A stretch of DNA of 64,000 nucleotides, taken from positions 2,232,001-2,296,000 of the forward strand of contig NZ_JAFBCM010000001.1 of NCBI RefSeq assembly GCF_016907715.1, given 5' to 3'. Source of the stretch: Tenggerimyces flavus. Lineage in GTDB: Bacteria; Actinomycetota; Actinomycetes; Propionibacteriales; Actinopolymorphaceae. Below the pieces are notes generated by a model. It searched no databases. It was not told the DNA's origin and saw only the letters and a list, made by a program, of their open reading frames with translations. This document shows, in pieces, positions 1-64,000 of the stretch; positions within the stretch are counted from its first letter, which is position 1; each line of letters opens with the position of its first letter. Both the position numbers and the translations under genes were made by a program.

Positions 1-271
1 CCTCCTGCCCCGCGTGGTCGGGCGGGAGCTTGGTCGTGATGAAGATGTCGTCGCGGTCGAGGCCACTCTCACGAACGGCGGCGCCCACCTGGGTCTCGTT
101 GCCGTACGCCGTCGCCGTGTCGAGGTGCCGGTAACCGGTCTCCAGCGCCCAGCCGACCGCGTCCCGCGCCGAGTCGCCCCGAAGCTGCCACGTTCCGAAG
201 CCGAGGAGAGGGATGCTGACGTCGCCCGGGAGCTGAGCGACGAAGTTCTGTGCCGGATCGGTGTTGGTCAT
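1..271 (-). CDS. Aldo/keto reductase, partial (C-terminus beyond window)
   Basis: This is the N-terminal 90 residues of an NAD(P)H-dependent aldo/keto reductase, a cytosolic TIM-barrel carbonyl reductase. The visible part has the family opening (LLGFGTWQL), the DTA segment with the catalytic Asp, the YGNE segment with the catalytic Tyr, and the TTK segment with the catalytic Lys, in the right order and spacing. The ATG at 269-271 follows the upstream phosphatase stop by only 10 nt, with a GGAAG-like ribosome site, so it is probably the last visible gene of a unit with the two phosphatases. The substrate cannot be read from the sequence. Confidence 0.85.
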   Translation of the reverse strand, partial: MTNTDPAQNFVAQLPGDVSIPLLGFGTWQLRGDSARDAVGWALETGYRHLDTATAYGNETQVGAAVRESGLDRDDIFITTKLPPDHAGQE

Positions 272-281
272 GGACAACTTC

Positions 282-902
282 CTACCCTGCCGGCGGGCCG
301 AGTACCAGCCGTTCCCGCAGCTTGGCTGCCTGTCCTGACGACATTCCGCCGTGTGCGAGGTACTTCTGGACGTCGCCATAACGCGCATCGACGTGCTCGA
401 GCGCGCCGGTCAGCGTGCTCGCCTCGACGTCGTCGCTGCGGAGGTAGTCGGCAACCACTTCGTCCCGGTTGATGCCGATGCTGCTGAGCGTGACGGCGAT
501 GACCAGGCCGGTACGGTCCACGCCACCGGCGCAGTGCACGACCACCAGTCCGCCTGCGGGCGCGTCGGCGATCGCGGCGACGGCCTGCGCGAACCGTTCG
601 ATGCTGTAGTCGAGCAGCCAGCTGTACTGCTGCACCGGCGTCAGGTCCTCCCTGGGCGGAGGCGGGTCGGGGTACAGCGAGCGATGCACGTAGGCGGCGT
701 CGTCGGCGAACGGGTTGGGCAGCGCGCGCAGCTCCCGGTGCGTACGCAGGTCGACGATGCGGCTGGGTTTGGCCGCGCGGACGGCTTCGACTCCAGCGGC
801 GGTGAGCTCGGTGAGGGAGTCGGAGCGGATCAGCGCGCCGCTGTGGACGCCGGGGATGGTGCCGAGGTCGCGGACGTTCCGGCAGCCGGGCCAGTCGATC
901 AC
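282..902 (-). CDS. Tyrosine-protein phosphatase, second tandem copy
   Basis: A 206-residue phosphatase of the tyrosine/serine (PTP-SIV-like) family common in actinobacteria. It opens with the family N-terminus (WPGCRNVRDLGT) and carries the P-loop HCAGGVDRTG, a CX5R signature with nucleophilic Cys and phosphate-binding Arg. The GTG start at 900-902 overlaps the stop of the upstream paralogue by 4 nt, so the two are translationally coupled. An open frame continues upstream to about 1508, but that part is the shadow of the neighbouring phosphatase gene. It is clearly a duplicate of its neighbour: same N-terminal motif, same middle motif (PNPFAD), same C-terminal GGM segment. Its substrate is unknown. 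Confidence 0.85.
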   Translation of the reverse strand: MIDWPGCRNVRDLGTIPGVHSGALIRSDSLTELTAAGVEAVRAAKPSRIVDLRTHRELRALPNPFADDAAYVHRSLYPDPPPPREDLTPVQQYSWLLDYSIERFAQAVAAIADAPAGGLVVVHCAGGVDRTGLVIAVTLSSIGINRDEVVADYLRSDDVEASTLTGALEHVDARYGDVQKYLAHGGMSSGQAAKLRERLVLGPPAG

Positions 903-1525
903 GTGAGCCGGTCCTTCAGTGCTTCGAGCTGACCGGCGGTCATGCCGCCGGCGGTGAGGTACGCCTCGACCTGGCCGAGGTCGGCGAGCGCGGCAGCGAT
1001 GACCTCCGGCGCGGAGTGCTCCGGGGTCAGGTCCAGCCGTTCGGCGGTGAGCGCGTAGTCGGCGGCGATCGCCTCGCCGTCGATGCCGGCGACGGCGAGC
1101 GCGAGCCCAACGATCAGGCCGGTGCGGTCCTTGCCGGCGTGGCAGTGCACGAGGACCGCGCCGGGCGGAGCGTCGACGATCGCCTGCAGCGCGGCGACGA
1201 CGAACCGGCCGTTCTCCAGGCGCAGCAGGTCGATGTAGTCGCGCAGCAGCGGGACGGGCGGGTCGTCGTTGGGCCGCAGCGCGGGAATCAGCGTGCGGTG
1301 GAGGTACGACGGATGGTCGGCGAACGGGTTGGGGTAGTTCTCCAGCTCGCCGATCGTGCGGAGGTCGATGATGCGGCTGACGTTCGCGGCGTGCACGGCG
1401 GCGATGCCGACATCGGTCAGCTTGTCGAGGTTGTCGGAGCGGATGAGTGCACCCGGGCGAATGCCCTTGATGGTGCCGAGGTCGCGGACGTTCCGGCAGT
1501 CTGGCCAATCCAGGAAAGCGCGCAT
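899..1525 (-). CDS. Tyrosine-protein phosphatase, first tandem copy
   Basis: A 208-residue phosphatase paralogous to the next gene. It has WPDCRNVRDLGT near the N-terminus, IRSDNL, PNPFAD and the active-site loop HCHAGKDRTG (CX5R). The Lys in the loop is the version associated with dual-specificity or phosphoinositide-active members of this superfamily, whereas the second copy has Val there, so the two may differ in substrate. The ATG at 1525 has no clear ribosome site, but a TACTCT hexamer lies 7 nt upstream, fitting a leaderless start. It is probably the first gene of a unit with the second phosphatase and the aldo/keto reductase. Confidence 0.85.
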   Translation of the reverse strand: MRAFLDWPDCRNVRDLGTIKGIRPGALIRSDNLDKLTDVGIAAVHAANVSRIIDLRTIGELENYPNPFADHPSYLHRTLIPALRPNDDPPVPLLRDYIDLLRLENGRFVVAALQAIVDAPPGAVLVHCHAGKDRTGLIVGLALAVAGIDGEAIAADYALTAERLDLTPEHSAPEVIAAALADLGQVEAYLTAGGMTAGQLEALKDRLT

Positions 1526-1917
1526 TGGAATCAGAGTACGGGGCTCACGGAACCGTAGGTGCTCATGCTGGTGTCGACCGCCGCGACCACGTGGGGTCGG
1601 TGACGAGCAAGCACCGTGGGGGGTCCGGGGGGGTCGCCCCCCGGGTGTGACGCCGACCGACGAGGTCCGCGCTTTCCGCGGACACACCGAGCCTGAGGTC
1701 GGCCCAGGTAGCGCCCAGGTGGCCTTCCGACGTCCCGCCCCACCTCCCCGCGGGTGTGGCCGGCGGTCGGCGAGGGTGACCTCGCCTGGGCGCTACCAAG
1801 GAATGCCCAAAGTTACACCCCACTGACGGGGTGTGGTCGCCGAGGTCTGGTCCGTGCTTTACGACCGCGCGAACTCCAGTAGCGTCAAGCCAGAACCCCT
1901 ACGAGCAAGGAGAGTTC
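1526..1917. other. Divergent intergenic region with two strong inverted repeats
   Basis: The region separates the phosphatase unit from the divergent SMP-30 gene. No credible gene was seen. At 1625-1644 there is an all-GC hairpin with 8-bp arms and a 4-nt loop. At 1707-1719 and 1785-1797 lie perfect 13-bp inverted arms (GGTAGCGCCCAGG and its complement) separated by 65 bp. Their role is unknown; a paired operator or a structured leader is possible. Confidence 0.5.
1533..1538 (-). promoter_or_regulatory. Candidate leaderless -10 element for the phosphatase unit
   Basis: Read on the minus strand this is TACTCT, 7 nt before the ATG at 1525. It fits the TANNNT consensus, and the gene lacks a Shine-Dalgarno sequence. 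Inference from spacing only. Confidence 0.4.
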
Positions 1918-2835
1918 GTGGCGAAGGACGACGTGTACGAAACCCTCGAGGACGACTTCGGCCCCTGCACGTGGGGTGATCTGACGCTCGAAAAGGTGTA
2001 CGAGGGCTGCCGCTGGGCGGAGGGCGGCGTGTACGTCCCGAGCGGCAAGTACCTGCTCTGGAGCGACATCCCCAACGACCGCATCCTGCGCTACGACGAG
2101 GCCTCCGGAGCCGTCGGCGTGTGGCGCCATCCCGCCGGCTACACGAACGGTCACACGCTCGACCGCGAGGGCCGGCTGATCAGCTGCGAGCACGGCAACC
2201 GCCGCGTGACGAGGACCGAGCACGACGGCAGCATCACCGTTCTCGCCGACGCCTACGACGGCATGCGGCTGAACAGCCCGAACGACGTCGTGGTGAAGTC
2301 CGACGACTCGATCTGGTTCACCGACCCGTCGTACGGCATCCAGAGCGACTACGAGGGCTTCTACGCCGAGAGTGAGATCGGCGCCTGCCACGTCTACCGC
2401 ATCGACGCCGACAGCGGTGACCTCACGATCGTCGGAGACGACTTCGACCGGCCGAACGGGATCGCGTTCACGCCCGACGAGTCGAAGCTGTTCGTCTCCG
2501 ACACCGGCAAGCCGAAGAACATGCGCGTCTTCGACGTCACGAGCGAGGGCAAGCTCGAGGGCGGTGAGGTGTTCGCCGTCTGCACGAACGGCGCGTTCGA
2601 CGGCTTCCGCTTCGACTCCACCGGGCGCCTGTGGACGAGCGCCGGCGACGGCGTCCACTGCTACAGCCCGGACGGCAGGCTGATCGGCAAGATCAAGGTG
2701 CCCGAGGCCGTCGCGAACGTCGTCTTCGGCGGCCCGAAGCGCAACCGCATGTTCATCTGCGGCTCCACCAGTCTGTACTCCGTCGTCCTGTCCGTCCGCG
2801 GCGCGCCGCTTCCGTTCGACCCGAGGGAATCATGA
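1918..2835 (+). CDS. SMP-30/gluconolactonase-like beta-propeller hydrolase
   Basis: A 305-residue member of the SMP-30/gluconolactonase/LRE family, six-bladed propellers that hydrolyse sugar or other lactones with one divalent metal. Expected metal ligands are visible: Glu in WAEGG near residue 37, Asn in LNSPND, Asn in RPNG and Asp in VSDTGKP. The GTG at 1918 has the ribosome site AAGGAG 6-11 nt upstream; the longer open frame from 1831 lacks one. Its stop overlaps the ATG of the following VOC gene (ATGA), so the two are coupled. The substrate lactone is unknown. Confidence 0.85.
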   Translation: MAKDDVYETLEDDFGPCTWGDLTLEKVYEGCRWAEGGVYVPSGKYLLWSDIPNDRILRYDEASGAVGVWRHPAGYTNGHTLDREGRLISCEHGNRRVTRTEHDGSITVLADAYDGMRLNSPNDVVVKSDDSIWFTDPSYGIQSDYEGFYAESEIGACHVYRIDADSGDLTIVGDDFDRPNGIAFTPDESKLFVSDTGKPKNMRVFDVTSEGKLEGGEVFAVCTNGAFDGFRFDSTGRLWTSAGDGVHCYSPDGRLIGKIKVPEAVANVVFGGPKRNRMFICGSTSLYSVVLSVRGAPLPFDPRES

Positions 2836-3233
2836 GCAAAGGCGTACGCGAGCTTCGCCTCGCCGTCACCGTCGACGACTGGGAGGCCGCGGTCGCGTTC
2901 TACCGCGACGTGCTTGGGATGCCGCAGCTCGCCGACTTCTCCAGCGACGACGGTCGGGTCGTTCTCCTGGAGGCGGGGCGGGCGACGCTGGAGCTGATCG
3001 ACCCGCGGCAGGCCGACTTCATCGACCGCGTCGAGGTGGGGCAGCGCGTCGCCGGGCCGATCCGCGTCGCGCTGGAGGTGGACGACTCGGCGGCCACGAC
3101 GCAAGCGCTGGTTGACGGCGGAGCCCGCCTGGTCAAGGAGCCGACAGAGACGCCGTGGCGCTCCTTGAACGCGCGCCTCGAGGCCCCGGGCGACCTCCAG
3201 CTCACCCTCTTCCAGGAGCTCGACTCGCCGTGA
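2832..3233 (+). CDS. VOC-family protein (glyoxalase/dioxygenase fold)
   Basis: A 133-residue protein of the vicinal-oxygen-chelate superfamily. It begins with the beta strand and AVAFYRDVLGM motif typical of glyoxalase/bleomycin-resistance domains and ends with the matching second half (residues about 75-130, ending QLTLFQE). Its length fits a single two-module subunit. Metal ligands cannot be assigned with certainty. It is coupled by a 4-nt overlap to the lactonase gene, suggesting one small catabolic or detoxification unit. The stop lies inside the left arm of a family A inverted repeat. Confidence 0.75.
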   Translation: MSKGVRELRLAVTVDDWEAAVAFYRDVLGMPQLADFSSDDGRVVLLEAGRATLELIDPRQADFIDRVEVGQRVAGPIRVALEVDDSAATTQALVDGGARLVKEPTETPWRSLNARLEAPGDLQLTLFQELDSP

Positions 3234-3304
3234 TCATGTACGTGATCATGAAGGCGGAGTGGTCGTATACGCCAGTTTCCCTTCATGATCACGTACATGA
3301 TCAC
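3230..3304. repeat. Family A inverted repeat, copy 1 (candidate two-way terminator)
   Basis: Perfect 25-bp arms at 3230-3254 and 3280-3304 flank a 25-nt loop. Each arm holds two 12-bp units, GTGATCATGTAC and GTGATCATGAAG. The loop contains a GTATAC core shared with other copies. It lies between convergent genes and overlaps the VOC stop codon. Confidence 0.85.
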
Positions 3305-3309
3305 CGGCT

Positions 3310-4797
3310 CTAGCGGAAGGCCCGGATCACGTTGGCTATCGGCTCCAGGGACGAGGCGTCGACCAGGTGGGGCAGGCGCACCATCACCTCGCTCGCTCCC
3401 GCTTCGGCGAGCTCGCGGAACCTGCCCACCTGGTCGGCGACCGTTCCCGCGTTGACCGATGCGGCATAACGCGCGGGGTCTTGGCGGCGCGGGCGGTGCT
3501 GTTCGACGAGCTCCCGCACCTGCTGGTCGTCGGTCCCGATCAACACCGTGGACAGCTGGGTGACCTCGACCTCGCTGGGGTCGCGGTCGACGTCGATGCA
3601 GTGGGCGCGGAGCACTTCGGTCTTGTGGCGTACGGTTTCCGCGTTCCCGAACACGTTGCACGCGTCGGCATATCGCGCCGCCAGCCTCAGAGTCCGTCGT
3701 TCCCCGCTCCCACCGAGGATGATCGGCACGCGGTCCTGCAGCGGCCGCGGGTACGACAAGGCCTCCTTGACGTGCAGCTGCTTGCCCTCGTACGCCGGCG
3801 CGCCCTTGCCCCACACGAGCGGCAGCACCCGCAGTGCGTCCTCGAGCAGCTCGTAGCGCTCGCGTACGGGCGGAAACTCCCAGCCGTACGCGCGATGCTC
3901 CGACTCGAACCACCCGAGGCCGAGACCGCACACCGCGCGGCCGCCGCTCAGCACGTCGAGGGTGGCGATGATCTTGCCGAGGTGCGCGACGTTGCGGTAC
4001 GTCACGCCGGTGACGAGCGTGCCGAGCCGGACCCGCTCGGTCCGCCCGGCGAGGAACGCCAGCGTCGTGTAGCTCTCCAGCATGGCGTCCCACGCGCGCC
4101 CGATCTGCGGGATCTGCCGGAAGTGGTCCATGACGTAGAGCGCGTCGAAGCCGGCCTCCTCGGCGGCCTGCGCCAGCTCCGTCAACCGCTGCCTGACAGC
4201 GGGATTGCCACCCGGCCAGTCGAACGTCGCGAGCTGCAGCCCGAACCGCAGCCGGCTCGGATCGCGCTGCTGCCGTTCGACCGCGGCCTGGGCTTGGGTG
4301 AACGCCTCCGGCACGACGCGGACGTACGCCGGTCGCAGCACGCCGTCGAAGCCCTCGTCGTCGAGCCGATCGCGTACGGCCGCCCACGTCCGCAGTTGCG
4401 CGTTCAGGACGTCGACTGGAATCCGCTTGTCCCGTTGGCGATTCCGTTCGCGACACTCCTTCGCCGGAGTGTCGAACGCGACGGCATAGCAGGGCATCCC
4501 GTTCGCCCGCGCCAGCGCAAGCCAGCCTTGACGGCGCTCGGTGTCGAGGCCGAGCGTGTCGATCACCGTGGTGAGCTTGCGCGCGAGCCGCCGCGCCACG
4601 AGCTGGTCGAGCAGCGCGAACGCGTCCGTACTCGCCTCGATGTCGTCCTCGGCAACACCCACCAGCGCACGCAGCCGGTCGCTGCTCACCACCGTGCCCG
4701 GCGGGAAGTGTGCGTCGGCCCAGGACGTCTTTCCCGATGCGCCCGGGCCGACGAGCACGACCACGCACGGAGACGGCAAGGCCTGCACGTCGTTCAT
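3310..4797 (-). CDS. P-loop kinase-like domain fused to LLM-class F420-dependent oxidoreductase
   Basis: A 495-residue two-domain protein. Residues 1-170 form a P-loop NTPase/kinase-like domain with Walker A GPGASGKT at 17-24, an SSDRLR segment and an RNRQRDKR basic segment, as in small polynucleotide- or metabolite-kinase-like ATPases. From about residue 180 to the end it is a luciferase-like (LLM) TIM barrel of the F420-dependent type: FGLQLATFDWPGG, DALYVMDHF, GLGWFESEH and the LGGSG phosphate-binding segment. The ATG at 4797 is the only reasonable start, and both domains are in one uninterrupted frame, so a frameshift artefact is unlikely. Substrates of both halves are unknown; cofactor assignment rests on family. 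Confidence 0.8.
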   Translation of the reverse strand: MNDVQALPSPCVVVLVGPGASGKTSWADAHFPPGTVVSSDRLRALVGVAEDDIEASTDAFALLDQLVARRLARKLTTVIDTLGLDTERRQGWLALARANGMPCYAVAFDTPAKECRERNRQRDKRIPVDVLNAQLRTWAAVRDRLDDEGFDGVLRPAYVRVVPEAFTQAQAAVERQQRDPSRLRFGLQLATFDWPGGNPAVRQRLTELAQAAEEAGFDALYVMDHFRQIPQIGRAWDAMLESYTTLAFLAGRTERVRLGTLVTGVTYRNVAHLGKIIATLDVLSGGRAVCGLGLGWFESEHRAYGWEFPPVRERYELLEDALRVLPLVWGKGAPAYEGKQLHVKEALSYPRPLQDRVPIILGGSGERRTLRLAARYADACNVFGNAETVRHKTEVLRAHCIDVDRDPSEVEVTQLSTVLIGTDDQQVRELVEQHRPRRQDPARYAASVNAGTVADQVGRFRELAEAGASEVMVRLPHLVDASSLEPIANVIRAFR

Positions 4798-4836
4798 AGG
4801 GTGCAGTCTGCCGCCTCCACGGTTGTCGCGTGAGGC

Positions 4837-6384
4837 CTACCGTCGCGCGAGCGGTCCTTCGGAGTCGATGCCTTCGTACGGCGGCACCTGCACCGTGCGC
4901 GCACCAGGCTTGCCGCCGAGAATCACCTTGCGGAGCGAGACGTTGTTCTTCAGGTTGGACTCGTACAGGTTCTTCATCGGGTTGGCTTCGATCTTGATGA
5001 AGTACACGCCGTTCGGCAGGTCCTGGATGTCGAACGCCTGGCCGGCGCGCGCCTGCGTGTACGTGTCGCCGTGACCGACGTCGAGCACCTCGCGGATCGA
5101 CAGCGCCGTCTTGCCACCGCACGCGGTGTGCAGGTCGCGGTCGCCCGGCTGCCAGTTGGCGCCCTTGACCAGCAGGTCGATCGCGTCGGTCGGAGCGAGG
5201 CAGAACGCTTCCTTGTGGCTGCGTACGGCCTCGGTCTTGTTCTCCTTCAGCAACGTGTACTGGGCGAAGTCCTTGAAGTGCCAGTGGTGGTGGCTCTCCC
5301 GCGGATCCCATTCCATCGTGCCGGTCTTCTTGTAGCCGGTGGGCTTGCCGTTCGCGTCGTAGAAGTACTGGTACGCGTCCATGATGTCCTCGCTCGGACG
5401 GCGGAACCCGTCCACGACGAGCGGCGACGGACCCGCGTTCCACACGTTGGCACCGAACCCGAGCGTGTCGCGCTCCTTCTCCGGCGTGTCCGGGTCGTCG
5501 CCCTCGGCGAAGATCCCGAACGAGGGCAGCGCGCGCAGGTCGGGCTTCGGTCCGGTCCGCGGCACTGCCCCCTGACCGGTCGGCTCCTTGGCCGCCGGCT
5601 TCGGAGCCACACCCTGCTTGCCCTTGGCGAGGTGGCCGCCGTGCGGGTCTTCCTTCGTGGTCTTGACGGTGACCTTGATCGTCGCGATGTCGTTGGAGAT
5701 GCCCAGCGCGTCGCGGTACTTCTTCTCCACGCTGACCTTGACGGTGTAGACGCCGTCCGGGACCTTCTTGGTGTCGCTCAGCTCCTCGCCGAGCTGGCCG
5801 ACCGCGGAGCCCCAGCCCTTCTGGACGCCGTACACCATGCCGAGCGTGAACGGGTTTCCGTAGCAGCCGAAGTTCGGGTACGGCGAGGTGTCCGGCGCAC
5901 CGGGCAGGTAGCGGACCGAGCCGCCCTCGTAGGCGGAGCTGTTCGGGCAGTACGTCTGCGTCTGGTCGCTGATCTTCTTGCCCGCGGCGTTGGTCATCGT
6001 GACGCGGGCGAACGCGTCGAGACCGTTCCAGTTCTTGATCAGGCTGTTGGGGAGCGTCCGCCAGACGTTCTTGCCGTTCACGCGCACGAGTTGCTTGGTG
6101 ACGATCGGGTCCTTGTAGGACTTGCGCGTCGTGCGGAGCTCGAACGGCACGTTGCGGTTGGCGATCAGGTAGCTGCCGATGGACGGATTGTCGAACCAGA
6201 CGTTGCCGTCCTCGTCGGCGTAGCGCTCCATCGTGGTCGACGTCGCGGCCGCCACGAGGCGCCCCGACAGCTCCGGCTTTGCCGCGGCCTGCGCGAACGC
6301 GCCGGGCATGCTGGCAGCCACCGCGGAGGTAGCGACCGCGATGGCGACGATGGGTAGAGCGATCCTGCTTTTGGCACGAGACAT
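4837..6384 (-). CDS. Secreted lysyl-oxidase-like copper protein
   Basis: A 515-residue exported protein. Residues 1-33 form a signal peptide (basic start, hydrophobic core, AFAQA). The C-terminal part, about residues 300-505, has the lysyl oxidase copper-site signature SHHHWHF followed by Cys residues in AFCLAP and TACGGK, as in the family that oxidatively deaminates lysine side chains. The N-terminal half (about 40-260) is not recognised; it includes a possible Cys pair. The copper site supports metal binding; enzymatic activity and formation of the quinone cofactor are inferred. There is no obvious operon partner: the next gene downstream lies 40 nt away and is unrelated. Confidence 0.75.
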   Translation of the reverse strand: MSRAKSRIALPIVAIAVATSAVAASMPGAFAQAAAKPELSGRLVAAATSTTMERYADEDGNVWFDNPSIGSYLIANRNVPFELRTTRKSYKDPIVTKQLVRVNGKNVWRTLPNSLIKNWNGLDAFARVTMTNAAGKKISDQTQTYCPNSSAYEGGSVRYLPGAPDTSPYPNFGCYGNPFTLGMVYGVQKGWGSAVGQLGEELSDTKKVPDGVYTVKVSVEKKYRDALGISNDIATIKVTVKTTKEDPHGGHLAKGKQGVAPKPAAKEPTGQGAVPRTGPKPDLRALPSFGIFAEGDDPDTPEKERDTLGFGANVWNAGPSPLVVDGFRRPSEDIMDAYQYFYDANGKPTGYKKTGTMEWDPRESHHHWHFKDFAQYTLLKENKTEAVRSHKEAFCLAPTDAIDLLVKGANWQPGDRDLHTACGGKTALSIREVLDVGHGDTYTQARAGQAFDIQDLPNGVYFIKIEANPMKNLYESNLKNNVSLRKVILGGKPGARTVQVPPYEGIDSEGPLARR

Positions 6385-6600
6385 GGAACCCCCATTGCGA
6401 TGGCGAAATGCCGGCTCCCTACGTGGCGCCGACACGACGTGGCACCACGGCTCGAAGCCGGCATTCCCCCGATCGTCATCGCGAGTCGTGCATGGCCGAC
6501 CGCGCCCCCACGTGCTTAGGAAGACGCCCGGGATGGGGGATTGGTTGTGAGTGCCAGCGAACTTTCTCGGTCGCGATCCGCTCCGGCAGAATCGGGTGTC

Positions 6601-7101
6601 ATGATCGACGTCCGCACTCTGTTGAGGGTGGAGCAGGACTTCCGGCCGCTCCTCCTCGAAGGCGATCAGCAGACGATCGGCACCACCGTGCTCGGCTGGA
6701 GCTCGTCCGGTCTCACCGTCCGCATCGTGCGCGGCCGCAGGATGCGCACGGAGGCCGGCGTCTACGACGAATTCGCCGCGGCCTTGCAGTTTCCGCTGTA
6801 CTTCGGCGAGAACCGCGACGCGTTCCACGACTGCATCACCGACCTGGAGGAGGGCCTGCCACCCGGTGAGGGGTATGTCGTGGTGGTCACCGAGCCCGAC
6901 CAGGTCCTGGTCGACGAGCCGCCCGAGGCGATCAGCTGGCTGGTCCGAGCACTGAAGCACGCGGCCGAAGAGTGGGCCCGGCCCATCGCCCTCGGCGAGT
7001 GGTGGGACCGCCCACCGATCCCCTTCCACCTCGTCCTCGCCGGCAAGGGCATCGACCTCGCATCCCGGCGGTGGACGGTGGACCAGGGCGCGGGAGGTTA
7101 G
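6601..7101 (+). CDS. Barstar-family (ribonuclease inhibitor-like) protein
   Basis: A 166-residue protein with a barstar-like domain from about residue 35 to 120: a RMRTEAGVYDEFAAAL helix, then the hallmark FPLYFGENRDAFHDCITDL segment and a hydrophobic strand (YVVVVTEP). Barstar binds and blocks barnase-type RNases by an acidic helix; FGENRDAF is the conserved core. No RNase or toxin gene is adjacent, so this is an orphan immunity-like or regulatory protein. The ATG at 6601 was chosen because upstream sequence does not fit the family. The stop overlaps the convergent MobA-like gene by 4 nt. Confidence 0.7.
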   Translation: MIDVRTLLRVEQDFRPLLLEGDQQTIGTTVLGWSSSGLTVRIVRGRRMRTEAGVYDEFAAALQFPLYFGENRDAFHDCITDLEEGLPPGEGYVVVVTEPDQVLVDEPPEAISWLVRALKHAAEEWARPIALGEWWDRPPIPFHLVLAGKGIDLASRRWTVDQGAGG

Positions 7102-7661
7102 GTGGCGCCTGGTCCGGCGAGGTCCTCGGGCTGGTCGACGTCGAAGGGGGAGCCGGTGTCGTCGCACGGTACTTCGACGACGAGGTCGGGGTGCGCGCTG
7201 AGGAACGGGCGGGCTCCTTGCTCGCCCTCGGCGAGGCTTGCCGCGGTGGCGAAATGGGGCCGGGTCAGCAGCACCGGGTGGCGGCGCTTGCCGCCGTACG
7301 TTCCCGTCGCCACCTCGGCGCCCGCCACCCATGCGGCGATCACGCGGCGCACCGAGTCCGCGCCGAGCCAGGGGGTGTCCACCGGGACGATGACCACGGC
7401 GTCCGTTGTCACCGCGGCGAGGCCGGCCCGGAACGTACTGGCCAGGCCCGACTCCCAGTCCGCGTTGTGCACCTCCGAAGCACCTGGCACCGACAAACGC
7501 AGCGCACCGGACACGATCACCACCGGGGAGCAGCCGCCCTCCCGCAGCACACGCACCGCGCGGTCGACGAAGCGCTCGCCGTCGATCTCCACCGCAGCCT
7601 TCGGCCGGCCGAAACGCCGCCCAGCCCCGGCCGCCAACACCAGGCCAGTCACGTCGGTCAC
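7098..7661 (-). CDS. MobA/MocA-like nucleotidyltransferase
   Basis: A 187-residue NTP-transferase of the molybdenum-cofactor cytidylyl/guanylyltransferase type. It has the nucleotide-binding opening LAAGAGRRFGRPK (LAAGxxxRxGxxK) and VPVDTPW, the metal-binding Asp region. It would attach a nucleotide to molybdopterin for a hydroxylase. The GTG at 7661 overlaps the stop of the XdhC gene by 4 nt, giving a coupled xdhC-mocA pair. A longer in-frame extension upstream is XdhC shadow. The likely client, a two-subunit hydroxylase, lies about 49 kb away in this window (57000-59515). Confidence 0.8.
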   Translation of the reverse strand: MTDVTGLVLAAGAGRRFGRPKAAVEIDGERFVDRAVRVLREGGCSPVVIVSGALRLSVPGASEVHNADWESGLASTFRAGLAAVTTDAVVIVPVDTPWLGADSVRRVIAAWVAGAEVATGTYGGKRRHPVLLTRPHFATAASLAEGEQGARPFLSAHPDLVVEVPCDDTGSPFDVDQPEDLAGPGAT

Positions 7662-8776
7662 TCCAACGGCTCCCCGTGGATCCGCCCCCGCGCGGACGAC
7701 AACCGCGCACCGGATCCGCCCCACCGCAGGCCGATGATCTCCGCCGCGATCGACACCGCCGTCTCCTCCGGCGTCCGCGCCCCCAGGTCCAGCCCGATCG
7801 GCGAAGCCAGCCGCGACAGTTCGACATCGGTCAGCCCGCACTCGCGCAGGTGCGCCAGCCGCTTCTCGTGCGTACGCCGACTGCCCATCGCCCCCACGTA
7901 AGACCCAGGCGAACGCAGCGCCACCTCGAGCAGCGGCACGTCGAACTTCGGGTCGTGCGTCAGCACGCAGATCACCGTACGGTCGTCGATCCGCCCCGCC
8001 TCGACCTCACCCGTCAGGTACGTGTGCGGCCACTTCGTCACGACCTCGTCCGCATCCGGGAACCGCTTCGACGTCGCGAACACCGGCCGCGCATCGCACA
8101 CCGTCACGCGGAACCCGAGGAACCGCCCGATCCGCGCCACCGCGGCGGCGAAGTCGATCGCCCCGAACACCAGCATCCGCGGCGGCGGTACGAACGACTG
8201 GACGAACACAGCGACCTCGTCCCGCCGCCGTTCGCCGGACGGCCCGTACCGGCGCGTCCCCGTCATCCCCTGCTCGAGCAGCCCCCGCGCGTCGTCGATC
8301 ACCGCGACGTCCAGGCCCTCGGAGCCGAACGATCCCGCCACCGACGACGGCCGGACCACCACGTGACTCCCCGCCTCCCGAGGCCCGTCCACCACCGTCG
8401 CCAGCGCGACCGGACGCCCCGCCACGATGTCCGCCGCGACCTCAGCAAAGGAGGGATGAGTCGAGGGATCGACCGGCTGCACGAAGACGTCGATGATCCC
8501 GCCGCACGTCAGACCGACCGCGAACGCGTCCTCGTCGCTCACCCCGTACCGCTGCAGCACCGGCACACCAGACAGCAGCACCGCCTGGCCGAGCTCGTAC
8601 ACCGCCCCCTCGACACACCCGCCGGACACGCTGCCCACCGCCTCGCCGCCCGCGGACACGGCCATCGCGGCGCCGGGTGGGCGCGGGGCGCTGCGGAACG
8701 TGTCGACGACGGTGGCGAGCGCGAACCGCTCACCCGCCGCGAACCACGCCGCGAGCTCCGGCACCAGGTCATGCAT
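7658..8776 (-). CDS. xdhC: XdhC/CoxI-family molybdenum hydroxylase maturation protein
   Basis: A 372-residue protein with both XdhC domains: an N-terminal XdhC/CoxI segment containing SGGCVEGAV, and a C-terminal Rossmann-like domain (FGAIDFAAAVARIG, then LTHDPKFD and VGAMGSRRTHEKR). The family binds Moco, promotes its sulfuration and inserts it into xanthine-dehydrogenase-type enzymes. The ATG at 8776 has no Shine-Dalgarno; a TATCGT hexamer 7 nt upstream suggests a leaderless transcript. It is followed by a coupled MobA-like transferase. Family assignment is firm; the client enzyme is inferred. Confidence 0.9.
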   Translation of the reverse strand: MHDLVPELAAWFAAGERFALATVVDTFRSAPRPPGAAMAVSAGGEAVGSVSGGCVEGAVYELGQAVLLSGVPVLQRYGVSDEDAFAVGLTCGGIIDVFVQPVDPSTHPSFAEVAADIVAGRPVALATVVDGPREAGSHVVVRPSSVAGSFGSEGLDVAVIDDARGLLEQGMTGTRRYGPSGERRRDEVAVFVQSFVPPPRMLVFGAIDFAAAVARIGRFLGFRVTVCDARPVFATSKRFPDADEVVTKWPHTYLTGEVEAGRIDDRTVICVLTHDPKFDVPLLEVALRSPGSYVGAMGSRRTHEKRLAHLRECGLTDVELSRLASPIGLDLGARTPEETAVSIAAEIIGLRWGGSGARLSSARGRIHGEPLE

Positions 8777-8783
8777 GCAGCCG

Positions 8784-8789
8784 ACGATA
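8784..8789 (-). promoter_or_regulatory. Candidate leaderless -10 element for xdhC
   Basis: Reads TATCGT on the minus strand, 7 nt before the ATG at 8776. Confidence 0.4.
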
Positions 8790-8839
8790 GCTCCGAAAGC
8801 ACTACCCGACCGGTCCTGCCGCGTGGTTATGTACCAGCC

Positions 8840-9478
8840 ATGCCGCCGACCGACCATCTCCTCGCCTTCGCCCTCGCGGCGTTCCTGATCATCCTGGCGC
8901 CCGGCCCGTCCGTCCTGTTCGTGATCAGCCGCGCGCTGGCGTACGGTCGCCGCGCCGCGCTGATCACCGTCGTCGGCGGGGCCGTCGGCAGCTTCGTGCT
9001 CGCCGCGGCCGTGGCCCTCGGGCTCGGCGCGATCGTGCAGACCTCGGCGATCGCGTACGCCGTGCTGAAGTACGCCGGCGCCGCGTACCTGATCTTCCTC
9101 GGCGTCCGCGCGTTCCGGCAGCGCAAGAAGCTGCGCGAGATCTGGGAGACCCAGCCCAGCGGCGGCACCAGCGGGCGGACCTGGTGGCAGGGGTTCGTGG
9201 TGGCGGTGACGAACCCCAAGACCGTGGTGTTCTTCGGTGCGATCCTGCCGCAGTTCGTCGATCCCAAGGTCGGGCATGCGAGCCTGCAGATGATCGTGTT
9301 CGGCGCGATCTTCGCGGTGATCGCGCTGCTCAGCGACAGCGTGTACGGGGTCACGGCAGGGGTGGCGCGCGCGTGGTTCACCCGTTCGGACCGCCGCCTG
9401 GAGCTCGTCGGCGGCGCCGCTGGCGTCACGATGATCGGCCTCGGCGTGGGCGTAGCTCTCAGCGGGCGAAAGGACTGA
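8840..9478 (+). CDS. LysE-family exporter
   Basis: A 212-residue integral membrane protein of the LysE/RhtB amino-acid exporter family. It shows five or six hydrophobic helices, the N-terminal LAPGPSVLFV motif (PGP signature) and the central NPKTVVFFGAILPQF motif. Substrates of the family are amino acids and related small metabolites; this one's is unknown. The ATG at 8840 gives the normal family length. It is divergent from xdhC, and its 3' end overlaps the convergent LysR gene by 20 nt. Confidence 0.85.
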   Translation: MPPTDHLLAFALAAFLIILAPGPSVLFVISRALAYGRRAALITVVGGAVGSFVLAAAVALGLGAIVQTSAIAYAVLKYAGAAYLIFLGVRAFRQRKKLREIWETQPSGGTSGRTWWQGFVVAVTNPKTVVFFGAILPQFVDPKVGHASLQMIVFGAIFAVIALLSDSVYGVTAGVARAWFTRSDRRLELVGGAAGVTMIGLGVGVALSGRKD

Positions 9479-10307
9479 CGGCCACGGCGGCGCGTACGAA
9501 CGCCGCCACCGCACGCGATCGGCTGCGCTCCGGCCATGCCACCAGCAACGTCGACGGCGCCGCGTCCTCGACCGGCACACAGGCCAGGTCGCGGCGGAGC
9601 TGACCGGCGAGCGACGCGGGAACGACGGCGACCAGCCGCCCCAGCGCGATCAGCTGCATGAGCCGGCCGCCCGCGTGCGGGTCCGGGCCGAAGCCCTCGT
9701 CGACCGTTCCGCCTTGCCAGGAAGGAAGATTCTCGCCCTCCAGGTCCGCGAGCCGTACGTGCGAACGCCCGGCCAACCGGTGGCCCGCAGGCACCACGAC
9801 GATCATCTTCTCGACCACCAGCTCCTCGGCGTCGAACCCACTCAGATCGTCGTGCGGCGCATGCAGAAACGCCACATCCGCCCGTCCATCTCGCAGCATC
9901 ATGGCCTGCTCGCCGACACCGCAGAACAGCAGGTCGACCTCGATCGCGTCGGGGTCTTTCTCGTACCTGGCAAGGATGTCCGGCAGCAATCCGCCTTCAC
10001 CGCCGGGCTTCAGCACCACCACCAGCCGGCTCGACACGGCACCGGCGCGTTGCGTACGAAGCATCGCCGCCGACACCGCGTCGAGAGCCTTGCGCGACTC
10101 GTGCAGCAGCACCTCTCCGGCCGGTGTCAAGGCGACCTTGCGGCTGGTCCGTTCGAGCAACGGCACGCCAACCCGGCGTTCCAGCTGCCGGATCGCCCGC
10201 GACAGTGGCGGTTGCGCGATCCCGAGCCGCTCGGCCGCGCGGCCGAAGTGCAGTTCCTCGGAGAGCGCGACGAAGTACTCCAACTCGCGCGTCGACAGCC
10301 GTTCCAT
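9459..10307 (-). CDS. LysR-family transcriptional regulator
   Basis: A 282-residue LysR regulator: winged HTH at residues 1-60 (LEYFVALSEELHFGRAAERL, QPPLSRAIRQLE) and a periplasmic-binding-protein-like effector domain from about residue 90. It is divergent from the SDR gene at 10379, its likely target. An ATG at 10334 would add nine residues, but the 10307 start has TACCCT 6 nt upstream, in keeping with leaderless starts elsewhere here. That hexamer is inside a perfect palindrome (10306-10320), so negative autoregulation is likely. Confidence 0.85.
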   Translation of the reverse strand: MERLSTRELEYFVALSEELHFGRAAERLGIAQPPLSRAIRQLERRVGVPLLERTSRKVALTPAGEVLLHESRKALDAVSAAMLRTQRAGAVSSRLVVVLKPGGEGGLLPDILARYEKDPDAIEVDLLFCGVGEQAMMLRDGRADVAFLHAPHDDLSGFDAEELVVEKMIVVVPAGHRLAGRSHVRLADLEGENLPSWQGGTVDEGFGPDPHAGGRLMQLIALGRLVAVVPASLAGQLRRDLACVPVEDAAPSTLLVAWPERSRSRAVAAFVRAAVAVSPFAR

Positions 10308-10320
10308 ACCCTCAGGGTAT
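10306..10320. promoter_or_regulatory. LysR-type operator (perfect dyad) overlapping the lysR -10 and start
   Basis: The 15-bp sequence ATACCCTCAGGGTAT is a perfect inverted repeat about a central base and fits the T-N11-A layout of LysR boxes. It sits between the divergent LysR and SDR genes and contains the candidate -10 (TACCCT, minus strand) of the regulator. Confidence 0.6.
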
Positions 10321-10378
10321 GGGTCCGCACCCAACCGGTGTTGGCCCGCCGAGGGGTCCGGCTGGTGAAGTCGACGGT

Positions 10379-11071
10379 ATGACCAACGACAAGATCGCCC
10401 TCGTCACTGGGGCGAACAAGGGCATCGGGTACGAGATCGCGCGTCAGCTGACCGACCTGGGGTGGACGGTCGTCGCCGCGGCGCGGGACAAGAGCCGCGA
10501 CGTCGCGCTCGACGTCACCGACCCGGCCAGCATCGCGGCGGCCGCCAACGAGGTGGGGGCGACGTACGGCCGGCTCGACGTCCTCGTCAACAACGCCGGC
10601 ATCAGCGGCGGCATGCGGTCGCAGACGCCGGGCGCCGTGGAGCTGGACGCCATCCGCGAGGTGTTCGAGACGAACGTGTTCGGCGTCGTCGCCGTGACGG
10701 AGGCGTTCCTGCCGCTGCTGCGCAAGGCGAACGGCGGTGCCCGGATCGTCAACCTCACCAGCAGCGTCGGCTCGCTCACCCGCATGAGCGACCCGAGCTG
10801 GTACTTCACCCACATCCCGGGCTCGCTCGCGTACGCGCCGTCCAAGACCGCGTTGAACCAGGTCACTGTGCAGTACGCGAAGCAGTTGGCGCCGGAGGGC
10901 ATCGGTGTGTACGCGGCGGACCCGGGACCGTGCGACACCGACTTCACGCGCGGCAAGTTCAAGGTCACCAGGACGGCGGCCGAGGGTGCCGAGATCGCCG
11001 TGCGGCTGGCCACCGGCGAGGACATGCCGAGCGGGAACTATGTCAACGCCGAGGGGCCCGTTCCCTGGTGA
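10379..11071 (+). CDS. Short-chain dehydrogenase/reductase
   Basis: A 230-residue classical SDR. The Rossmann glycine motif TGANKGIG is at residues 9-16, NNAG follows, and the catalytic Tyr-Lys appear as YAPSK. The specific opening (TGANKGIGYEIARQL) and the DPGPCDTDF segment resemble carbonyl-reductase-like SDRs that reduce small carbonyls with NADPH. It is divergent from the LysR gene with an operator between them, so it is probably LysR-controlled. Its 3' end overlaps the convergent phosphotransferase gene. Confidence 0.85.
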   Translation: MTNDKIALVTGANKGIGYEIARQLTDLGWTVVAAARDKSRDVALDVTDPASIAAAANEVGATYGRLDVLVNNAGISGGMRSQTPGAVELDAIREVFETNVFGVVAVTEAFLPLLRKANGGARIVNLTSSVGSLTRMSDPSWYFTHIPGSLAYAPSKTALNQVTVQYAKQLAPEGIGVYAADPGPCDTDFTRGKFKVTRTAAEGAEIAVRLATGEDMPSGNYVNAEGPVPW

Positions 11072-11887
11072 GAGCAGCCAGGTGGAGGGCGGCTTCGTGG
11101 CGGCGGGCCAACGAGTCGGGGTGCCGCCGGTGGTGAGGGTGGTGGCCAGACGGCGGAGGGCTTCGCGGCACAAGGAGGGCCAGGCGAGGTCTGGGTCGAC
11201 GCCGTACGTGGCCCAGCTCGCCTCGATCGCTGCCCGGTCCGGCGTCTGGTCGAGCAGCTGGAAGAAGTAGACGGCCGACGCCAGGCCGAGCAGGACGGAG
11301 TCGTGGAACGGGGTGAAGTCGATGATCGCCACGACCTCGTCCCCCTCCACCAGCACGTTGTCCGGGCCGAGATCGCCGTGCACGAGCTGCTTCGGTTGCC
11401 CCTCGAGCGCACCGGCCGCGTTCTCGAGCACGGTGTACAGAGGGGCCAAGTCGAGGAGTGGCGGCAGCGTCCGGAGCAGGTAGTCGGTCCGCGTCACCCG
11501 CGTGAAGATCGTGTCCCGTTCAGTCAGCCAGGAAGGAACGGCCACAGCAGCCAGCGCCGCGTCGAACGTGCGGAGGTGGCGGAGAAGGTGATGCGTCTGA
11601 GCAGGCATGGCGATCCGCCCAGGCAACAGCTCCTGCACCGCATGCCCGGAAGAAGAGATATAGACGCCGTCAGGAGTCGCCAGCTGCCGGGCCTGGCGGA
11701 TTCCCCGACCGTTCAGCGAACGTTCCACGACCGCGTAGAGCTCAACGTCAGTCACGTGCCAAGGCCGCTTCACCACGAACGCGCCACGCGTTGTCCGCAG
11801 CACAAAGACCGAAGCAAGAGGCGAGGCGTCAACCACCGTGCCGAGCGAGAACTCGCGGGCGACGGCGACCAACCAGCTGTCAATCAC
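11043..11887 (-). CDS. APH/choline-kinase-like phosphotransferase with apparent frameshift
   Basis: An aminoglycoside-phosphotransferase-fold protein with the catalytic loop LVHGDLGPDNVLV and the metal-binding IIDFTPFHD segment. The GTG at 11887 overlaps the stop of the upstream small membrane-protein gene by 4 nt. After the helix ending RRLATTLTTGG the frame runs on without a stop through the whole opposite SDR gene, which is not credible. Shifting frame at the G run 11118-11121 (C run on the coding strand) gives a plausible ending (PDSLARRHEAALHLAAL) and a stop at 11043. Either one base is missing from the assembly or the gene has a real C-terminal frameshift. The substrate is unknown. Confidence 0.6.
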
Positions 11888-12042
11888 CCGTTGCGCGTCG
11901 CCTCGGCGTACCGCTCGTGCAGGCGGCTGCGAATCTCGTCGGGGGAGTACGCGCGGCGCTTGCGTTCCTCGCGCGCGATCAACACCCCGGTCGCCGCGAC
12001 ACCCACGAGACCGGCGAGGCCCACCCACTTCCACCAGCGCAT
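11884..12042 (-). CDS. Small single-pass membrane protein
   Basis: A 52-residue protein: MRWWKW start, one hydrophobic segment (GLAGLVGVAATGVLIA, residues about 7-24), a basic stretch EERKRRAY, then an amphipathic tail (SPDEIRSRLHERYAE). Small proteins of this layout recur in actinobacteria without known function. Its stop overlaps the GTG of the phosphotransferase gene (GTGA), implying coupling. The ATG at 12042 has no useful Shine-Dalgarno but a TAGCCT hexamer 6 nt upstream. Topology is likely N-out/C-in by the positive-inside rule. Confidence 0.7.
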   Translation of the reverse strand: MRWWKWVGLAGLVGVAATGVLIAREERKRRAYSPDEIRSRLHERYAEATRNG

Positions 12043-12047
12043 GTCCC

Positions 12048-12054
12048 TAGGCTA
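12048..12054. promoter_or_regulatory. Back-to-back leaderless -10 elements
   Basis: The plus strand reads TAGGCT at 12048-12053, 6 nt before the ATG at 12060. The minus strand reads TAGCCT at 12054-12049, 6 nt before the ATG at 12042. The start codons are only 17 bp apart, and the flanks (CATGTC and GACATG) are themselves inverted. Confidence 0.55.
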
Positions 12055-12059
12055 GCGAC

Positions 12060-12704
12060 ATGTCGGCAGCGGAGATCAGCTTGGACGAGGCCGTCGAGCT
12101 GACGCGGACGGGTGACGTGTGGGTGTTCCGAGGCAGCTCGCGCGCGGATCGGATGATCCAGACCCTGACCAACGCCCCGGTCAACCACGTCGGCATGTCC
12201 CTCGTGATCGAGGACCTGCCGGCGCTGATGTGGCACGCCGAGCTCGGCCGGTCACTGCCCGACCTGTGGACCGGCAAGCACCAGCGCGGCGTCCAGCTGC
12301 ACGACCTCCGCGACGCCGTGATGATCTGGGGCGCCAAGTACGGCCAACGCGCCTACCTCCGCCAGCTCAACCGCCCGGCGACGCGCGAGATGGAGGACGC
12401 GGTGCTCAAGACGATCGCGCTGCTGGACGGTACGGCGTTCCCCACCTCGATGCGCCTCGCCACCCGCTGGATCCGCGGCCGCTTCCCGGCGCTGCGGCAG
12501 CGGGAGCTGAAGCCCGCCGATCTGGAGACCGTGTACTGCGCCGAGGTGGTCGCGCTGACGTACGAGGCGATGGGCCTGCTGCCCTCTGGCAAGCGCCCGA
12601 ACTCCTACGACGCAGGCAGCTTCTGGAGCGGCGACGACCTCAAGCTGCTGAACGGGGCCGCGCTCGGCGGCGAGATCACCGTCCGCCTGCCCGCCTCGCT
12701 ATGA
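12060..12704 (+). CDS. YiiX-like permuted NlpC/P60 cysteine hydrolase
   Basis: A 214-residue protein of the permuted papain-like (YiiX/YebB, NlpC/P60 superfamily) group. In these the catalytic His precedes the Cys. Here the candidate His is in NHVGMS (about residue 42) and the Cys in VYCAEVVA (about residue 160), with a GDVWVFRG strand at the start. Members hydrolyse amide or thioester bonds in lipids or peptides; the substrate here is unknown. No signal peptide is seen, so it is probably cytosolic. The start is supported by the leaderless -10 6 nt upstream. Confidence 0.7.
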   Translation: MSAAEISLDEAVELTRTGDVWVFRGSSRADRMIQTLTNAPVNHVGMSLVIEDLPALMWHAELGRSLPDLWTGKHQRGVQLHDLRDAVMIWGAKYGQRAYLRQLNRPATREMEDAVLKTIALLDGTAFPTSMRLATRWIRGRFPALRQRELKPADLETVYCAEVVALTYEAMGLLPSGKRPNSYDAGSFWSGDDLKLLNGAALGGEITVRLPASL

Positions 12705-12729
12705 CCGCGGACGTGCCATCATCGGGCGC

Positions 12730-13368
12730 GTGGACCTGCTCTCCTCGCTGCCCGCGTTCCTCCTCGCCGTCGTCCTGATCTCGGCGTCGCCCGGTCCGGC
12801 GATGGCGCTGATCGTGCGGCGTTCGGCGCTGCGTGGGTTCCGCGGCGCGGTGCCGACGGTGCTCGGGCTCGAGGCCGGCCTGTACGTGTGGGCGCTGGCC
12901 GCCGCGGCCGGGCTCGCCGCGCTGGTCGCGGCGTCGGAGGTGGCCTACGTCGTGCTCCGAATCGTGGGCGCCGCGTTCCTCGTCTACCTCGGCGTCAAGG
13001 CCTGGCGGTCGGCGCTCAAGAAGCAGCCCGCGGAAGCGGAGCACCTGGAAGAAGACGTACGCCCCGCGCGCTGGTGGGCGGCGTTCGGCGAGGGCGCGCT
13101 GGTCATGCTCGCCAACCCGAAGGCCGCGGCGTTCATGATCGCCTTCTACCCGCAGTTCATCCCGGCCGACCGGCCGATGTTCGCCACCACAGCAGTCCTC
13201 GCGCTCTGCCAGGTGGCGTTGGAGATCGCCCTCTACCTCACGCTCGCCGCCGCCGTCGGCCGCGCGGGCGCCTGGTTCCGCAAGACCAAGATCCGCCGCC
13301 GCCTCGACGCGGTCAGCGGCACCGTCCTCGTCGGCCTTGGCGTCCGCATGGCCGCCGAGAGCCGCTGA
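12730..13368 (+). CDS. LysE-family exporter
   Basis: A 212-residue polytopic membrane protein of the LysE/RhtB family: ISASPGPAMALIV near the N-terminus, a second glycine-rich helix, then NPKAAAFMIAFYPQF. It is a paralogue of the exporter at 8840. The GTG at 12730 gives the normal family N-terminus. Its stop overlaps the ATG of a 39-residue membrane peptide (TGATG), so the two are likely co-translated. The amino acid or metabolite exported is not known. Confidence 0.85.
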   Translation: MDLLSSLPAFLLAVVLISASPGPAMALIVRRSALRGFRGAVPTVLGLEAGLYVWALAAAAGLAALVAASEVAYVVLRIVGAAFLVYLGVKAWRSALKKQPAEAEHLEEDVRPARWWAAFGEGALVMLANPKAAAFMIAFYPQFIPADRPMFATTAVLALCQVALEIALYLTLAAAVGRAGAWFRKTKIRRRLDAVSGTVLVGLGVRMAAESR

Positions 13369-13487
13369 TGTCGGGCACGGTCGTGGCCATCGTCATCGCG
13401 CTCTTCGCCCTGGGCGGCCTCGCCGTCGCCGGCATCGTCCTGCTCGCGTTCGTCATCGCCGCCAAACGCGGCAAACGAGACAACTAG
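13368..13487 (+). CDS. 39-residue single-pass membrane peptide
   Basis: A very short frame encoding one hydrophobic helix (about residues 4-30) and a basic tail (AAKRGKRDN). The ATG shares its A with the last base of the exporter's TGA, the usual arrangement of a coupled gene, which is the main evidence that it is real. No domain is recognised. It could assist the exporter or be an independent small membrane protein. Confidence 0.5.
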   Translation: MSGTVVAIVIALFALGGLAVAGIVLLAFVIAAKRGKRDN

Positions 13488-13530
13488 CCTCGACCCTTCG
13501 CCCGGCGGTGGTTCGCCCGGTCCGGCCGAG

Positions 13531-13618
13531 GGCAAATGATCATGTTTACATGATCATTTGCCACTTTACGTGGGGTAGACGCCAGGTAGAGGGGCCACTG
13601 GCCGCGTGAGGCGACCAC
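13531..13618 (-). repeat. Family B repeat, copy 1 (reverse orientation)
   Basis: The palindromic core at 13531-13562 has 15-bp perfect arms (GGCAAATGATCATGT) around TT. A conserved flank of about 56 bp follows, containing CCACTGGCC and ending GGCGACCACC. The element is the reverse complement of the copies at 16574, 55088 and 63181. It sits between convergent genes. Confidence 0.85.
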
Positions 13619-13649
13619 CAGCCTCCCAATCCCTCACGAAGTCCCGACG

Positions 13650-14117
13650 CTAGGCCAAGTCTTCGGCGGCCGCGTGGCCGGCGGCTGACATGCGGCGGAG
13701 GAAGCCGACGATCAGGTCCAGCTGGTCCTCGTCGTAGTCCTGGCAGATCCCCTGCACCGCTTCGTTCATCCCCGAGTACAGCCCCAGCAGCTCGGCGCCG
13801 CGTTCGCGACGGTTCTGTACGATCACCGCCCGCCGGTCGGAGGCGTCGCGCGAACGTTCGATCCAGCCGCCCCGCTCCAGCCGGTCCAAGATCCCCGTCA
13901 TCGTCGCCGGATGCAGCCCCGCCTCGCGGGCCAGCGCACCGGGGCTCAGCTGCTTGTGCCGGCTCAGGATGTCCAAGCAGGTCAGCTCGATGTCGCGCAG
14001 CTCCAGGTGGGTTCCGACCCGCTGGTTGAGCACCGTCAGCTGCGACTTCGCCTCGCGCAGCGCGGCCTGGATCTCGACCGTCAGCTGCCGATGTCGCCTT
14101 GTTGATTTGGAACTCAT
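13650..14117 (-). CDS. MarR-family transcriptional regulator
   Basis: A 155-residue MarR regulator. The winged helix spans about residues 45-115: LTCLDILSRHKQLSPGALAREAG, the recognition helix region HPATMTGILDRLE, then the wing (DRRAVIV). The C-terminal helix forms the dimer interface in this family. It is divergent from the nitroreductase-like gene at 14180 across a 62-bp spacer holding a partial dyad, so that gene and itself are likely targets. The ligand is unknown, often a phenolic or oxidant in this family. Confidence 0.85.
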   Translation of the reverse strand: MSSKSTRRHRQLTVEIQAALREAKSQLTVLNQRVGTHLELRDIELTCLDILSRHKQLSPGALAREAGLHPATMTGILDRLERGGWIERSRDASDRRAVIVQNRRERGAELLGLYSGMNEAVQGICQDYDEDQLDLIVGFLRRMSAAGHAAAEDLA

Positions 14118-14121
14118 ATAA

Positions 14122-14161
14122 TATCCTCGTCATAAGATACGAACCCGCGAGCACAAGATAC
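14122..14161. promoter_or_regulatory. Candidate MarR operator region
   Basis: AT-rich divergent spacer. An imperfect dyad TATC...GATA lies at 14122-14139, and the heptamer AAGATAC is directly repeated at 14134-14140 and 14155-14161. Location between regulator and neighbour is the main evidence. Confidence 0.4.
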
Positions 14162-14179
14162 TCCGCAAGGAGCCCGATC

Positions 14180-14698
14180 ATGCGTACGTTCCGCCCCAGC
14201 CGCCTCGTCAAGTCCGCCAACAACCTCTTCGCCCGCGTCATCCGGCTCGGCCTCCCCGTCGGCCCCTGGGCGCTCCTCACCGTCCCCGGCCGCAAGTCCG
14301 GCATCCCGCGCACGACCCCCGTCGCCTTCGTCCGCGCCGGCACCGGCTACCGCGTGATGTCGCCGTACGGCCACGTCGACTGGGTCAAGAACGTCCGTGC
14401 CGCCGGGCGCGCGCAGCTCATCAGCCGCGGCCGTGCGTTCGACGTCTCCGCCGAGGAGCTGCCGGCGAACGAGGCCGCCAAGGTCCTCCGCGGCAACCTC
14501 TCCCACGCCCCCTGGCTGCTGCGCCGCATCTTCAAGCCGTACTTCGACACCCCGTACGACGCACCCCTCGAGGACTGGGAGCGGGAGGCCGCCAACCACC
14601 CCGTCTTCCACTTCGAGCCGCTTTCGGACACCATGGAGGTTCCGGTTGGGGCCGATTCTGGTCGCAAGGCCCACCAACCCGGTCCGGGGGTGCGATGA
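14180..14698 (+). CDS. Deazaflavin(F420)-dependent nitroreductase-family protein
   Basis: A 172-residue protein of the Ddn-like family, small split-barrel enzymes that use F420H2 to reduce quinones or nitro compounds. Typical segments are visible: LLTVPGRKSGIPRTTPVAFV, SPYGHVDWVKNVRAAG and a C-terminal FHFEPL. The ATG at 14180 has AAGGAG at 14167-14172. The adjacent MarR gene suggests stress- or ligand-responsive control. F420 use is inferred from family. Confidence 0.8.
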   Translation: MRTFRPSRLVKSANNLFARVIRLGLPVGPWALLTVPGRKSGIPRTTPVAFVRAGTGYRVMSPYGHVDWVKNVRAAGRAQLISRGRAFDVSAEELPANEAAKVLRGNLSHAPWLLRRIFKPYFDTPYDAPLEDWEREAANHPVFHFEPLSDTMEVPVGADSGRKAHQPGPGVR

Positions 14699-14740
14699 TT
14701 GCGGATGGCAAGGACTGACGCGTTCGATGTGGGGAGTCGC

Positions 14741-15544
14741 ATGGCGGAGACCACACCGCTGCTGGAGGTGCGGGATCTGCGGGTCCGGTTCCGGCTGAGT
14801 CACCGGCCGGAGTTCTTCGCGGTCGACGGACTCAGCTACACGCTGGAGCGCGGCCGGGCGCTGGGCATCGTGGGCGAGAGCGGGAGCGGCAAGACGATCG
14901 GCGTACGCGCGCTGATGGGTCTGCTGCCCAAGGCGGCGCAGGTCGTGAGCGGCACCGCGGTGTTCTCCGGACGCGACCTGGTCACGCTGCCCGCTCCGGC
15001 GCTGCGCCGGATCCGCGGGCGGGACATCTGCATGGTGTTCCAGAACGCCACCGAGGCGATGAACCCGACGCTCACGATCGAACGGCAGCTCACCGAGCAC
15101 CTGATCTGGCACGGCATCTGCGGCCGCAAGGAGGCCCGCGACCGGGCGATCGAGGCCCTGGGCGACGTCGGACTGCCCGATCCCGCCGGCACCATGCGGA
15201 TGTACCCGTTCCAGCTCTCCGGCGGCATGCGGCAGCGCGCGATGATCGCGATGGCGACCGTGACCCGGCCGAGCCTGCTGATCGCCGACGAGCCGACGAC
15301 GGCCGTCGACGTCACGGTGCAGCGCCAGATCCTCGACCTGCTTGGGCGTTTGAAGGCCGACGGCATGGCGATCGTGATGATCACGCACGATCTCGGGGTG
15401 GCGCGGTCGTTCTGCGACGACGTCACGGTGATGCGGTACGGGCAGCAGGTCGAGTCCGGCGCGATCGCCGACGTGATCGATCATCCGACCCATCCGTACA
15501 CGCGCCGGTTGCTCGAATCGACCCCGGAGATCCGCCGTGGCTGA
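14741..15544 (+). CDS. Oligopeptide/dipeptide-type ABC transporter ATPase (DppD-like), orphan pair
   Basis: A 267-residue ABC ATPase with Walker A GESGSGKT, signature LSGGMRQRA, Walker B LLIADEP and the switch His in MITHD, plus the C-terminal HPYTRRLL motif typical of OppD/DppD. The ATG at 14741 has GGGGAG 5 nt upstream; upstream in-frame starts have no ribosome site. Its 3' end overlaps the next ATPase gene by 8 nt. No permease or binding protein adjoins; the nearest set is the operon starting at 18125, beyond an MFS gene on the other strand. Confidence 0.9.
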   Translation: MAETTPLLEVRDLRVRFRLSHRPEFFAVDGLSYTLERGRALGIVGESGSGKTIGVRALMGLLPKAAQVVSGTAVFSGRDLVTLPAPALRRIRGRDICMVFQNATEAMNPTLTIERQLTEHLIWHGICGRKEARDRAIEALGDVGLPDPAGTMRMYPFQLSGGMRQRAMIAMATVTRPSLLIADEPTTAVDVTVQRQILDLLGRLKADGMAIVMITHDLGVARSFCDDVTVMRYGQQVESGAIADVIDHPTHPYTRRLLESTPEIRRG

Positions 15545-16439
15545 ACAGAACGCGCAGAACCTCGTCGAGGCGATCGAGCTCGCCAAGGTGTTCTCGACGC
15601 GCGCCGGTCCGGTCAACGCCGTCGACGGTGTCTCGCTGACGATCCGACGCGGCGAGACGCTCGGGCTGGTCGGCGAGAGCGGCAGCGGGAAGTCGACGGT
15701 CGCGCGGCTCATCATGGGGCTGCAGGAGCTGACGGCCGGGCAGGTGCTGTTCGACGGTTCGGACATCACGCGGATGGGCAAGGCCGAGTTGCGGACGCTG
15801 CGGCGGCGCATGCAGATGGTGTTCCAGAACCCGTTCGGCTCGCTGCTACCGCACTACACCGTGGCGGCGAACATCGCCGAGCCGCTGCGCCTGCATGGCG
15901 AGACCGACAAGAACAAACGGCGTGCCCGCGCGGCCGAGCTGCTGGAGCAAGTCGGCCTTGACGCCGATGCGGCAGACCTCTATCCACGTCAGTTCAGCGG
16001 TGGGCAGCAGCAGCGCATCGCGATCGCGCGAGCTCTGGCGCTGCGGCCGGACCTGCTGGTGTGCGACGAGCCGACGTCGTCGCTGGACGTGTCCGTCCAG
16101 GCGCAGATCCTCGAGCTGCTGGAGTCCTTGCAGACGGAGATGAACCTGACGGCGTTGTTCATCTCGCACAACCTCGCGGTCGTGCAGCGGCTGGCGTCGA
16201 CGGTGGCCGTGATGTGCCGCGGGCGGGTCGTGGAGTACGGGCCGACGGCCGTGATGTTCGACTCGCCGCAACACCCGTACACGCAGGTCCTGTTGGCCGC
16301 GACGTTGCCGGTCCACTCGGACACGCCGCGGATCGAGGCCCCGCCCGAAGCCCTGGCGTGGAAGGCGAGCTCGCTCGACACCGTCAAGACGGACTTGCGC
16401 GAGGTCGAGCCGGGACACCTCGTCCGCGTCGAGGTCTAG
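15537..16439 (+). CDS. Oligopeptide/dipeptide-type ABC transporter ATPase (DppF-like), orphan pair
   Basis: A 300-residue ABC ATPase. Walker A GESGSGKS, signature FSGGQQQRI, Walker B LLVCDEP, and ISHN in place of the usual THD switch are visible, as is the HPYTQVLL element of the OppF/DppF group. It starts at GTG 15537 inside the DppD-like gene, so the pair is coupled. It lacks the C-terminal Cys-rich cluster found in many OppF proteins, including the copy at 21038. It may energise another transporter or be the remnant of a second operon. Confidence 0.9.
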   Translation: MAEQNAQNLVEAIELAKVFSTRAGPVNAVDGVSLTIRRGETLGLVGESGSGKSTVARLIMGLQELTAGQVLFDGSDITRMGKAELRTLRRRMQMVFQNPFGSLLPHYTVAANIAEPLRLHGETDKNKRRARAAELLEQVGLDADAADLYPRQFSGGQQQRIAIARALALRPDLLVCDEPTSSLDVSVQAQILELLESLQTEMNLTALFISHNLAVVQRLASTVAVMCRGRVVEYGPTAVMFDSPQHPYTQVLLAATLPVHSDTPRIEAPPEALAWKASSLDTVKTDLREVEPGHLVRVEV

Positions 16440-16573
16440 GCTCGGGATTTCAGGTGTTGGTGGGCGACTTCGACGTGTGAAGGACGGACCTGTCTGTCCT
16501 GCTGGGGAGGCTTGGGGTTGCGACGTCTGGAGTGATCTGAGCGGGAAGGCGCTCCGTAGGTGAAGCGTGTCGT

Positions 16574-16661
16574 GGTCGCCTTACCCGGCCAGTGGCCGCT
16601 CTACCTGGCGTCGACCCCACGTAGAGGGGCCAATGATCATGTAAACATGATCATTGGCCCC
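16574..16661 (+). repeat. Family B repeat, copy 2
   Basis: An 88-bp element. The conserved flank starts GGTCGCC, followed by CGGCCAGTGGCCG and CTCTACCTGGCG. It ends in the palindrome at 16626-16661, with 17-bp perfect arms around AA. It sits between convergent genes. The rest of the 272-bp gap shows no gene. Confidence 0.85.
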
Positions 16662-16711
16662 CGGGCGGGGCCCGGACCGGGCGAACCAACCGTCGGACGA
16701 AAGGTCGAGGT

Positions 16712-17944
16712 CTAGGCCTGAGTCGACCGTGCCATGGATCGTCGCCACACCGTGCCGGCCACCAGGCTGGCCACGGTGCCGGCGAGCCCACAGATGCCGA
16801 TGGTGAGCGCGAGGTTCCCGAGCACACTGCCCAACGCGCCGGCGAGCAGGAAGCCCAGCCCCTGCCCGGCGGTGAGGCCGGCGATCGCGACCCCGTTCGC
16901 GCGGCCCCGGTAGTCGTCGGACACCCGGCGGACGAACATCGCGTTGAGCGGACTCGCGAACGACGCGCCGAACCCGCCGACGCACAGCATCACCAACACC
17001 ACCGGGTACGGCGGTGAGAAGAACGCGACCATCAGCACCGCGCATGCCAGCACGGCGAGCGGCACCAGCAGCCGGTCGCGTAGTCCAGGCTTGATGATCC
17101 GGGTGAGCAGGACAGTTCCGACGACGTGTCCCACCGCGGGCGCCGCGAGCATGAGCCCCGCCGCGGCTGTGGCGTGGCCAAGCTCGCGTGCGTACGGGTA
17201 CGCGATCGCCTCCGGTGCGTACGCGAACGCCGACGACAGCCACACGAGCAGCAGGCAGCCGCGGAGCCAGCCGTCCCCGAAAACGTACCGGACCCCCGCC
17301 GACAGGTCCTTGAGGTAGCTGGGGCGATCGACCGACGCGAGCTGCGGCGCCGGGCGCTGCTTGATCCCGTACCGGACCAGGATCGCCGACAGCAGGTACG
17401 TGCAGGCGTTGATGAGCAGCGTGGTTTTCGCGCCGACCAGCGTCACCGCGATGCCGCCGGCGGCGAAGCCGAGGATCTGGCTGACCTGGAACGTGACGAT
17501 GTTGAGCCCGCTGCCGAGGATGTAGATGTCGCCGGACAGGATCTCCGGCAGCATCGCCGACCGCGACGCGGTCGCCGGCGGAGTGGCGAGATGCGCGAGG
17601 TACAGCAGCGCGATCGCCAACCAGAGCGGCATGCCCGGGATGACGAGGCTGCCGATCAGCGCGGCCCGGAACAGGTCGCAGGTGACCATCACCGTACGGC
17701 GCCGGAACCGGTCCGCGAGCGGCCCGAGCAGCGGGCCGCCCAGCAGCGCCGGCAACCAGGCGGAGGCGTACGCCACCGCGGTCAGCAGCTTGGAGCCGGT
17801 GCGGTCGAAAACGAGGACGGAAACGGCGACCGCGGCGAGCTGGTTGCCCAGGTGGGACAGCGCGATCGCGGGGTAGAGAAAACGGAACTCCCGGACCGCG
17901 AACAGACCTCGGTACGACGTACCGCGCGACCCCGTATCCGACAC
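16712..17944 (-). CDS. MFS transporter (enterobactin-exporter/MFS_3-like)
   Basis: A 410-residue polytopic protein with about twelve hydrophobic helices and the MFS loop motif between helices 2 and 3 (GPLADRFRRR). The opening LFAVREFRFLYPA and the GAKTTLLINACTYLLSAI segment resemble the MFS_3/EntS-like drug or siderophore efflux group. The start is GTG at 17944; a GAATCGCGATTC palindrome lies about 20 bp upstream and may be an operator. It is unrelated to the flanking ABC genes and is encoded on the opposite strand. Substrate unknown. Confidence 0.85.
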   Translation of the reverse strand: MSDTGSRGTSYRGLFAVREFRFLYPAIALSHLGNQLAAVAVSVLVFDRTGSKLLTAVAYASAWLPALLGGPLLGPLADRFRRRTVMVTCDLFRAALIGSLVIPGMPLWLAIALLYLAHLATPPATASRSAMLPEILSGDIYILGSGLNIVTFQVSQILGFAAGGIAVTLVGAKTTLLINACTYLLSAILVRYGIKQRPAPQLASVDRPSYLKDLSAGVRYVFGDGWLRGCLLLVWLSSAFAYAPEAIAYPYARELGHATAAAGLMLAAPAVGHVVGTVLLTRIIKPGLRDRLLVPLAVLACAVLMVAFFSPPYPVVLVMLCVGGFGASFASPLNAMFVRRVSDDYRGRANGVAIAGLTAGQGLGFLLAGALGSVLGNLALTIGICGLAGTVASLVAGTVWRRSMARSTQA

Positions 17945-17964
17945 GAAGGAAGACTGTCAGACGC

Positions 17965-17976
17965 GAATCGCGATTC
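17965..17976. promoter_or_regulatory. 12-bp palindrome upstream of the MFS gene
   Basis: GAATCGCGATTC is perfectly self-complementary, and the flanking ACG/CGT extend the symmetry with one unpaired base on each side. It lies 21 bp upstream of the GTG at 17944. A repressor site is plausible; no cognate regulator is adjacent. Confidence 0.4.
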
Positions 17977-18124
17977 CGTGTCAGGGGGTCGGCGCGTGTG
18001 GCCAAGACTGGACGTGGCTGAACTTGGCCGTCACGCGGTCGAAGCGGTTGTACGCGTTCATGCCCTAGCCTGATTTCGATCTTGCGTTGTTCACCGCGGA
18101 GGGACGCAAGGAGGCGAAGAAGCC

Positions 18125-19180
18125 ATGACGCTGCCTGACATGGCGACCACTGAGCCGCCCCGGCGTGTGTTGCGGCTGTCCAGAAGCCACGTCCTCCGCA
18201 GAATCGGACTGTTCTTCCTCGTCGTGTGGGGCGCGGCGACGTTGAACTTCTTCCTCCCGCGCCTCGCCCCCGGCGACCCGATCCGCGAGCGGCTGTTCCG
18301 CATGTCGACGCAGGGTGGCTACACCCAGCAGGGCATCGAGGAGATGGTCAAGGCCTACCAAGCGGAGTTCGGCCTGGACCAACCGCTCTGGCTGCAGTAT
18401 CTGCGGTACCTGCGGGACATCGTCCAGCTCGACTTCGGCTACTCCCTCACGCTGTATCCCGCGAAGGCGATCGATCTGATCATGTCCGCGCTGCCGTGGA
18501 CGATCATGCTGCTGCTCGTCTCCACGATCCTGTCGTTCGTGCTGGGTACGCTGCTCGGCGCGGGGCTCGCGTGGCGGAAGTCCCCACGCTCGTTGCACAT
18601 CACGGTCGGTCCGCTGCTGGCGCTGTCCGCGATCCCGTACTACATGCTAGGCCTGATCCTCGTGTACGTGTTCGCGTTCGTGCTGCACCTGTTCCCGCTG
18701 TCGGGCGGCTACACGGCCGGGCAGCTGCCGACCATGACGCCCGCGTTCTTCCTCGACGTTCTGCACCACTCTGTCCTGCCCGCGGCGAGCATTGTCCTTA
18801 CCAGCATGGGCAGTTGGGCACTCGGCATGCGCGGCATGATGGTGACGACCGAGGGCGAAGACTACATGACGTTCGCGGAGATGCGCGGGCTGCGAGACCG
18901 GACCGTCTTCCTCTGGTACGGGTTGCGCAACGCGATCCTGCCGCAGTTCACCAGCCTCGCGCTCGCGCTCGGCCACATCGTCTCCGGCGCCCTGATCGTC
19001 GAGGTGATCTTCACCTATCCGGGCGTCGGATCCCTGCTGTTCCAGGCGATTCAGGGCGCGGACTACTTCCTCATCTACGGCATCGTGTTCATGGTCGTCG
19101 TCGCGATCGCGCTGGCGACGTTGCTCGTCGACCTCGCGTACCCGCTGCTCGATCCGCGCATCCGGACGGGGTCGAAGTGA
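18125..19180 (+). CDS. Dipeptide/oligopeptide-type ABC permease (DppB-like)
   Basis: A 351-residue inner-membrane permease of the OppB/DppB group: an N-terminal helix, a large loop with PGDPIRERL, and five more helices with the EAA-type loop (MRGLRDRTVFLWYGLRNAILP) that docks the ATPase. The ATG at 18125 is preceded by AAGGAGG about 11 nt upstream. It is the first gene of a five-gene operon, overlapping the next permease by 4 nt (GTGA). The transported peptide or related solute is unknown. Confidence 0.9.
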   Translation: MTLPDMATTEPPRRVLRLSRSHVLRRIGLFFLVVWGAATLNFFLPRLAPGDPIRERLFRMSTQGGYTQQGIEEMVKAYQAEFGLDQPLWLQYLRYLRDIVQLDFGYSLTLYPAKAIDLIMSALPWTIMLLLVSTILSFVLGTLLGAGLAWRKSPRSLHITVGPLLALSAIPYYMLGLILVYVFAFVLHLFPLSGGYTAGQLPTMTPAFFLDVLHHSVLPAASIVLTSMGSWALGMRGMMVTTEGEDYMTFAEMRGLRDRTVFLWYGLRNAILPQFTSLALALGHIVSGALIVEVIFTYPGVGSLLFQAIQGADYFLIYGIVFMVVVAIALATLLVDLAYPLLDPRIRTGSK

Positions 19181-20091
19181 CCGCCCAGGCTGGGCGCCAG
19201 GCCGTCGAGGCCTCGCCCGCGGCGTTCCTCTTCCAACGGCTCCGCGGTGCGCTCGCGTACGGGTTGCGCAACCCGATGCTCGCGGCCGGACTGCTGATTC
19301 TGCTGCTCCTGTTGGCGATCGGATGGCTCGGTCCGCTGTTCGTCTCGCCCGAGCTGGCCCAGCCGGCGTCGGCGCCGCCGGACCTGGCGCCGTCGGCGGA
19401 GTACCCGCTCGGCACAGACGACCAGGGCCGCAACCTGCTCGCCGTCGCGATCGTCGGTCTGCCGCTGACGTTGCAGGTCGGCTTCATCGCCGGTGCTGTC
19501 GCGCTCGGGCTCGGCACGATTCTCGGCGTGGTCGCGGGGTACGTCGGCGGTGTCGTCGACGCGGTCATCCGCGGGCTCGCGGACATCCTGCTCACCGTTC
19601 CCGGTCTGGTCGTACTGGTGACGATCGCGGCGTCGATCCGCGGCGTGATCAGCGTGACCGTGATGGCGCTCGTCGTCGCCTCGCTGGCCTGGATGTGGCC
19701 GACCAGGACGATCCGGGCGCAGGTGCTGACGCTGCGGCAGCGGTCGTACGTGCAGGTCGCGAAGATGTCCGGGATGCGCACGCACGAGGTGATCTTCTTC
19801 GAGCTGCTGCCGAACCTGCTGCCGTACCTCGCCGCCTCCTTCGTCACCTCGACCGGCGCGGCCGTGCTCGCCTCGGTCGGGCTGGAGGCGCTCGGCCTCG
19901 GTCCGCAGAACGAGCCGACGCTCGGCATGACGATCTACTGGGCGATCTCGTTCAACGCGCTCGTGCGCGGGCTCTGGTGGTGGTGGCTGATGCCGATCGT
20001 CCTGATCGTGCTGCTGTTCATGAGCCTGTTCCTGGTCAGCTCCGGTCTGGACGAGCTCTCCAACCCGCGGCGACGGCGGAAGTATCGGTGA
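19177..20091 (+). CDS. Dipeptide/oligopeptide-type ABC permease (DppC-like)
   Basis: A 304-residue permease of the OppC/DppC group. It has an N-terminal helix, the YPLGTDDQGRNLL segment characteristic of DppC proteins, and the docking loop AKMSGMRTHEVIFFELLPNL. About six membrane helices are visible. The GTG at 19177 overlaps the stop of the first permease. Its end overlaps the GTG of the following ATPase. Confidence 0.9.
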   Translation: MTAQAGRQAVEASPAAFLFQRLRGALAYGLRNPMLAAGLLILLLLLAIGWLGPLFVSPELAQPASAPPDLAPSAEYPLGTDDQGRNLLAVAIVGLPLTLQVGFIAGAVALGLGTILGVVAGYVGGVVDAVIRGLADILLTVPGLVVLVTIAASIRGVISVTVMALVVASLAWMWPTRTIRAQVLTLRQRSYVQVAKMSGMRTHEVIFFELLPNLLPYLAASFVTSTGAAVLASVGLEALGLGPQNEPTLGMTIYWAISFNALVRGLWWWWLMPIVLIVLLFMSLFLVSSGLDELSNPRRRRKYR

Positions 20092-21017
20092 GGGCGATGC
20101 CGACTTCCGGAACTCAGGTACTGCAGGTGTCGGACCTGCGCGTCTGGTACCAGACCGGGCGCGACGAGGTGGTGCGCGCGGTCGACGGGGTGTCGTTCGA
20201 CATCCGGGCGGGCGAACGTTTCGGCCTGGCTGGGGAGTCCGGCAGCGGCAAGTCCACGTTGGCGATGGCTCTGATGGGCATGATCAAGCCACCGGGCCGG
20301 ATCGAGTCGGGCCGGATCGAGCTGGGCGGGCAGGACATCGCGGCGCTCGACGAGGAGGCGATTCGCAAGCTGCGGTTGGCCGACATCTCGATCATCCCGC
20401 AGGGCGCGATGAACTCGCTCAACCCCGTCCGCCGTGTCCGCGACCACTTCCGCGACAACGCGAGCGCACACGAGAACGAGCTGCCAATCAGCCACCTTCG
20501 TACCCGCATGGTCGAGCTGCTCGAGATGGTCGGGCTCGGCGCGGACGTCGCGGACCGGTACCCGCACGAGCTCTCCGGCGGCATGAAGCAGCGGGTCTGC
20601 ATCGCGCTCGCGATCATGCTGCGGCCGCGGGTGATCATCGCCGACGAGCCGACCAGTGCGTTGGACGTGGTCGTTCAGCGGCAGGTCGTGCAGACGCTGC
20701 GTGCGGTCCAGGAGGAGCTCGGCGCGGCCGTTCTGCTGGTGGGCCACGACATGGGGCTGCTCGCGCAGTTCGTCAACCGGCTGGGCGTGATGTATGCGGG
20801 GCGGCTGGTCGAGGTGGGGCCGGTGCGGGACGTGTTCGCGAGGCCGACGCATCCGTACACACAGATGCTGATCTCGAGCCTGCCGCGGTTCGACGAACGG
20901 ATCTCCAAGGCCAGCCGGAACGCGGCCGAGGCCAGGCGGTTCACGACACCGAACGGCGAGGTCGTCGAGCTGGAGGAGATCGGACCGGACCACTGGGTGT
21001 TGCCGTTTTCTCCATGA
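20088..21017 (+). CDS. Oligopeptide/dipeptide-type ABC ATPase (DppD-like), operon copy
   Basis: A 309-residue ABC ATPase: Walker A GESGSGKS, signature LSGGMKQRV, Walker B VIIADEP, switch His in LVGHD and the HPYTQMLI end motif. The start may be GTG 20088, which overlaps the permease stop, or ATG 20097; the coupled GTG was chosen. It is third in the operon and pairs with the DppF-like gene that follows. Confidence 0.9.
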   Translation: MRAMPTSGTQVLQVSDLRVWYQTGRDEVVRAVDGVSFDIRAGERFGLAGESGSGKSTLAMALMGMIKPPGRIESGRIELGGQDIAALDEEAIRKLRLADISIIPQGAMNSLNPVRRVRDHFRDNASAHENELPISHLRTRMVELLEMVGLGADVADRYPHELSGGMKQRVCIALAIMLRPRVIIADEPTSALDVVVQRQVVQTLRAVQEELGAAVLLVGHDMGLLAQFVNRLGVMYAGRLVEVGPVRDVFARPTHPYTQMLISSLPRFDERISKASRNAAEARRFTTPNGEVVELEEIGPDHWVLPFSP

Positions 21018-21037
21018 GAGAAGGGAAAGGAGGGCAG

Positions 21038-22141
21038 ATGCCGCGTCCAGCGCCCCCGCAGGCGTCCCCGCGACGTCCCCGAATCGGCGCAGGTCGCCCG
21101 CTACTCGAAGCGGACCTCGCGACGCAGGTCTACGACAGCCGCGGGCAGCGACGCAACGTTGCGTTGTCGGAGCTGTCGTTCTCGATCAGCGGCGACCACC
21201 CGTCGTTCACCGCGGTCGTCGGCGAGAGCGGCAGCGGGAAGACCACGATGGCGCGGGCACTGCTCGGCATGCAGGAGCCGACCTCCGGCGAGATCCGGTT
21301 CAACGGCAAGAACGTGTACAAGCTCAAGGGCGCCGACCAGCTGGAGTTCCGGCGCGAGGTGCAGGCGATCTTCCAGGATCCTTTCGAGGTCTACAACCCG
21401 TTCTACAAGGTGGATCACCTGCTCACCGTTCCGATCCGGAAGTTTCGGCTTGCTCGCTCTCGGGCCGATGCCGGCAACCTGATCGAGAGCGCGTTGCGCG
21501 ATGTCGGACTGGAGCCGAAGGACACGCTGGGGCGGTATCCGCACCAGCTGAGCGGTGGGCAGCGGCAGCGGCTCACGGTGGCGCGCGGGCTGCTGATCCG
21601 GCCGCGGCTGATCATCGCCGACGAACCGGTGTCGATGGTCGATGCCTCACTGCGTAAGACGATTCTCGGCACGCTCGAGCAGCTGAACGACGAGTTCGGC
21701 ATCTCGTTCGTCTACATCACCCACGACCTGGCGACGGCGTACCAGGTCAGCGAGAACATCATCGTTCTGTACAAGGGACTCGTGGTCGAGGCGGGTGAGG
21801 TCGGCCGGGTGATCAAGCAGCCGGAGCACCCGTACACGCAGCTCCTGGTGAGCTCGGTCCCGGAGCCGGACCCGACGCGACCGTGGTCCGGTGAAATGCC
21901 CGAGGGCAACAAGAAGGTGTCGACGGCGGCGGCGACCGGAACGGGCTGCGCGTTCGCCGACCGATGCCCACACGTGATGCCGATCTGCGTGAAGGAGCGG
22001 CCGCCGCTCTACCGGACTCACGACGAGCAGGCCGCGGCCTGTTTCCTCTACCAGGAAACGCCGCGCGTCGTCACCGGCGACGTGAGTCAGACGTTCCAGC
22101 CGTTCCAGGGTAAAGAACAGCCCAGCGCCAAGGAGGAATGA
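21038..22141 (+). CDS. Oligopeptide/dipeptide-type ABC ATPase (DppF-like), operon copy
   Basis: A 367-residue ABC ATPase with Walker A GESGSGKT, signature LSGGQRQRL, Walker B LIIADEP, switch His in ITHD, and the C-terminal oligopeptide-transporter cluster with cysteines in TGCAFADRCPHVMPIC, which binds an iron-sulfur cluster in some relatives. An ATG at 21014 exists, but ATG 21038 has a strong AAAGGAGG at 21026-21033. Its TGA overlaps the binding-protein start region. Confidence 0.9.
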   Translation: MPRPAPPQASPRRPRIGAGRPLLEADLATQVYDSRGQRRNVALSELSFSISGDHPSFTAVVGESGSGKTTMARALLGMQEPTSGEIRFNGKNVYKLKGADQLEFRREVQAIFQDPFEVYNPFYKVDHLLTVPIRKFRLARSRADAGNLIESALRDVGLEPKDTLGRYPHQLSGGQRQRLTVARGLLIRPRLIIADEPVSMVDASLRKTILGTLEQLNDEFGISFVYITHDLATAYQVSENIIVLYKGLVVEAGEVGRVIKQPEHPYTQLLVSSVPEPDPTRPWSGEMPEGNKKVSTAAATGTGCAFADRCPHVMPICVKERPPLYRTHDEQAAACFLYQETPRVVTGDVSQTFQPFQGKEQPSAKEE

Positions 22142-23967
22142 TGGCCGAACGGACAGGTCGAGGGCTGAACCGACGCGACCTTCTGCGCGGAGCAGCGATG
22201 ATCGCTCCCGCGGTGGCGTTGGGCTGTACGGCCGGCGCTCCCACGCCGGGCCAGCCCGCTCCCGGGGGCCAAGGCGGCGCGATCAAGCAGATCGCCCGCA
22301 ACCGCTCGCTGGTGCTCGGAATTACCGGTACCAGCCTGACCGACTTCCAGACGTTCAACCCGTACCTGCCAGGTGTCTCGACGGCGTCGGGCTATCCGTA
22401 CTGCTACGAGCCGCTGTTCTACTACAACGCGTTCCATACCGACGCGGTGTGCGGGCCGGAGGGCATGGACTGCGAGGACGGGATCATCCCGTGGCTCGCG
22501 GAGAGCTACGAGTACAACGCCGACTTCACCGCGGCAACCGTCAAGCTGCGTGAGGGAACGGAGTGGAACGACGGCAAGCCGTTCACCGCGAACGATGTGA
22601 AGTTCACGATGGAGCTGCTGGCGAAGAACTCGCCGAAGCTGACCTGGTCAGTCGACGTGGACACGTGGGTGAAGGCGGTGACGGCGCCGGACGAGCGGAC
22701 GGTGGAGTTCGAGCTGAAGCGGCCGAACCCGCGGTTCGTGTTCTCGTACTTCACGTTCCATATGGACATCGGAATCCCGATAGTTCCGGAACATATCTGG
22801 AAGGACCAGGACCCGAACAAGTTCACCTTCGTCGATCTGAAGAAGGGGTGGCCGGTCACCACATCGCCCTGGAAGCTGGTCGTGAGCTCGCAGCAGCAGC
22901 GGATGTACGACCGGGTCGACACCTGGTGGGGCAAGAAGGCGGGCTTCCGCGAGCTGCCGGCCGTCGAGCGGATCATGGTGCTGCCGGGCACCGACGAGAC
23001 GAAGATGGTGCAGCTGTCGTTGGCGAACGAGGCCGACCTGACCATCGACCTGCGGCCGAACACGATCAAGTCGGTCATCCAGCAGAACAAGGCCGTGACG
23101 ACGTGGACCGGGGACAAGCCGCCGTACGGCTATCTGGACTGGTGGCCGATCGGGCTCGGCTTCAACTGCTCGAAGGCGCCGTTCGACGATCCCGAGATCC
23201 GGTGGGCGATCAACCACGCGATCGACCGTGCGCAGCTGGTGTCACTCGGCTACCAGGGCGCCGGTGCGCCGACGTTGCTGCCGTTCCCGAACTATCCAGC
23301 GCTGTTGGAGTATCTGGACCCGATCGAGGCGCAGTCGTCGAAGATCGACGACTTCGACGTCGCCAAGACCGCGTCGATCATGCAGGGGAAGGGTTGGGCG
23401 AAGGACTCGGAGGGCTTCTGGGCGAAGGACGGGAAGCGGTTCCCGTTCATCATCTACACGCTGATCCTGTTCCAGGACATCACGCCGGTGCTGGTGCAGC
23501 AGTTGCGGAAGGCGGGATTCGACGCTTCGTTCAAGCAGGCAACGGGTCCTGACTTCGACGAGCACGTGTCGACGGGCAACATGGACGCGTTCATCCTCGG
23601 GCACGGCGGGTCGGTGTCGGACCCGTACTTCACGTTGCGGCTGTACCAGAGCCGGTACGTGAAGCCGACGGGGGAGCGTTCGACCTACCCGTACCGGTGG
23701 TCGAACCCGGAGTACGACGAGATCGTCGACACGATGGGGACGACGAGCCCGGACGACCCGAAGCTGCACGACCTGTTCCGCCAGGCGATGGATCTGTGGA
23801 TCCCGGCGCTGCCGGACGTGGGGCTGGTGCAGTGGTTCCACCGGATCCCGACGAACACGACGTACTGGACGAACTGGCCCTCGGAGGAGAACCCGTACAT
23901 CAACTCGGCGTACTGGCACCGCACGTCGCCGCTCTGGATCCACAGCCTCAAACCCGCGCAGCCCTAG
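22141..23967 (+). CDS. ABC transporter substrate-binding lipoprotein (family 5, dipeptide type)
   Basis: A 608-residue extracellular receptor of solute-binding family 5. The N-terminus has a twin-arginine motif (NRRDLLRG) followed by a lipobox (VALGC), so it is probably exported folded by Tat and lipid-anchored. Family segments include PWLAESYEYN, WNDGKPFTANDVKFT and WAINHAIDRAQLV. Start ATG 22141 is preceded by AAGGAGG at 22130-22136. It ends the transporter operon, an uncommon order, since the receptor is often first. The ligand is unknown: peptides, nickel, opines or oligosaccharides are all possible in this family. Confidence 0.9.
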   Translation: MAERTGRGLNRRDLLRGAAMIAPAVALGCTAGAPTPGQPAPGGQGGAIKQIARNRSLVLGITGTSLTDFQTFNPYLPGVSTASGYPYCYEPLFYYNAFHTDAVCGPEGMDCEDGIIPWLAESYEYNADFTAATVKLREGTEWNDGKPFTANDVKFTMELLAKNSPKLTWSVDVDTWVKAVTAPDERTVEFELKRPNPRFVFSYFTFHMDIGIPIVPEHIWKDQDPNKFTFVDLKKGWPVTTSPWKLVVSSQQQRMYDRVDTWWGKKAGFRELPAVERIMVLPGTDETKMVQLSLANEADLTIDLRPNTIKSVIQQNKAVTTWTGDKPPYGYLDWWPIGLGFNCSKAPFDDPEIRWAINHAIDRAQLVSLGYQGAGAPTLLPFPNYPALLEYLDPIEAQSSKIDDFDVAKTASIMQGKGWAKDSEGFWAKDGKRFPFIIYTLILFQDITPVLVQQLRKAGFDASFKQATGPDFDEHVSTGNMDAFILGHGGSVSDPYFTLRLYQSRYVKPTGERSTYPYRWSNPEYDEIVDTMGTTSPDDPKLHDLFRQAMDLWIPALPDVGLVQWFHRIPTNTTYWTNWPSEENPYINSAYWHRTSPLWIHSLKPAQP

Positions 23968-23984
23968 TCGTCCGTCCCACCGAC

Positions 23985-24059
23985 GTGATCATGAACGTGA
24001 TCATGAAGCCGTAGCAGTCACCTGCGCCAGTTTGGCTTCATGATCACGTTCATGATCAC
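23985..24059. repeat. Family A inverted repeat, copy 2
   Basis: Perfect 26-bp arms at 23985-24010 and 24034-24059 with a 23-nt loop. The unit variant is GTGATCATGAAC followed by GTGATCATGAAG. It lies 17 bp after the ABC operon and is the only family A copy seen here that is not between convergent genes. Confidence 0.85.
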
Positions 24060-24091
24060 CGGAGTCTCGGCCCAACCCCGACGGGCGCCGT

Positions 24092-24262
24092 TTGTATGAA
24101 GGGCACCTTCATCCAATAGCCCGGCCCATCCACCATGTCCCATCAAACTGTGGGGTTCTGGTCGCGACACGCTGGCGTGTCGCGACCAGAACCCCACAGT
24201 TTCGCGAAGGGCGGAGGGTCCCCTCGCTCGAGAGGTTCGAATGAAGGTGCCCTTCATACAAA
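24092..24262. repeat. Composite repeat block C-D-C, copy 1
   Basis: A block of about 170 bp. It comprises a family C hairpin (24096-24112, ATGAAGG arms), a spacer, a family D hairpin with perfect 28-bp arms (24145-24172 and 24175-24202) and only a 2-nt gap, a second spacer, and another family C hairpin (24241-24257). The same block, spacers included, recurs at 30979-31150. No gene is present. Confidence 0.8.
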
Positions 24263-24681
24263 ACGCCGGCGGGGTGGCTGTTGTAGTCGTGGCCGGTGGT
24301 GCTGGTGTGATGAAGTCTGGCTGGGTCGGGGGCACCCTGGTCCGAACCTCTGGGACCGGGGTGCCCCCGACCCAAACCGGTCCGCGCAACGCCAGCAACG
24401 CGGGTTGGCTCGGCGACATCCGCCCACCTTCGAGTGATGGACTCGCACTCGAAGAGGCAGCATGTCCGGTGGGTGCCATGAGCCACCTCCTGCGGGAGTG
24501 ACCTGAGACCAGACATCCTGCTCCCTCTGCGCCGCAGCCGACCCCAGCCCTCTCCGTTTCAAATGAGGGACTCCCTCTATCGAATAGATCGCTACAGGGC
24601 CGCCCTCTTTCGAAACGCGCGCTGTTAAGGCACGGCTTTAGGGCTCTCCCGTCGCACCCTGACCGTCGCGAGACTGGCGGG
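24263..24681. repeat. Intergenic stretch with family E hairpin and further dyads
   Basis: No credible gene. The family E hairpin at 24322-24374 has 22-bp arms with one mismatch and a 9-nt loop; an inverted copy is at 30902-30952. A 9-bp perfect dyad (CTTCGAGTG) lies at 24428-24436 and 24446-24454. Near 24560 a short C-like hairpin with core GAGGGACTCCCTC is seen. The promoter of the downstream lipoprotein gene must lie at the end of this stretch but was not recognised. Confidence 0.6.
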
Positions 24682-25698
24682 GTGCGATGGCTGTTCTCGT
24701 CCGTGCTCGTGACCCTTCTGCTCGCCGGTTGCGGCGCCTCACCTCCGCCGCTGTCGACAGCTGAGGCGGTCGCGACGACGCTGGCGGCTGAGCCGACCCT
24801 GCGCTGGAAGGGGTCGTGGACGTACCAGGGCGACCGGGTGAGCGTCGACGTACGCACGATGGGTGCCGGTGACCTGACCGGGGTGCTCGACGTCGGCGGG
24901 GAGTCCGAGCGGCTGGTCGTGACCGGCAATAGGCAGCTGGGGCGGACCAGCGGCTGGTCAGTGGTGTTCCGGCGACCGTGGCAGAACCTCGCGCCCGACG
25001 CGCTGGCCAAGCTCGTCCGCGAGGTGGGGATCGCGCCCACGACCGGCGACGCGGCGTACGCACGGCCGCCGGGCGTGGCAACGGACGCGCTGCACCTAGA
25101 CCTGCCGAACGTCGGCACGCTCTGGCTGTCGGCCGGCTCCCCGCACCCGGTCGTGGGCTACTCGGGCGACCACCTCCCGGCGTCCGGACCGATCGTCACC
25201 GACCCCATCCCGATCGCGCTCACCGCGACGCGCGGGACGGTGGCGGAGGCGACCGAGACCTACCGCGCGATGGCGGCGGACCTGCGCGGCGTCCCCGGAC
25301 TGATCCCGGTGGAGTTCACCGGCAAGGCGTTCGAGGTCGACGCGGTCACCCCGCCGAGCCGCTGCCGGCGTGGCAACTGTCCGATCGAGGTGACCGGCCA
25401 CAACGTCAGCGACCGCTACCACCTGCGGCCCGTCGTCCGCGCGGTGCTCAGCGGCAACCTGAAGTCGGCCGGCGAGTGCCTCGTACGCCTCCCGCTCGCC
25501 GCGCCCGGCGCGACCGTGAGCGGCTCGTGCGACGTCGACGACAAGCGCATCGACGAGATCTGGGCGGCGTCCGGCGACGCGCGGCTCCGGCTCGTGCAAT
25601 GGCAGGCGGACCCGGACGTGCAGCCGGCGCAGTACTACGAGCCGGCGAACGGCGTCGAACTGGCGGACCAACTCACCGCGCGAGCCGCGCGGCCCTGA
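24682..25698 (+). CDS. Putative lipoprotein of unknown function
   Basis: A 338-residue exported protein. Residues 1-17 are a lipoprotein signal ending in the lipobox LLAGC, so it should be anchored outside the membrane. The remainder has the flavour of LppX/LprG-like or solute-interacting lipoproteins in its first 170 residues (VATTLAAEPTLRWKGSW, ending SGDHLPASG), followed by a segment with three Cys (CRRGNC and GECLV) and a strand-rich region. No family was recognised with certainty. The start is GTG 24682. It is monocistronic and convergent with the CHRD gene. Confidence 0.65.
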   Translation: MRWLFSSVLVTLLLAGCGASPPPLSTAEAVATTLAAEPTLRWKGSWTYQGDRVSVDVRTMGAGDLTGVLDVGGESERLVVTGNRQLGRTSGWSVVFRRPWQNLAPDALAKLVREVGIAPTTGDAAYARPPGVATDALHLDLPNVGTLWLSAGSPHPVVGYSGDHLPASGPIVTDPIPIALTATRGTVAEATETYRAMAADLRGVPGLIPVEFTGKAFEVDAVTPPSRCRRGNCPIEVTGHNVSDRYHLRPVVRAVLSGNLKSAGECLVRLPLAAPGATVSGSCDVDDKRIDEIWAASGDARLRLVQWQADPDVQPAQYYEPANGVELADQLTARAARP

Positions 25699-25711
25699 AC
25701 GCCCAGGCGGA

Positions 25712-25748
25712 CGGCCGGGGTCTGGTGGCCTGATCCAGACCCCGGCCG
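25712..25748. terminator. Two-way hairpin terminator
   Basis: Perfect 14-bp GC-rich arms (CGGCCGGGGTCTGG) at 25712-25725 and 25735-25748 with a 9-nt loop, midway between the convergent lipoprotein and CHRD genes. Confidence 0.7.
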
Positions 25749-25779
25749 CCCTCGTGGGCTCGACTCACCGCCGTCAGAG

Positions 25780-26322
25780 TCAGTGGTGGTCGAGCTGCCC
25801 CCTGATCTCGCCTCCGGGGTAGAGGGTGCTGTGCACGTTGGCGTACGTGGCGCCGGCGCGAATCGCCTTGACCAGCTCGCTGAACTGGCCGGCCGCGATG
25901 CCCTGCCCCACGGGGCCGATCACGTCAGCCGCGCGGATGGTGCCGGTGACGGTCGCCGGCGCGGCCGGGCAGGCCTGGGTGCCGGCCGGTCCGTTGCCGA
26001 GGTTCGAGCAGAGGAACGTACTGATCCCGCCGCTCTGAGCCTTGCCGCCGAAGTGGATGTGCGCCTGGGTGACCGTACCCTCGAGGCTGCCGTAGCTGAG
26101 CTGGTACGTGATCTCTTGCTTCTTGTCGTTGATGCGAATCGAGAACCGGCCCGAACCCGCCGTCGACAGCGCCTGCGGGTCCTCCTCGTAGCCGGTCAGC
26201 TTCTCGACGAACACCTTCTGGTCGTTGCTGTGGTCGCCGCCCGCCAGAGCGGTCGTCCCGACCGCGGATGCAGCGACGAGGACTCCGGCCGCCATCAATG
26301 CGAGCCGCGCGTTGCGATGCAT
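25780..26322 (-). CDS. Secreted CHRD-domain protein
   Basis: A 180-residue exported protein with a signal peptide (residues 1-28, ending TALAG) and one CHRD domain: FVEKLTGYEEDP, a strand-rich middle with AHIHFG, and the closing YANVHSTLYPGGEIRGQL. CHRD domains occur in chordin and in many bacterial secreted proteins; their biochemical role is not established. Two cysteines (FLCSN and QACPA) may form a disulfide. The start ATG 26322 has GGGAGGGA upstream. It is monocistronic. Confidence 0.85.
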   Translation of the reverse strand: MHRNARLALMAAGVLVAASAVGTTALAGGDHSNDQKVFVEKLTGYEEDPQALSTAGSGRFSIRINDKKQEITYQLSYGSLEGTVTQAHIHFGGKAQSGGISTFLCSNLGNGPAGTQACPAAPATVTGTIRAADVIGPVGQGIAAGQFSELVKAIRAGATYANVHSTLYPGGEIRGQLDHH

Positions 26323-26510
26323 GTGGGTCCCTCCCGATCGGTTACAGCTCTGTTACCACCTGTTCTGAACGGGCCGTAGCGGCACCTGGTTCACCCATCG
26401 GCGTGTCGTCCCAATTGCCCGGTGCGTAAACTGGTCCTCATCTTCGGCAGCTCGCCGAGCGCTCCCCCCACCTTTCCCACCAGACCTCTGTCTCCAGGGA
26501 GCGCTCCCGC

Positions 26511-27584
26511 ATGCCCAGATCTCGCTTCGCCTTCTTGTCGATGCTTCTGTTCGTCCTCGTCGTCCAGTGGGACGCGTTCGCCGTCAACCTGGTCTTGCCG
26601 CGGATCGGCTCCGACCTCGGCGCTCGTGCGAACGTCCTTGCCTGGGTGGTCAGCGCGGCGATGTTCGCCAGCGTGGCCGTAAAGGTGCTCGCTGGTCGGG
26701 TCGGGGACCGGGTCGGGCTGCGGAAGCTGGTGGTGGTCGGGTACGTGGGGTACGCGGCGGCTTCGGCCCTGTGCGCTCTGGCTCCGCACGCTGGTTGGCT
26801 GATCGGTGCCAGGATCGGCCAGGGTCTGTTCGGCGCGCTGGTGATGACGGGCGGACTGGCGCTGCTGGCGAGCAGCTATCCGGCGGAACGTCGAGGCCGC
26901 GCGATCGCGCTGGCGTTCGGGCTCGGCGGGATCGCGACGGTCGCCGGGCCGGTGCTCGGCGGGCTGGTCGCCGACGCTTTGGGCTGGCCGTACGTCTTCT
27001 GGCTCGAGGTTCCGGTTGCGCTGCTCGGGGCAGTTTTCGCCTTGCTGGCAAGGGAGACAGTGCGTCCTGGTCGAGTGCGGAGCGAGTCGGTCGTTCGGAA
27101 CGCCGCCTTGCTTCGGGTGATCGCGGCCGGGTCGCTCGCCAACGCGGCCGTCGTGCTCGTCCTCTTCGCCGTGCCGTGGCGGCTGGCCACGTCGACCGCC
27201 GGAGCGTGGATGTCGGTCTGCTCCGCCGCCCTGGCGCTCGGCATCGCCGTGTCCGACCGGCTGGCCAAGGTGGGCATCGTGCCGTTCCTGGTCGTCGCCG
27301 GCCTCGCGCTCCTCGCCACCCCGCTGAGCCTGATCGGTGGCGTGGCGGCCGCCGCGTTCTGCCTCGGCGTCGTCAACGGGCTGACGATCGCGACCGCCAT
27401 GACCACCGTCCCGCTGGACCGAGCCGGCGAGGCTGCCGGCCTCACCAACACCGCCCTCACCCTCGCCGGCGCGCTCGCGCCAGCCCTGGCCGGCAGCAGC
27501 CCGCACGCCCTTGTGATCGCGGCTTCGCTGAGCCTCGCGGGGGTGGTTCCGTTGGTCAGGTCACGGGTGCGAGCGGGATCGTAG
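26511..27584 (+). CDS. MFS transporter
   Basis: A 357-residue major-facilitator protein with about eleven or twelve hydrophobic helices. Motif A appears in KVLAGRVGDRVGLRKL between helices 2 and 3, and the drug/H+ antiporter-type segment GLGGIATVAGPVLGGLVAD in helix 5. It is slightly shorter than usual for 14-helix drug exporters and nearer the 12-helix group. The substrate is unknown. It overlaps the convergent enolase-superfamily gene by 29 nt at the 3' end. Confidence 0.8.
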   Translation: MPRSRFAFLSMLLFVLVVQWDAFAVNLVLPRIGSDLGARANVLAWVVSAAMFASVAVKVLAGRVGDRVGLRKLVVVGYVGYAAASALCALAPHAGWLIGARIGQGLFGALVMTGGLALLASSYPAERRGRAIALAFGLGGIATVAGPVLGGLVADALGWPYVFWLEVPVALLGAVFALLARETVRPGRVRSESVVRNAALLRVIAAGSLANAAVVLVLFAVPWRLATSTAGAWMSVCSAALALGIAVSDRLAKVGIVPFLVVAGLALLATPLSLIGGVAAAAFCLGVVNGLTIATAMTTVPLDRAGEAAGLTNTALTLAGALAPALAGSSPHALVIAASLSLAGVVPLVRSRVRAGS

Positions 27585-28650
27585 GAAGCGGGATCCCGAA
27601 GCCTGGTTGGGCGGGGACGCTCAACACGCCCTCGACCAGCGGGTAGCCCGACGTGTCGATACCGGCTGTCGTACCCGGCACGCCCTCCACGGTCACCACG
27701 TTGCCGAGGCCGGCGGCGAGCTGGGCGGCGTACAACGACTTCAGCGGCTGGCCCCACGCGTGCGGCGAGGCCTGGACGCTGGCCTCGCGCAGGGATGGCA
27801 TGACCTGGCGCCAGGCGGTGAAGCCGTACGACACGACGTCCATCAGCAGGACGTCGAGCAGCCCTTCCCTGCTCAGCTCCAGCAGCTCCGGGACGTTCGG
27901 GTGGGCCTCGCCGTCCGCGATCAGCGTCGGCCCCGTGAGCGGGCGCAGCAGCGCGAGGTCCTCGCGGGTCTCGGCGAACGGCTCCTCGATCCAGAACAGG
28001 TCGCAGTCCTTGACCTGCTCGAAGTACTCGACGAACCCCGGCCCGGTGTACCCGTCGTTCGCGTCGACCAGGATCCGTTCGGTCGGGAACGCCGTTCGCA
28101 CCGCGCGGGTGACCTCGATGTCGCGCCGCAGGCCGGCGCGCGGCTCCTGCCAGCGGTAGCCGCGCCCGATCTTCAGCTTGAACGCGCGGTAGCCGGCCGC
28201 GAAGTCCGCGGCGGCGTTCTCCAGCACCGCGTCGATGCCGCGCGGTGAGCCCTCGGGATCCAGGTCGTCGAGGTAGATCGCGCCGCTGTAGCACGTCACG
28301 GATGGCTCGCCGAGCTTGCCCAGCAGAGAGTAGACCGGTTCACCCAGCAGTCGGCCGGCGAGATCGTGCAGCGCGAAGTCCAGCGGGAACGCGGCCTCGT
28401 TGATCACCCCGACCTCGGGGTCGAACAGCTCCCCGAGCCGGCTCCCGACCAACCCGGGCAGCGCCGACAGCGAGCCTGCCGCGATGCCCCAGCCGTGCGC
28501 GCCGTCGGACGTACGCACCACCAGGATCGGGAGCGTGCCGCCCGACCCGTGGCTGCCGAGGTGCGAGTTGCGCCCGACCGTTCGCGGGTACGAGTACGTG
28601 AGCTGCCCGGTTTCGATGCGATCGATCCGTTGATCCGCGATCTGCGCCAT
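27556..28650 (-). CDS. Enolase-superfamily (mandelate racemase/muconate lactonizing type) enzyme
   Basis: A 364-residue enolase-superfamily protein, which abstracts a proton alpha to a carboxylate using Mg2+. Visible are the N-terminal capping domain, the KLKIGRG segment with catalytic Lys (KxK), metal ligands in LVDANDG, WIEEPF and IADGE, and a candidate His base in SPHAWG. The combination suggests the mandelate racemase subgroup (sugar-acid dehydratases or racemases). No associated catabolic genes are adjacent. The ATG at 28650 starts at the normal family N-terminus. Confidence 0.85.
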   Translation of the reverse strand: MAQIADQRIDRIETGQLTYSYPRTVGRNSHLGSHGSGGTLPILVVRTSDGAHGWGIAAGSLSALPGLVGSRLGELFDPEVGVINEAAFPLDFALHDLAGRLLGEPVYSLLGKLGEPSVTCYSGAIYLDDLDPEGSPRGIDAVLENAAADFAAGYRAFKLKIGRGYRWQEPRAGLRRDIEVTRAVRTAFPTERILVDANDGYTGPGFVEYFEQVKDCDLFWIEEPFAETREDLALLRPLTGPTLIADGEAHPNVPELLELSREGLLDVLLMDVVSYGFTAWRQVMPSLREASVQASPHAWGQPLKSLYAAQLAAGLGNVVTVEGVPGTTAGIDTSGYPLVEGVLSVPAQPGFGIPLPTIPLAPVT

Positions 28651-28723
28651 GGCCCCATTCTTGCCGGCCCCGGCCCGAAGCTGTCACGATCATGGTGAGG
28701 GTCGGGATCGGGAGGGGGGACCG

Positions 28724-30349
28724 ATGGCGCGCATCGAGTTCCGCCGTCAGCTCGCCGCGGTTGGCGTCGTTTTCGCCAATCCGGGCTTGCGCGACTGTCA
28801 GCTCGCGCTCGCACTCGCCAGGATCGTCGACCTGGCTCAGCTGGTAGCGGTTTCTGCTTACCTGTATGGGCAAGGCGGTGCCGCGCCGGTGGCGGCGTAC
28901 GGTGTGATCCGGGCCGTCGCGGCGGCCGTGGGGGTGCCCGTTCTGACGACCGGGACGGGACGGTTCGGGCATGGCGGCATGCTTCGGATCCTGGGCTTCG
29001 TGGCCGCTGTGGCGACCGCGGGGATGGCTCTGGCGATGTTCGCCGCCGGTCCGGTTTCGGTCGTACTGGTCCTCGCCGGAGTGGGCGGGCTGGCGATCGG
29101 GGCGTTCCGGCCGATCTGCTCCGCGCTGATGCCGTCGCTGGTGACGACGCCGGAGGAGCTCGTCGCGTGCAACGCCGCGACCGGGCTGCTGGACGGGGCG
29201 AGCACGCTGGTCGGGCCGTTGCTCGCCGGCGGGTTGCTCGGGCTGCTCGGTCCCTCGTGGGCGGTTTCTGTGACCGCTCTGCTGCTCGTCGCCACGGGGT
29301 TGCTGTCCGGGCGGCTGCCGGTGCCGGCGGCGATGCCGCCGCTCGGCGAGGACACGTCGCTGCTGGACGGCGTACGGACGTTCGTCCGCACACCGCAGAC
29401 CCGGCTGCTTGGTGTGGTCGGCATGCTGCAGACCGGCGTACGCGGCGCGATGAACGTGATCATCGTCGCGCTGGCTCTCGACCTGCTGCTGGTGGGGGAG
29501 CCGGGGCTTGGGGTGTTGTTCGCCGCTTTGGGCGTGGGTGGGCTGATCGGGCTGCCGCTGACGCTCGGTCTGGTGCGCCGCCAGTCGCTCTACCGCTCGT
29601 TCGGAGTGGGCCTGATCCTCTTCGGCGCGCCGTTGGCGTTGACCGGTGCTGTACCTGTGTTCGCCGTTGCCCTGTTGATGTTCGCCGTGGTGGGGATCGG
29701 GAACGACTTCCTCGACGTGTCCTGCTACAGCGCGATCCCACGCGCGGTGCCGGATCACCTGCTGGCGCGGATCTTCGGAGTGCTGGAGTCGGCGTACCAG
29801 ATCGGCATGGCCCTCGGCGCGGCCTTGGCGGGAGTGCTCCTGGCGGCGTTCGACATCCGCCTGTCACTCGTTCTCGTGGGGCTCGTGCTGCCCCTTGCGG
29901 CGCTTGCCTGTGCGCGTTGGTTCATCCGCTTCGACAAGGCGTTGGGGACGCGCGACGCGGAAGTCGACCTCCTGCGGGGGCAACCGCTGTTCGCGCCGTT
30001 GCCGATGCCCGTCCTGGACAACCTGGCCAGCCGCCTCGCCCCTACGCGCTTCACCGCGGGGGAGGTGATCATGACGCAGGGGGAGGAGGGAGATCGGTAC
30101 GTGCTGATCGTGGAAGGAACGGTGGCAATCTCCAAGGACAGCAAGCACATCGCGTCCCTGGGAGCAGGCGAAGCATTCGGCGAAATAGCCCTAGTACGCA
30201 ACACGCCCCGCACAGCAACAGCCGTAGCGTCAACAGCGATCGAAGCCCGAACCTTGGACCGAGCAGCCTTCCTCGCAGCCCTAGGCTGCGACCCCCGAGC
30301 CCGAGCCGCAGCCGAGTCAGTAGCCGACGTCCGCCAGCAACGGGATTGA
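28724..30349 (+). CDS. MFS-type membrane protein fused to a cyclic-nucleotide-binding-like domain
   Basis: A 541-residue protein. Residues 1-405 form an MFS-like domain with about twelve helices (NPGLRDCQLALALARI start, as in related actinobacterial transporters). Residues about 420-530 form a cNMP-binding-like beta roll: PLFAPLPMPVLDNLASRL, GEVIMTQGEEGDRYVLIVEGTV and the phosphate cassette GEAFGEIALVRNTPRTATAV, which keeps the FGE and the Arg that contacts the nucleotide phosphate. The ATG at 28724 has GGAGGGGG upstream. A cytosolic regulatory domain gating transport by cAMP or a related ligand is inferred. The gene end lies in a family C hairpin. Confidence 0.85.
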   Translation: MARIEFRRQLAAVGVVFANPGLRDCQLALALARIVDLAQLVAVSAYLYGQGGAAPVAAYGVIRAVAAAVGVPVLTTGTGRFGHGGMLRILGFVAAVATAGMALAMFAAGPVSVVLVLAGVGGLAIGAFRPICSALMPSLVTTPEELVACNAATGLLDGASTLVGPLLAGGLLGLLGPSWAVSVTALLLVATGLLSGRLPVPAAMPPLGEDTSLLDGVRTFVRTPQTRLLGVVGMLQTGVRGAMNVIIVALALDLLLVGEPGLGVLFAALGVGGLIGLPLTLGLVRRQSLYRSFGVGLILFGAPLALTGAVPVFAVALLMFAVVGIGNDFLDVSCYSAIPRAVPDHLLARIFGVLESAYQIGMALGAALAGVLLAAFDIRLSLVLVGLVLPLAALACARWFIRFDKALGTRDAEVDLLRGQPLFAPLPMPVLDNLASRLAPTRFTAGEVIMTQGEEGDRYVLIVEGTVAISKDSKHIASLGAGEAFGEIALVRNTPRTATAVASTAIEARTLDRAAFLAALGCDPRARAAAESVADVRQQRD

Positions 30350-30400
30350 ATGAAGGGCACCTTCATTCGAACCTATTGAATGAAGGTGCCCTTCATTCAA
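30346..30400. repeat. Two adjacent family C hairpins
   Basis: Copies at 30346-30370 and 30376-30400, each with 11-bp arms (TTGAATGAAGG) around a 3-nt loop, the first with one mismatch. The first overlaps the stop codon of the MFS fusion gene. They differ in the loop strand (GCA versus TGC), so they are in opposite orientation. Confidence 0.75.
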
Positions 30401-30423
30401 AACAGCGGGACGGCAACAGAAGG

Positions 30424-30456
30424 CCCCGGCTTCATCTGCACAACAAGAAGCCGGGG
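30424..30456. terminator. Hairpin, candidate terminator
   Basis: Perfect 10-bp arms (CCCCGGCTTC) at 30424-30433 and 30447-30456, about 75 bp after the stop of the MFS fusion gene. Further overlapping dyads occur to 30560. There is no gene between 30350 and 31212. Confidence 0.5.
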
Positions 30457-30633
30457 GTCCACAAGCGACCCAAGCACGGCAGCAAACCGGAACAAGAAGG
30501 AACCTCCCCCGGGACACCTGTTCCGGGGCAGGGGCGGCGCGTGAAAACAGGTGGCCGGACCGGCCACCACCATCGACCGCCGCCACAGACCCCGAGAGCA
30601 CCAAACCCCGGAGAGCGCCCATCACAACCGGCA

Positions 30634-30658
30634 TTGGATGAAGGGCACCTTCATCCAA
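30634..30658. repeat. Family C hairpin with compensatory change
   Basis: Arms TTGGATGAAGG and CCTTCATCCAA. Relative to other copies both arms differ at the paired position (A to G and T to C), which keeps the stem intact. Confidence 0.7.
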
Positions 30659-30663
30659 CCCGG

Positions 30664-30733
30664 CCCGTGATCATGAAGCCAAACCAGTCGAATACGCCGG
30701 GTTAGCCTTCATGATCACGTTCATGATCACGGG
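30664..30733. repeat. Family A inverted repeat, copy 3, with a shortened left arm
   Basis: The right arm (30705-30733) has both 12-bp units, but the left arm (30664-30680) has only one. This suggests loss of one tandem unit. The loop is related to the other copies (contains GAATACGCC). Confidence 0.75.
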
Positions 30734-30901
30734 AAGGCGAGCGAAGGACCCCCTGCTCCGACAGACCGGCATCTCGCATAGGTGCCACGAACCGGGACAG
30801 CGAGCACCCACTTGCCCATGGGAGGGCGCTCGGAGGGGGATGCGGGACGCCCACAGCCCACGCCGGCGCATGAACGTGCTTCGGACGACGGGCGCTGGTT
30901 G

Positions 30902-30952
30902 GGGTCGGGGGCACCCCGGTCCCATAGGTTCGGACCAGGGTGCCCCCGACCC
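30902..30952. repeat. Family E hairpin, copy 2 (inverted relative to copy 1)
   Basis: Arms of 21 bp (30902-30922 and 30932-30952) with one mismatch. The loop CATAGGTTC is the reverse complement, with one difference, of the copy 1 loop, so the module is inverted. Confidence 0.75.
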
Positions 30953-30978
30953 AGCTAGGCCTCGCCACCGCCGTTCCT

Positions 30979-31150
30979 TTGAATGAAGGGCACCTTCATT
31001 CAATAGCCCAGCCCATCCACCATGTCCCATCAAACTGTGGGGTTCTGGTCGCGACACGCCAGCGTGTCGCAACCAGAACCCCACACTTTCACGAAGGGCG
31101 GAGGGTCCCCTCGCTCGAGGAGCTTCGAAGGAAGGGACCCTTCATACAAA
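30979..31150. repeat. Composite repeat block C-D-C, copy 2
   Basis: Same order and spacers as 24092-24262. A family C hairpin with perfect 11-bp arms lies at 30979-31003, the 28-bp family D hairpin at 31032-31089 has two mismatches, and the closing C-like hairpin near 31130-31146 has a changed core. Together with copy 1 it shows the block moves or is copied as a unit. Confidence 0.8.
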
Positions 31151-31212
31151 GCGGCGCCAGCCCGGCCGAGCAGCGCCGCAACGACACCTCGAGGCCGTCC
31201 TCCGGGTCCAGG

Positions 31213-32025
31213 TCAGGTGCGAAGGGCGAAGAGGGCGGCGCCGAGGAGGCTGGCTTGGGGGCCGAGGGTGGCTTGGACGATGGGCGGGGGGTGGGGGCGG
31301 CGCGAGGCTCGGCCGAGGTACATGTCGCGCAGCGCTTCCCACAAGGGCGTCGCCGCCGTGCCGAGGCCGCCGCCGATCACCACGACGGGTGGGTCCAGCA
31401 GAGCCACCGCGTCGGCCAGAACGAGGCCCAACGCCCGGCCCGCGGACGTCAGATCGCCAGCGCGGGCAGCGAGCCCCGCACCCGACGCGAAGGACTCCAG
31501 ATTCCCTTCCCAGGAAGGGTGAACGGACGCCGGCACCGACAGCTCGCCCAAGGCGATGGCCTCGCCGCGGTGGCCGGACACCATGCGCCCGTCGGCGACC
31601 AGCGTCGACGACACCCCCGTCCCCAACGACACGTAGAAGAGCCCGTCGTACGTACGCCCCGCCCCAAGCCGCCACTCGGCCAGCGCCCCACACCGCACGT
31701 CCGACTCCACCACCACCGGCACACCCGGACACACCTCAGCCAATAAGGAAGCAGGCTGCACAGTCCAGTCCAGCACCTCCGAAGACGTCAAACAGCCAGC
31801 GCGGTCGACGTACTCCGGCATCCCCACGCCCAACCCCACAACGGACAACCCGCGCGAGCCAGCGACAGACACCAAGGAAGCAGCCAAGGAAACCACACCA
31901 TGAAGCCCCGGATCCCGCGGCGGCGTAGGCACCGTCGACGAATGGACGACCGACCCGTCCGGGGCGACCAGCGCCCCGGCGAGCTTCGTGCCGCCCACGT
32001 CCAGGGCGACGACTACGCGGTCCAC
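31213..32025 (-). CDS. ROK-family protein lacking the zinc-binding motif
   Basis: A 270-residue ROK (repressor, ORF, kinase) protein without a DNA-binding domain, so a sugar-kinase type. The ATP-phosphate motif is DVGGTKLAG at the N-terminus, the sugar-binding Asp lies in VVVESDVRCGALAEW, and GTGVSSTLV follows. The usual zinc-binding CxCGxxGC segment is missing: the corresponding stretch (LGELSVPASVHPSWEGNLE) has no cysteine, so the metal site is absent and activity may be altered. The GTG at 32025 lies inside the dioxygenase gene (13-nt overlap). It is third in a unit with AraC and the dioxygenase. Confidence 0.8.
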   Translation of the reverse strand: MDRVVVALDVGGTKLAGALVAPDGSVVHSSTVPTPPRDPGLHGVVSLAASLVSVAGSRGLSVVGLGVGMPEYVDRAGCLTSSEVLDWTVQPASLLAEVCPGVPVVVESDVRCGALAEWRLGAGRTYDGLFYVSLGTGVSSTLVADGRMVSGHRGEAIALGELSVPASVHPSWEGNLESFASGAGLAARAGDLTSAGRALGLVLADAVALLDPPVVVIGGGLGTAATPLWEALRDMYLGRASRRPHPPPIVQATLGPQASLLGAALFALRT

Positions 32026-32762
32026 TCCGGCCGCTGCCAGGAGAAGTCCCGCGCCACCGGCAGCGGACGGTGCTGCCCGTGGAAGCCCATGATGTAAGCC
32101 CGCCGCGGCGTCGTCGACACGTTCGGCCCCGCATAGTGCACTGTCCGGCAGTGGTGGATCGTCGCCCCGCCAGCGGGAATCGGACACGCCACCTCGTCAG
32201 CCACCAGATCCGAAGAGTCCACCTCCAGAGCATGCGCATCGGCCGAAGCCAGGTGGTGCGGTACGACGTCGCGCACGTGGCTGCCCGGAACGAAGCACAT
32301 GCACCCATTCTCGACCGTCGCTTCCTGCAACGGCATCCAGATGCTCAGCGCGGTGTGCAGAACGGCCGGGTTCCAGTACGCCTCGTCCTGATGCCACGGC
32401 GTCGGCGCACCCAGCCCCGGCGGCTTCATGATCGCGTGGTCGCCGCTGTGCTCCGCCTCCGGCCCGAGCAGCTGCCGCGCGAGAGCCAACGCGTTCCGCC
32501 GGGCGAGCGTCGAGGCCAGCTCCGGCGCGTACTTCTCCGGGCTGAGGATCTGCGGCAACGTCTCCCGCCCCTCGGCATCCACCTCCGAAAGTTCCAGATG
32601 GTCGCCCTGGTCGAAGTCGCGCCGCGAGAACAGCCGGTCGTACACCTCCCGCATCGAGGCGACCTCGTCAGCAGTCGTCAGCTGCTCGATCGCCAGGAAA
32701 CCGTCGCGATGGAACGCCGCGACCTGCGCGTCGCTCAGCCGGAATGTCGTCGTCTCAGTCAT
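32013..32762 (-). CDS. Phytanoyl-CoA dioxygenase (PhyH)-family enzyme
   Basis: A 249-residue Fe(II)/2-oxoglutarate oxygenase of the PhyH family. The iron ligands are seen as the HxD in TPWHQDEAYW and a distal His in TVHYAGPN, and the 2-oxoglutarate-binding Arg follows in PRRAYIM. The family hydroxylates varied small molecules; with sugar-transport genes nearby the substrate may be the same solute or a derivative. It is coupled upstream to the AraC gene (8-nt overlap) and downstream to the ROK gene. Confidence 0.85.
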   Translation of the reverse strand: MTETTTFRLSDAQVAAFHRDGFLAIEQLTTADEVASMREVYDRLFSRRDFDQGDHLELSEVDAEGRETLPQILSPEKYAPELASTLARRNALALARQLLGPEAEHSGDHAIMKPPGLGAPTPWHQDEAYWNPAVLHTALSIWMPLQEATVENGCMCFVPGSHVRDVVPHHLASADAHALEVDSSDLVADEVACPIPAGGATIHHCRTVHYAGPNVSTTPRRAYIMGFHGQHRPLPVARDFSWQRPEWTA

Positions 32763-33693
32763 CGGATCTCCCTTCCTGACTCGACGCTACGGACAACGTC
32801 CGCCCACTACTTGACCGTACGGGCCACACAGTTGTCCGCAGCGCGCGCGAATGGTCGCGCAACGTTCGCGGGCTCACCCCATGCTGCCGCCGAAACGCTC
32901 GGGAGAACGCCGCAAGTTCCGAGAACCCACACGCGTGGGCGATCCGCGAGATCGGCTCGTCCGTCCCCGCCACCCGCTCGCGCGCCCGATCCAACCGGAA
33001 CCGGCGCAGGTACGTCATCGGCGTCAGCCCGAGCTCGGCGCCGAACGACCGCCCCAGCTGCTTCGGCGACAGATGGGCAACCCGGGCGAGCGCCCGCAGG
33101 TCCAATGGATCCCCATAGTGCGAAGCGATGTACGCCAGCACAGCACGCAGCTCCGGCCGGATCTCGGTGATAGCGGCGGAAGGCTCGTCGCGCACGAGCT
33201 CAGCGACAGCCAGCGCCGCGAGAGCCCGCGCCCGAAACACCCGATCCGGACCGGACCCCTGCGCGGCCGCCACGGTCTGGGAGATCAGCGAGCACACCCG
33301 CGAAGTAGGCGAAGTGACCACAAGCGGAAGGTCGAAGCGGCCCAGCAGGTCCACCGGCCCGGAACGCAGCGAGCAGCCGAAACCCACCAAGGCCAACGTG
33401 CCCGAGCCGCCATTCGCCGACATCCGGCGCAGTCCCGGACGGAGGATCACGACCTGCCCGGCGGACGCCAGCGCCCGCCGTTCGTCAAGCTCAACGGCAC
33501 AAACGCCGGAACGGATCAGCCAGATCTCGCCGTACGGCTGGGCGGGCAGGCCGAGCTGCCAGCGCGGCCCGACCACGACGTCGTAGGCCTCGTTCAGCGT
33601 GAACGTCGCGCTCTCCCACAGCCCGTCCAAATCCACGTGGTCCTGGCGAATCCAGTCGGGATTTTCCCAGACCACATCGCCCTCCTGGTTCAT
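32755..33693 (-). CDS. AraC-family transcriptional regulator
   Basis: A 312-residue AraC regulator: an N-terminal cupin-like ligand domain (residues about 20-110) and a C-terminal double HTH (about 190-285) with FGAELGLTPMTYLRRFRLDRAR and ISRIAHACGFSELAAFSRAF. It leads the unit AraC-PhyH-ROK and diverges from the GntR-led transport operon across 48 bp. A TATTCT hexamer lies 8 nt before its ATG, inside a dyad that probably binds the GntR protein, so both units may be co-regulated. Confidence 0.85.
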   Translation of the reverse strand: MNQEGDVVWENPDWIRQDHVDLDGLWESATFTLNEAYDVVVGPRWQLGLPAQPYGEIWLIRSGVCAVELDERRALASAGQVVILRPGLRRMSANGGSGTLALVGFGCSLRSGPVDLLGRFDLPLVVTSPTSRVCSLISQTVAAAQGSGPDRVFRARALAALAVAELVRDEPSAAITEIRPELRAVLAYIASHYGDPLDLRALARVAHLSPKQLGRSFGAELGLTPMTYLRRFRLDRARERVAGTDEPISRIAHACGFSELAAFSRAFRRQHGVSPRTLRDHSRALRTTVWPVRSSSGRTLSVASSQEGRSDD

Positions 33694-33718
33694 AGTGGTC
33701 TAGAATAGCGAACCACTA
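33693..33718. promoter_or_regulatory. GntR/HutC-type operator in divergent promoter
   Basis: Inverted heptamers TAGTGGT (33693-33699) and ACCACTA (33712-33718) enclose TGGTCTAGAA (33696-33705), close to the TGGTCTAGACCA sites known for HutC-subfamily regulators such as DasR. A minus-strand -10 (TATTCT, 33702-33707) for the AraC gene lies within it. Confidence 0.6.
33702..33707 (-). promoter_or_regulatory. Candidate -10 element, AraC-PhyH-ROK unit
   Basis: TATTCT on the minus strand, 8 nt before the ATG at 33693, embedded in the GntR-type dyad. Confidence 0.35.
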
Positions 33719-33741
33719 GCCCCGGTGCCGCAAGGAACGAC

Positions 33742-34500
33742 ATGGTTCTCGAAAGCGTGCGAAAGGACGGCGCGGAGCCGCCTTCGCTGCAGGTCTACCG
33801 CATGATCGCGGGCGCGATCGCGCGCGGTTCGCTCGGTCCTGGTGGCCGGCTGCCGGCCGAGCGCGAGTTGTCCGCGCAGCTCGGCGTGAGTCGCGCGACC
33901 CTGCGGGTGGCCCTGCGCGCGCTGCACGACGACGGGCTGGTCGAGCCGGCGCACGGCCGCGGCTGGCACGTGGTCGAGCCGGGCGTGGTGGAGGAGGGTC
34001 AGGACCCGCCGCTCAGCTTCACCGAGATGGCCGCCGCGCGCGGTCTGGTCGCGACCGCGGACGTGCTCTACAAGAAGGTACGGCCGGCCACGCTCGAGGA
34101 GGCCGACGAGCTTGGCATCGCGCCTGGCTCGGAGGTGTTCTGCCTCGACCGGCTGCGCAAGCTGGACGGCGTTCCCGTTGCCGTCGCCAGCACCTGGATG
34201 CCGGTGGCGCTCGTCCGCGAGATCGTCGACCTCGACTTCACCGACACCTCGCTCTACGCGGCACTGAGGGAACGTTGCCAGCTCCACCCAAGCCGCGCCG
34301 ACTACGTCCTGCAGGCCCAGGGAGCCGCGGGCAGCGAGGCCAAGCACCTCGGCCTATCCGAGGGCGAGGCCGTCCTGGTCGGGAGCTACACCTGCTTCGA
34401 CGAGGCCGACCGTGCGTTCGAGGTCGGCCGGATCACCTACCGCGGTGACCGTTACCGGTTCCGCACTGTTCTTCGAGAGGGGCCCAGACATGGGGCGTAG
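33742..34500 (+). CDS. GntR-family (HutC subfamily) regulator with UTRA domain
   Basis: A 252-residue regulator: N-terminal winged HTH (residues about 15-80, GRLPAERELSAQLGVSRATLRVALRAL) and a C-terminal UTRA ligand domain (about 100-245, with FCLDRLRKLDGVPVAVASTWMP). HutC-type regulators usually repress and bind a sugar phosphate or similar metabolite of the regulated pathway. It heads the transport operon and probably controls it and the divergent AraC unit through the dyad at 33693-33718. Its 3' end overlaps the bicupin gene by 11 nt. Confidence 0.9.
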   Translation: MVLESVRKDGAEPPSLQVYRMIAGAIARGSLGPGGRLPAERELSAQLGVSRATLRVALRALHDDGLVEPAHGRGWHVVEPGVVEEGQDPPLSFTEMAAARGLVATADVLYKKVRPATLEEADELGIAPGSEVFCLDRLRKLDGVPVAVASTWMPVALVREIVDLDFTDTSLYAALRERCQLHPSRADYVLQAQGAAGSEAKHLGLSEGEAVLVGSYTCFDEADRAFEVGRITYRGDRYRFRTVLREGPRHGA

Positions 34501-35356
34501 GCCATCGCCGCGACCTTCGTACGACAAGCCGACCGCGATCAAGCGAGACGACGCCGTGCTGCACCTCTGGGGGGACGAGGAAGCTGGCTTCGTCGAGGAC
34601 CGGATCTACGTGTCTTCGGACAAGATTCACCAACTGGAGTTGAGTCTTCCGCCGAGCGGACGGTTCCAGCATTCCGACGCCAACCGTACGGTGTTCGCCG
34701 CCGACGAGATCTACTACGTGCTCGAGGGCACGCTCGTCATCGCCAACCCCGCGACGGGAGAGGTGCAGCGCGCCAACACCGGTGACGCGATCTTCTTCCG
34801 CCGCGACACCTGGCACCACGGCTACAACTACGACGCGACGAGCCAGCTGCGGGTGCTCGAGCTGTTCGCGCCCCCGCCGTCACAGGGAACGTCGTCGGCG
34901 TACGCGAAGACGAAGGACAACCTCACCTCCTGGGCGTACCACGACAACACGCAGTTGACGCAGTGGCCGCTCGACGAGGAGAAGATCCGCGGCAAGCAGT
35001 CCCTGCGCGTGATCCGCCGCGAGGACGTGCTCTATCGCCTGGAGACGCCCGACGGCGACCTGCTCGTCGGCCTGCTCGCGAGCACCGAGCACCTCACGGT
35101 CGGCCGCGGCGAACTGCTGCCCGGCCGGCGCGGGCCGGTCGAGCAGCACGGCGGGGACGAGAGCCTGTACGTCCTCGAGGGGCGGCTGAACGTGTTCTTC
35201 CCCGACGCCGACGGCGGCGAGAGCTGGTGCGAGCTCGGCCCGGGCGACGGCTGCTACGTGCCACAGGGTGCGCGGCATCAGTACCAGAACGTGTCGGCGC
35301 GATCGGCGGTCTTCCTCTTCGCCGTCGCCCCGTCCTACCTACCGGTCACGGGGTAA
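34490..35356 (+). CDS. Two-domain cupin protein
   Basis: A 288-residue protein with two cupin barrels. The first (residues about 45-130) has DEIYYVLEGTLVI and the second GDAIFFRRDTWHH; the C-terminal barrel (about 190-285) has HGGDESLYVLEGRLNV and GDGCYVPQGARHQYQ. His and Glu residues at cupin metal positions are present, so metal binding is likely. Bicupins act as isomerases, dioxygenases or sensors. Placement between GntR and the sugar-binding protein suggests a step on, or sensing of, the transported carbohydrate. Its start lies within the GntR gene. Confidence 0.75.
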   Translation: MGRRPSPRPSYDKPTAIKRDDAVLHLWGDEEAGFVEDRIYVSSDKIHQLELSLPPSGRFQHSDANRTVFAADEIYYVLEGTLVIANPATGEVQRANTGDAIFFRRDTWHHGYNYDATSQLRVLELFAPPPSQGTSSAYAKTKDNLTSWAYHDNTQLTQWPLDEEKIRGKQSLRVIRREDVLYRLETPDGDLLVGLLASTEHLTVGRGELLPGRRGPVEQHGGDESLYVLEGRLNVFFPDADGGESWCELGPGDGCYVPQGARHQYQNVSARSAVFLFAVAPSYLPVTG

Positions 35357-35370
35357 CGAAGGGAACGAGC

Positions 35371-36756
35371 ATGGCTGCTACCAGGAGCACCGGACACGGG
35401 GGACTGACACGGCGCAATCTTCTCAGCCTCGCGGGCCTCGGTGGCGCGGCGACGTTGTTGCCTGGCTGCTTCTCGACGGGAGGCTCCACCGGCAGCTCCG
35501 GTGGTCAGTCGCCCGGCGGCAAGGTGGACTTGACGTTCTGGCTGCCCGGCGGCGAGGACGCGTACCTCAAGGTGCACGAGAAGCTCGCCGCGGACTACAA
35601 GACCGACAACCCGAACGTCACCGTCAAGGTCACCAGGCTCACCGGCGAGCAGAACTTCCTCGAGGTCCTGCTCTCCCGGATCGCCGGCGGCAACCCGCCG
35701 AGCGCGACGGTGATCTGGGATACCCCTGTGGCGTTGGGGATTCGCGGTTCGCTGATGGCACTCGACGAGTTCATGGAGAAGTCGGAGAACTGCCAGGTCT
35801 CGAACTGGCCCGAGGCCGTGCTGAAGAGCTGTCAGGCCAACGGCAAGACGTACGGACTGCCGTTCACCGCGGGCTCGTACGGGATGTTCTACAACCAGGA
35901 GTGGTTCGAGGAGAAGGGCATCCCGGCGGAGAGCGCGGACTTCCCCAAGACGCTCGCCGAGATGCGTGCGATCTCGAAGGAGTTCACGGTCTGGAAGGGC
36001 GATCGGCTCGAGACCGCGGGCTTCATCCCGTCGTTCGACCAGTACGTGTTCCCGCTCTGGTGCGCGCTGAACGGCGGCGGGATCTACGACGCGGAGAACC
36101 AGAAGTACACGCTGGACGCCGAGCAGAACGTCGAGCTCCTCGAGTTCCTGATGTCCTGGCTGGACGAGGAGTACAAGGGCTCGATCACCAAGGTCAACAA
36201 CTCCTGGACCTCGCTCGGTGAGGCACCGCCGCTCTTCCAGCAGAAGCGCATCGCCATGCAGATGGACGGCACCTGGATGATCGGGTCGTTCTACCAGGTC
36301 GAGGCGAAGTTCGAACGCTGGGAGGTCGCGGCCAACCCGATCGGACCGAGCGGGACCAAGACCACGTCGGGCTACTGGCCGAACTGGATGGCGATCCCCA
36401 CCGCGTCGAACGATCCCGAAGCGGCGTTCAAGTATCTCGACTACATCGCGGTCGACGGGGCGGTCGCGCAGTTCGAGGAGTTCCCCGACCTGCCGACGAA
36501 CGCGAAGGTGCCGCAGGACATCGTGCCGAAGCGGCTCGTCGAGAAGCGTGGCCAGGAGTTCGCCGACAAGACGATCAAGTTCTTCCGCGACCAGCTGCAG
36601 AACTCCTCGCCGATGTGGGACTCGCCCGTGCAGACGTTCGCCGTCGACCAGCTGACGCGCGTGCTCGAACGGGTCTCGAACAAGGCCGCCAAGCCGAAGG
36701 ACGCGCTCGCCGAGGCGCAGAAGGCTTGTCAGGGCGAGCTGGAGAAGGTGTTGTGA
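35371..36756 (+). CDS. Sugar ABC transporter substrate-binding lipoprotein (family 1)
   Basis: A 461-residue extracellular carbohydrate-binding lipoprotein. The N-terminus has a twin-arginine motif (TRRNLLSLAG) and lipobox (LLPGC), then a Gly/Ser linker and a family 1 binding fold: VDLTFWLPGGEDAYLKVHEKLAADY, GKTYGLPFTAGSYGMFYNQEWFEEKGI, and WMAIPTASNDPEAAFKYLDYI. The ATG at 35371 follows GAAGGGAACG. Its stop overlaps the GTG of the first permease. The ligand is an oligosaccharide or sugar derivative; which one cannot be read. Confidence 0.9.
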   Translation: MAATRSTGHGGLTRRNLLSLAGLGGAATLLPGCFSTGGSTGSSGGQSPGGKVDLTFWLPGGEDAYLKVHEKLAADYKTDNPNVTVKVTRLTGEQNFLEVLLSRIAGGNPPSATVIWDTPVALGIRGSLMALDEFMEKSENCQVSNWPEAVLKSCQANGKTYGLPFTAGSYGMFYNQEWFEEKGIPAESADFPKTLAEMRAISKEFTVWKGDRLETAGFIPSFDQYVFPLWCALNGGGIYDAENQKYTLDAEQNVELLEFLMSWLDEEYKGSITKVNNSWTSLGEAPPLFQQKRIAMQMDGTWMIGSFYQVEAKFERWEVAANPIGPSGTKTTSGYWPNWMAIPTASNDPEAAFKYLDYIAVDGAVAQFEEFPDLPTNAKVPQDIVPKRLVEKRGQEFADKTIKFFRDQLQNSSPMWDSPVQTFAVDQLTRVLERVSNKAAKPKDALAEAQKACQGELEKVL

Positions 36757-37730
36757 CGTCTGCCGTTCGGGCCGATTCGCAGTCCTCGCACCGGTCACCG
36801 GCGGGTGGGTCGCCACCCTCCCGTCGCGGGCGCGGGCTGACGCTCCGCCGGCGCGAGTCGCTTGCCGGGGTGCTGTTCACGCTCCCGTGGATCCTCAGTC
36901 TGATCGCGTTCACGGCGTACCCGGTGCTGGCGTCGGTGTTCTACTCCTTTACCGAGTACAGCGTGGTCCAGCCACCGGAGTGGGTCGGGCTGGCGAACTA
37001 CGAGCGAATGTTCACCAACGATCCGCAGTTCTGGATCGCGGTGCAGAACAGTGCCTACTACGCGCTGATCTCGGTGCCGCTCGGGCTCGTGATGTCGCTC
37101 GTGCTCGCGCTGATCCTGAACTTCGGCGCGAAGGGGATCGGCTTCTACCGCACGCTGTTCTACCTGCCCGTGTTGGCTCCGCCGGTCGTGGCGACGATCG
37201 TGTTCATGCTGATGTTCAGTCCGGACAGTGGCCTCGTCAATACCATCTTGCGCGGGGTGGGGTTACCGACGCCCGGCTGGCTTGACGATCCGTCGTGGTC
37301 GAAGCCGACGCTGATCATCCTGAGCCTGTGGGCGCTGGGCGCGTCGACGCTGGTCTTCCTTGCTGGATTGAAGGAAGTGCCGATGTCGTTACTGGAGGCG
37401 GCGGCGATCGATGGTGCCGGTCCGGTACGGCGGTTCTGGCACGTGACGATCCCGCTGCTGAGCCCGGTGATCCTGTTCAACCTGGTGATGGGCGTGATCA
37501 ACTCGTTCCAGGTGTTCACGTCCGCGTTCATCGCGGGTGGCACCGCGGGGGAGCCGCTCGACTCGACGTTGATGTACGTCGTGCTGATCTATCGCAGCGC
37601 GTTCCGGTACTTCGCGATGGGCTATGCGTCCGCGCTGTCGGTGATCTTGTTCCTCGCCGTTCTGGTGGTCACGTTGCTGATCTTCTGGTCGTCGAAGGTC
37701 TGGGTCTTCTACGCGGGGAGGGACCAATGA
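36753..37730 (+). CDS. Sugar ABC transporter permease (MalF/UgpA type)
   Basis: A 325-residue inner-membrane permease with six main helices and the cytosolic docking loop EAAAIDGAGPVRRFWHVTIPLL (EAA motif). The N-terminus is a basic, disordered stretch. It begins at GTG 36753, overlapping the binding-protein stop, and its end overlaps the next permease by 4 nt. Confidence 0.9.
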   Translation: MTSAVRADSQSSHRSPAGGSPPSRRGRGLTLRRRESLAGVLFTLPWILSLIAFTAYPVLASVFYSFTEYSVVQPPEWVGLANYERMFTNDPQFWIAVQNSAYYALISVPLGLVMSLVLALILNFGAKGIGFYRTLFYLPVLAPPVVATIVFMLMFSPDSGLVNTILRGVGLPTPGWLDDPSWSKPTLIILSLWALGASTLVFLAGLKEVPMSLLEAAAIDGAGPVRRFWHVTIPLLSPVILFNLVMGVINSFQVFTSAFIAGGTAGEPLDSTLMYVVLIYRSAFRYFAMGYASALSVILFLAVLVVTLLIFWSSKVWVFYAGRDQ

Positions 37731-38566
37731 ACGGTCCGCCCAGCCGCGCCGTAGCCGTGGGCCGGCACGTCATCCTGATCGCGGTGTCGCTGTTGTTCGT
37801 GCTGCCGTTCTACTGGATGCTGACGTCGGCGCTGAAGGACGACACCCAGATTCTCTCGTCGCCGATCACCTGGTGGCCGGACCCGATCCGGTGGGAGAAC
37901 ATCCCGCAGGTGTTGAACTATCCCGGCTTCCCGTTCCTGCGGATGCTGTGGAACAGCGTGTTCTACTCCGGCATGGTGACGATCGGGACGGTGATCTCGT
38001 CGTCGTTGGTCGCGTACGGCTTCGCCAAGCTGCGCTTCCCCGGCCGGAACGTGCTGTTCATCGCCACCGTTGCCACGTTGATGATTCCACCGCTGATCAT
38101 CTTCATCCCGACGTACGTCCTGTTCAAGGTGATGGGACTGATCGGCTCGTACGCGCCGCTGATCATCCCGCAGTTCCTCGGCAGCGCGTTCTTCATCTTC
38201 TTGTTGCGGCAGTTCTTCATGACGATTCCCAACGAGCTGTCCGACGCGGCACGGGTCGACGGGGCAGGCGAGTTCCGCATCTTCTGGCAGATCATGCTGC
38301 CCCTCGTCAAGCCGGCGTTGGCAGTGGTCGCGGTGTTCACCTGGTTGGGCACCTGGCACGACTTCTTCGGTCCGTTGATCTATCTGACGGAGCCGGACAG
38401 CTACCCGTTGAGCCTTGGGCTGTTCGCGTTCCAGGCTCAACGAACGACCGAGTGGGCGCTGATGATGGGCGCCTCGGCGCTCGTCACGTTGCCGCTGATC
38501 GTGCTGTTCGCCTTTACCCAGCGGTACTTCCTGCGGGGAATCGCGTTGACCGGTATCAAGGGCTAG
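37727..38566 (+). CDS. Sugar ABC transporter permease (MalG/UgpE type)
   Basis: A 279-residue permease with six helices. The opening VSLLFVLPFYWMLTSALKDD and the docking loop SDAARVDGAGEFRIFWQIMLPLVKP are diagnostic. It is coupled to the first permease (ATGA overlap). No ATPase gene follows; actinobacterial sugar transporters often share a multi-system ATPase such as MsiK, and none is seen in this window. Confidence 0.9.
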   Translation: MNGPPSRAVAVGRHVILIAVSLLFVLPFYWMLTSALKDDTQILSSPITWWPDPIRWENIPQVLNYPGFPFLRMLWNSVFYSGMVTIGTVISSSLVAYGFAKLRFPGRNVLFIATVATLMIPPLIIFIPTYVLFKVMGLIGSYAPLIIPQFLGSAFFIFLLRQFFMTIPNELSDAARVDGAGEFRIFWQIMLPLVKPALAVVAVFTWLGTWHDFFGPLIYLTEPDSYPLSLGLFAFQAQRTTEWALMMGASALVTLPLIVLFAFTQRYFLRGIALTGIKG

Positions 38567-38579
38567 GAGGGCCTTCGCT

Positions 38580-39686
38580 TTGAGCAATCCATTGAGAGTC
38601 GGTTTCGTCGGCTGCGGAAGCGTGATGTCGGGTCCGTACATGTCGCTGGCGCGGCAGCTCCGCGAGCGTGGGCGGATCGAGACCGTGGCGGCGTGCGACG
38701 TCGTGGGGTCGAAGGAGTCCTTCGTCCGTGACGAGTTGGGCATCCCGAAGTTCAGTACGTCGTACGAGGACGTCGTTACCTCGCCGGACGTCGACGCGGT
38801 GCTCGTGCTGACGTCGATGCCGGAGCACGGGAAGATCGCGCGGGCGGCGTTGGAGAACGGCAAGCACGTTCTCGTGGAGAAGCCGATGGCGACCACATTG
38901 GCGGAGGCCGCGGAGCTGCTGGAGTTCTCGAAGTCGGCGCCGGGGCACTTGATCTGCGCCCCGCACGTGGTGCTGAGCCCGACGTTCCAGGCGATCGACG
39001 CGCACCTCAAGCGCGGCGACGTGGGACGGCCGCATCTCGCGCGGGCTCGGTACGGCTGGTCCGGTCCGTGGTGGGGCCAGTGGTTCTACAAGTCCGGTGG
39101 CGGGCCGCTGTTCGACCTCGGCGTGTACAACGTGACGTCGCTGACCGGCTGGTTCGGCCCGGTGCGCCGGGTGACGGCGATGGCCGGAATCGCCAATGCC
39201 ACAAGGGTGGTCGACGGCGAGGAGATGAAGGTCGAGGCCGAGGACAACTTCCAGATCCTGTTGGACTTCGGCAACGCGTTCTTCGGATCGGTGACGACCG
39301 GCTTCACGATGCAGCAGTACCGCGGGCCCGCGATCGAGCTGTACGGGAGCGACGGCACGATCCAGATGATGGGCGACGACTGGGCCCCGGCGGGGTACGA
39401 GCTGTGGCAGAACTCTGTTGGAGCGTGGCAGATTCACGCCGACCGCGACCCGCGCTGGCCGTGGACCGACGGGCTGCAGCACCTGGTGGAGTGCGTGGAG
39501 ACGGGTCGTTCGCCGCTGGTGACCGCGGAGCACGCGTTCCACGTTCTCGAGGTGATGCTCGCCGCGATCGACGCCGCACGGGACGGGCAGACGCGGACGA
39601 TCACGAGCACGTTCACGCCGCCCTCGTTCGCTGCCCCGGAGTCGGAGGAGGCAGCGCACCTGCGGCACGACCCGTCCCGGGACTAG
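38580..39686 (+). CDS. Gfo/Idh/MocA-family oxidoreductase
   Basis: A 368-residue NAD(P)-dependent dehydrogenase: Rossmann motif VGFVGCGSVMSG at the N-terminus, the catalytic-region motif VLVEKPMATT, and a C-terminal alpha/beta domain from about residue 130 with GGGPLFDLGVYNV (Asp and neighbouring His/Tyr region). Such enzymes oxidise sugars, inositols or their derivatives. It starts at TTG 38580 after AGGAGG, 13 nt behind the second permease, and ends the operon, so it probably performs the first oxidation of the imported compound. It is convergent with the aldo/keto reductase, separated by 1 nt. Confidence 0.9.
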   Translation: MSNPLRVGFVGCGSVMSGPYMSLARQLRERGRIETVAACDVVGSKESFVRDELGIPKFSTSYEDVVTSPDVDAVLVLTSMPEHGKIARAALENGKHVLVEKPMATTLAEAAELLEFSKSAPGHLICAPHVVLSPTFQAIDAHLKRGDVGRPHLARARYGWSGPWWGQWFYKSGGGPLFDLGVYNVTSLTGWFGPVRRVTAMAGIANATRVVDGEEMKVEAEDNFQILLDFGNAFFGSVTTGFTMQQYRGPAIELYGSDGTIQMMGDDWAPAGYELWQNSVGAWQIHADRDPRWPWTDGLQHLVECVETGRSPLVTAEHAFHVLEVMLAAIDAARDGQTRTITSTFTPPSFAAPESEEAAHLRHDPSRD

Positions 39687-39687
39687 G

Positions 39688-40620
39688 TCACCAAGGGAGT
39701 TCGGCCTGGTTGGCGCCCAGGGCGCGGATGGCCGCCACGAGCTCGTCTGGGAGGGCGAGCTCGACGGCCTTCGTGTTGGCCTGCAGCTGCTCGCTCGACT
39801 TGATGCCGGGGATGATCGTCGACACCTCGGGCTGGGCGAGGATGAACGCGAGCGAGGCTTGGGGCAGGCTCATGCCCTCCGGCAGCATCGCGCGTAGCTC
39901 GTCGACGAGGGCGGCGCGGTGCGCGATGTCGGCCGGCGTCCAGCGGTCGCGGGCGATGTCGAACGTCGAGCTCGCGTCGTACTTGCCGGAGAGCCAGCCG
40001 GACTCCAGCGGGACGTTGCCGATCAGCCCGACGCCTTGCTTTTGCAGCTCGGGGAAGAGCGCGATCGTGTGCTGGGCAAGGGGATTGAAGCGGAACTCGA
40101 AGCAGCTGACGCCGCCCTCCTCGACGTACCTGCGCAGCTCGTCGACGTTCGGCGGCTCGAAGGACATGCCGTACGCCTTGACGAGCTTGCTGTCGACGAG
40201 GCGTTGCAGCGCCTTGTAGTGCTGCGCTAGCCCGGCGGCGGTGCGGTCCGGCGGGAGGCCGTGGAACAGCACGACGTCGAGGTAGTCGGTGCCGAGCCGT
40301 TCCAGGCTGCCCGTCACGGACTCCTCGATGCGGTCGGCGGAGTAGTCGAGCGTCGCGTCCGGCCAGACGCCGAACTTGGTGCAGATCACGACCTCGTTCC
40401 GGCGCCCGGCGAGGGCCTGGCCGAGGATCTGCTCGCTGCGCCCGTACGCGTAGACCGGCGAGGTGTCGATGAACGTGCACCCCACGCCGATCGCCTCGTG
40501 GACGAGCCGGATCGACTCCTCGGTGTCGGGGCCGTTCCACTCGTGGTTGCCGAGCTGCATCGCGCCGAAGCCGATCTCGCTGGCTTCGATGCCGGTCTGT
40601 CCCAGGGCACGCGTTCTCAT
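39688..40620 (-). CDS. Aldo/keto reductase
   Basis: A 310-residue aldo/keto reductase of the bacterial general-stress/YajO-like kind. It shows LGQTGIEASEIGFGAMQLG, DTSPVYAYGRSE (catalytic Asp and Tyr), VICTKFG (Lys), the His in VVLFHGL, and PGIKSSEQLQAN near the NADP-binding end. The ATG at 40620 has no ribosome site but TAGATT 7 nt upstream. It lies tail-to-tail with the Gfo/Idh gene and could belong functionally to the sugar locus, but it is on the opposite strand. Confidence 0.9.
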   Translation of the reverse strand: MRTRALGQTGIEASEIGFGAMQLGNHEWNGPDTEESIRLVHEAIGVGCTFIDTSPVYAYGRSEQILGQALAGRRNEVVICTKFGVWPDATLDYSADRIEESVTGSLERLGTDYLDVVLFHGLPPDRTAAGLAQHYKALQRLVDSKLVKAYGMSFEPPNVDELRRYVEEGGVSCFEFRFNPLAQHTIALFPELQKQGVGLIGNVPLESGWLSGKYDASSTFDIARDRWTPADIAHRAALVDELRAMLPEGMSLPQASLAFILAQPEVSTIIPGIKSSEQLQANTKAVELALPDELVAAIRALGANQAELPW

Positions 40621-40627
40621 GATCGCG

Positions 40628-40633
40628 AATCTA
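40628..40633 (-). promoter_or_regulatory. Candidate leaderless -10 element, aldo/keto reductase
   Basis: TAGATT on the minus strand, 7 nt before the ATG at 40620. Confidence 0.4.
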
Positions 40634-40690
40634 GGCAGGGCTGCGTTCGTGCGTCCAATGCAAGTTCTCGACGGTTTTGATGCACGGAGG

Positions 40691-41245
40691 CTATGAACTC
40701 GGTCGCCAGCCGGCCGGCGGGTCCTCGCCGACCCGTCCGTCGACGGCCTCGCGGATCAGGTCGGCATGCCCGGTGTGCCGTCCGTACTCCTCGATGAGGT
40801 CGCAGACCAACCTGCGCACGGTGGCGTGCTGGCCGTCCCAGCCGAGGTGCGCTTCCTGGTCGAGGCCGCCGTTCTCGAGGAACTGGGCGAGGCGGTCGCG
40901 GGACTTGGCGATCGTGTCGTCCCAGATCTTGTAGAGCTGCTCGGGGGTGTCGTGGGCGGCGGAGTGGAAGTCCCAGTCTTCGTCGCTGTCCCAGTCGGCG
41001 TTGCTCCACGGCTCGCCCTGCGGGGTGCCGGTGAGCTTGAACGTGAACATGTCCTCCTCCGCGCGGGCGAGGTGTTTGAGCAGGCCGCCGAGCGTGAGGT
41101 CCGACTTGCCGATGCTGACCTGGAGCCCTTCGGCGTCGAGGCCGTCGGCCTTGTAGCGGAAGGTTGCGCGGAGTCGCTCGAGCGCCCCGATGAGCTGCTC
41201 TTCCTCCGTGCCGGCGAGCGGCGGTTCCCACGGTGTGTCGGTCAT
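40691..41245 (-). CDS. DinB/mycothiol-transferase-like protein (DUF664)
   Basis: A 184-residue four-helix-bundle protein of the DinB superfamily (DUF664 branch). Its metal-binding His residues would be in GLLKHLARAEEDMF and EEYGRHTGHADLIRE. Members of this branch include S-transferases using mycothiol, the actinobacterial thiol; that use is inferred. An ATG at 41266 would add seven residues, but ATG 41245 is supported by TACGGT 7 nt upstream and by the family N-terminus (TPWEPPLAGTEEEQL). Confidence 0.8.
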   Translation of the reverse strand: MTDTPWEPPLAGTEEEQLIGALERLRATFRYKADGLDAEGLQVSIGKSDLTLGGLLKHLARAEEDMFTFKLTGTPQGEPWSNADWDSDEDWDFHSAAHDTPEQLYKIWDDTIAKSRDRLAQFLENGGLDQEAHLGWDGQHATVRRLVCDLIEEYGRHTGHADLIREAVDGRVGEDPPAGWRPSS

Positions 41246-41252
41246 AGCGGGG

Positions 41253-41258
41253 ACCGTA
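41253..41258 (-). promoter_or_regulatory. Candidate leaderless -10 element, DinB-like gene
   Basis: TACGGT on the minus strand, 7 nt before the ATG at 41245; it decides between two possible starts. Confidence 0.4.
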
Positions 41259-41290
41259 GACCCCATTCCGGACGATCCGCGCCCGGAAAC

Positions 41291-41773
41291 TCAGTGGTGC
41301 AGGTCGAGGGGGATGGCGGGTGGGCCGTCGGTGAGCAGGTTCGCCACGCGTTCGGGAAGGTCGTGCGGCGTGAACCGTTCGGTGGTTGTGGCCAGGGCGT
41401 CGTACGTCCACCACCGGTGCTCGAGGTGGTGGCGTGCCTCTTGCTCGGTCATGCCCGCTTCGGTCGGGGCGAAGTGGTCGACCCGCGCCAGGAACCAGCG
41501 TTCGCGGGAGTCCCACCGCTTCCCCAGCCAGGTGTACAGGTGGCGCCGGTGCCAGAGCTCAGGCCCGAGCTCGAGGTCGGGCAGTCCGGTCTCCTCCGCG
41601 ACCTCCCGCCGCGCCGCGTCCTGAACGGTCTCGCCCGCCTCGATCCCGCCGCCGACCGGCCGCCACAGCGTCGAGCTCGAGTCCGGGTCCGCTGACTGGA
41701 GGAGCAGCACCCGATCCCCCTCGTCGAAGAGCAGCACCTGCACGGAGTGGCGAACCACGGCTTCCTCGGTCAC
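41291..41773 (-). CDS. NUDIX hydrolase
   Basis: A 160-residue NUDIX hydrolase. The NUDIX box is complete (GGGIEAGETVQDAARREVAEETG, residues about 42-64), with the REVAEE glutamates that bind the metal. It would hydrolyse a nucleoside-diphosphate-linked substrate; the sequence does not say which. The start is GTG 41773, with TACGGT 8 nt upstream. It is followed 45 nt later by the DinB-like gene on the same strand, which has its own promoter-like hexamer. Confidence 0.9.
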   Translation of the reverse strand: MTEEAVVRHSVQVLLFDEGDRVLLLQSADPDSSSTLWRPVGGGIEAGETVQDAARREVAEETGLPDLELGPELWHRRHLYTWLGKRWDSRERWFLARVDHFAPTEAGMTEQEARHHLEHRWWTYDALATTTERFTPHDLPERVANLLTDGPPAIPLDLHH

Positions 41774-41781
41774 ATCGACCG

Positions 41782-41787
41782 ACCGTA
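41782..41787 (-). promoter_or_regulatory. Candidate leaderless -10 element, NUDIX gene
   Basis: TACGGT on the minus strand, 8 nt before the GTG at 41773; the same hexamer as used by the next gene downstream. Confidence 0.35.
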
Positions 41788-41818
41788 CGGCCCAGCACCG
41801 ACAACCCGCCGATCAGCG

Positions 41819-42634
41819 TCACGAGCGGCGGTTGGCGAGGCGGTACGTGCGGGGTGGGGTGCCGAAGTGGGCGCGGAAGCGTTTGGAGAGGTGGAACTCG
41901 TCCGTATACCCAAGGGTGCGGGCGATCTCGCGCGTCGTGAGGTCGGTCAGGCGCAGCAGGTTGGCGGCGGCTTGGAGGCGGCGGCCGTTGCGGAAGGCCA
42001 GGGGTGACGAGCCGACCTCCGCGGTGAAGCGGCGGCGGAACGTGTCGTACGGCAAGGCGATGCGCTCGGCGACGGTACGCATCGACAGCGACGCCGTCAG
42101 GTCGTCCGCCAGCAGGTCGATCGCCCCGGCGACCGCCGCGCTCAACCCCGACTCGTCCGACGGCCGCGCCGTGTCGATCAGCCAGTCCGCCAAGCCCAGC
42201 AGCTGATGCTCCGCCGCGGTCTGCGAACGCGGTGCCGCGCTGAGCAGCGTGCGCAACGTGGTCGCGGACGGTGTCGCGCGCGGATGGTGCGGCCCGCCCG
42301 TACCCACGATTCCCACGTTCGCCAGCAGGTCGAACAACGGCCCGGTGAACACCGCGAACAGCTCGGTCCACGTCTCGCCCGGCGCCGTTCCGTACCAGTG
42401 CGGCTCGTTCGGCAGCACCACCGTGACCGACCCCGCCTCGATCGGCGAGAGGTGCCCGTCGGCGTGCCGATAGCTGCCACTACCGCCGAAGACGAACGAG
42501 AGGATGTACGCGTCCATCGTGCGCAAAGGCGACGGCATCCACGGCTCGTCGTCGACCACCTCGCCGGCCAGGACGAGCTGGCCGATCCTGGTCGCTGGGC
42601 CGTCGGAGACGAGGATGCGGGTGTCCGGCTCCAT
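41819..42634 (-). CDS. AraC-family transcriptional regulator
   Basis: A 271-residue AraC regulator with an N-terminal cupin-like sensor (residues about 20-95, including HLSPIEAGSVTVVLPNEPH) and a C-terminal double HTH (about 170-268: MRTVAERIALPYDTFRRRFTAE and IARTLGYTDEFHLSKRFRAHFG). It diverges from the PhyH-type gene at 42706 across 71 bp, its probable target, which mirrors the AraC/PhyH pairing at 32013-33693. ATG 42634 is preceded by TACGTT at 7 nt. Confidence 0.85.
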   Translation of the reverse strand: MEPDTRILVSDGPATRIGQLVLAGEVVDDEPWMPSPLRTMDAYILSFVFGGSGSYRHADGHLSPIEAGSVTVVLPNEPHWYGTAPGETWTELFAVFTGPLFDLLANVGIVGTGGPHHPRATPSATTLRTLLSAAPRSQTAAEHQLLGLADWLIDTARPSDESGLSAAVAGAIDLLADDLTASLSMRTVAERIALPYDTFRRRFTAEVGSSPLAFRNGRRLQAAANLLRLTDLTTREIARTLGYTDEFHLSKRFRAHFGTPPRTYRLANRRS

Positions 42635-42641
42635 GCGCCAA

Positions 42642-42647
42642 AACGTA
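42642..42647 (-). promoter_or_regulatory. Candidate leaderless -10 element, AraC gene
   Basis: TACGTT on the minus strand, 7 nt before the ATG at 42634. Confidence 0.4.
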
Positions 42648-42692
42648 CATGCCCGAGCCAGCAGAGCCATTCCACGCGCTCACGCTCGCGCC

Positions 42693-42698
42693 TAACGT
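42693..42698 (+). promoter_or_regulatory. Candidate leaderless -10 element, PhyH gene
   Basis: TAACGT, 7 nt before the ATG at 42706; it supports that start over the upstream in-frame ATG at 42649. Confidence 0.45.
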
Positions 42699-42705
42699 CG
42701 AAGCC

Positions 42706-43476
42706 ATGACTACCACGGATTCCGTTGCTGGGTTGATCACTGACGAGATGCGCGAGCAGTACCGGACCGAGGGCTACTTCCTGCTCGAGCGCGCGCTGTC
42801 CGACGAGCACCTGGAGCTGTTGCGCGGCGGTGCGCAGTTCTCCATCGACAAGCTCGACGCTGCGATGGACGAGGCCGGCGTCGACCGGATCGGCATCAAC
42901 GCGAGGGGCAAGCGGTACTTCAGCAACTTCATCTACCGCGACCGGCCGGAACTGCGCCAGTTCCTGTTCAGCGAGCTGATGAAGCAGATTTGCCTTGCCA
43001 CGTTGGGAAAGAACGCATACCTGTTCTGGGAGCAGTACGTGATCAAGGCCGCCGACCCCGACACGTCGTTCGCCTGGCATCAGGACTCTGGCTACGTGCA
43101 CGAGGACCACGAGCCGTACCTCACCTGCTGGATCGCGCTCGACGATGTCACGGAGGAGAACGGCTCGGTCTACCTGCTGCCGTACTCGCGGTCGGGGATC
43201 AAGTCGTACGTGAAGCACATTCCGGACCCCGTCGTGAACGACCGGGTCGCGTACTTTGGCTCCGACCCCGGCATGCCCGTGATCGTGCCGGCCGGGTCGA
43301 TCGCGGTGTTCTCCAGCGTGGTGCTGCACCGTTCCGGCCCGAACCTCACCGACAAGCTGCGCCGCGTCTACCTCGCGCAGTACTCCGGCGAGGTGATCAT
43401 GTCCAAGGACGGCAAGGAACCGTGGGGCTCGTTCGACCAGTTCCTCGCCGACGGCGAGGTCGTCGCCGAGATGTGA
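42706..43476 (+). CDS. Phytanoyl-CoA dioxygenase (PhyH)-family enzyme
   Basis: A 256-residue Fe(II)/2-oxoglutarate oxygenase. Iron ligands are the HxD in FAWHQDSGYV and the distal His in VVLHRSGPN; the 2-oxoglutarate Arg is in KLRRVYLAQY. The TCWIALDD and NGSVYLLPYS strands are typical. It is divergent from an AraC regulator, as is the first PhyH gene in the window, so the pairing occurs twice. Substrate unknown. Confidence 0.85.
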   Translation: MTTTDSVAGLITDEMREQYRTEGYFLLERALSDEHLELLRGGAQFSIDKLDAAMDEAGVDRIGINARGKRYFSNFIYRDRPELRQFLFSELMKQICLATLGKNAYLFWEQYVIKAADPDTSFAWHQDSGYVHEDHEPYLTCWIALDDVTEENGSVYLLPYSRSGIKSYVKHIPDPVVNDRVAYFGSDPGMPVIVPAGSIAVFSSVVLHRSGPNLTDKLRRVYLAQYSGEVIMSKDGKEPWGSFDQFLADGEVVAEM

Positions 43477-43561
43477 CGTACGTCACAGAGAACTCTTCGT
43501 CACCATTCCATCACCCAGGTGTCAGGTCGGATGTCCGGTGCTGACTACTTGGGGAGGTGCG

Positions 43562-43777
43562 GTGGTGGCCGCAGATGACGCGAGCAACCCTCGTCCAAGC
43601 CAGGGCAAGCGAGTGAACCCCAGTCTCGCCAGCCGTCTGCTGGCGAACGTGCGGTGGGTCTTCACCTTGCTGTTCGGGCGCAACAAGGCAGCCAGGGCGA
43701 AGCGCAACGCGCCACCCCTGCACCGAGCCGAACCGGACGACCGGGACCGAGCGAGCCGGCTCGCCGTAGCCGGCTAG
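43562..43777 (+). CDS. Small hypothetical protein
   Basis: A 71-residue frame starting at GTG 43562, with GGGGAGG 4 nt upstream as the chief evidence. It has a basic middle with a short hydrophobic patch (VRWVFTLLFG) followed by RNKAARAKRNAPP and an acidic-basic tail. It is not a clear membrane protein. No homologue is recognised. It may be a peripheral or nucleic-acid-binding peptide, or not a gene. Confidence 0.4.
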   Translation: MVAADDASNPRPSQGKRVNPSLASRLLANVRWVFTLLFGRNKAARAKRNAPPLHRAEPDDRDRASRLAVAG

Positions 43778-43843
43778 CCGGGGTCGAGGTTGCCCGCGGT
43801 CTAGTTCCCCCAGGACGACGACGCGCGACCTCGGTCGGCGGAA

Positions 43844-43886
43844 CGGGTTCCGGCACGCCCCCTGAGACATCACGTGCCGGAACCCG
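43844..43886. terminator. Long hairpin, candidate terminator
   Basis: Perfect 14-bp arms (CGGGTTCCGGCACG) at 43844-43857 and 43873-43886 with a 15-nt loop, about 70 bp past the small gene. The rest of 43778-44049 is GC-rich with no gene seen. Confidence 0.55.
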
Positions 43887-44049
43887 CCCGCCATGGCCCA
43901 TCGGGGGTCGTCGAGCGCCGGGAGTGCCCAGGTCGGACGGGGGCAGCGGAGCTCGACGAGCTCGGTCCGTCCATAAGACCCGCCAGGACCGCTCGCCCCT
44001 CCATGGTGAGCGGCCCTGCCCGCGGCTGCCGGCGGACCCGCTCGAACCT

Positions 44050-44125
44050 GTGATCATGTACGTGATCATGAAGCCGTAATGGTCATATACGGCGGGTTCG
44101 CCTTCACGATCACGTACATGATCAC
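44050..44125. repeat. Family A inverted repeat, copy 4
   Basis: 26-bp arms at 44050-44075 and 44100-44125 with one mismatch (CACGATCAC for CATGATCAC); the loop contains CATATACGGC. It overlaps the last codons of the convergent phosphotransferase gene. Confidence 0.85.
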
Positions 44126-45123
44126 GGAGCTGTCCCGCCGAGGCTGAGCCAGCGGGGGTCGTCGAGGGCGCGGAGGGCCCACTCGTACTCGGGGCCGCGA
44201 AGGTCGACGAGCTCCTGGCGGTGGAAGGGCGTGCCGTCGGCGAGGTCGCGGACGAACGTCAGCGGGGTGCGGGCTATCGCGTACGGCAGCGCGGCTCGCT
44301 CGACCTCGGTCAGCGGGTGCTCCGAAGCTTCGTCGTAGCGGTCGACGAGCCGGCGCAGCTGGTCGATCCGCGCCTGGGACAGGTCGTCGCGGCCGTGATG
44401 CTCGTTGGCGAAGAACAGCGTGAGGGCGAGATCGTCGACCCGTGGCCGTACGCCGAGGAAGTCGAAGTCGCCCAGCCGGACAAGGCGGGAGCCGTCGAGG
44501 ATGACGTTGTTGTGCCAGAAGTCGCCGTGCACGAGCTGCGCCGGTACCTCGAAGCGGTCGACCTCGGCGACGACGGCGACCAGCTGTTCGGCGGCGGCGA
44601 GGTAGCGGCGTTCCGTGGCCGTCGAGACCCAGGAACGAAGAGCGGCGAACGCCTCCTCGGTGTCCTCGTGGACGCGGGCGGCGAAGAGGTGGTTGGCCAC
44701 CGGCGCCTCGGTCACGGCCGGCGGGCACGGCCCGCACCGCAGCGCGTCGTGCAGGCGAGCCAGCCAAGGCAGCCCCGCCGACAGCTCGTCCCAGCTCGCC
44801 ATCGGCGACCCGGCGTCGACGTACGTCTCCACCTCGACGACGCGCTGACCGAACGCGACGAAGTCGGCCCCAGACAGAGCGCGCCGCAGCGGAGCGATCG
44901 GCCACCCGGCCAACCGAAGCCCCTCGCGCACCCCCTGAACAGCCGCGACTCGTTCAGCGGAGACCCACGACCCGTACACCCGGACCACGAACGACCCGGC
45001 GACCAGCAGGTTGAGGTTGTAGCTCCCGCCCAGGTCGCGCTCGTCCCCCGAGACGGCGAGGCCGTACTCGGAACGGACCAGCGAGAGCAGTGCGGCAGAG
45101 GGCGAGGCCCGCGAGTCGTCCAC
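44122..45123 (-). CDS. APH-fold phosphotransferase
   Basis: A protein of about 333 residues with the aminoglycoside-phosphotransferase/choline-kinase fold: an N-lobe with LGGSYNLNLLV, the catalytic loop QLVHGDFWHNNVIL, and the metal-binding GDFDFLG in place of the usual IDFD. The start is uncertain: GTG 45123 was chosen, and TTG 45150 gives nine more residues; neither has a convincing ribosome site. It follows the SDR gene on the same strand after 55 bp. Substrate unknown; there is no evidence that it confers drug resistance. Confidence 0.75.
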   Translation of the reverse strand: MDDSRASPSAALLSLVRSEYGLAVSGDERDLGGSYNLNLLVAGSFVVRVYGSWVSAERVAAVQGVREGLRLAGWPIAPLRRALSGADFVAFGQRVVEVETYVDAGSPMASWDELSAGLPWLARLHDALRCGPCPPAVTEAPVANHLFAARVHEDTEEAFAALRSWVSTATERRYLAAAEQLVAVVAEVDRFEVPAQLVHGDFWHNNVILDGSRLVRLGDFDFLGVRPRVDDLALTLFFANEHHGRDDLSQARIDQLRRLVDRYDEASEHPLTEVERAALPYAIARTPLTFVRDLADGTPFHRQELVDLRGPEYEWALRALDDPRWLSLGGTAP

Positions 45124-45178
45124 AGAAGCGCATGCTGGCCAACCGACCAAGCCGCCGGCAACCCAAATACAAGAGCGC

Positions 45179-45985
45179 TCAGAGCTCCTTCAGCTGCCCA
45201 CCGTCCACGACGTACTCGGCGCCGGTCGTCGACCCTGACCGCGGCGACACCAGCAGGGCCACCACGTCCGCCACCTCCTGCGGCGAGACCAGCCGGCCCG
45301 TCAGCAGCCCCATCGACGAAGCCGCCCCGGACGCCAAGACCTCCGCGCGCGTGCTCCCCGAAGCCGAGGCGAAGATGTCCGCCGCGCCGCCCTCGTCGGT
45401 CCACCACGGCGTCAGCGTCGCGCCCGGCGCGACCGTGTTGACCCGGATGCCCTGCGCGCCGTACTCCGCCGCCACCGACTTCGTCACGTGCGCGAGCCCG
45501 GCCTTCGCCGCGCCGTAGTCCACGTTCACCGCCGCCGGCTGCCGGCCCATCGTCGACGTGACGTTCACGATCGACCCGCCGCCACGGGCGAGCAGGTGCG
45601 GTACGGCGGCGCGGATCGCCCGTACGGCGGAGAACAGGTTGAACTCGAACATCGACCGCCAGTCGTCGTCCGACGGCGAGAGGAACGAGAAGCGCGGCAG
45701 CGACACGCCGGGCGGCGGCCCGCCCGCGTTGTTCACCAGGATGTCCAGCCCGCCGAACGCCTCCACCGCACGCGCGACGGCAGCCGCCGGCGCGAGCGGG
45801 TCCGTCAGGTCCACCGCTACGTGCAGTAACGACGGTCCGTCGAGAGCGGCGAGCTCCGGCGACACCTTCCGCGACACCGCGGCGACCTGAGCGCCCTCCT
45901 CGAGCAGCGTGCGCGTGATCGCCAGACCGATGCCCTTCGAGGCGCCTGTGACGACTGCGACCTGCGACGACAGCCGAAGATCCAT
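45179..45985 (-). CDS. Short-chain dehydrogenase/reductase
   Basis: A 268-residue classical SDR: TGASKGIG nucleotide motif, NNAGG, the catalytic Ser in VNVTSTMG and Tyr-Lys in VDYGAAKAG. The start ATG 45985 has GGAAGGA upstream; in-frame starts further upstream lack one. The DGGQLKEL ending is usual for 3-oxoacyl-reductase-like SDRs. Possibly co-transcribed with the phosphotransferase. Substrate unknown. Confidence 0.85.
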   Translation of the reverse strand: MDLRLSSQVAVVTGASKGIGLAITRTLLEEGAQVAAVSRKVSPELAALDGPSLLHVAVDLTDPLAPAAAVARAVEAFGGLDILVNNAGGPPPGVSLPRFSFLSPSDDDWRSMFEFNLFSAVRAIRAAVPHLLARGGGSIVNVTSTMGRQPAAVNVDYGAAKAGLAHVTKSVAAEYGAQGIRVNTVAPGATLTPWWTDEGGAADIFASASGSTRAEVLASGAASSMGLLTGRLVSPQEVADVVALLVSPRSGSTTGAEYVVDGGQLKEL

Positions 45986-46136
45986 GACCCGTCCTTCCAT
46001 CGAAAGTAGATTCACCTCCGATCGTTGCCGCGCTCACGACAGCAAGCTGGCGGGTATCGGACCCCTCGTTCCGCGCCGTATCCCGTTACGTCACAAACTG
46101 TTCATGCCGGCCAAATCGCCCGAAGTCCCGATATTT

Positions 46137-46165
46137 TTGACATGCCGTAGCTGCCCGACTACCGT
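46137..46165 (+). promoter_or_regulatory. Sigma70-type promoter for the 47-residue-repeat protein
   Basis: TTGACA at 46137-46142 and TACCGT at 46160-46165, 17 bp apart, give a near-consensus housekeeping promoter. The start codon at 46295 lies about 120 nt downstream, so the leader is long. An imperfect 9-bp hairpin near 46257-46277 precedes the ribosome site AAAGGA. The 309-bp gap holds no other gene. Confidence 0.55.
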
Positions 46166-46294
46166 CTGGCACTCAGCGATCGCACGTTGTCGCTGAATTG
46201 AGGCCCGGCGGGACCTCCGACGCCGCTCGGTCCTCGAAAAAACACCGGTGTACAAGCCTCCGACGACTGTCGGGGGCACAACGAAAGGACGAGT

Positions 46295-46795
46295 GTGCAC
46301 ATGCACAAGGGCGCACGCAGGCTCATCTCCGTGCTCGCTGCCGCGAGTGCAGTCGTGGCTTTGAGCGCTGCTCCGGCGCTGGCCCGTCCGGTCGACGGTC
46401 CTGTCGGCGCGACGGGCCTCTCCGACACCTCGGAGAAGGCATGGGACCTGTGGAACGAAGGCGGCTGCCTGGTTGGCGAGGGCGCTGCCCAGCTGATCTC
46501 GGCCGCATATGTGGGCGCGCCGTTCATCGCGCGTGACTTCCTGGAGGGCAAGAACCACCTCTCCGAGCCCTCGGAGCTGGCTTGGCTCACCTGGAACGAG
46601 GGTGGCGGCAAGCTCGGCCAGGGTGCTGCTCAGCTGATCAGCTCGGCCTACGTCGGCGCGCCGTTCATCGCGCTGGACTTCTTCAAGGCGTCGCTCGACG
46701 CTACCGCGCCGGAAGGTGCGGAGTGGAAGACGTGGGACGAGCTCTCGCCCGAGGAGCAGGAGTTCATCGGGTACGAGTGCGGCTACATCTTCTAA
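46295..46795 (+). CDS. Secreted protein with 47-residue tandem repeats, unknown function
   Basis: A 166-residue exported protein. The signal peptide covers about residues 1-31 (basic start, hydrophobic core, APALA). The mature part consists of two near-identical units, each with WNEGG, GxGAAQLIS, AYVGAPFIA and DF, then a shortened third (WKTWDELSPEEQEF). The equivalent Trp residues are at 53, 100 and 147, exactly 47 apart. It ends GYECGYIF; cysteines occur in unit 1 and near the end. GTG 46295 was chosen since AAAGGA lies 5 nt upstream; ATG 46301 is the alternative. A strong promoter and terminator suggest high monocistronic expression. No family recognised. Confidence 0.75.
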   Translation: MHMHKGARRLISVLAAASAVVALSAAPALARPVDGPVGATGLSDTSEKAWDLWNEGGCLVGEGAAQLISAAYVGAPFIARDFLEGKNHLSEPSELAWLTWNEGGGKLGQGAAQLISSAYVGAPFIALDFFKASLDATAPEGAEWKTWDELSPEEQEFIGYECGYIF

Positions 46796-46830
46796 GAGGT
46801 AGCTCATCACGTAGCACCTGAAACACCTGT

Positions 46831-46866
46831 AAGAGGGGCATCCCGGGCGACCGGGGTGCCCCTCTT
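46831..46866. terminator. Strong hairpin terminator
   Basis: Stem of 16 bp with one mismatch (AAGAGGGGCA...TGCCCCTCTT) and a GCGA loop, 35 nt after the repeat-protein stop and before the next gene. Confidence 0.8.
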
Positions 46867-46950
46867 GCGATCTCCGAAGACCTTGACCCCGCCCCTGGGG
46901 CAGACCCCACGATGAGGCGCGTTCCGCTCGACAAGGAAGGACGCCACACC

Positions 46951-47427
46951 GTGCCCGAGATCATCGAACGGCCCGAGCAGCCGTATCTGTTCATCCCCGC
47001 CGCAGTCTCCATGCAGACGATCGGCCAGACGATTCCCGAGCTGCACGGCGGGCTGTTCGGCTGGTTCGGAGCCCACGGCGTCCAGCCGGCCGGCGCGCCG
47101 TTCGTGAAGTACGACCTGATCGACATGGACCGCCGGCTCGAGATCGAGATCGGCCTCCCGGTCGCCACGCCGGCCGACGGCGACGAACGTGTCCAGGCCG
47201 GCACGCTGCCCGGCGGCAAGTACGCGCGGCTCCTGCACGTCGGGCACCCGAGCACGCTGGTCGACGCGACCCGTTCGCTGCTCGACTGGGCCGCTGAGCA
47301 GGGCTTGGAGTGGGACGCCGACGGCGACCGCTGGGGCTCTCGCCTGGAGATCTACCTCGACGATCCGGCCGAGCAGCCGGACATGAACAAGTGGGAGACC
47401 GAGCTCGCGTTCCGGCTTGCCCAGTAA
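46951..47427 (+). CDS. GyrI-like/effector-binding domain protein
   Basis: A 158-residue protein with the AraC-effector-binding/GyrI-like fold: EIIERPEQPYLFIPAAVSM opening, an acidic strand (LEIEIGLPV) and a second half with GGKYARLLHVGHPSTLVDA and RLEIYLDDP. Free-standing members bind small hydrophobic ligands or DNA gyrase. GTG 46951 has AAGGAAGG about 10 nt upstream and gives the usual family N-terminus; ATG 46912 would add 13 residues. Monocistronic. Confidence 0.75.
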   Translation: MPEIIERPEQPYLFIPAAVSMQTIGQTIPELHGGLFGWFGAHGVQPAGAPFVKYDLIDMDRRLEIEIGLPVATPADGDERVQAGTLPGGKYARLLHVGHPSTLVDATRSLLDWAAEQGLEWDADGDRWGSRLEIYLDDPAEQPDMNKWETELAFRLAQ

Positions 47428-47745
47428 CGCGGCGTACGCGCTCGAAAAGATCCTCGAAGAATCTTCGCGGACTCGCGTCACCATTCGACTACCGCCGTGT
47501 CTGTGCCGGCGGGGGTGTCCGGAACTCCCGTTCCCGGGGAGCTCCTAGCGGCTGGCCCGAATCGCGATCCATGCTTCCCGGCCATGGTTCGCGACGTCCC
47601 ACGGGCCAGCCGCCACCATCACCCCACGAAGTTGTATGCGCTCGGTGTCAGGAAACCGTTGCCGTCTGTGGTCGGAGGCGTCTAACGTGACGTCGCTGAG
47701 GGGAAAAGCAGTGGGCCGGCCGAGTTGTGTGTCTGGGGGGAGTGG
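47428..47745. other. Intergenic region, no gene seen
   Basis: Holds a short dyad CGAAGA/TCTTCG at 47455-47467 that could end the upstream gene, and the presumed promoter of the sigma-factor gene, not identified. The segment near 47477-47522 resembles one at 43500-43537 (see findings). Confidence 0.5.
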
Positions 47746-49548
47746 ATGACGAGCGATCGATCCGATCGTGAGTTGCTCGACCTTCTGCGCGCCGGTGACG
47801 AAAACGCCTACGGAGAGTTGTGGGAACGCCATCATCCGGCTGCGCTGCGTGCTGCCCGGCAGTTCGATCACAGCACTGAGGCCGAGGACATCGCGGCGGA
47901 AGCATTCGCTCGCGTGCTGGACGCTGTCCGGCACGGGAACGGACCGACCGAAGCGTTTCGCGCGTACTTGCTGCGTGCCGTCTCACGGATCGCGCAGAAC
48001 TCCGCGAGAACTCGCCGTCGCACGGTGGTCTCCGATGACGAGCTCTTACTGGACGAACAGGTCGTTCCGGACGATCCGGCCGTCGAGGCGTTGGATCAGC
48101 ACTACATCGCGCGCGCGTACGAACGGCTGACCCAACCGCAGCGGGAGATCCTCTGGTACGTCGAGGTCGAGCGCACGCCGACCAAGGACGCCGCGGTGCT
48201 GATGGGCATGACCGCGAACGCGGCGGCCGCGATGGCCGGCCGCGCGCGCGAGGCGCTGCGGCGCGAGTACCTGCAGACGCACATCCAGCAGCTCGGTGAG
48301 AACGCGGACTGCCAGCAGACTCTGGACCGGCTGGGCCGGTACGTACGTGACTCGCTCTCGCGGCTGCAGCGCCGTTCGGTCGACCGGCACCTGCGCAAGT
48401 GCGCCTCGTGCTCGCTCGCCTTGGCCGAGCTGCGCGACGTCGGCGCGACGCTGCGCGCGGTGCTCGGTCCGTTGGTGCTGGGTCCGGTGGCGGTGACGTA
48501 CCTCGCGCTCGCCTCCGAAGGCACCAAGCTCGGTGCGTTGGCTCTCGTACCGCCGGATGGTGGCGCCGCCGCGGGTGCCGCGGCCGGCGGTGCCGGCTCA
48601 CCCGGCGGTGGTGGCGGTGGTGGCGGTGGGTCCGGCCCGCCGCCCGCGCAGGCCATCGCGATCGCCGCGGGCGTCGCCGTGGTCGTGGCGGGGATCGCCG
48701 CGGCCGCCGTACTCACGTCGGGCGACGGGAAGAAGGTGCCGAACCCGGGCCCGGTCGCCATCGCGCCCGTGGATCCGGGGCAGCCGAACGAGCCCGCGCC
48801 GGAGCCGAACAACCCGGTGCCGAACCCGCCCAAGCCGCCGGTGCCCGCTCCGTCGGACTCGGAGGAGCCCTCGGAGCAGCCGCCCGACGACTCGCAGCCT
48901 CCGCCCGACCAGGGGCAGCCGTCGCCGGACGACCCGCCGGACCCCTCGCAACCGCCACCTCCGGCACCGTCCCCGACCGACCCGGCGCCGTCACCCACCG
49001 ACCCGGCGCCACAGCCGACGCCGCCCAGGCCGGACCCTTCGCCGACGCCGGAGCCTTCGCCGTCCCCGAGCGATCCCGTGCCCAGCCCGTCGCCGACGAG
49101 TCCGAAGCCACCACCCCCGCCCCCGCCGCCCCCTCCGCCGCCACCGCCTCCTCCGGAGGACCTGGTGGTCGGTGGGCAGCAGCTGACGGACTCGCCGTGG
49201 GTGGACCAGTACGGCCACGACTTCGTGGTCGCACGGGCGCGTGGGGCCAAGCCCGGCGCGAAGCTGACGCTGACGGTCGCCGGCCCGACGCTGCTCACGT
49301 ACATGTCGCCGCCGAGCGGGTCGATCCCGGCCGAGCCTCCGGTGGACAACGACGGCAAGTGGAGCTGCTCGGCGTTCGGGCTGCTGATCCCGAACGGCTA
49401 CGTCTGCGAGGGCAAGGCCGACAGTGACGGCCGGGCGGTCGTCGCGATCGAGACCAAGCGGCTGCTGGACGGGATCCCGTTCCGGGTCAAGGTCACGGTC
49501 GAGAGCACGACCGACGAGGCCAGCACCCGGGTCCCGGTCGACGACTGA
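47746..49548 (+). CDS. ECF-type sigma factor fused to zinc finger, transmembrane helix and Pro-rich exported tail
   Basis: A 600-residue protein. Residues 1-90 are sigma region 2 (DAYGELWERHH-like helix, EAEDIAAEAFARVL); about 115-180 region 4 (LTQPQREILWYVEVE and the HTH). A zinc-finger-type motif follows, His215-x3-Cys219-x2-Cys222, as in anti-sigma factors. Then come a Gly-rich linker, one hydrophobic helix at about 301-326, a Pro-rich stretch of about 145 residues (including a run of Pro), and an exported C-terminal domain (about 490-600) with two Cys. The start ATG 47746 has GGGGGGAG at 4 nt. Such membrane-anchored sigma fusions resemble actinobacterial ECF groups with C-terminal extensions; release or signalling is inferred. 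Confidence 0.8.
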   Translation: MTSDRSDRELLDLLRAGDENAYGELWERHHPAALRAARQFDHSTEAEDIAAEAFARVLDAVRHGNGPTEAFRAYLLRAVSRIAQNSARTRRRTVVSDDELLLDEQVVPDDPAVEALDQHYIARAYERLTQPQREILWYVEVERTPTKDAAVLMGMTANAAAAMAGRAREALRREYLQTHIQQLGENADCQQTLDRLGRYVRDSLSRLQRRSVDRHLRKCASCSLALAELRDVGATLRAVLGPLVLGPVAVTYLALASEGTKLGALALVPPDGGAAAGAAAGGAGSPGGGGGGGGGSGPPPAQAIAIAAGVAVVVAGIAAAAVLTSGDGKKVPNPGPVAIAPVDPGQPNEPAPEPNNPVPNPPKPPVPAPSDSEEPSEQPPDDSQPPPDQGQPSPDDPPDPSQPPPPAPSPTDPAPSPTDPAPQPTPPRPDPSPTPEPSPSPSDPVPSPSPTSPKPPPPPPPPPPPPPPPPEDLVVGGQQLTDSPWVDQYGHDFVVARARGAKPGAKLTLTVAGPTLLTYMSPPSGSIPAEPPVDNDGKWSCSAFGLLIPNGYVCEGKADSDGRAVVAIETKRLLDGIPFRVKVTVESTTDEASTRVPVDD

Positions 49549-49565
49549 CCCGCCCACCCCGCGCG

Positions 49566-49640
49566 GTGATCATGTACGTGATCATGAAGGGATAGCCGGC
49601 GTATTCGCCTGTCTGGCTTCATGATCACGTACATGATCAC
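49566..49640. repeat. Family A inverted repeat, copy 5
   Basis: Perfect 24-bp arms at 49566-49589 and 49617-49640 with a 27-nt loop containing GGCGTATTCGCC. It is 18 bp past the sigma gene stop and ends 2 bp before the convergent regulator's stop. Confidence 0.85.
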
Positions 49641-49642
49641 AG

Positions 49643-50749
49643 CTAGCCCGCGAGGCCGAGGGGGACGCGGTCGGGTGGGAGCAGTCGGAAGCCCACCCCG
49701 CGGACTGGCCCGACGCGCAAGGTCACGTCGGCCTCCCGCAGCTTGGCCCGCAGCCGCTTGACGACCGACTGCACCGCGGCCGGGCCGACGTACAACCCGT
49801 CCCACGCGCGGGCGTGCAGCTGCTCGTACGTCCACACCTTCCCCAGCCGGCTCGCCAGGCAGTCCAGGACGAGCAGCTCGCGCGTGGTCAACGGCAGCGG
49901 TACGCCGAGCCAGGAAGCCTCGTGCAACGACGGGTCCACGACCAACCCGTCGCCCGAACGGCGCCCAGCAGGCGCCGGCAGGGCCTCGGACGAGGCCCAC
50001 AAGGTCTCGAACAGCATCCCCAGAGCGGCTGCCAGCTCGCGGTTGCGCACGATGATCGCGACCACCCCGGCCACTCCGGGCGTGACCATCGGCATCACCA
50101 CGTTGCAACCGTCGAACAGCGCGAACTTCATCGGCAGCTCGCCGGGATACACCTTCGCCTGCTCACCGGACGCGATCCAGGACGACAACCTGCCGCCGAT
50201 CGCGGGGTCGTCGAGCACGGTCTGGTCGTAGATGGCCCGCGCCCGTACGCCGCGGCGCAGCGCCGCCACCTCGCCGGTGTTCGAGCCGCCGACCTGGATC
50301 GGGCCGCGAACGACGATGTCGATCGACTCGCGCGCCTCCGCCTGCAACCGCTCGAACCGTTCACCGATCAGACTCGGCGTCCGCAGGATCTCCACGACCT
50401 CGCCCGAGTCGGCGCCGGCGTGCTTCGCGTACAGCTCGACCAGGTCCGGCAGCGCCGCCTCGACGTGTCGCTCCCGGGCAGCGAGCTCCGAGCGCGACGT
50501 GTCCAGCAGCCGCTGCAGCGCGTCGTCCGGTCGCAGCGCGTGGTACCGGCTGTTGTAGCCCGCGCCGGCCTCGATCAGGCCCTTGTCGACGAGCGACCGC
50601 AGGATCAGGTACACGTTCGACCGCGCGGTGCCGGTGCGGTCGGCGATGGCCGCCGCGGCGAGCGGCGACTGGGTCAGCAGGCAGTGGTAGACGCGGGCCT
50701 CGGTCTTCGACAGGCCCAACTGTTCGAGCATCGCTTCGGGGTCCACCAC
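49643..50749 (-). CDS. Regulator with N-terminal TrmB-like HTH and C-terminal OmpR-type winged helix
   Basis: A 368-residue predicted regulator. Residues about 5-75 form a TrmB-type HTH (LGLSKTEARVYHCLL, RTGTARSNVYLILRSLVDKGLI), and about 110-260 a PLD-like effector region as in TrmB proteins (ARESIDIVVRG). The last 95 residues are an OmpR/PhoB-type winged helix: LPLTTRELLVLDCLASRLGKVWTYEQL, VQSVVKRLRAKL and VRGVGFRL. TrmB relatives more often end in a LuxR HTH or nothing. The first GTG of a GTGGTG pair (50749) has GGAG 5 nt upstream. It is convergent with the sigma fusion and divergent from the protease. Confidence 0.8.
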   Translation of the reverse strand: MVDPEAMLEQLGLSKTEARVYHCLLTQSPLAAAAIADRTGTARSNVYLILRSLVDKGLIEAGAGYNSRYHALRPDDALQRLLDTSRSELAARERHVEAALPDLVELYAKHAGADSGEVVEILRTPSLIGERFERLQAEARESIDIVVRGPIQVGGSNTGEVAALRRGVRARAIYDQTVLDDPAIGGRLSSWIASGEQAKVYPGELPMKFALFDGCNVVMPMVTPGVAGVVAIIVRNRELAAALGMLFETLWASSEALPAPAGRRSGDGLVVDPSLHEASWLGVPLPLTTRELLVLDCLASRLGKVWTYEQLHARAWDGLYVGPAAVQSVVKRLRAKLREADVTLRVGPVRGVGFRLLPPDRVPLGLAG

Positions 50750-51082
50750 AAGTTCTCCAGTCGTTGGACGACATGTTCCGTCGAAGCGCATCGACCAGCC
50801 CATACCTCGAGGCCGTGTCTGCCAAAGATCGCCTGACGCGCGACACCTCGCATCCCGCCTGGCCGCGGTGCACGTCGTCACCCATATAACCAATATGAGT
50901 TCCTCCTGCACCACGCCCAGCCGGGCGCGAGGCGCCGCGCGCCATCGCGCTACGCGCGATGACCGGCGCTATTTGCCAGACACGACCTTGCCGGATATGG
51001 CCAGCGCTGCCTCGAATCTGCCCACGAAGCGCACCGGTTGCTGCCCGGGTCGTCTCCTAGGTTCGGCCCCGGGAGGGCACAC
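50750..51082. promoter_or_regulatory. Divergent regulatory region between the TrmB-type regulator and the protease
   Basis: A dyad CATAT-N5-ATATG lies at 50883-50897 and a compact hairpin (CATCGCGC with TAC loop) at 50943-50961. Either could bind the regulator or structure the protease leader. No gene is seen in the 333 bp. Confidence 0.45.
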
Positions 51083-54000
51083 ATGAGCCGGAGTTGGGTA
51101 CGTCGCGCGGTCGTCGCGAGCGTCGCTTTCGCCATCGCCGCCAGCACGATGGTGGGCATCGCTCAGGGGGCAGGCGAGGACAAGATCCGCCCGAAGCTGC
51201 GGCAGCAGCTCGCGGCGGACGAACGCGGTGACTTCTGGGTGCGGTTCGCCGACCGCGCCGACCTGTCAGCCGCGGCGCGGACGAGCGACTGGAACGTGCG
51301 CGGCACGCTCGTCGCCCGGGCGCTCCGCGAGACCGCCGCGCAGAGCCAGGCCTCCGTACGCAAGCGCCTCGATGGCGCGGGCGTCCGCTACGAGCCGTAC
51401 TGGGCGACGAACGCGATCTTCGTCCGCGAAGGCAGCGAACGCCTCGCCGCCGAGCTCGCCGCGCGGCCCGAGGTCGACGCGCTCTACGCGCCCGTCGCGT
51501 ACGCCCTTCCGAAGAAGCTCCCCGGCAAGCAGGTCCGCGAGGTCGAGTCGGTCGAGTGGGGCATCGCGAACATCCGCGCGAACGACGTCTGGCAGCAGTA
51601 CGGCGTGACAGGTGACGGCATCACGGTCGCGAGCATCGACAGCGGCGCGCAGTACGACCACCCCGCGCTCGTCCGCCAGTACCGAGGCAACCTCGGCAAC
51701 GGGACGTTCGACCACAACTACAACTGGTTCGACGCCGCCGGCCTTTGCGCCGACGCGCCCTGCGACGAGCATGGACACGGCACCCACACGATGGGAACGA
51801 TGGTCGGCGACGACGGCGCGGGCAACCAGATCGGCGTCGCGCCGGGCGTCCGGTGGATCGCCGCGAACGGCTGCTGCCCGAGCGACGACGCGCTCATCGC
51901 ATCGGGGCAGTGGATGCTCGAGCCGACCGATCTCGCCGGCCAGCGACCGGACGCCAGCAAGCGGCCGAACATCGTCAACAACTCTTGGGGAACGACCGTC
52001 CCGTCGGACGACCCGTTCATGGAGGACGTCTCCGCGGCCTGGGCCGCGTCCGGGATCTTCGCCGTGTGGGCGAACGGAAACAACGCACCCGGCTGCCGTA
52101 CGACCGCTTCGCCGGGCAGCCGGATCATCAACTACTCGGCGGGTGCGTACGACGAGAGCAACGCGATCGCCTCGTTCTCCAGCCGCGGCTTCGGCCAGGA
52201 CGGCGAGACCAAGCCGAACCTGTCCGCGCCCGGCGTGAACGTCCGTTCCTCCTACCCTGGCAGCGGGTACGTGAGCATGGACGGGACGTCGATGGCGGCG
52301 CCGCACGTCGCCGGCGCGATCGCGCTGCTGTGGTCGGCGGCGCCCGACCTCGTCGGCGACGTGGCCGCGACCCGGGCGCTGCTGGACGGGACGGCGGTCG
52401 ACACTCCGTCCGACGAGTGCGACGGGACGCCGGCGGACAACAACGTGTTCGGCGAGGGCCGGTTGGACGCGTTGGCCTTGCTGGACGCGGCGAACGTGGC
52501 GGAGACCGGGACGCTGTCGGCGACGGTCACGAGCCTCGGCGAACCGCTCGCGGGTGCGCGGGTGCGCGTCGTCGGGCCGGTGACGCGGGAGCGTGCCACG
52601 GGACCGGACGGCCGGTACGCGCTGCCGCTGCCGGCCGGCGCCTACACGATGACCGTCTCGGCGTTCGGACACGCGACCCAGACCGCGCAGGTCCAGGTCG
52701 CGGTCGGGCAGACCACCAGCCGGACGTTCGCGCTCGAGCCCACGCCCGCGGTGAAGGTGAGCGGTCGCGTGCTCGACGGGAGCGGGCACGGGTGGCCGTT
52801 GAGCGCGCGCGTGACGGTGTCCGGCACGCCCGTCGCTCCGATCCTGACGGCCGCCACCGACGGCCGCTACAGCCTGACGCTGCCCGCCGGCGCGACCTAC
52901 ACGCTGCGGGTGGAGTCGCAGTACCCCGGCTACCGGAGCCTGGCGGAAGAGGTCGTGGTCGGCTCCAGGAACGTGACGCGCGATCTCCGTGTGCCTGTTG
53001 ACGAAACGGCCTGCGACGCGCCCGGCTACCACGTGGAGTACGACGGTGTCGGCGCCGAGTTCGACGGCGGCGCGCTGCCCTCCGGCTGGACGGTGACCGA
53101 CGCCGCCGGCACGGGTCAGGTGTGGCGCTTCGACGATCCCGGCCGAAGGTCCAACCGGACGGGAGGAAACGGCGGGTTCGCGATCCTCGACAGCTTCTAC
53201 TACTGGTCGGGTGGGCACCAGGACTCCACGCTGGTCTCGCCGGTCGCCGATCTCAGCGGGCAGTCCGCGCCGGTGCTGAGCTTCCGGCAGGACTTCGACA
53301 AGCACTTCACCGACACCGCGCAGGTCGATCTCAGCGTGGACGACGGTGCGTCGTGGTCGACTGTGCTCGACCAGACCGCGGAAGCGCTCGGCCCGCGGCA
53401 GGAGACGATCCCGATCCCGCAGGCGGCCAACAAGCCCAACGTACGCGTACGATTCCACTACGTCGGGACCTGGGACGACTGGTGGCAGGTCGACGACGTC
53501 GTGCTCGGCAAGCGACTCTGCGTACCGACCGCGGGCGGACTGGTGCTCGGTCACGTACGCGATCGCAACACCGGCTCGGCTGTCGGCGACGCGGAGGTGA
53601 AGCTCGGCGAGCAGGCCGTCCGTACCGGCGACGACGGTACGTACTGGCTGTTCGCCCCGGGCTCCTCGGCGGCGCTGGCGGCGTCCGCGCCCTCCTACAC
53701 GACGCAGTCGCGCACGACGGCGGTCGTGAGTAGCGGCGTACGGACGGTCGACTTCTCCCTCGCTGCCGGACGGCTGTCCGTCGAGCCGGGCGAGCTCTCG
53801 CTGGCCGCACGCGGTGCGCGAGAGGTGCGGCGGTCGTTCACGATCGCCAACACAGGAACGGCTCCGGTCAGCGTCGAGCTGAGCGAACGGAAGGCCGTCG
53901 GCCCGATCGCCAACGGCGCGGGCGCGAAGGTCGTCCAGATCCCCGGCACGTACTCGCCGCTGCCGTTCGCCCAGTCCCCGTTGGCGAACGGGACGACGCC

Positions 54001-55057
54001 CAAGCCCGCGGTCGCGCCGTGGACCGACGTCGCCGACTACCCGATCCGGATCATGGACAACGCGGTCGGCGAGCTGGACGGCAAGATCTACTCGGTCGGT
54101 GGCGTCGACGGCGTGGAGGTGTCGGACCGCGGGTTCGTCTACGACTCGGACGCGAAGGCGTGGTCGGCAATCGCACCCCTGCCGAGTGGACGGGAGAACG
54201 CGGCCGGCGCTTTCGTCGGCGACACGTTCTTCGTCAACGGTGGTTGGGGTCCTGACCTGCGCGCGACGAGGACGACGTTCGCCTACACGCCGCCGACGAA
54301 CACCTGGCGCCGGGTGGCGGACGCACCGATCGCCACGGCCGGCGCGGGTCGCGCCGTGCTCGACGGGAAGCTGTACGTGATCGGCGGCTGCACGAACGCG
54401 TGCGACGGCCAGGACGTGCAGGTCTACGACCCGGCAACGGACTCGTGGCGGCTCGTCGCGAGCTATCCCATGTCCACAGGTCATCCGGCCTGCGCGGCAC
54501 TCGACGGCTCGCTCTACTGTGCCGGCGGCGTGCGGCGCGGTGGGACGGTGTGGCGCAACACGTACGCGTACTCACCCGCCACCGACACCTGGACACCGCG
54601 CGCGGACCTGCCGATTCCCCTGTGGGGCATGGGTTATACGGCGGCGTACGACCAGCTGGTCGTGTCCGGTGGCATCTCGACGGGTGGTTTGACCAACGCC
54701 AGCTACGCGTACGACCCGCGGACCGACAAGTGGTCCGTCCTCCCGGCGGCGAACCGACCGCTGTACCGGGGCGGCAGCACCTGCGGCTTCTACCGCGTCG
54801 GCGGCTCGCCCGTCAGCGGTTTCCAGCCGGTGTCCGACGTGCAGCTGCTGCCGACGTACGGCGACTGCGAGCCGGTCGACGTGCCGTGGCTGGCGCTCGA
54901 CCGTACGACGATCACGCTCGCCGCGGGGGAGAAGGCCCGCGTCACTGTCACCGCCACGGCGCCAGCGCCGGGCACGTATGAGGCAGGGGTGTGGATTCGC
55001 GAGGACACGCCGTACCTCGCCCAACCGCTCGACGTCACGTTGGCGGCCACTAGGTAG
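51083..55057 (+). CDS. Secreted subtilisin-family (S8) protease with Kelch repeats
   Basis: A 1324-residue exported protease. Signal peptide at residues 1-33 (ending IAQGA); propeptide-like region to about 165. The S8 catalytic triad is complete: Asp186 in SIDSGAQ, His232 in GHGTHTMG and Ser403 in GTSMAAPH, with Asn in WANGNN for the oxyanion hole. After the catalytic domain come carboxypeptidase-regulatory-like beta domains (about 475-640), a jelly-roll/MAM-like segment (about 645-815), and Kelch-type units from about 990 to 1250 (GKLYVIGGC, NTYAYSPATDTWTPRADLP). It ends with a beta-sandwich. The ATG has GGGAGGG upstream. It likely degrades extracellular protein. Confidence 0.9.
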   Translation: MSRSWVRRAVVASVAFAIAASTMVGIAQGAGEDKIRPKLRQQLAADERGDFWVRFADRADLSAAARTSDWNVRGTLVARALRETAAQSQASVRKRLDGAGVRYEPYWATNAIFVREGSERLAAELAARPEVDALYAPVAYALPKKLPGKQVREVESVEWGIANIRANDVWQQYGVTGDGITVASIDSGAQYDHPALVRQYRGNLGNGTFDHNYNWFDAAGLCADAPCDEHGHGTHTMGTMVGDDGAGNQIGVAPGVRWIAANGCCPSDDALIASGQWMLEPTDLAGQRPDASKRPNIVNNSWGTTVPSDDPFMEDVSAAWAASGIFAVWANGNNAPGCRTTASPGSRIINYSAGAYDESNAIASFSSRGFGQDGETKPNLSAPGVNVRSSYPGSGYVSMDGTSMAAPHVAGAIALLWSAAPDLVGDVAATRALLDGTAVDTPSDECDGTPADNNVFGEGRLDALALLDAANVAETGTLSATVTSLGEPLAGARVRVVGPVTRERATGPDGRYALPLPAGAYTMTVSAFGHATQTAQVQVAVGQTTSRTFALEPTPAVKVSGRVLDGSGHGWPLSARVTVSGTPVAPILTAATDGRYSLTLPAGATYTLRVESQYPGYRSLAEEVVVGSRNVTRDLRVPVDETACDAPGYHVEYDGVGAEFDGGALPSGWTVTDAAGTGQVWRFDDPGRRSNRTGGNGGFAILDSFYYWSGGHQDSTLVSPVADLSGQSAPVLSFRQDFDKHFTDTAQVDLSVDDGASWSTVLDQTAEALGPRQETIPIPQAANKPNVRVRFHYVGTWDDWWQVDDVVLGKRLCVPTAGGLVLGHVRDRNTGSAVGDAEVKLGEQAVRTGDDGTYWLFAPGSSAALAASAPSYTTQSRTTAVVSSGVRTVDFSLAAGRLSVEPGELSLAARGAREVRRSFTIANTGTAPVSVELSERKAVGPIANGAGAKVVQIPGTYSPLPFAQSPLANGTTPKPAVAPWTDVADYPIRIMDNAVGELDGKIYSVGGVDGVEVSDRGFVYDSDAKAWSAIAPLPSGRENAAGAFVGDTFFVNGGWGPDLRATRTTFAYTPPTNTWRRVADAPIATAGAGRAVLDGKLYVIGGCTNACDGQDVQVYDPATDSWRLVASYPMSTGHPACAALDGSLYCAGGVRRGGTVWRNTYAYSPATDTWTPRADLPIPLWGMGYTAAYDQLVVSGGISTGGLTNASYAYDPRTDKWSVLPAANRPLYRGGSTCGFYRVGGSPVSGFQPVSDVQLLPTYGDCEPVDVPWLALDRTTITLAAGEKARVTVTATAPAPGTYEAGVWIREDTPYLAQPLDVTLAATR

Positions 55058-55087
55058 GGAGCTGTCGAAGCACTCGGCAACGATGGT

Positions 55088-55175
55088 GGTCGCCTCACAC
55101 GGCTAGTGCCCCCGTTACCTGGCGCCTACCCCACGTAAAGGGGCCAATGATCATGTAAACATGATCATTGGCCCC
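55088..55175 (+). repeat. Family B repeat, copy 3
   Basis: Palindromic core 55140-55175 identical to copy 2 (17-bp arms around AA). The flank from 55088 is more diverged but keeps GGTCGCCT, TACCTGGCG and CCCCACGTA. Confidence 0.85.
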
Positions 55176-55219
55176 GGGCACCCGGCCTACGTCCGCAAGC
55201 CGAGGCGCTCCCCAACGCG

Positions 55220-55295
55220 GTGATCATGTACGTGATCATGAAGGCAAACCCGGCGTATACGACCAGTTCGGCTTCATGATCACGTACATGATCAC
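55220..55295. repeat. Family A inverted repeat, copy 6
   Basis: Perfect 24-bp arms at 55220-55243 and 55272-55295. The loop contains GGCGTATACGACC, the reverse complement of the loop core in copy 1, so this copy is inverted. It lies 44 bp after the family B copy; both separate the convergent protease and sigma-factor genes. Confidence 0.85.
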
Positions 55296-56533
55296 GGCTG
55301 GCGGGTGCGGGTGGCGAGGAAGTCGCGCTCGGCCTCGTTCGCACTCAGCTCCAGCGCCTGCTGGTAGGCGACGGCCGCCTCGTCAGTACGGCCGAGGCGT
55401 TCCAGCAGGTCGGCCTTGATCGCGGGGAGGTACTGGTAGCGGGCGAGCAGGCCGTCGCTCTCCAGCCGTTCGACCTCCGTGAGCGCGACGGCAGGCCCGG
55501 CGACGCGCGCGAGCGGGATCGTGCGGTTCAGCGCCACGACCGGTGACGGCCAGACGCGCAACAGCTCGTCGTACAGCTGGAGCGCCTGCGCCCAGTCGGT
55601 CTGCTCGTACGTCGCGGCCTCGGCGTACAGCGACGCGATCGCCGCCTGCAGGACGTACCGGCCCGCCCGCCCGGCGCGCAGGGCGTCGACGATCAGGCGG
55701 TCGGCCTCGGCCATCGCCCCGCGGTCCCAGAGCGACCGGTCCTGCTCCTCCAACCGCAGCAACCGCCCAGAGGCGTCGACTCGGGTGGCGCGGCGGGCGT
55801 TCGTGACCAGGAGCAGCGCGAGCAGCCCCCAGACCTCGCGCTCGTCCGGCATCAGGCCGCGCAGCATGCGGGCCAGCCGCAGCGCCTCGTCCATCAGGTC
55901 CGTACGCAGCAGCGACGGCCCCGACGGCGCGGTGTGGCCCGTCGTGAACAGCAAATGGAGAACGCCCAGGACCGCGGCCAGCCGGTCCGGCAGGTCGGCC
56001 GCGGCCGGCATCCGGAACGGGATGCGCGCGGTCGAGATCTTCCGCTTCGCGCGGGTCAGCCGCGCCGCCATCGTCGGCTCGGAGACCACGAACGCGCTGG
56101 CGATGTCGGGCGTCGAGACCCCGCAGACCAGCCGCAACGTCAGCGCCATCTGTGCGTCCCGGGCCAGCGCCGGGTGGCAGCACAGGAAGACCAGCCGCAG
56201 CCGTTCGTCGGGGACGACGTCCTCCGGGTCGTCCAGGGTCGGCTCGTCCATCTCGTCCACCTCCTCGGGCTCGACCAGCAGCGGGAGCTTCGAGCGGACC
56301 ACCTGCTGGTGCCGCAGGGCGTCCAGCGCGCGGCGCTTGGCCGTCGTGGTGAGCCAGGCGCCCGGGTTGCGCGGGATCCCATCTCGTTCCCAGGACGTCA
56401 GCGCCGCCGCGTACGCCTCCTGCACGCACTCCTCGGCGAGGTCGAGGTCCTGCGCGACGCGCGCCGTCGCGGCGAGCACGAGAGCCCACTCGCGACGGTG
56501 CGCGTCCGCGACGGCCGCGCGGACGTCGGTCAT
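55292..56533 (-). CDS. ECF sigma factor of the ECF42 type (DGPF-linked)
   Basis: A 413-residue sigma factor with region 2 (residues about 10-80, LDLAEECVQEAYAAAL), region 4 (about 110-185, VSEPTMAARLTRAKRKI) and a long C-terminal extension of about 220 residues with a TPR-like helical domain (LPAIKADLLERLGRTDEAAVAYQQAL). This layout and the overlapping DGPF gene upstream define the ECF42 group, which has no anti-sigma factor; the extension is required for activity in studied cases. ATG 56533 overlaps the DGPF gene stop by 4 nt. The family A repeat overlaps its last codon. Confidence 0.9.
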   Translation of the reverse strand: MTDVRAAVADAHRREWALVLAATARVAQDLDLAEECVQEAYAAALTSWERDGIPRNPGAWLTTTAKRRALDALRHQQVVRSKLPLLVEPEEVDEMDEPTLDDPEDVVPDERLRLVFLCCHPALARDAQMALTLRLVCGVSTPDIASAFVVSEPTMAARLTRAKRKISTARIPFRMPAAADLPDRLAAVLGVLHLLFTTGHTAPSGPSLLRTDLMDEALRLARMLRGLMPDEREVWGLLALLLVTNARRATRVDASGRLLRLEEQDRSLWDRGAMAEADRLIVDALRAGRAGRYVLQAAIASLYAEAATYEQTDWAQALQLYDELLRVWPSPVVALNRTIPLARVAGPAVALTEVERLESDGLLARYQYLPAIKADLLERLGRTDEAAVAYQQALELSANEAERDFLATRTRQP

Positions 56534-56886
56534 CCGGCCTTCCGGTCGATGACGCCGCCGCTGTCGATCGGCCTGACCTCCACGCCGCCGCCCTGCTGGC
56601 AGGCGGGGTTGAGCTTGGCGATCGCCAGTGCGGCGTCCAGGTCGGGCGCCTCGAGGATGTAGAAGCCGGCGACGATCTCCTTGGCGTCCACGAACGGTCC
56701 GTCGGTGATGACGTCGCCCTTGACCGACGTCGCCATTTCCCGTGGGGTCAGCGCCCACGCCGCCACCATGGCGCCGGTGCGCTCCAGTTCCTCGGCGTGC
56801 CGGTCGGCTGAGGCCGTGGCGCCGGGTGCGCGGTCGGGGCTGTGCGCGGAGTCGTTCGCGTAGATGAGCACTGCGTACTGAGCCAT
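56530..56886 (-). CDS. DGPF/YCII-domain protein partner of ECF42 sigma factor
   Basis: A 118-residue YCII-related protein, with QYAVLIYAND at the N-terminus and the motif ITDGPFVDAKE (DGPF) that names the family. It forms ferredoxin-like dimers; its role with the sigma factor is unknown but the pairing is strongly conserved. ATG 56886 has GGAAGG upstream. It is the first gene of the two-gene unit. Confidence 0.9.
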   Translation of the reverse strand: MAQYAVLIYANDSAHSPDRAPGATASADRHAEELERTGAMVAAWALTPREMATSVKGDVITDGPFVDAKEIVAGFYILEAPDLDAALAIAKLNPACQQGGGVEVRPIDSGGVIDRKAG

Positions 56887-56986
56887 GATCAGCTGCCTTC
56901 CTGCCGGGTGATTTCGGTCCGTTCACTGGTACGTCGCGCACGCGGCCAGAAATCGACAGCTAGTACAGCAGATTTTCTGACGCGGT

Positions 56987-56992
56987 TATCGT
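56987..56992 (+). promoter_or_regulatory. Candidate leaderless -10 element, hydroxylase operon
   Basis: TATCGT, 7 nt before GTG 57000. It favours that codon over the in-frame GTG at 56991, which overlaps the hexamer. Confidence 0.45.
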
Positions 56993-56999
56993 GCGTGGT

Positions 57000-57443
57000 G
57001 TGGACCTCGTCGTGAACGGTCGGCCCGTACAGCTCGATCTGGACCCGGAGACCCCTCTTCTCTACGTGCTCCGGAACGACCTGGGGCTGATGGGCACGCG
57101 GTTCGGCTGCGGCAGCGGGTCGTGCGGCGCCTGCATGGTGCTGGTCGACGGGCATCCGATGCCGTCGTGCGACCTGCCGCTCTCCGCTGTCGACGGCAAG
57201 GCCGTGGCCACCGTCGAGGGGCTCGGCGATCCGCACCCGTTGCAGGCGGCGTTCCTGGCCGAGCAGGCCGCGCAGTGCGGGTACTGCGTCTCGGGGATCC
57301 TGGTGAACGCGGCCGCCCTGCTGGCGCGCGACCCGCATCCGACCGAGGATGCCGTACGGTCCCAGCTCGATCGCAACCTGTGCCGCTGCGGAGTGCACAA
57401 CCGCGTAGTGCGGGCGGTCCTGCGGGCGGCGGAGTCGGCATGA
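57000..57443 (+). CDS. 2Fe-2S small subunit of a molybdenum hydroxylase
   Basis: A 147-residue subunit with two 2Fe-2S domains: the plant-ferredoxin type (FGCGSGSCGACMVLVDG, with a later Cys in PSCDL) and the C-terminal helical type (QCGYCVSG and NLCRCG). It passes electrons from the Mo site in the partner subunit. Start GTG 57000 (VDLVVNGRPV) fits the family and has TATCGT 7 nt upstream. It overlaps the large-subunit gene by 4 nt. Confidence 0.9.
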   Translation: MDLVVNGRPVQLDLDPETPLLYVLRNDLGLMGTRFGCGSGSCGACMVLVDGHPMPSCDLPLSAVDGKAVATVEGLGDPHPLQAAFLAEQAAQCGYCVSGILVNAAALLARDPHPTEDAVRSQLDRNLCRCGVHNRVVRAVLRAAESA

Positions 57444-59515
57444 GCCTTCCGCGTTCGCTCGCCGCCAACCCCCGGTTGACGACCTGGCTGTCGTTCGACA
57501 CATCCGGCATCGTGTCGGTACGGGTCGGCAAGGTGGAGCTGGGCCAGGGGATCGCGACAGCCATGGCGTCGATCGCCGCATTCGAGCTCGACGTCGCGAT
57601 CGAGCGGGTGCGGATGGTGCCGGCGTCCACCTCGGCCGGGCCGAACGAGGGAACGACGGCGGGCTCGATGTCCGTCCAGGAGTCGGGCGCCTCGCTGCGA
57701 CAGGTGTGCGCGGAGGCTCGCGCGGTCCTCGTCGCCGCCGCTGCGACGAAGCTCGACGCCGACGTCTCGGTCGTCAACGGCACGTTGACGACGCCCGGCG
57801 GTGAGTCCGTCACCTACTGGGACCTCGACACCACGACGCTGCTGGACCGCGACGCCGACGGCCTCGCGCAGCCGAAGGCGCCGGAACGGGTCGCGAGCCC
57901 GGCGCGGATCGACCTCCCGGACAAGGTGTTCGGCCGACCTCGCTACGTGCATGACCTTCGGCTGCCGGACCAGCTGTACGGACGGGTCGTCCGGCTGCCG
58001 ACTGTCGGTGCGGTGTTGACGGCCGTCGACGAGTCGGTGGTGGAGTCGCTGCCGGATGTTCGCGTCGTACGGGACGGCAGCTTCCTCGGCGTCGTGGCCG
58101 CGCGGGAGGAGGTCGCCGTCAAGGCGGCCTTGCGGCTGGCCGCCGCCGCGGAGTGGGAACGGCCGGTGCCGCTGCCCGACGAAGCTGCGTTGCCCGATTG
58201 GGTACGTACCGAAGCTGCCGAATCGTCCACTGTGCATGAGGTTTCTGGCGAGTCGGACGGCGTCATCGCGGAGCATCGCGCGACGTACAGCCGGCCATAC
58301 ATCGCACACGCCTCGATCGCGCCCAGCTGCGGAGTGGCGCAGTGGACAGGCGAATCAGTCCAGGTGTGGTCGCATTCGCAAGGAGTCCACGCGTTGCGGG
58401 GCGCCATCGCGCAGGCGTTGTCGATGCCGCTGGCCGACGTGTCCGTCCAGCACGTGGAGGGCGCCGGTTGCTACGGGCACAACCCGGCCGACGACGCGGC
58501 GTTCGACGCCGTGCTGCTCGCGCGGGCGATGCCGGGCCGGCCGGTGCAGGTGGTGTGGAGCCGCGCGGACGAGTTGGGGGCGGGGCCGTTTGGTCCGGCG
58601 ATGGTCGCCGATCTCACCGCCAGCCTGGACGAGTCGGGCCGTGTGGTGAGCTGGCGGCACGACACGTTCAGCCAGGGACACACGGCCCGACCGGGCTACG
58701 CGGGAACGCCGGGTCTGTTGGCAGGCGCCTCGATCGAAGGCGGCGCGCCGTTGGTGCCGGCTTCGGACCCCGGCCTGCCGTCCGGTGGGTCGTTGCGGAA
58801 CTCGGTGCCGATCTACGACTTCCCCGTGCAGCAGGTCGTGAGCCATCGCTCGTTCGCCGTCGCGCCACGTGCATCGGCCATGCGTTCGCTCGGTGCGCAC
58901 CTGAACGTGTTCGCGATCGAGTCGTTCATGGACGAGCTGGCGCTGCGCGCCGGCACCGACCCGTTGGTGTTCCGCCTTGCCCAGTTGAGCGATCCGCGTG
59001 CCCGCGCGGTCCTCGAACGGGCGGCCGAACTCGCCTCGTGGGGCAGCTGGACGGGCGGCGACTCGACCGGTCACGGGATCGCGATGGCGCGGTACAAAGG
59101 GCTGGGCGCGTATTGCGCCGTGGTGGCCGAGGTGTCCGCGGTGGACTCCGTTCGCGTACGGCGCCTGGTGATCGTCGTGGACGTCGGGCGCGTGGTGAGC
59201 CTTGACGGAGTCGTGAACCAGCTCGAGGGCGGGGCGATCCAGGCGACGAGCTGGACCGTGCTGGAACAGGTGCGGTTCTCGCCGGAGCAGGTCACGAGCA
59301 CCGACTGGGAGACGTACCCGATCCTGCGCTTCAGCGAAGTTCCGGACGTGGCCGTTGACGTTCTGGACCACCCGGACCAGCCGAGTCTGGGAGCGGGCGA
59401 GTGTGCCCAGGGGCCGACGGCCGCGGCGATCGGCAACGCCGTACGGAACGCATTGGGAGTGTCGGTGCGAAAGTTGCCTTTGACACCAGACAACATCCTC
59501 GCCGCCCTCGAGTGA
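57440..59515 (+). CDS. Molybdopterin-binding large subunit of an isoquinoline-oxidoreductase/aldehyde-oxidase-type hydroxylase
   Basis: A 691-residue Moco-binding subunit. It resembles the IorB/nicotinate-type large subunits: VRVGKVELGQGIATAMASIAAFELDV near the N-terminus, GAGCYGHNPADDAAFDAVLLA in the middle, and GAGECAQGPTAAAIGNAV near the C-terminus containing the catalytic Glu. It lacks a Tat signal, so it is probably cytosolic. There is no FAD subunit gene, so it would be a two-subunit enzyme using an external acceptor such as a cytochrome. It likely needs XdhC (7658-8776) and the MobA-like protein. Substrate unknown. Confidence 0.85.
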   Translation: MSLPRSLAANPRLTTWLSFDTSGIVSVRVGKVELGQGIATAMASIAAFELDVAIERVRMVPASTSAGPNEGTTAGSMSVQESGASLRQVCAEARAVLVAAAATKLDADVSVVNGTLTTPGGESVTYWDLDTTTLLDRDADGLAQPKAPERVASPARIDLPDKVFGRPRYVHDLRLPDQLYGRVVRLPTVGAVLTAVDESVVESLPDVRVVRDGSFLGVVAAREEVAVKAALRLAAAAEWERPVPLPDEAALPDWVRTEAAESSTVHEVSGESDGVIAEHRATYSRPYIAHASIAPSCGVAQWTGESVQVWSHSQGVHALRGAIAQALSMPLADVSVQHVEGAGCYGHNPADDAAFDAVLLARAMPGRPVQVVWSRADELGAGPFGPAMVADLTASLDESGRVVSWRHDTFSQGHTARPGYAGTPGLLAGASIEGGAPLVPASDPGLPSGGSLRNSVPIYDFPVQQVVSHRSFAVAPRASAMRSLGAHLNVFAIESFMDELALRAGTDPLVFRLAQLSDPRARAVLERAAELASWGSWTGGDSTGHGIAMARYKGLGAYCAVVAEVSAVDSVRVRRLVIVVDVGRVVSLDGVVNQLEGGAIQATSWTVLEQVRFSPEQVTSTDWETYPILRFSEVPDVAVDVLDHPDQPSLGAGECAQGPTAAAIGNAVRNALGVSVRKLPLTPDNILAALE

Positions 59516-59675
59516 TCCACCCATATTCAGACAAGGTGATCACCGCCTGAAACGAGGCGTCATCGGTTGGCCCATTCGGTGCGCGGCTCCCAGGTTCGGC
59601 TGTTAACGTCTGCTGGTCGAGTCGGTTTTACGGGGCCTGATTTCTTTCTGAGTGAGCCTGTGGGGGGCCAACCTG

Positions 59676-61880
59676 ATGATCCACCCTGCCCAACCTCGTC
59701 GTATGCTCATGCGCCTCGTCCTGACCGCCGCGATCGTCGCGACCGGTCTCGGGGCGACGGCGGTGGCCGGCCAGACAGCCGGCCCTGGGCCCAAGAGCCA
59801 GGTCACTGGCAATCCGCTCGCGCGGGAACGGTTCGGCGACTCCGACCACCAGCTTCCCGCCAAGCTTCCGGTCAAGACACAAAAGGGCAAGCCCGCCAAG
59901 GCGTTGCCGAAGCTGCGCGGCACCGTTGCCGTACAGAAGAACCTGAAGCTGAAGGCCAAGACCACCAAGTCCGCGGTCGGCGTCACGGCGGCCACTGACA
60001 AGGTCGCCTTGCGCGCCCTCATCATCGCCTTCGATGCGAACGACCTCCACCTTCCGACCTGGAAGTCGACGCTGGACCGAGTCGGTGCCAGCTACGACGT
60101 CCTGCTCGCGAAGAACACGCCGCTGACAGCGGAGACGCTGGTCGGCGCTGACGGCGTGGGCAAGTACAACTCGATCCTGTTGACCGACGCGATGCTGCTC
60201 GACACCACCACGTGGGCCAGCGCGCTCGACGGCAACGAGTGGAACGCGCTGTGGGCGTACGAGCGCGACTACAAGGTCCGTCAGGCCGTGCTGTACGCGA
60301 GCTACGGCTCCTGGCCGGAGGACTACTGCCTGCGGCAGGGCACCGAGGGTGGCGTGGGAGACACGCCGCTGTTGGCGACCCTGACGGCTGCTGGTCAGTC
60401 CGTGTTCAGCGACCTGAAGGTAGGCGTCAAGGTCCCGATCGTTCAGTCGTGGGTCTACCGCGACACGATGCAGGCCGGTTGTGCGGCGACGCCAATCATC
60501 CAGACCGGCGCGAACGTCCTCGGCGTCACTTCGACCTCGACCGACGGCCGCGAGCGTGCCGCGCTGACGTTCTCCAACAACCAATACCTGTTGCAGTCGA
60601 ACCTGCTCGCGTACGGCCTGTTCCGCTGGGCCTCGCGCGGCCTGTTCTTCGGTGAGCAGAAGCACTACCTGATGACCGACGTCGACGACTGGTTCAACAG
60701 CTCCGACGAGCTGCTGCCCGACGGCACGTACAAGCCGGAGCCCGGTTTCCAGATGACCGGACACGACGCGTCGAACGCGAGCGAAGCGCAGATCAAGCTG
60801 CAGAAGAAGTTCCCGCTCGGCTCTGCCTTCACGATGGACATCGCCTACAACGCGGGCGACGCCGACATGACCGCGCCGAAGCAGTGCTACTCCAACGGCG
60901 GGGTCGATCAGCTGACGGCCACGACCCGTTGTGTGGCAAAGAAGTTCCGCTGGGTCAACCACACGTTGACGCACCCGAAGCTGAACGTCAGCGACTACGC
61001 GTCGACGTTCACCGAGATCAACGAGAACCTGACGCGAGGCGCCACGCTCGGTCTGCCGACGGACCGTCAGATCCTCAAGACCGGTGAGTACTCCGGACTC
61101 GGAGTGTTCCACCCGGACCCGAACAACGACATCGACCCGCCGACCGACTACGGGCTGATGGCGTCGAACCCGAACCTGCTGCAGGCAGCGAAGGACTCGG
61201 GTGTGAAGTACCTGCACGGCAACATGTCGTTCAACAGCCACAAGCCGTCCTGCTTCAACTGTGGCGTGCGGCACCCCATGGAGCCGAGCCTGTTGATCGT
61301 GCCGGACTGGCCGACCAACATCGCGTACTTCAGCACGACGCCGGACGAGGAGACGTACTTCTACAACATGTACTACGGGCCGAACGGCAAGTTCCCGTTC
61401 TTCCCGGTGAACCAGACGTACGCGCAGCTGATGAACTACGAGACCGATGTCGCCATGCAGCACGTCGCTTCGGGCTCGGTCTACACCCACACGTTCCACA
61501 TCGGCAACCTGCGTGACTACACCTACGTCTGCAACCCCACCTGCCGGACCCAGGGCAAGACCCTGTTGACGGACTGGGCCGACCAGGTGATGGCGAAGTA
61601 CACGTCGTACTACAGCGTTCCGCTGCTGTCGCCGGGCTGGACCAAGCTCGCCGACTACGTGGGCAAGCGCAACGTGCACTTCGAGACGCTCGCCGCCGGC
61701 GCGCGTGGGGTGTACGACCGGACGGCCAACACGGTGACGGTGACGTCGCCGGCGGCTGGCTCGGTGACGGTGACCGGTGGGACGACGACCGGGTTCACCA
61801 CGTACGGCGCGGAGAAGGCGTCGCTGATCACGCTGGCTGCTGGGACTCCGGTGACGTTCACTCCGAGCGTTCTGCCGTAG
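59676..61880 (+). CDS. Secreted Agd3-like (CE18-type) polysaccharide deacetylase
   Basis: A 734-residue exported protein. The signal peptide lies at residues about 1-31 (RRMLMRLVLTAAIVATGLG, AVAGQ). The central region resembles Agd3-type deacetylases acting on galactosaminogalactan: a carbohydrate-binding beta region (about 110-315), then a NodB-like barrel with the metal motif LMTDVDDWF and the His pair NHTLTHP, and a C-terminal strand-rich domain with HTFHIGN. ATG 59676 was chosen since GGGGGG lies 8 nt upstream; GTG 59652 is an alternative. The 160-bp upstream gap has a GGTGATCACC palindrome at 59535-59544 but no clear promoter. Confidence 0.75.
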   Translation: MIHPAQPRRMLMRLVLTAAIVATGLGATAVAGQTAGPGPKSQVTGNPLARERFGDSDHQLPAKLPVKTQKGKPAKALPKLRGTVAVQKNLKLKAKTTKSAVGVTAATDKVALRALIIAFDANDLHLPTWKSTLDRVGASYDVLLAKNTPLTAETLVGADGVGKYNSILLTDAMLLDTTTWASALDGNEWNALWAYERDYKVRQAVLYASYGSWPEDYCLRQGTEGGVGDTPLLATLTAAGQSVFSDLKVGVKVPIVQSWVYRDTMQAGCAATPIIQTGANVLGVTSTSTDGRERAALTFSNNQYLLQSNLLAYGLFRWASRGLFFGEQKHYLMTDVDDWFNSSDELLPDGTYKPEPGFQMTGHDASNASEAQIKLQKKFPLGSAFTMDIAYNAGDADMTAPKQCYSNGGVDQLTATTRCVAKKFRWVNHTLTHPKLNVSDYASTFTEINENLTRGATLGLPTDRQILKTGEYSGLGVFHPDPNNDIDPPTDYGLMASNPNLLQAAKDSGVKYLHGNMSFNSHKPSCFNCGVRHPMEPSLLIVPDWPTNIAYFSTTPDEETYFYNMYYGPNGKFPFFPVNQTYAQLMNYETDVAMQHVASGSVYTHTFHIGNLRDYTYVCNPTCRTQGKTLLTDWADQVMAKYTSYYSVPLLSPGWTKLADYVGKRNVHFETLAAGARGVYDRTANTVTVTSPAAGSVTVTGGTTTGFTTYGAEKASLITLAAGTPVTFTPSVLP

Positions 61881-61900
61881 CTCTCGCTGTTGGACTGGCT

Positions 61901-61937
61901 GCTGCCAGGTCTCGCCTTCGGGGCGGGACCTGGCAGC
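61901..61937. terminator. Hairpin with UUCG tetraloop
   Basis: A stem of 16 bp with one G-T pair (GCTGCCAGGTC...GACCTGGCAGC) closed by the extra-stable C(TTCG)G loop, 20 nt after the deacetylase stop and 10 nt before the next start codon. Confidence 0.8.
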
Positions 61938-61947
61938 ATTCGTCTCT

Positions 61948-63147
61948 ATGGCTGCTGGTGGACTCTCCGAGACGCGGCTCGCGCGTCTGCATTCGACTCT
62001 CTCCGGGCACGTGGAGGCCGGCCGGCTCGCCGGCGCGGTGACGTTGATCAGCCGGCGCGGCGAGGTGCATGTCGACGCGGTCGGCTCGCTGGCGCCTGGT
62101 GGGGCCGAGCCGATGCGGCGGGACTCGATCTTCCGGATCGCGTCGTTGACCAAGCCGGTAGTCGCCGTTCTCACGCTGATGCTGGCCGAGGAGTGCCTGT
62201 TCAGCCTCGACGAGCCGGTGGCTCGGCTGCTTCCGGAGCTCGCCTCTCCGCGGGTGATCGCCGCTGTGGACGGGCCGTTGGAGGAGACCGTTCCGGTGGA
62301 GCTGCCGATCACCGTTCGGGACCTGCTGACGTTCCGGAACGGGCTGGGGATGCTGTTCTCGCTGCCGCCGTCGTCGCCGCTGGGTGAGGCGACCGCGGCG
62401 CTCAGCGGCTTCGGTCCGCCGCAACACGCGCAGACGGAGACCGGCGACGAGTGGCTCGCCCGGCTCGCCGCGCTGCCGTTGATGTACCAGCCGGGATCGC
62501 GATGGCTCTACAACACCGGGCTCGAGATCCTGGGGGTGCTCCTTTCCCGGGCCGCGGGGACGCCGCTGCCGGAGCTGTTGGCGGAGCGGGTCTTCGGGCC
62601 GCTCGGGATGATCGACACCGGGTTCACCCTGCCTGCGACGTCGGTGGGGCGGCTGACGTCCGCGTACGGCGTCGCGCCGTCGGGTGAGCTGGTGGTGGAC
62701 GACCCGGCCGCGACGTCGAAGCACCTGGTGGCGCCGACCCACCCGTCCGCCGGAGCGGGCCTGCTGTCGACGATCGACGACTTCTCCACGTTCACCGAGC
62801 TCCTCCGCCACTTCGGCCGCCGCGGCGCCGACCGCCTGCTGTCGCGGCCGAGCGTGGAGGCGATGCTGTCCGACCAGCTGACGCCCGCGCAGAAGGCCGT
62901 GTCGGGCTTCTGGCCGGGGTATTTCGACAGTCGTGGCTGGGGATTCGGCCTCGCGGTGGGAACGACGAACAACGGCCACGACCGCGTCGGCCGCTACGGC
63001 TGGGACGGCGGCTCGGGCACGACCTGGTTCACCGATCCCGCCGAAGAGCTGACCGCCATCCTCTTCACCCAACGCGGCGGCTTCCCGATGGGGTCCCCGA
63101 TCTACCTCGACTTCTGGGCCTCGGTCTACGCGGCCATCGACGACTGA
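61948..63147 (+). CDS. Beta-lactamase-family (class C-type) serine hydrolase
   Basis: A 399-residue protein with the serine beta-lactamase/DD-peptidase fold: the nucleophile motif SLTK near residue 66, the YNT (YxN) motif in RWLYNTGLEIL, and a likely GG pair in the DGGSGTTW strand (third motif). No signal peptide is present, so it is probably cytosolic, in keeping with esterase-type members (EstB-like). The ATG at 61948 has no ribosome site and follows the terminator hairpin by 10 nt. Substrate unknown; beta-lactam hydrolysis is not implied. Confidence 0.85.
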   Translation: MAAGGLSETRLARLHSTLSGHVEAGRLAGAVTLISRRGEVHVDAVGSLAPGGAEPMRRDSIFRIASLTKPVVAVLTLMLAEECLFSLDEPVARLLPELASPRVIAAVDGPLEETVPVELPITVRDLLTFRNGLGMLFSLPPSSPLGEATAALSGFGPPQHAQTETGDEWLARLAALPLMYQPGSRWLYNTGLEILGVLLSRAAGTPLPELLAERVFGPLGMIDTGFTLPATSVGRLTSAYGVAPSGELVVDDPAATSKHLVAPTHPSAGAGLLSTIDDFSTFTELLRHFGRRGADRLLSRPSVEAMLSDQLTPAQKAVSGFWPGYFDSRGWGFGLAVGTTNNGHDRVGRYGWDGGSGTTWFTDPAEELTAILFTQRGGFPMGSPIYLDFWASVYAAIDD

Positions 63148-63180
63148 GAGGTCTCCCCGACCACGGAGAGATCCCCTCCA

Positions 63181-63267
63181 GTCGCCTTACCCGGCCAGTG
63201 GCCGCTCTACCTGGCGTCCACCCCACGTAAAGGGGCCAATGATCATGTAAACATGATCATTGGCCCC
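63181..63267 (+). repeat. Family B repeat, copy 4
   Basis: The flank and the palindromic core (63232-63267) match copy 2 almost exactly. It sits between the convergent hydrolase and GNAT genes. Confidence 0.85.
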
Positions 63268-63289
63268 GGCGCCGGACCGGGAAGCGGGG

Positions 63290-63997
63290 CTAGCGGCGGC
63301 CGGCGTGGGTGCCGGACTGGTCGGGGTGGGAGAGCTTCCAGAGCCAGCCGAGCTGCTCGAGGCCGAGTCGTTCGGCGACGCGTTGGGACGAGCGGTTGTC
63401 GGCCGACGTGCTGTAGAAGAGCGTGCGGCCCTTGGCGACCTCGGCCCAGCGGGCTGTGGTGGCGGCGGCGAGGCCGCGACCGCGGAAGTCGGGGTGCGTC
63501 TCGATGCCGATCTCGGCGGCCCGTTCGTTCGACGCCGGCATGTGGGCCACCGCTGCGACGCGGTCGTCGTCGGTGACCGCGACCGCCCACGGGCCGAGGT
63601 TCCCGGCGAGCAGTTCCTGCCACTCGTCCGACGGCCAGGTGTCCGGACAAGGAAGGGACCGTGGCGCGCGGCTGTCGACGAAGTCGGCGTCGCTCTCGTA
63701 CGTGAGGCCCTCGGGGATCAGATAGCCCGGCCCGGAGTTGAGCACCGTGCTGCCGTACCTGCTGTCAAGCAGCTGTTGACACTGAGCCAGGAACGGGGCG
63801 ATGTTGGTCGGATCCGGCGTCAGAGCACCCAGCCGCGCAACGAGTTCGTCCGGCACTGACGAGCCGTACCGGACCACGACGGCATCGGCAGTGACGCCCG
63901 CCACCAGATGATGCGCGGGCAGCACCCGGCCGCGCGCATCGGAGCCCCACAGCGTCTCCATCTCCAGCGCGATCAACTCGCGTGCACCCATGCCCAC
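63290..63997 (-). CDS. GNAT-family acetyltransferase
   Basis: A protein of about 235 residues with a GNAT acetyltransferase domain in the C-terminal half: WAVAVTDDDRVAAVAHM, then GIETHPDFRGRGLAAATTARW, whose RGRGLA matches the acetyl-CoA pyrophosphate loop, and TLFYSTSADNRSSQRVAERLG. The N-terminal 110 residues are less typical. GTG 63997 and ATG 63991 are possible starts, but the frame stays open to the window edge, so the true start could lie beyond it. Acceptor unknown. Confidence 0.75.
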   Translation of the reverse strand: MGMGARELIALEMETLWGSDARGRVLPAHHLVAGVTADAVVVRYGSSVPDELVARLGALTPDPTNIAPFLAQCQQLLDSRYGSTVLNSGPGYLIPEGLTYESDADFVDSRAPRSLPCPDTWPSDEWQELLAGNLGPWAVAVTDDDRVAAVAHMPASNERAAEIGIETHPDFRGRGLAAATTARWAEVAKGRTLFYSTSADNRSSQRVAERLGLEQLGWLWKLSHPDQSGTHAGRR

Positions 63998-64000
63998 GAC

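Follow-up and report, generated by a model that had tools for sequence, protein, structure and literature searches.

Signals from outside a bacterial cell normally cross at least two proteins before they reach a sigma factor. Can a single polypeptide make the whole journey, and if so, how would its sigma factor be held back and let go? The question is raised by one gene in a 64,000-nucleotide stretch of Tenggerimyces flavus DNA (hereafter the window), in which an earlier note, made from the letters alone, had seen one frame encoding sigma regions 2 and 4, an HxxxCxxC motif, one membrane helix, a Pro-rich spacer and an outside domain. All of these parts are present where the note had placed them, in a frame that opens with an ATG at 47746 and runs uninterrupted through 600 codons to a stop at 49546-49548:

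47735..47742, + strand: G-rich ribosome-binding site (GGGGGGAG region), just 5' of the ATG, read from the sequence
47746..49548, + strand: whole gene, predicted 600-aa membrane-tethered ECF sigma factor (open frame; same-layout orthologue in genome G005, locus L036)
47818..48024, + strand: sigma region 2, residues 25-93 (Pfam PF04542, Sigma70_r2, E 7.9e-9; model compared with 4lup)
48103..48258, + strand: sigma region 4, residues 120-171 (Pfam PF08281, Sigma70_r4_2, E 2.3e-6; model compared with 3hug_E)
48310..48411, + strand: fused zinc-finger anti-sigma domain, residues 189-222 (Pfam PF13490, zf-HC2, E 6.2e-7)
48451..48513, + strand: conserved hydrophobic segment directly after the zinc finger, residues 236-256, motif LR..h.P..LG....YL (family conservation)
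48553..48645, + strand: Gly/Ala-rich linker, predicted cytoplasmic, residues 270-300 (composition)
48655..48711, + strand: predicted membrane helix, residues 304-322 (mean hydropathy 2.63, the strongest hydrophobic segment)
48736..49167, + strand: proline-rich stalk, residues 331-474, about 145 residues, ~46% Pro, with a long terminal proline run (composition)
49168..49545, + strand: predicted all-beta outer domain, residues 475-600, ~125 residues (AF2 model; no Pfam family)
49360..49407, + strand: WxC...C motif, W539, C541 and C554 (family motif count)

The gene and its surroundings

A chance open frame was ruled out by the Pfam matches and by the orthologue with the same layout, and a frame fusion or misassembly by the identical fusion in G005 and in hundreds of relatives. 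Third-position G+C rises along the gene from 0.80 (codons 1-180) to 0.97 (codons 481-600), perhaps a trace of separate origins for its two ends. Its upstream region yielded no callable promoter motif for autoregulation; footprinting upstream of the Kribbella-like orthologues (a tentative name, group f3) gave conserved blocks, with no motif transferable to the window gene.

The neighbouring genes, which encode a GyrI-like protein, a secreted 166-aa protein, a TrmB-like regulator and an S8 protease, are not found again next to the relatives. The 166-residue protein (46295-46795, + strand) has a signal-like start and an internal repeat (W..WNEGG...G.GAAQLIS.AYVGAPFIA.DF), without a Pfam match; the regulator (49643-50914, - strand) joins an N-terminal TrmB-type helix-turn-helix to a C-terminal OmpR-type winged helix (Trans_reg_C), and the subtilase (51038-55057, + strand; 1339 residues) carries CarboxypepD_reg domains and Kelch repeats. 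The palindromic repeat GTGATCATGTACGTGATCATGA looks like a REP-type element: it has ~290 copies in the genome (150 forward and 141 reverse at up to 2 mismatches; the control has 0), frequently arranged in inverted pairs ~53 bp apart, and its 11 occurrences in the window greatly exceed chance expectation (3231, 3286, 23986, 24041, 30712, 44051, 44107, 49567, 49622, 55221 and 55277).

An ECF sigma factor fused to its own anti-sigma domain

The matches to Sigma70_r2, Sigma70_r4_2 and zf-HC2 each exceed the curated Pfam cut-off, and the match to TIGR02937 is likewise above cut-off. Regions 2 and 4 are present without region 3, the composition of an ECF sigma factor, and structural matches to solved ECF sigmas agree: modelled region 2 matches region 2 of E. 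coli sigma-E (4lup; Z 14.1, rmsd 2.0, 92 residues), and modelled residues 110-182 match region 4 of M. tuberculosis SigL in its complex with an anti-sigma factor (3hug_E; Z 11.6, rmsd 2.5, 73 residues). A sequence search of solved structures likewise led from the N-terminal part to sigma factors; its hits in residues 448-493 and in the Gly-rich part were of low complexity and were disregarded.

The HxxxCxxC motif is HLRKCASC, at residues 215-222, which supplies H215, C219 and C222, and C189 is probably the fourth zinc ligand; all four are invariant in two family alignments. The domain thus carries the Hx3Cx2C signature of the helical class I zinc-binding anti-sigma domains, with zf-HC2 above its cut-off and its ligands invariant. 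The AF2 model of the inner module (22 rows) has a mean pLDDT of 84.5 but a pTM of 0.43, so the individual domains are good and the arrangement of sigma and zinc finger relative to each other is unsure. By its modelled domains, the protein has the look of a functional ECF sigma factor.

A single membrane pass, with the stalk probably outside

Is the sigma part indeed on the inside, and the other end on the outside? Of 97 family members, 54 have more K+R before the main helix than after it and 14 have fewer, and the mean net charge is +1.3 on the N side and -1.5 on the C side. This bias fits an N-in/C-out helix, which would place the sigma factor inside the cell and the stalk and end domain outside. 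The single membrane helix of the earlier note is therein retained and refined, in that a second, weaker hydrophobic segment exists (238-256, mean hydropathy 1.95), which the family-wide charge counts argue does not span the membrane. Within segment 236-256, Pro is conserved in 95% and Gly in 98% of family members. In class I anti-sigma domains, helix 1 binds region 4 and helix 4 binds region 2 (PMC7406223), which makes this segment a good candidate for helix 4 or for a helix lying on the membrane, and it is probably one or the other.

Stalk and outer domain

Beyond the helix, the spacer is 164 residues long in the window protein and 162 in the orthologue, with a family median of 100, and this length fits the earlier suggestion that it could cross a thick wall. 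The exported domain that follows begins near residue 475, not at 490 as first drawn. As the note had said, it is not a recognised one: nothing in Pfam matched it even at E 10, and neither NPCBM, DUF642 nor any other carbohydrate-binding family appeared at E up to 10. A carbohydrate-binding end domain like that of SCO4117 of Streptomyces coelicolor was ruled out on this ground.

What, then, is this domain? Its WxC...C motif is found in 45 of the 103 outer parts of the family, against 1.1 expected by shuffling, and shuffling the window domain itself produces it by chance 0.4% of the time; Cys541 and Cys554 probably form a disulfide. Structure prediction from 14 remote rows gave a seven-strand, all-beta sandwich with a mean pLDDT of 62 and a pTM of 0.56, a model limited by the absence of the close orthologue L036, which was left out of its alignment. 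Foldseek and VIA-align found best solved matches of Z <=5.8, to Ig-like and YEATS sandwiches, a weak result below the trustworthy level; the Ig-like fold is a low-confidence prediction.

A profile built from the window domain and its orthologue scored 27.8 against the DUF11-like outer parts of relatives, the best of 150 column shuffles scoring 18.8; its formal probability is only 29%, the two-sequence profile being thin. One profile pooling all WxC segments scored lower, and another pooling gave 23%. Pfam DUF11 (PF01345) itself has no match in the window outer domain. DUF11, now called CLIPPER, has an Ig-like fold and belongs to the stalks of cell-surface adhesins (PMC12617251). If its low-confidence model is right, the window domain resembles it in an Ig-like beta sandwich at the cell surface, and the DUF11-like outer parts of relatives share its WxC...C pattern; unlike DUF11/CLIPPER, it has no Lys/Asp/Asn isopeptide triad evident by eye, and carries a cysteine pair instead. 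We consider it likely, if unproven, that this is a divergent surface domain of the DUF11/CLIPPER type. A literature search for DUF11 in combination with sigma factors returned only sigma-factor papers that matched the term otherwise.

A constant inner module with changing outer parts

The orthologue in G005, a genome of the same family, has an identical layout, and the two proteins are 74% identical across the inner part and 42-44% across the outer domain. By Nei-Gojobori estimates, dN/dS is ~0.2 in the inner part, against ~0.5 in the outer domain, so that both are under purifying selection, with the outer one evolving faster. The window-type outer domain was found in G005 alone among 37 relatives and in no further genome among 395 of the class, and just the window genome and G005 passed the strict threshold among the 294 genomes of the order; this exact version is therefore lineage-restricted.

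The inner module is far more widespread: an 11-member alignment of it, scanned against named genomes, picked up at least 589 genome stretches. The 80 loci retained from these come from Amycolatopsis, Demequina, Nocardiopsis, Saccharopolyspora, Nonomuraea, Actinomadura, Arthrobacter and others, and the named organisms among them are actinobacteria. Most relatives have the zinc motif, the membrane helix and a Pro-rich stretch; some end in the Pro-rich tail without a sensor domain, and several have the sigma-zinc-finger part without the outer domain, or even without the membrane part. A paralogue in the same genome (L070, G000:C1:1636552-1637295, - strand) consists of sigma factor, zinc finger and a long (PTPTDPE)n tail with no folded end domain. 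Four proteins of 247-276 residues from Nocardioides-like genomes (L064, L065, L068 and L069) keep the sigma part, and three of the four the HxxxCxxC motif, without a Pro-rich or outer part; they are possible soluble versions.

Among 53 outer parts searched with Pfam, DUF11 was found in 9, NPCBM_assoc in 3 and DUF3344 in 2, with DUF642, cadherin/Big_9, SH3_3 and others once each, and most had no match at all. Mapped onto a tree built from 83 inner modules, the labels of the outer parts switch at least 23 times overall, and the WxC-type label (WxC_Ig) 12 times, at least 7 of them forced by starred branches, all of these counts being approximate as the labels were set by simple rules. Even near relatives diverge, with Actinomadura proteins that have WxC ends beside others that have only a Pro-rich tail. 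On an inner module that stays constant, the outer part has changed repeatedly, as an exchangeable sensor would. The window protein and its orthologue group weakly with Micrococcaceae proteins and with the DUF642 proteins of Streptomyces (SH-aLRT 85-88), apart from the Kribbella-like proteins of their own order.

How the sigma factor might be released

We think it fairly probable that the window protein works as an ECF52-type, one-component transmembrane signalling sigma factor, masked at rest, freed by proteolysis and fitted with an exchangeable outer sensor. At rest, the zinc-finger domain would sit on regions 2 and 4 and keep the sigma factor off RNA polymerase. A cue at the outer domain, perhaps a ligand in the wall or on a surface, would trigger cleavage, outside first and then within the membrane by an M50 site-2 protease; the soluble N-terminal part would be freed, its anti-sigma part removed or unfolded, and the sigma factor would then transcribe its regulon. 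The outer domain would serve throughout as a fast-evolving, exchangeable sensor, in place of which relatives carry DUF11-like, DUF642, NPCBM, cadherin-like or no folded domain. The analysis shows the domain make-up, the orientation bias and the exchange of outer sensors; we infer the masking, trigger and cleavage. M50 proteases are encoded at two places in the genome, among them G000:C1:3698155, weak evidence for cleavage because they are present in all control genomes. The earlier idea that the sigma factor stays permanently at the membrane is unlikely, and the least supported part of the note: the fused class I anti-sigma domain, the result of truncating SCO4117 and the proteolysis of IutY favour conditional release.

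Could release occur without any cutting? A pull or twist passed on through stalk and membrane helix might open the anti-sigma domain, as might an alteration of the zinc site, leaving a sigma factor that is active while tethered or that recruits polymerase at the membrane. The rigid Pro-rich stalk, which differs in sequence between the two orthologues yet is almost equally long in both (164 and 162 residues), speaks for this, and Pinto and Mascher, as cited in PMC5826349, admit conformational change as an alternative. We nonetheless regard it as unlikely, as IutY, the sole sigma/anti-sigma fusion worked out experimentally, uses proteolysis (PMC8999054), and a membrane-fixed sigma factor must reach promoters across the nucleoid. 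The sensor could instead be the zinc finger, reading a cytoplasmic redox or zinc signal in the manner of RsrA or ChrR, with the outer domain merely a wall anchor. The full, invariant C/H/C/C site and the relatives that do without an outer domain, or even a membrane part, suit this idea; yet the zinc sites of membrane-bound anti-sigmas may be purely structural (PMC7406223), and the outer domain is under purifying selection and varies as a sensor would, which leaves the zinc finger a somewhat more doubtful candidate than tethered release.

The topology, too, could be otherwise. If 238-256 and 304-322 both crossed the membrane, the stalk and end domain would lie inside the cell, and the hydropathy of the first segment and the variable number of membrane helices described for ECF52 (PMC5826349) are in keeping with two passes. 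We find this very improbable: the charge bias at the main helix points to N-in/C-out, paired cysteines and domains of the DUF11, NPCBM and DUF642 types are typical of exported proteins, and the conserved Pro and Gly of 236-256 suit a soluble or surface-lying helix. Returning to a one-component sigma factor with its sensor outside, a long shot is that the Ig-like domain and rigid polyproline stalk act as a tethered probe on the wall or a neighbouring surface, with the sigma factor freed when the link is strained or cut, and the probe swapped between lineages. If so, this would be a mechanical or surface-contact sensor wired directly to transcription in one polypeptide, and swapping the probe would change what is felt.

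Proteins of the window type would carry an outside signal to a sigma factor through one protein. Because their inner switch is kept across many actinobacterial families and their outer domain is swapped, they form a natural set of matched pairs, with which to ask what the sensors detect and how the sigma factor is released; the sole studied member is SCO4117. The unnamed outer domain would be a second, different sensor beside the carbohydrate-binding one.

Comparison with known systems

A sigma factor, zinc finger, membrane segment and Pro-rich extension in one chain are the published ECF52 architecture, of which SCO4117 is the studied member (PMC5826349, PMC8999054). The architecture seen in the earlier note is therefore not new, and its remark that related ECF groups with extensions exist is borne out by this record (PMC5826349) and by the hundreds of actinobacterial genes of the scan that share it. 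By architecture, the window protein is of the ECF52 type: it shares with SCO4117 the ECF sigma domain, fused zinc finger, membrane segment, long Pro-rich C-terminal extension and terminal outside domain, and its family shares with ECF52 an occurrence in actinobacteria only, as judged from the named organisms among the 80 kept loci. What is new here is mainly the outside domain: SCO4117-type proteins end in a carbohydrate-binding NPCBM module, whereas the window protein ends in a ~125-residue, still unnamed and probably DUF11-like domain.

Three members of the family were read in Streptomyces sp. NRRL S-337, one NPCBM-ended (L167) and two DUF642-ended (L165 and L166). L167 has the layout of the window protein and, as described for SCO4117/atrA, a TetR (AtrA-like) gene upstream; we recognise it as the SCO4117 counterpart by its NPCBM end and synteny, rather than by direct comparison. 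It falls on another, long branch of the inner-module tree and is not sister to the window sigma part, with low deep support. L165 and L166 have an inner module ~41-43% identical to that of the window protein, the same layout and a place in a shared, weakly supported clade (SH-aLRT 85), and differ in their end domain, DUF642 being another Pfam family.

For SCO4117, a truncated sigma factor restored function only partly (PMC5826349); activation by proteolysis is expected for ECF48, ECF52 and ECF53 alike (PMC8999054). Compared by description only, the actinobacterial groups ECF48 and ECF53 resemble the window protein in a C-terminal fusion with a zinc finger and one or two membrane helices (PMC8999054). 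Predicted glycosyl hydrolase domains, attributed to some ECF52 and ECF53 members (PMC10766802), were not found in the window protein. The one proven case of proteolytic release of a fused sigma factor is IutY of Pseudomonas putida (ECF243; PMC8999054), which, like the window protein, joins a sigma factor to an anti-sigma factor, there membrane-bound, and which is freed by regulated proteolysis, as is proposed for the window protein. In contrast to the window protein, IutY is not described with a Pro-rich stalk and a free outside domain, and it serves iron-siderophore (aerobactin) cell-surface signalling.

Follow-up and report, generated by a model that had tools for sequence, protein, structure and literature searches.

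Identity and layout of the encoded protein

What does a polysaccharide deacetylase resembling the fungal enzyme Agd3 do in an actinomycete, and on whose polymer would it act? The question is raised by an open reading frame in a 64-kb stretch of DNA (the window; positions 2232001-2296000 of an 8.52 Mb genome on one contig), which we confirmed as a real gene (Table 1). Counted from an alternative in-frame GTG at 59652, upstream of the ATG at 59676, its frame has a third-position GC of 0.91, against 0.57 at position 1 and 0.47 at position 2, and its coding score is second in the window to that of a subtilase frame. A long minus-strand ORF (59628-62312) overlaps the gene.

Table 1. Features of the deacetylase gene and its product, in window coordinates
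Feature	Position	Strand	Basis
CE18 (Agd3-type) polysaccharide deacetylase gene, orphan paralog	59676..61880	+	ATG start, 734 aa
Putative promoter or 5' UTR	59585..59675	+	similarity patches shared with the segment preceding the operon paralog
Putative signal peptide, residues 1-31 (RR...hydrophobic...AVA)	59676..59768	+	read by eye
CBM87-like domain, residues 112-313	60009..60614	+	Pfam and Agd3 alignment
CE18 catalytic (beta/alpha)7 domain, residues 314-665	60615..61670	+	Pfam, model and fold match; borders approximate
C-terminal beta-strand domain, residues 666-734	61671..61877	+	model secondary structure; Agd3 alignment
CM1: D337 (catalytic base) and D338 (metal)	60684..60689	+	aligned to Agd3 D377/D378; roles by homology
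CM2: HTLTH, H429 and H433 (metal)	60960..60974	+	aligned to Agd3 H510/H514; roles by homology
K468, end of strand beta4; proposed stand-in for the CM3 arginine	61077..61079	+	alignment, model
D544, where Agd3 has R613 (CM3)	61305..61307	+	alignments
CM4: H608 (catalytic acid)	61497..61499	+	aligned to Agd3 H668 ('FHQANLRN'); role by homology

The protein has the three-part layout of Agd3: a CBM87 domain, a CE18 domain and a C-terminal beta domain. Two Pfam families matched above cut-off, Agd3_CE (57.4 bits, cut-off 27.6; best stretch residues 420-665) and CBM87_Agd3 (48.7 bits, cut-off 27.6). The CE4 family Polysacc_deac_1 gave no match at E up to 1, and no NCBIfam model matched the window protein (E up to 1) or its operon paralog, described below (E up to 0.001). 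Agd3 was the sole PDB chain matched by a single-sequence search at E up to 1 (1e-14) and led a search with a 56-row profile (6nwz, 1.5e-48), followed by human NDST1 (4.5e-5). For an AlphaFold2 model from the 56-row alignment (pLDDT 89.2, pTM 0.87), the top VIA-align 2 match was Agd3 6nwz (Z 34.5, 2.7 Å over 562 residues, 23% identity) and the runner-up human NDST1 (Z 25.4). Lower down, at Z ~13-16, came polysaccharide deacetylases and CE4 barrels interspersed with GH57 enzymes and further barrel folds. Foldseek returned the same top two. The first-pass annotation had called the protein an Agd3-like deacetylase and proposed a structural comparison with Agd3; sequence families, profile and fold all bear this out. 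It had also taken the protein to be secreted, and the N-terminus, read by eye, agrees: the deacetylase is apparently exported behind a signal peptide, within a stretch (residues 1-67) that is disordered in the model, with pLDDT below 50.

The likeness to Agd3 of Aspergillus fumigatus (CE18 with CBM87; 6NWZ; PMC7229062) extends from layout and fold to single residues. Those of motifs CM1, CM2 and CM4 are shared, and a manual count on the alignment pairs W259 of the CBM87-like domain with the aromatic W292 of Agd3, and Y304 with W344. The two proteins differ in that Agd3 is fungal and ours bacterial, with a gene outside its operon, and in that Agd3 Arg613 is replaced by Asp544. The N-deacetylase domain of NDST1 (PMC10864358) differs in belonging to a bifunctional N-deacetylase/N-sulfotransferase that acts on heparan sulfate, and has Val at the position of K468. 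The CE4 (NodB) enzymes Bc1960 (4l1g; Z 13.4) and SlCE4 (2cc0; Z 13.7) have the barrel and the metal triad in common with the window protein. Canonical CE4 enzymes also carry a basic residue after beta4; the window protein departs from them in having Lys for Arg, a CBM87 domain and no CE4 Pfam match.

The CE18 traits present are thus the match to the Agd3 catalytic domain, the CM1 Asp-Asp pair, the CM2 HxxxH, the CM4 His and the three-domain CBM87 fold; the one absent is the CM3 base-coordinating arginine. CM3 is retained in most, not all, of the bacterial Agd3 homologs described in PMC7229062, and because homologs without it were already counted there, we did not take its absence to exclude CE18.

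An implied surprise of the first-pass annotation, the actinomycete host, does not survive comparison with the literature. Bacterial Agd3 homologs in exopolysaccharide operons, of the same family as the window protein, were reported in 2020, actinobacterial ones among them (Bamford et al. 2020, PMC7229062), and finding one here is therefore no novelty. In the main text of that study we found no account of a Lys with CM3 loss, of a dehydrogenase-bearing operon type or of an orphan paralog. The earlier reading is supported in part, its core observation confirmed. Our additions are that the gene is an orphan paralog showing signs of constraint, and that an active-site exchange without exceptions sets its branch apart from Agd3 at CM3.

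A strict exchange between two active-site positions

The window protein and its operon paralog were aligned with 90 proteins encoded at loci L014-L100, giving 92 rows. This sample is skewed toward the nearer relatives of the window protein (best 80 of 278). D337, D338, H429, H433 and H608 are invariant in 92/92 rows; their roles are assigned by homology to Agd3 D377, D378, H510, H514 and H668 (PMC7229062). Both metal motifs are far beyond chance. They had been pointed out earlier as DVDD and HTLTH, and they stand at residues 334-340 (TDVDDWF) and 429-433, with the qualification that the functional pair is D337-D338, to which the first Asp, D335, does not belong. Loss of the metal ligands, named earlier as the observation that would speak against the assignment, was not found: D338, H429 and H433 all align to Agd3 ligands.

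The remaining motif is where the family divides. In Agd3, the CM3 residue R613 coordinates the base, and activity depends on it (PMC7229062). In the 92 rows of this skewed sample, 55 proteins have Lys468/Asp544, 2 have Lys468/Cys544, 33 have Val468/Arg544 and 2 have Ile468/Arg544. There is no exception: all 57 proteins without Arg544 (Lys type) have Lys468, and all 35 with Arg544 (Arg type) have Val or Ile. Among the rows excluded from the count (L011, L012, L013 and L101-L105), L012 reads by eye as Lys/Cys, and L011 and L013 as Ile or Val/Arg. Between residues 105 and 700, the sparsely gapped columns include just four at which the types have no residue in common, namely 269, 468, 472 and 544; position 269 is Cys and 472 is Tyr in 57/57 Lys-type rows (best 80 of 278). 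C218 (60327-60329), like C269 (60480-60482), is Cys in every Lys-type row; of the remaining 35 rows a single one has Cys at 218, and 269 is never Cys. The two cysteines thus mark the Lys subfamily and probably form a disulfide in the CBM87 domain.

In the model, K468 closes strand beta4 (463-468) and D544 lies inside beta6 (540-546); a model of the Arg-type relative L076 (pLDDT 89.0) has the equivalent strands at 436-442 and 510-516. The base-activating Arg sits in motif 3 in CE4 and after beta6 in Agd3 (PMC7229062, PMC12022489, PMC10967932), and the proline pair of Agd3 is the CE4 motif-3 pair, with the Arg supplied from elsewhere (PMC10967932). Profile alignment pairs K468 at high certainty with a Val of NDST1, and at low certainty with the Ile that immediately precedes the Agd3 proline pair; in a single-sequence alignment it faces a gap in Agd3, and the alignment of K468 to Agd3 is weak. 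From the metal His to the motif-3 (RPPY) Arg there are 34 residues in the genome's own CE4 protein, and from H433 to K468 there are 35. This likeness is loose evidence, since the spacing varies in both types: among Lys-type rows it is 35 in 54/57, 45 in two and 31 in one (best 80 of 278), and among Arg-type rows it runs from 35 to 57. Judged by strand position, the proline pair and the spacing together, K468 probably occupies the slot of the CE4 motif-3 Arg, and it may be a relocated helper residue that replaces the CM3 Arg.

The base-activating residue is known to differ between families, namely the CE4/PNAG type, CE18, CE21 (His) and CE26 (PMC13254593, PMC12022489, PMC10967932). Within CE18, we found no move of this residue to Lys in the literature as far as main texts go; in the main text of PMC7229062 the word lysine is absent and a Lys accompanying CM3 loss is not described.

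NDST1 has Val and Agd3 has Arg, which suggests that the Lys type is derived. In a quick tree built without columns 468 and 544, the Lys type forms one side of one branch, whose support rises from 25 to 100 when the long Thermus row L018 is left out. As far as such trees show, the Lys type arose once, and the exchange may have been a single evolutionary event. A single change suffices, so the pattern does not amount to repeated covariation; shared descent of unrelated changes at 468 and 544 is possible.

An orphan copy with a paralog in an exopolysaccharide operon

A second match in the genome, at 7.57 Mb, is a paralog 78% identical over its full length. The two copies have a pairwise dN/dS of 0.31 and a dS of 0.46 (Nei-Gojobori), and this ratio suggests that both are under constraint and maintained. 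The paralog heads a run of eight same-strand genes (L007 17985-7204) in the order deacetylase, PelF-type GT4, 527-aa membrane protein, NTP-transferase, epimerase, GH114, nucleotide-sugar dehydrogenase and SDR. PelF scores 156 bits with NCBIfam NF038011 (cut-off 100), a Pel-operon trait that holds for the paralog operon only; the dehydrogenase scores above cut-off only with the broad NCBIfam model TIGR03026. Pfam and NCBIfam annotation labelled none of the eight genes PelD or PelE.

The 527-aa membrane protein (L007 12447-14030) was considered as PelG, an identity that neither Pfam nor NCBIfam profiles bore out: neither it nor 7 homologs encoded at plasmid loci (19-25% identity) had a Pfam match better than E 0.15, and it had no NCBIfam match. 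Multi-pass by eye and adjoining PelF, it belongs to an unnamed family and may substitute for PelG.

Around the window copy the setting is different. By tblastn at 1e-5, 0/7 operon partners were found in the 64-kb window and 9 kb beyond it; the upstream neighbours are a xanthine-dehydrogenase-like pair and the downstream neighbour a beta-lactamase-fold hydrolase. The window gene is an orphan second copy outside the exopolysaccharide operon, a position that may leave room for a changed substrate or a changed expression time.

A local DNA alignment of the two copies (82% identical) starts 47 bp ahead of the ATG and ends 9 bp after the stop codon, and patches of upstream similarity, read by eye, span ~90 bp. 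Within this 5' segment, TGTTAACGTC lies at 59601-59610. We dropped it as a shared regulatory site because each of two patterns tried occurs at one place in the genome (one at the operon copy, the other at the window copy) and because GTTAAC occurs within 450 bp upstream or in the first 60 bp of only 5/90 other plus-strand rows.

Relatives and two operon types

A single-sequence scan of genome contigs with the window protein gave no confirmed relative. With a 10-row alignment as the query, the scan recovered 278 relatives, and we carried forward the best 80 (79 loci). These 80 are mostly from Micromonosporaceae, Streptosporangiaceae, Pseudonocardiaceae and Streptomyces, and also from Deinococcota, Burkholderia, Nitrosospira and MAGs. 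Thirteen plasmid records matched, their hosts including Deinococcus, Thermus, Burkholderia, Streptomyces and Kocuria, and no phage record did. The gene occurs in 1/293 genomes of its own order (the genome studied here), in 4/394 of its own class, again including this genome, and in 36/200 of the family of genome G382, two of which have several matches (three and two). That last figure speaks against the idea of a rare or newly imported gene; the distribution is patchy rather than rare, which is compatible with horizontal transfer or loss.

Several genomes carry more than one Agd3-type gene. Tandem or neighbouring pairs occur in Deinococcus aquaticus (L016 11710-16275), Symbioplanes lichenis (L048 4818-9944) and Kibdelosporangium banguiense (L064 7950-12170), and genome G708 has three dispersed copies.

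The two active-site types go with different neighbourhoods. In the sample biased toward nearer relatives (best 80 of 278), a PelF homolog lies in the fetched flanks of 54/54 Lys-type loci (our operon included) and 25/34 Arg-type loci, a nucleotide-sugar dehydrogenase like that of our operon in 46/54 Lys-type versus 0/34 Arg-type loci, and all seven partners in 41/54 versus 0/34. Partners were counted anywhere in the flank, on any strand and in any order (the PelF match of L057 is 7.7 kb upstream), and the dehydrogenase counts come from tblastn at 1e-5 with the own-genome query on flanks of which some are short (e.g. L072, L083, L100). The Lys-branch operon can perhaps make a uronic-acid nucleotide sugar. 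GH114 genes, sought by tblastn with the own-genome query, appeared in 44/54 Lys-type and 2/34 Arg-type loci (best 80 of 278), a contrast that we discarded: the annotated Arg-type records L015, L016, L017, L020 and L021 do encode endo-alpha-1,4-polygalactosaminidases, so that this query undercounts Arg-type loci.

Substrate, mechanism and alternative readings

The reading that we strongly favour is that the window gene encodes a secreted, metal-dependent CE18 N-deacetylase, a second copy outside the operon, which deacetylates the organism's own N-acetylhexosamine polymer and in which K468 is a possible stand-in for the CM3 Arg. Acetyl groups would be removed outside the cell, most likely from an own polymer that is probably GalNAc-based, which would thereby become cationic and adhesive. 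By homology, D337 would activate a water bound by the metal on D338, H429 and H433, and H608 would protonate the leaving amine; K468 may substitute for the base-positioning R613 of Agd3, which the Lys subfamily has replaced by Asp.

The first-pass annotation had left open whether the polymer is the bacterium's own or fungal. The genes around the paralog and most relatives argue for the former: with PelF at 54/54 Lys-type and 25/34 Arg-type loci (best 80 of 278), the substrate is probably the bacterium's own polymer, and the fungal alternative is disfavoured. PelF is described as polymerising UDP-GalNAc (PMC7112168), which makes a GalNAc-based polymer the default and more likely than poly-GlcNAc. 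PelA (CE21) and Bacillus PelADA (CE26) deacetylate alpha-1,4-GalNAc polymers in pel systems; a distinct base-activating residue is proposed for each (His in MT1 and Arg458, respectively), and their authors place them in separate CE families (PMC12022489, PMC13254593). The window protein matches Agd3 instead, PelA 9cgy being a weaker fold match to its model (Z 12.3, rmsd 11.0).

An enzyme used for offence or nutrition, acting on a polymer of foreign origin (for instance galactosaminogalactan made by fungi in the soil), would account for an orphan that seems to be exported and stands apart from the operon, and the fungal CE18 enzyme does act on galactosaminogalactan (PMC7229062). We consider it improbable, given that the orphan still shares 78% identity with the operon copy along the full length, keeps the subfamily residues 468, 472 and 544, and has neither of the two GH114 genes found in the genome (one in the operon, one elsewhere) nearby. 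Less probable still is a pseudoenzyme, that is, a Lys branch that is inactive or only binds for want of the CM3 Arg. R613 is integral to Agd3 activity (PMC7229062) and its equivalent is missing in 57/92 rows (best 80 of 278), yet a branch without activity would be expected to lose its metal ligands, base and acid, which 57/57 Lys-type rows retain along with a strictly kept Lys468; PelA, moreover, is active without a CM3 Arg (PMC12022489).

A further alternative touches only the part played by K468 and leaves the favoured reading otherwise intact: the lysine may be non-catalytic, a substrate contact for a different polymer that was fixed with D544 by descent in one clade. We regard this as possible, though rather unlikely. 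The trees need one change only, and the dehydrogenase of our operon's own type is confined to Lys-type loci (46/54 against 0/34; best 80 of 278), suggesting a different, perhaps uronic-acid-bearing polymer. Set against this are the small number of type-separating positions (269, 468, 472 and 544 among those with few gaps between 105 and 700) and the location of the two residues, K468 at the end of beta4 and D544 in beta6, given that the base-activating Arg is placed in motif 3 of CE4 and after beta6 in Agd3.

If the lysine of the favoured reading does take over from the arginine, the family holds a natural double swap, in which the base-activating residue can move between strands inside one family. 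A rule that a CM3 Arg is required would drop 57/92 sampled proteins, in a sample biased toward nearer relatives (best 80 of 278). The operon suggests that many filamentous actinomycetes make a matrix polymer, cationic or zwitterionic, of which we found no description. Speculatively, and with more doubt than confidence, a large actinomycete/Thermaceae branch of CE18 may have returned the base-activating residue from the beta6 Arg to the CE4 place after beta4, as Lys, in the service of a dehydrogenase-bearing operon that makes an undescribed uronic-acid-bearing, partly deacetylated (zwitterionic) surface polymer.

Other genes

Elsewhere in the genome, the sole Polysacc_deac_1 match at E up to 0.001 (L108 1072-3345) lies at 6.50 Mb. 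Its frame continues, by eye, into a GT2-like glycosyltransferase, making a CE4-glycosyltransferase fusion that perhaps serves a second deacetylated-polymer system. Within the window, the subtilase frame at 51038-55057 encodes a 1339-aa S8 enzyme with carboxypeptidase-regulatory-like domains and kelch repeats, secreted-looking by eye. The xanthine-dehydrogenase-type pair at 56991-59515 comprises a small subunit of the 2Fe-2S type and a large, molybdopterin-type one, and the ORF-finder frame of the latter begins inside the small-subunit gene. Beyond the window, L010 15934-17538 encodes a TROVE/Ro60-like protein with a vWA domain.
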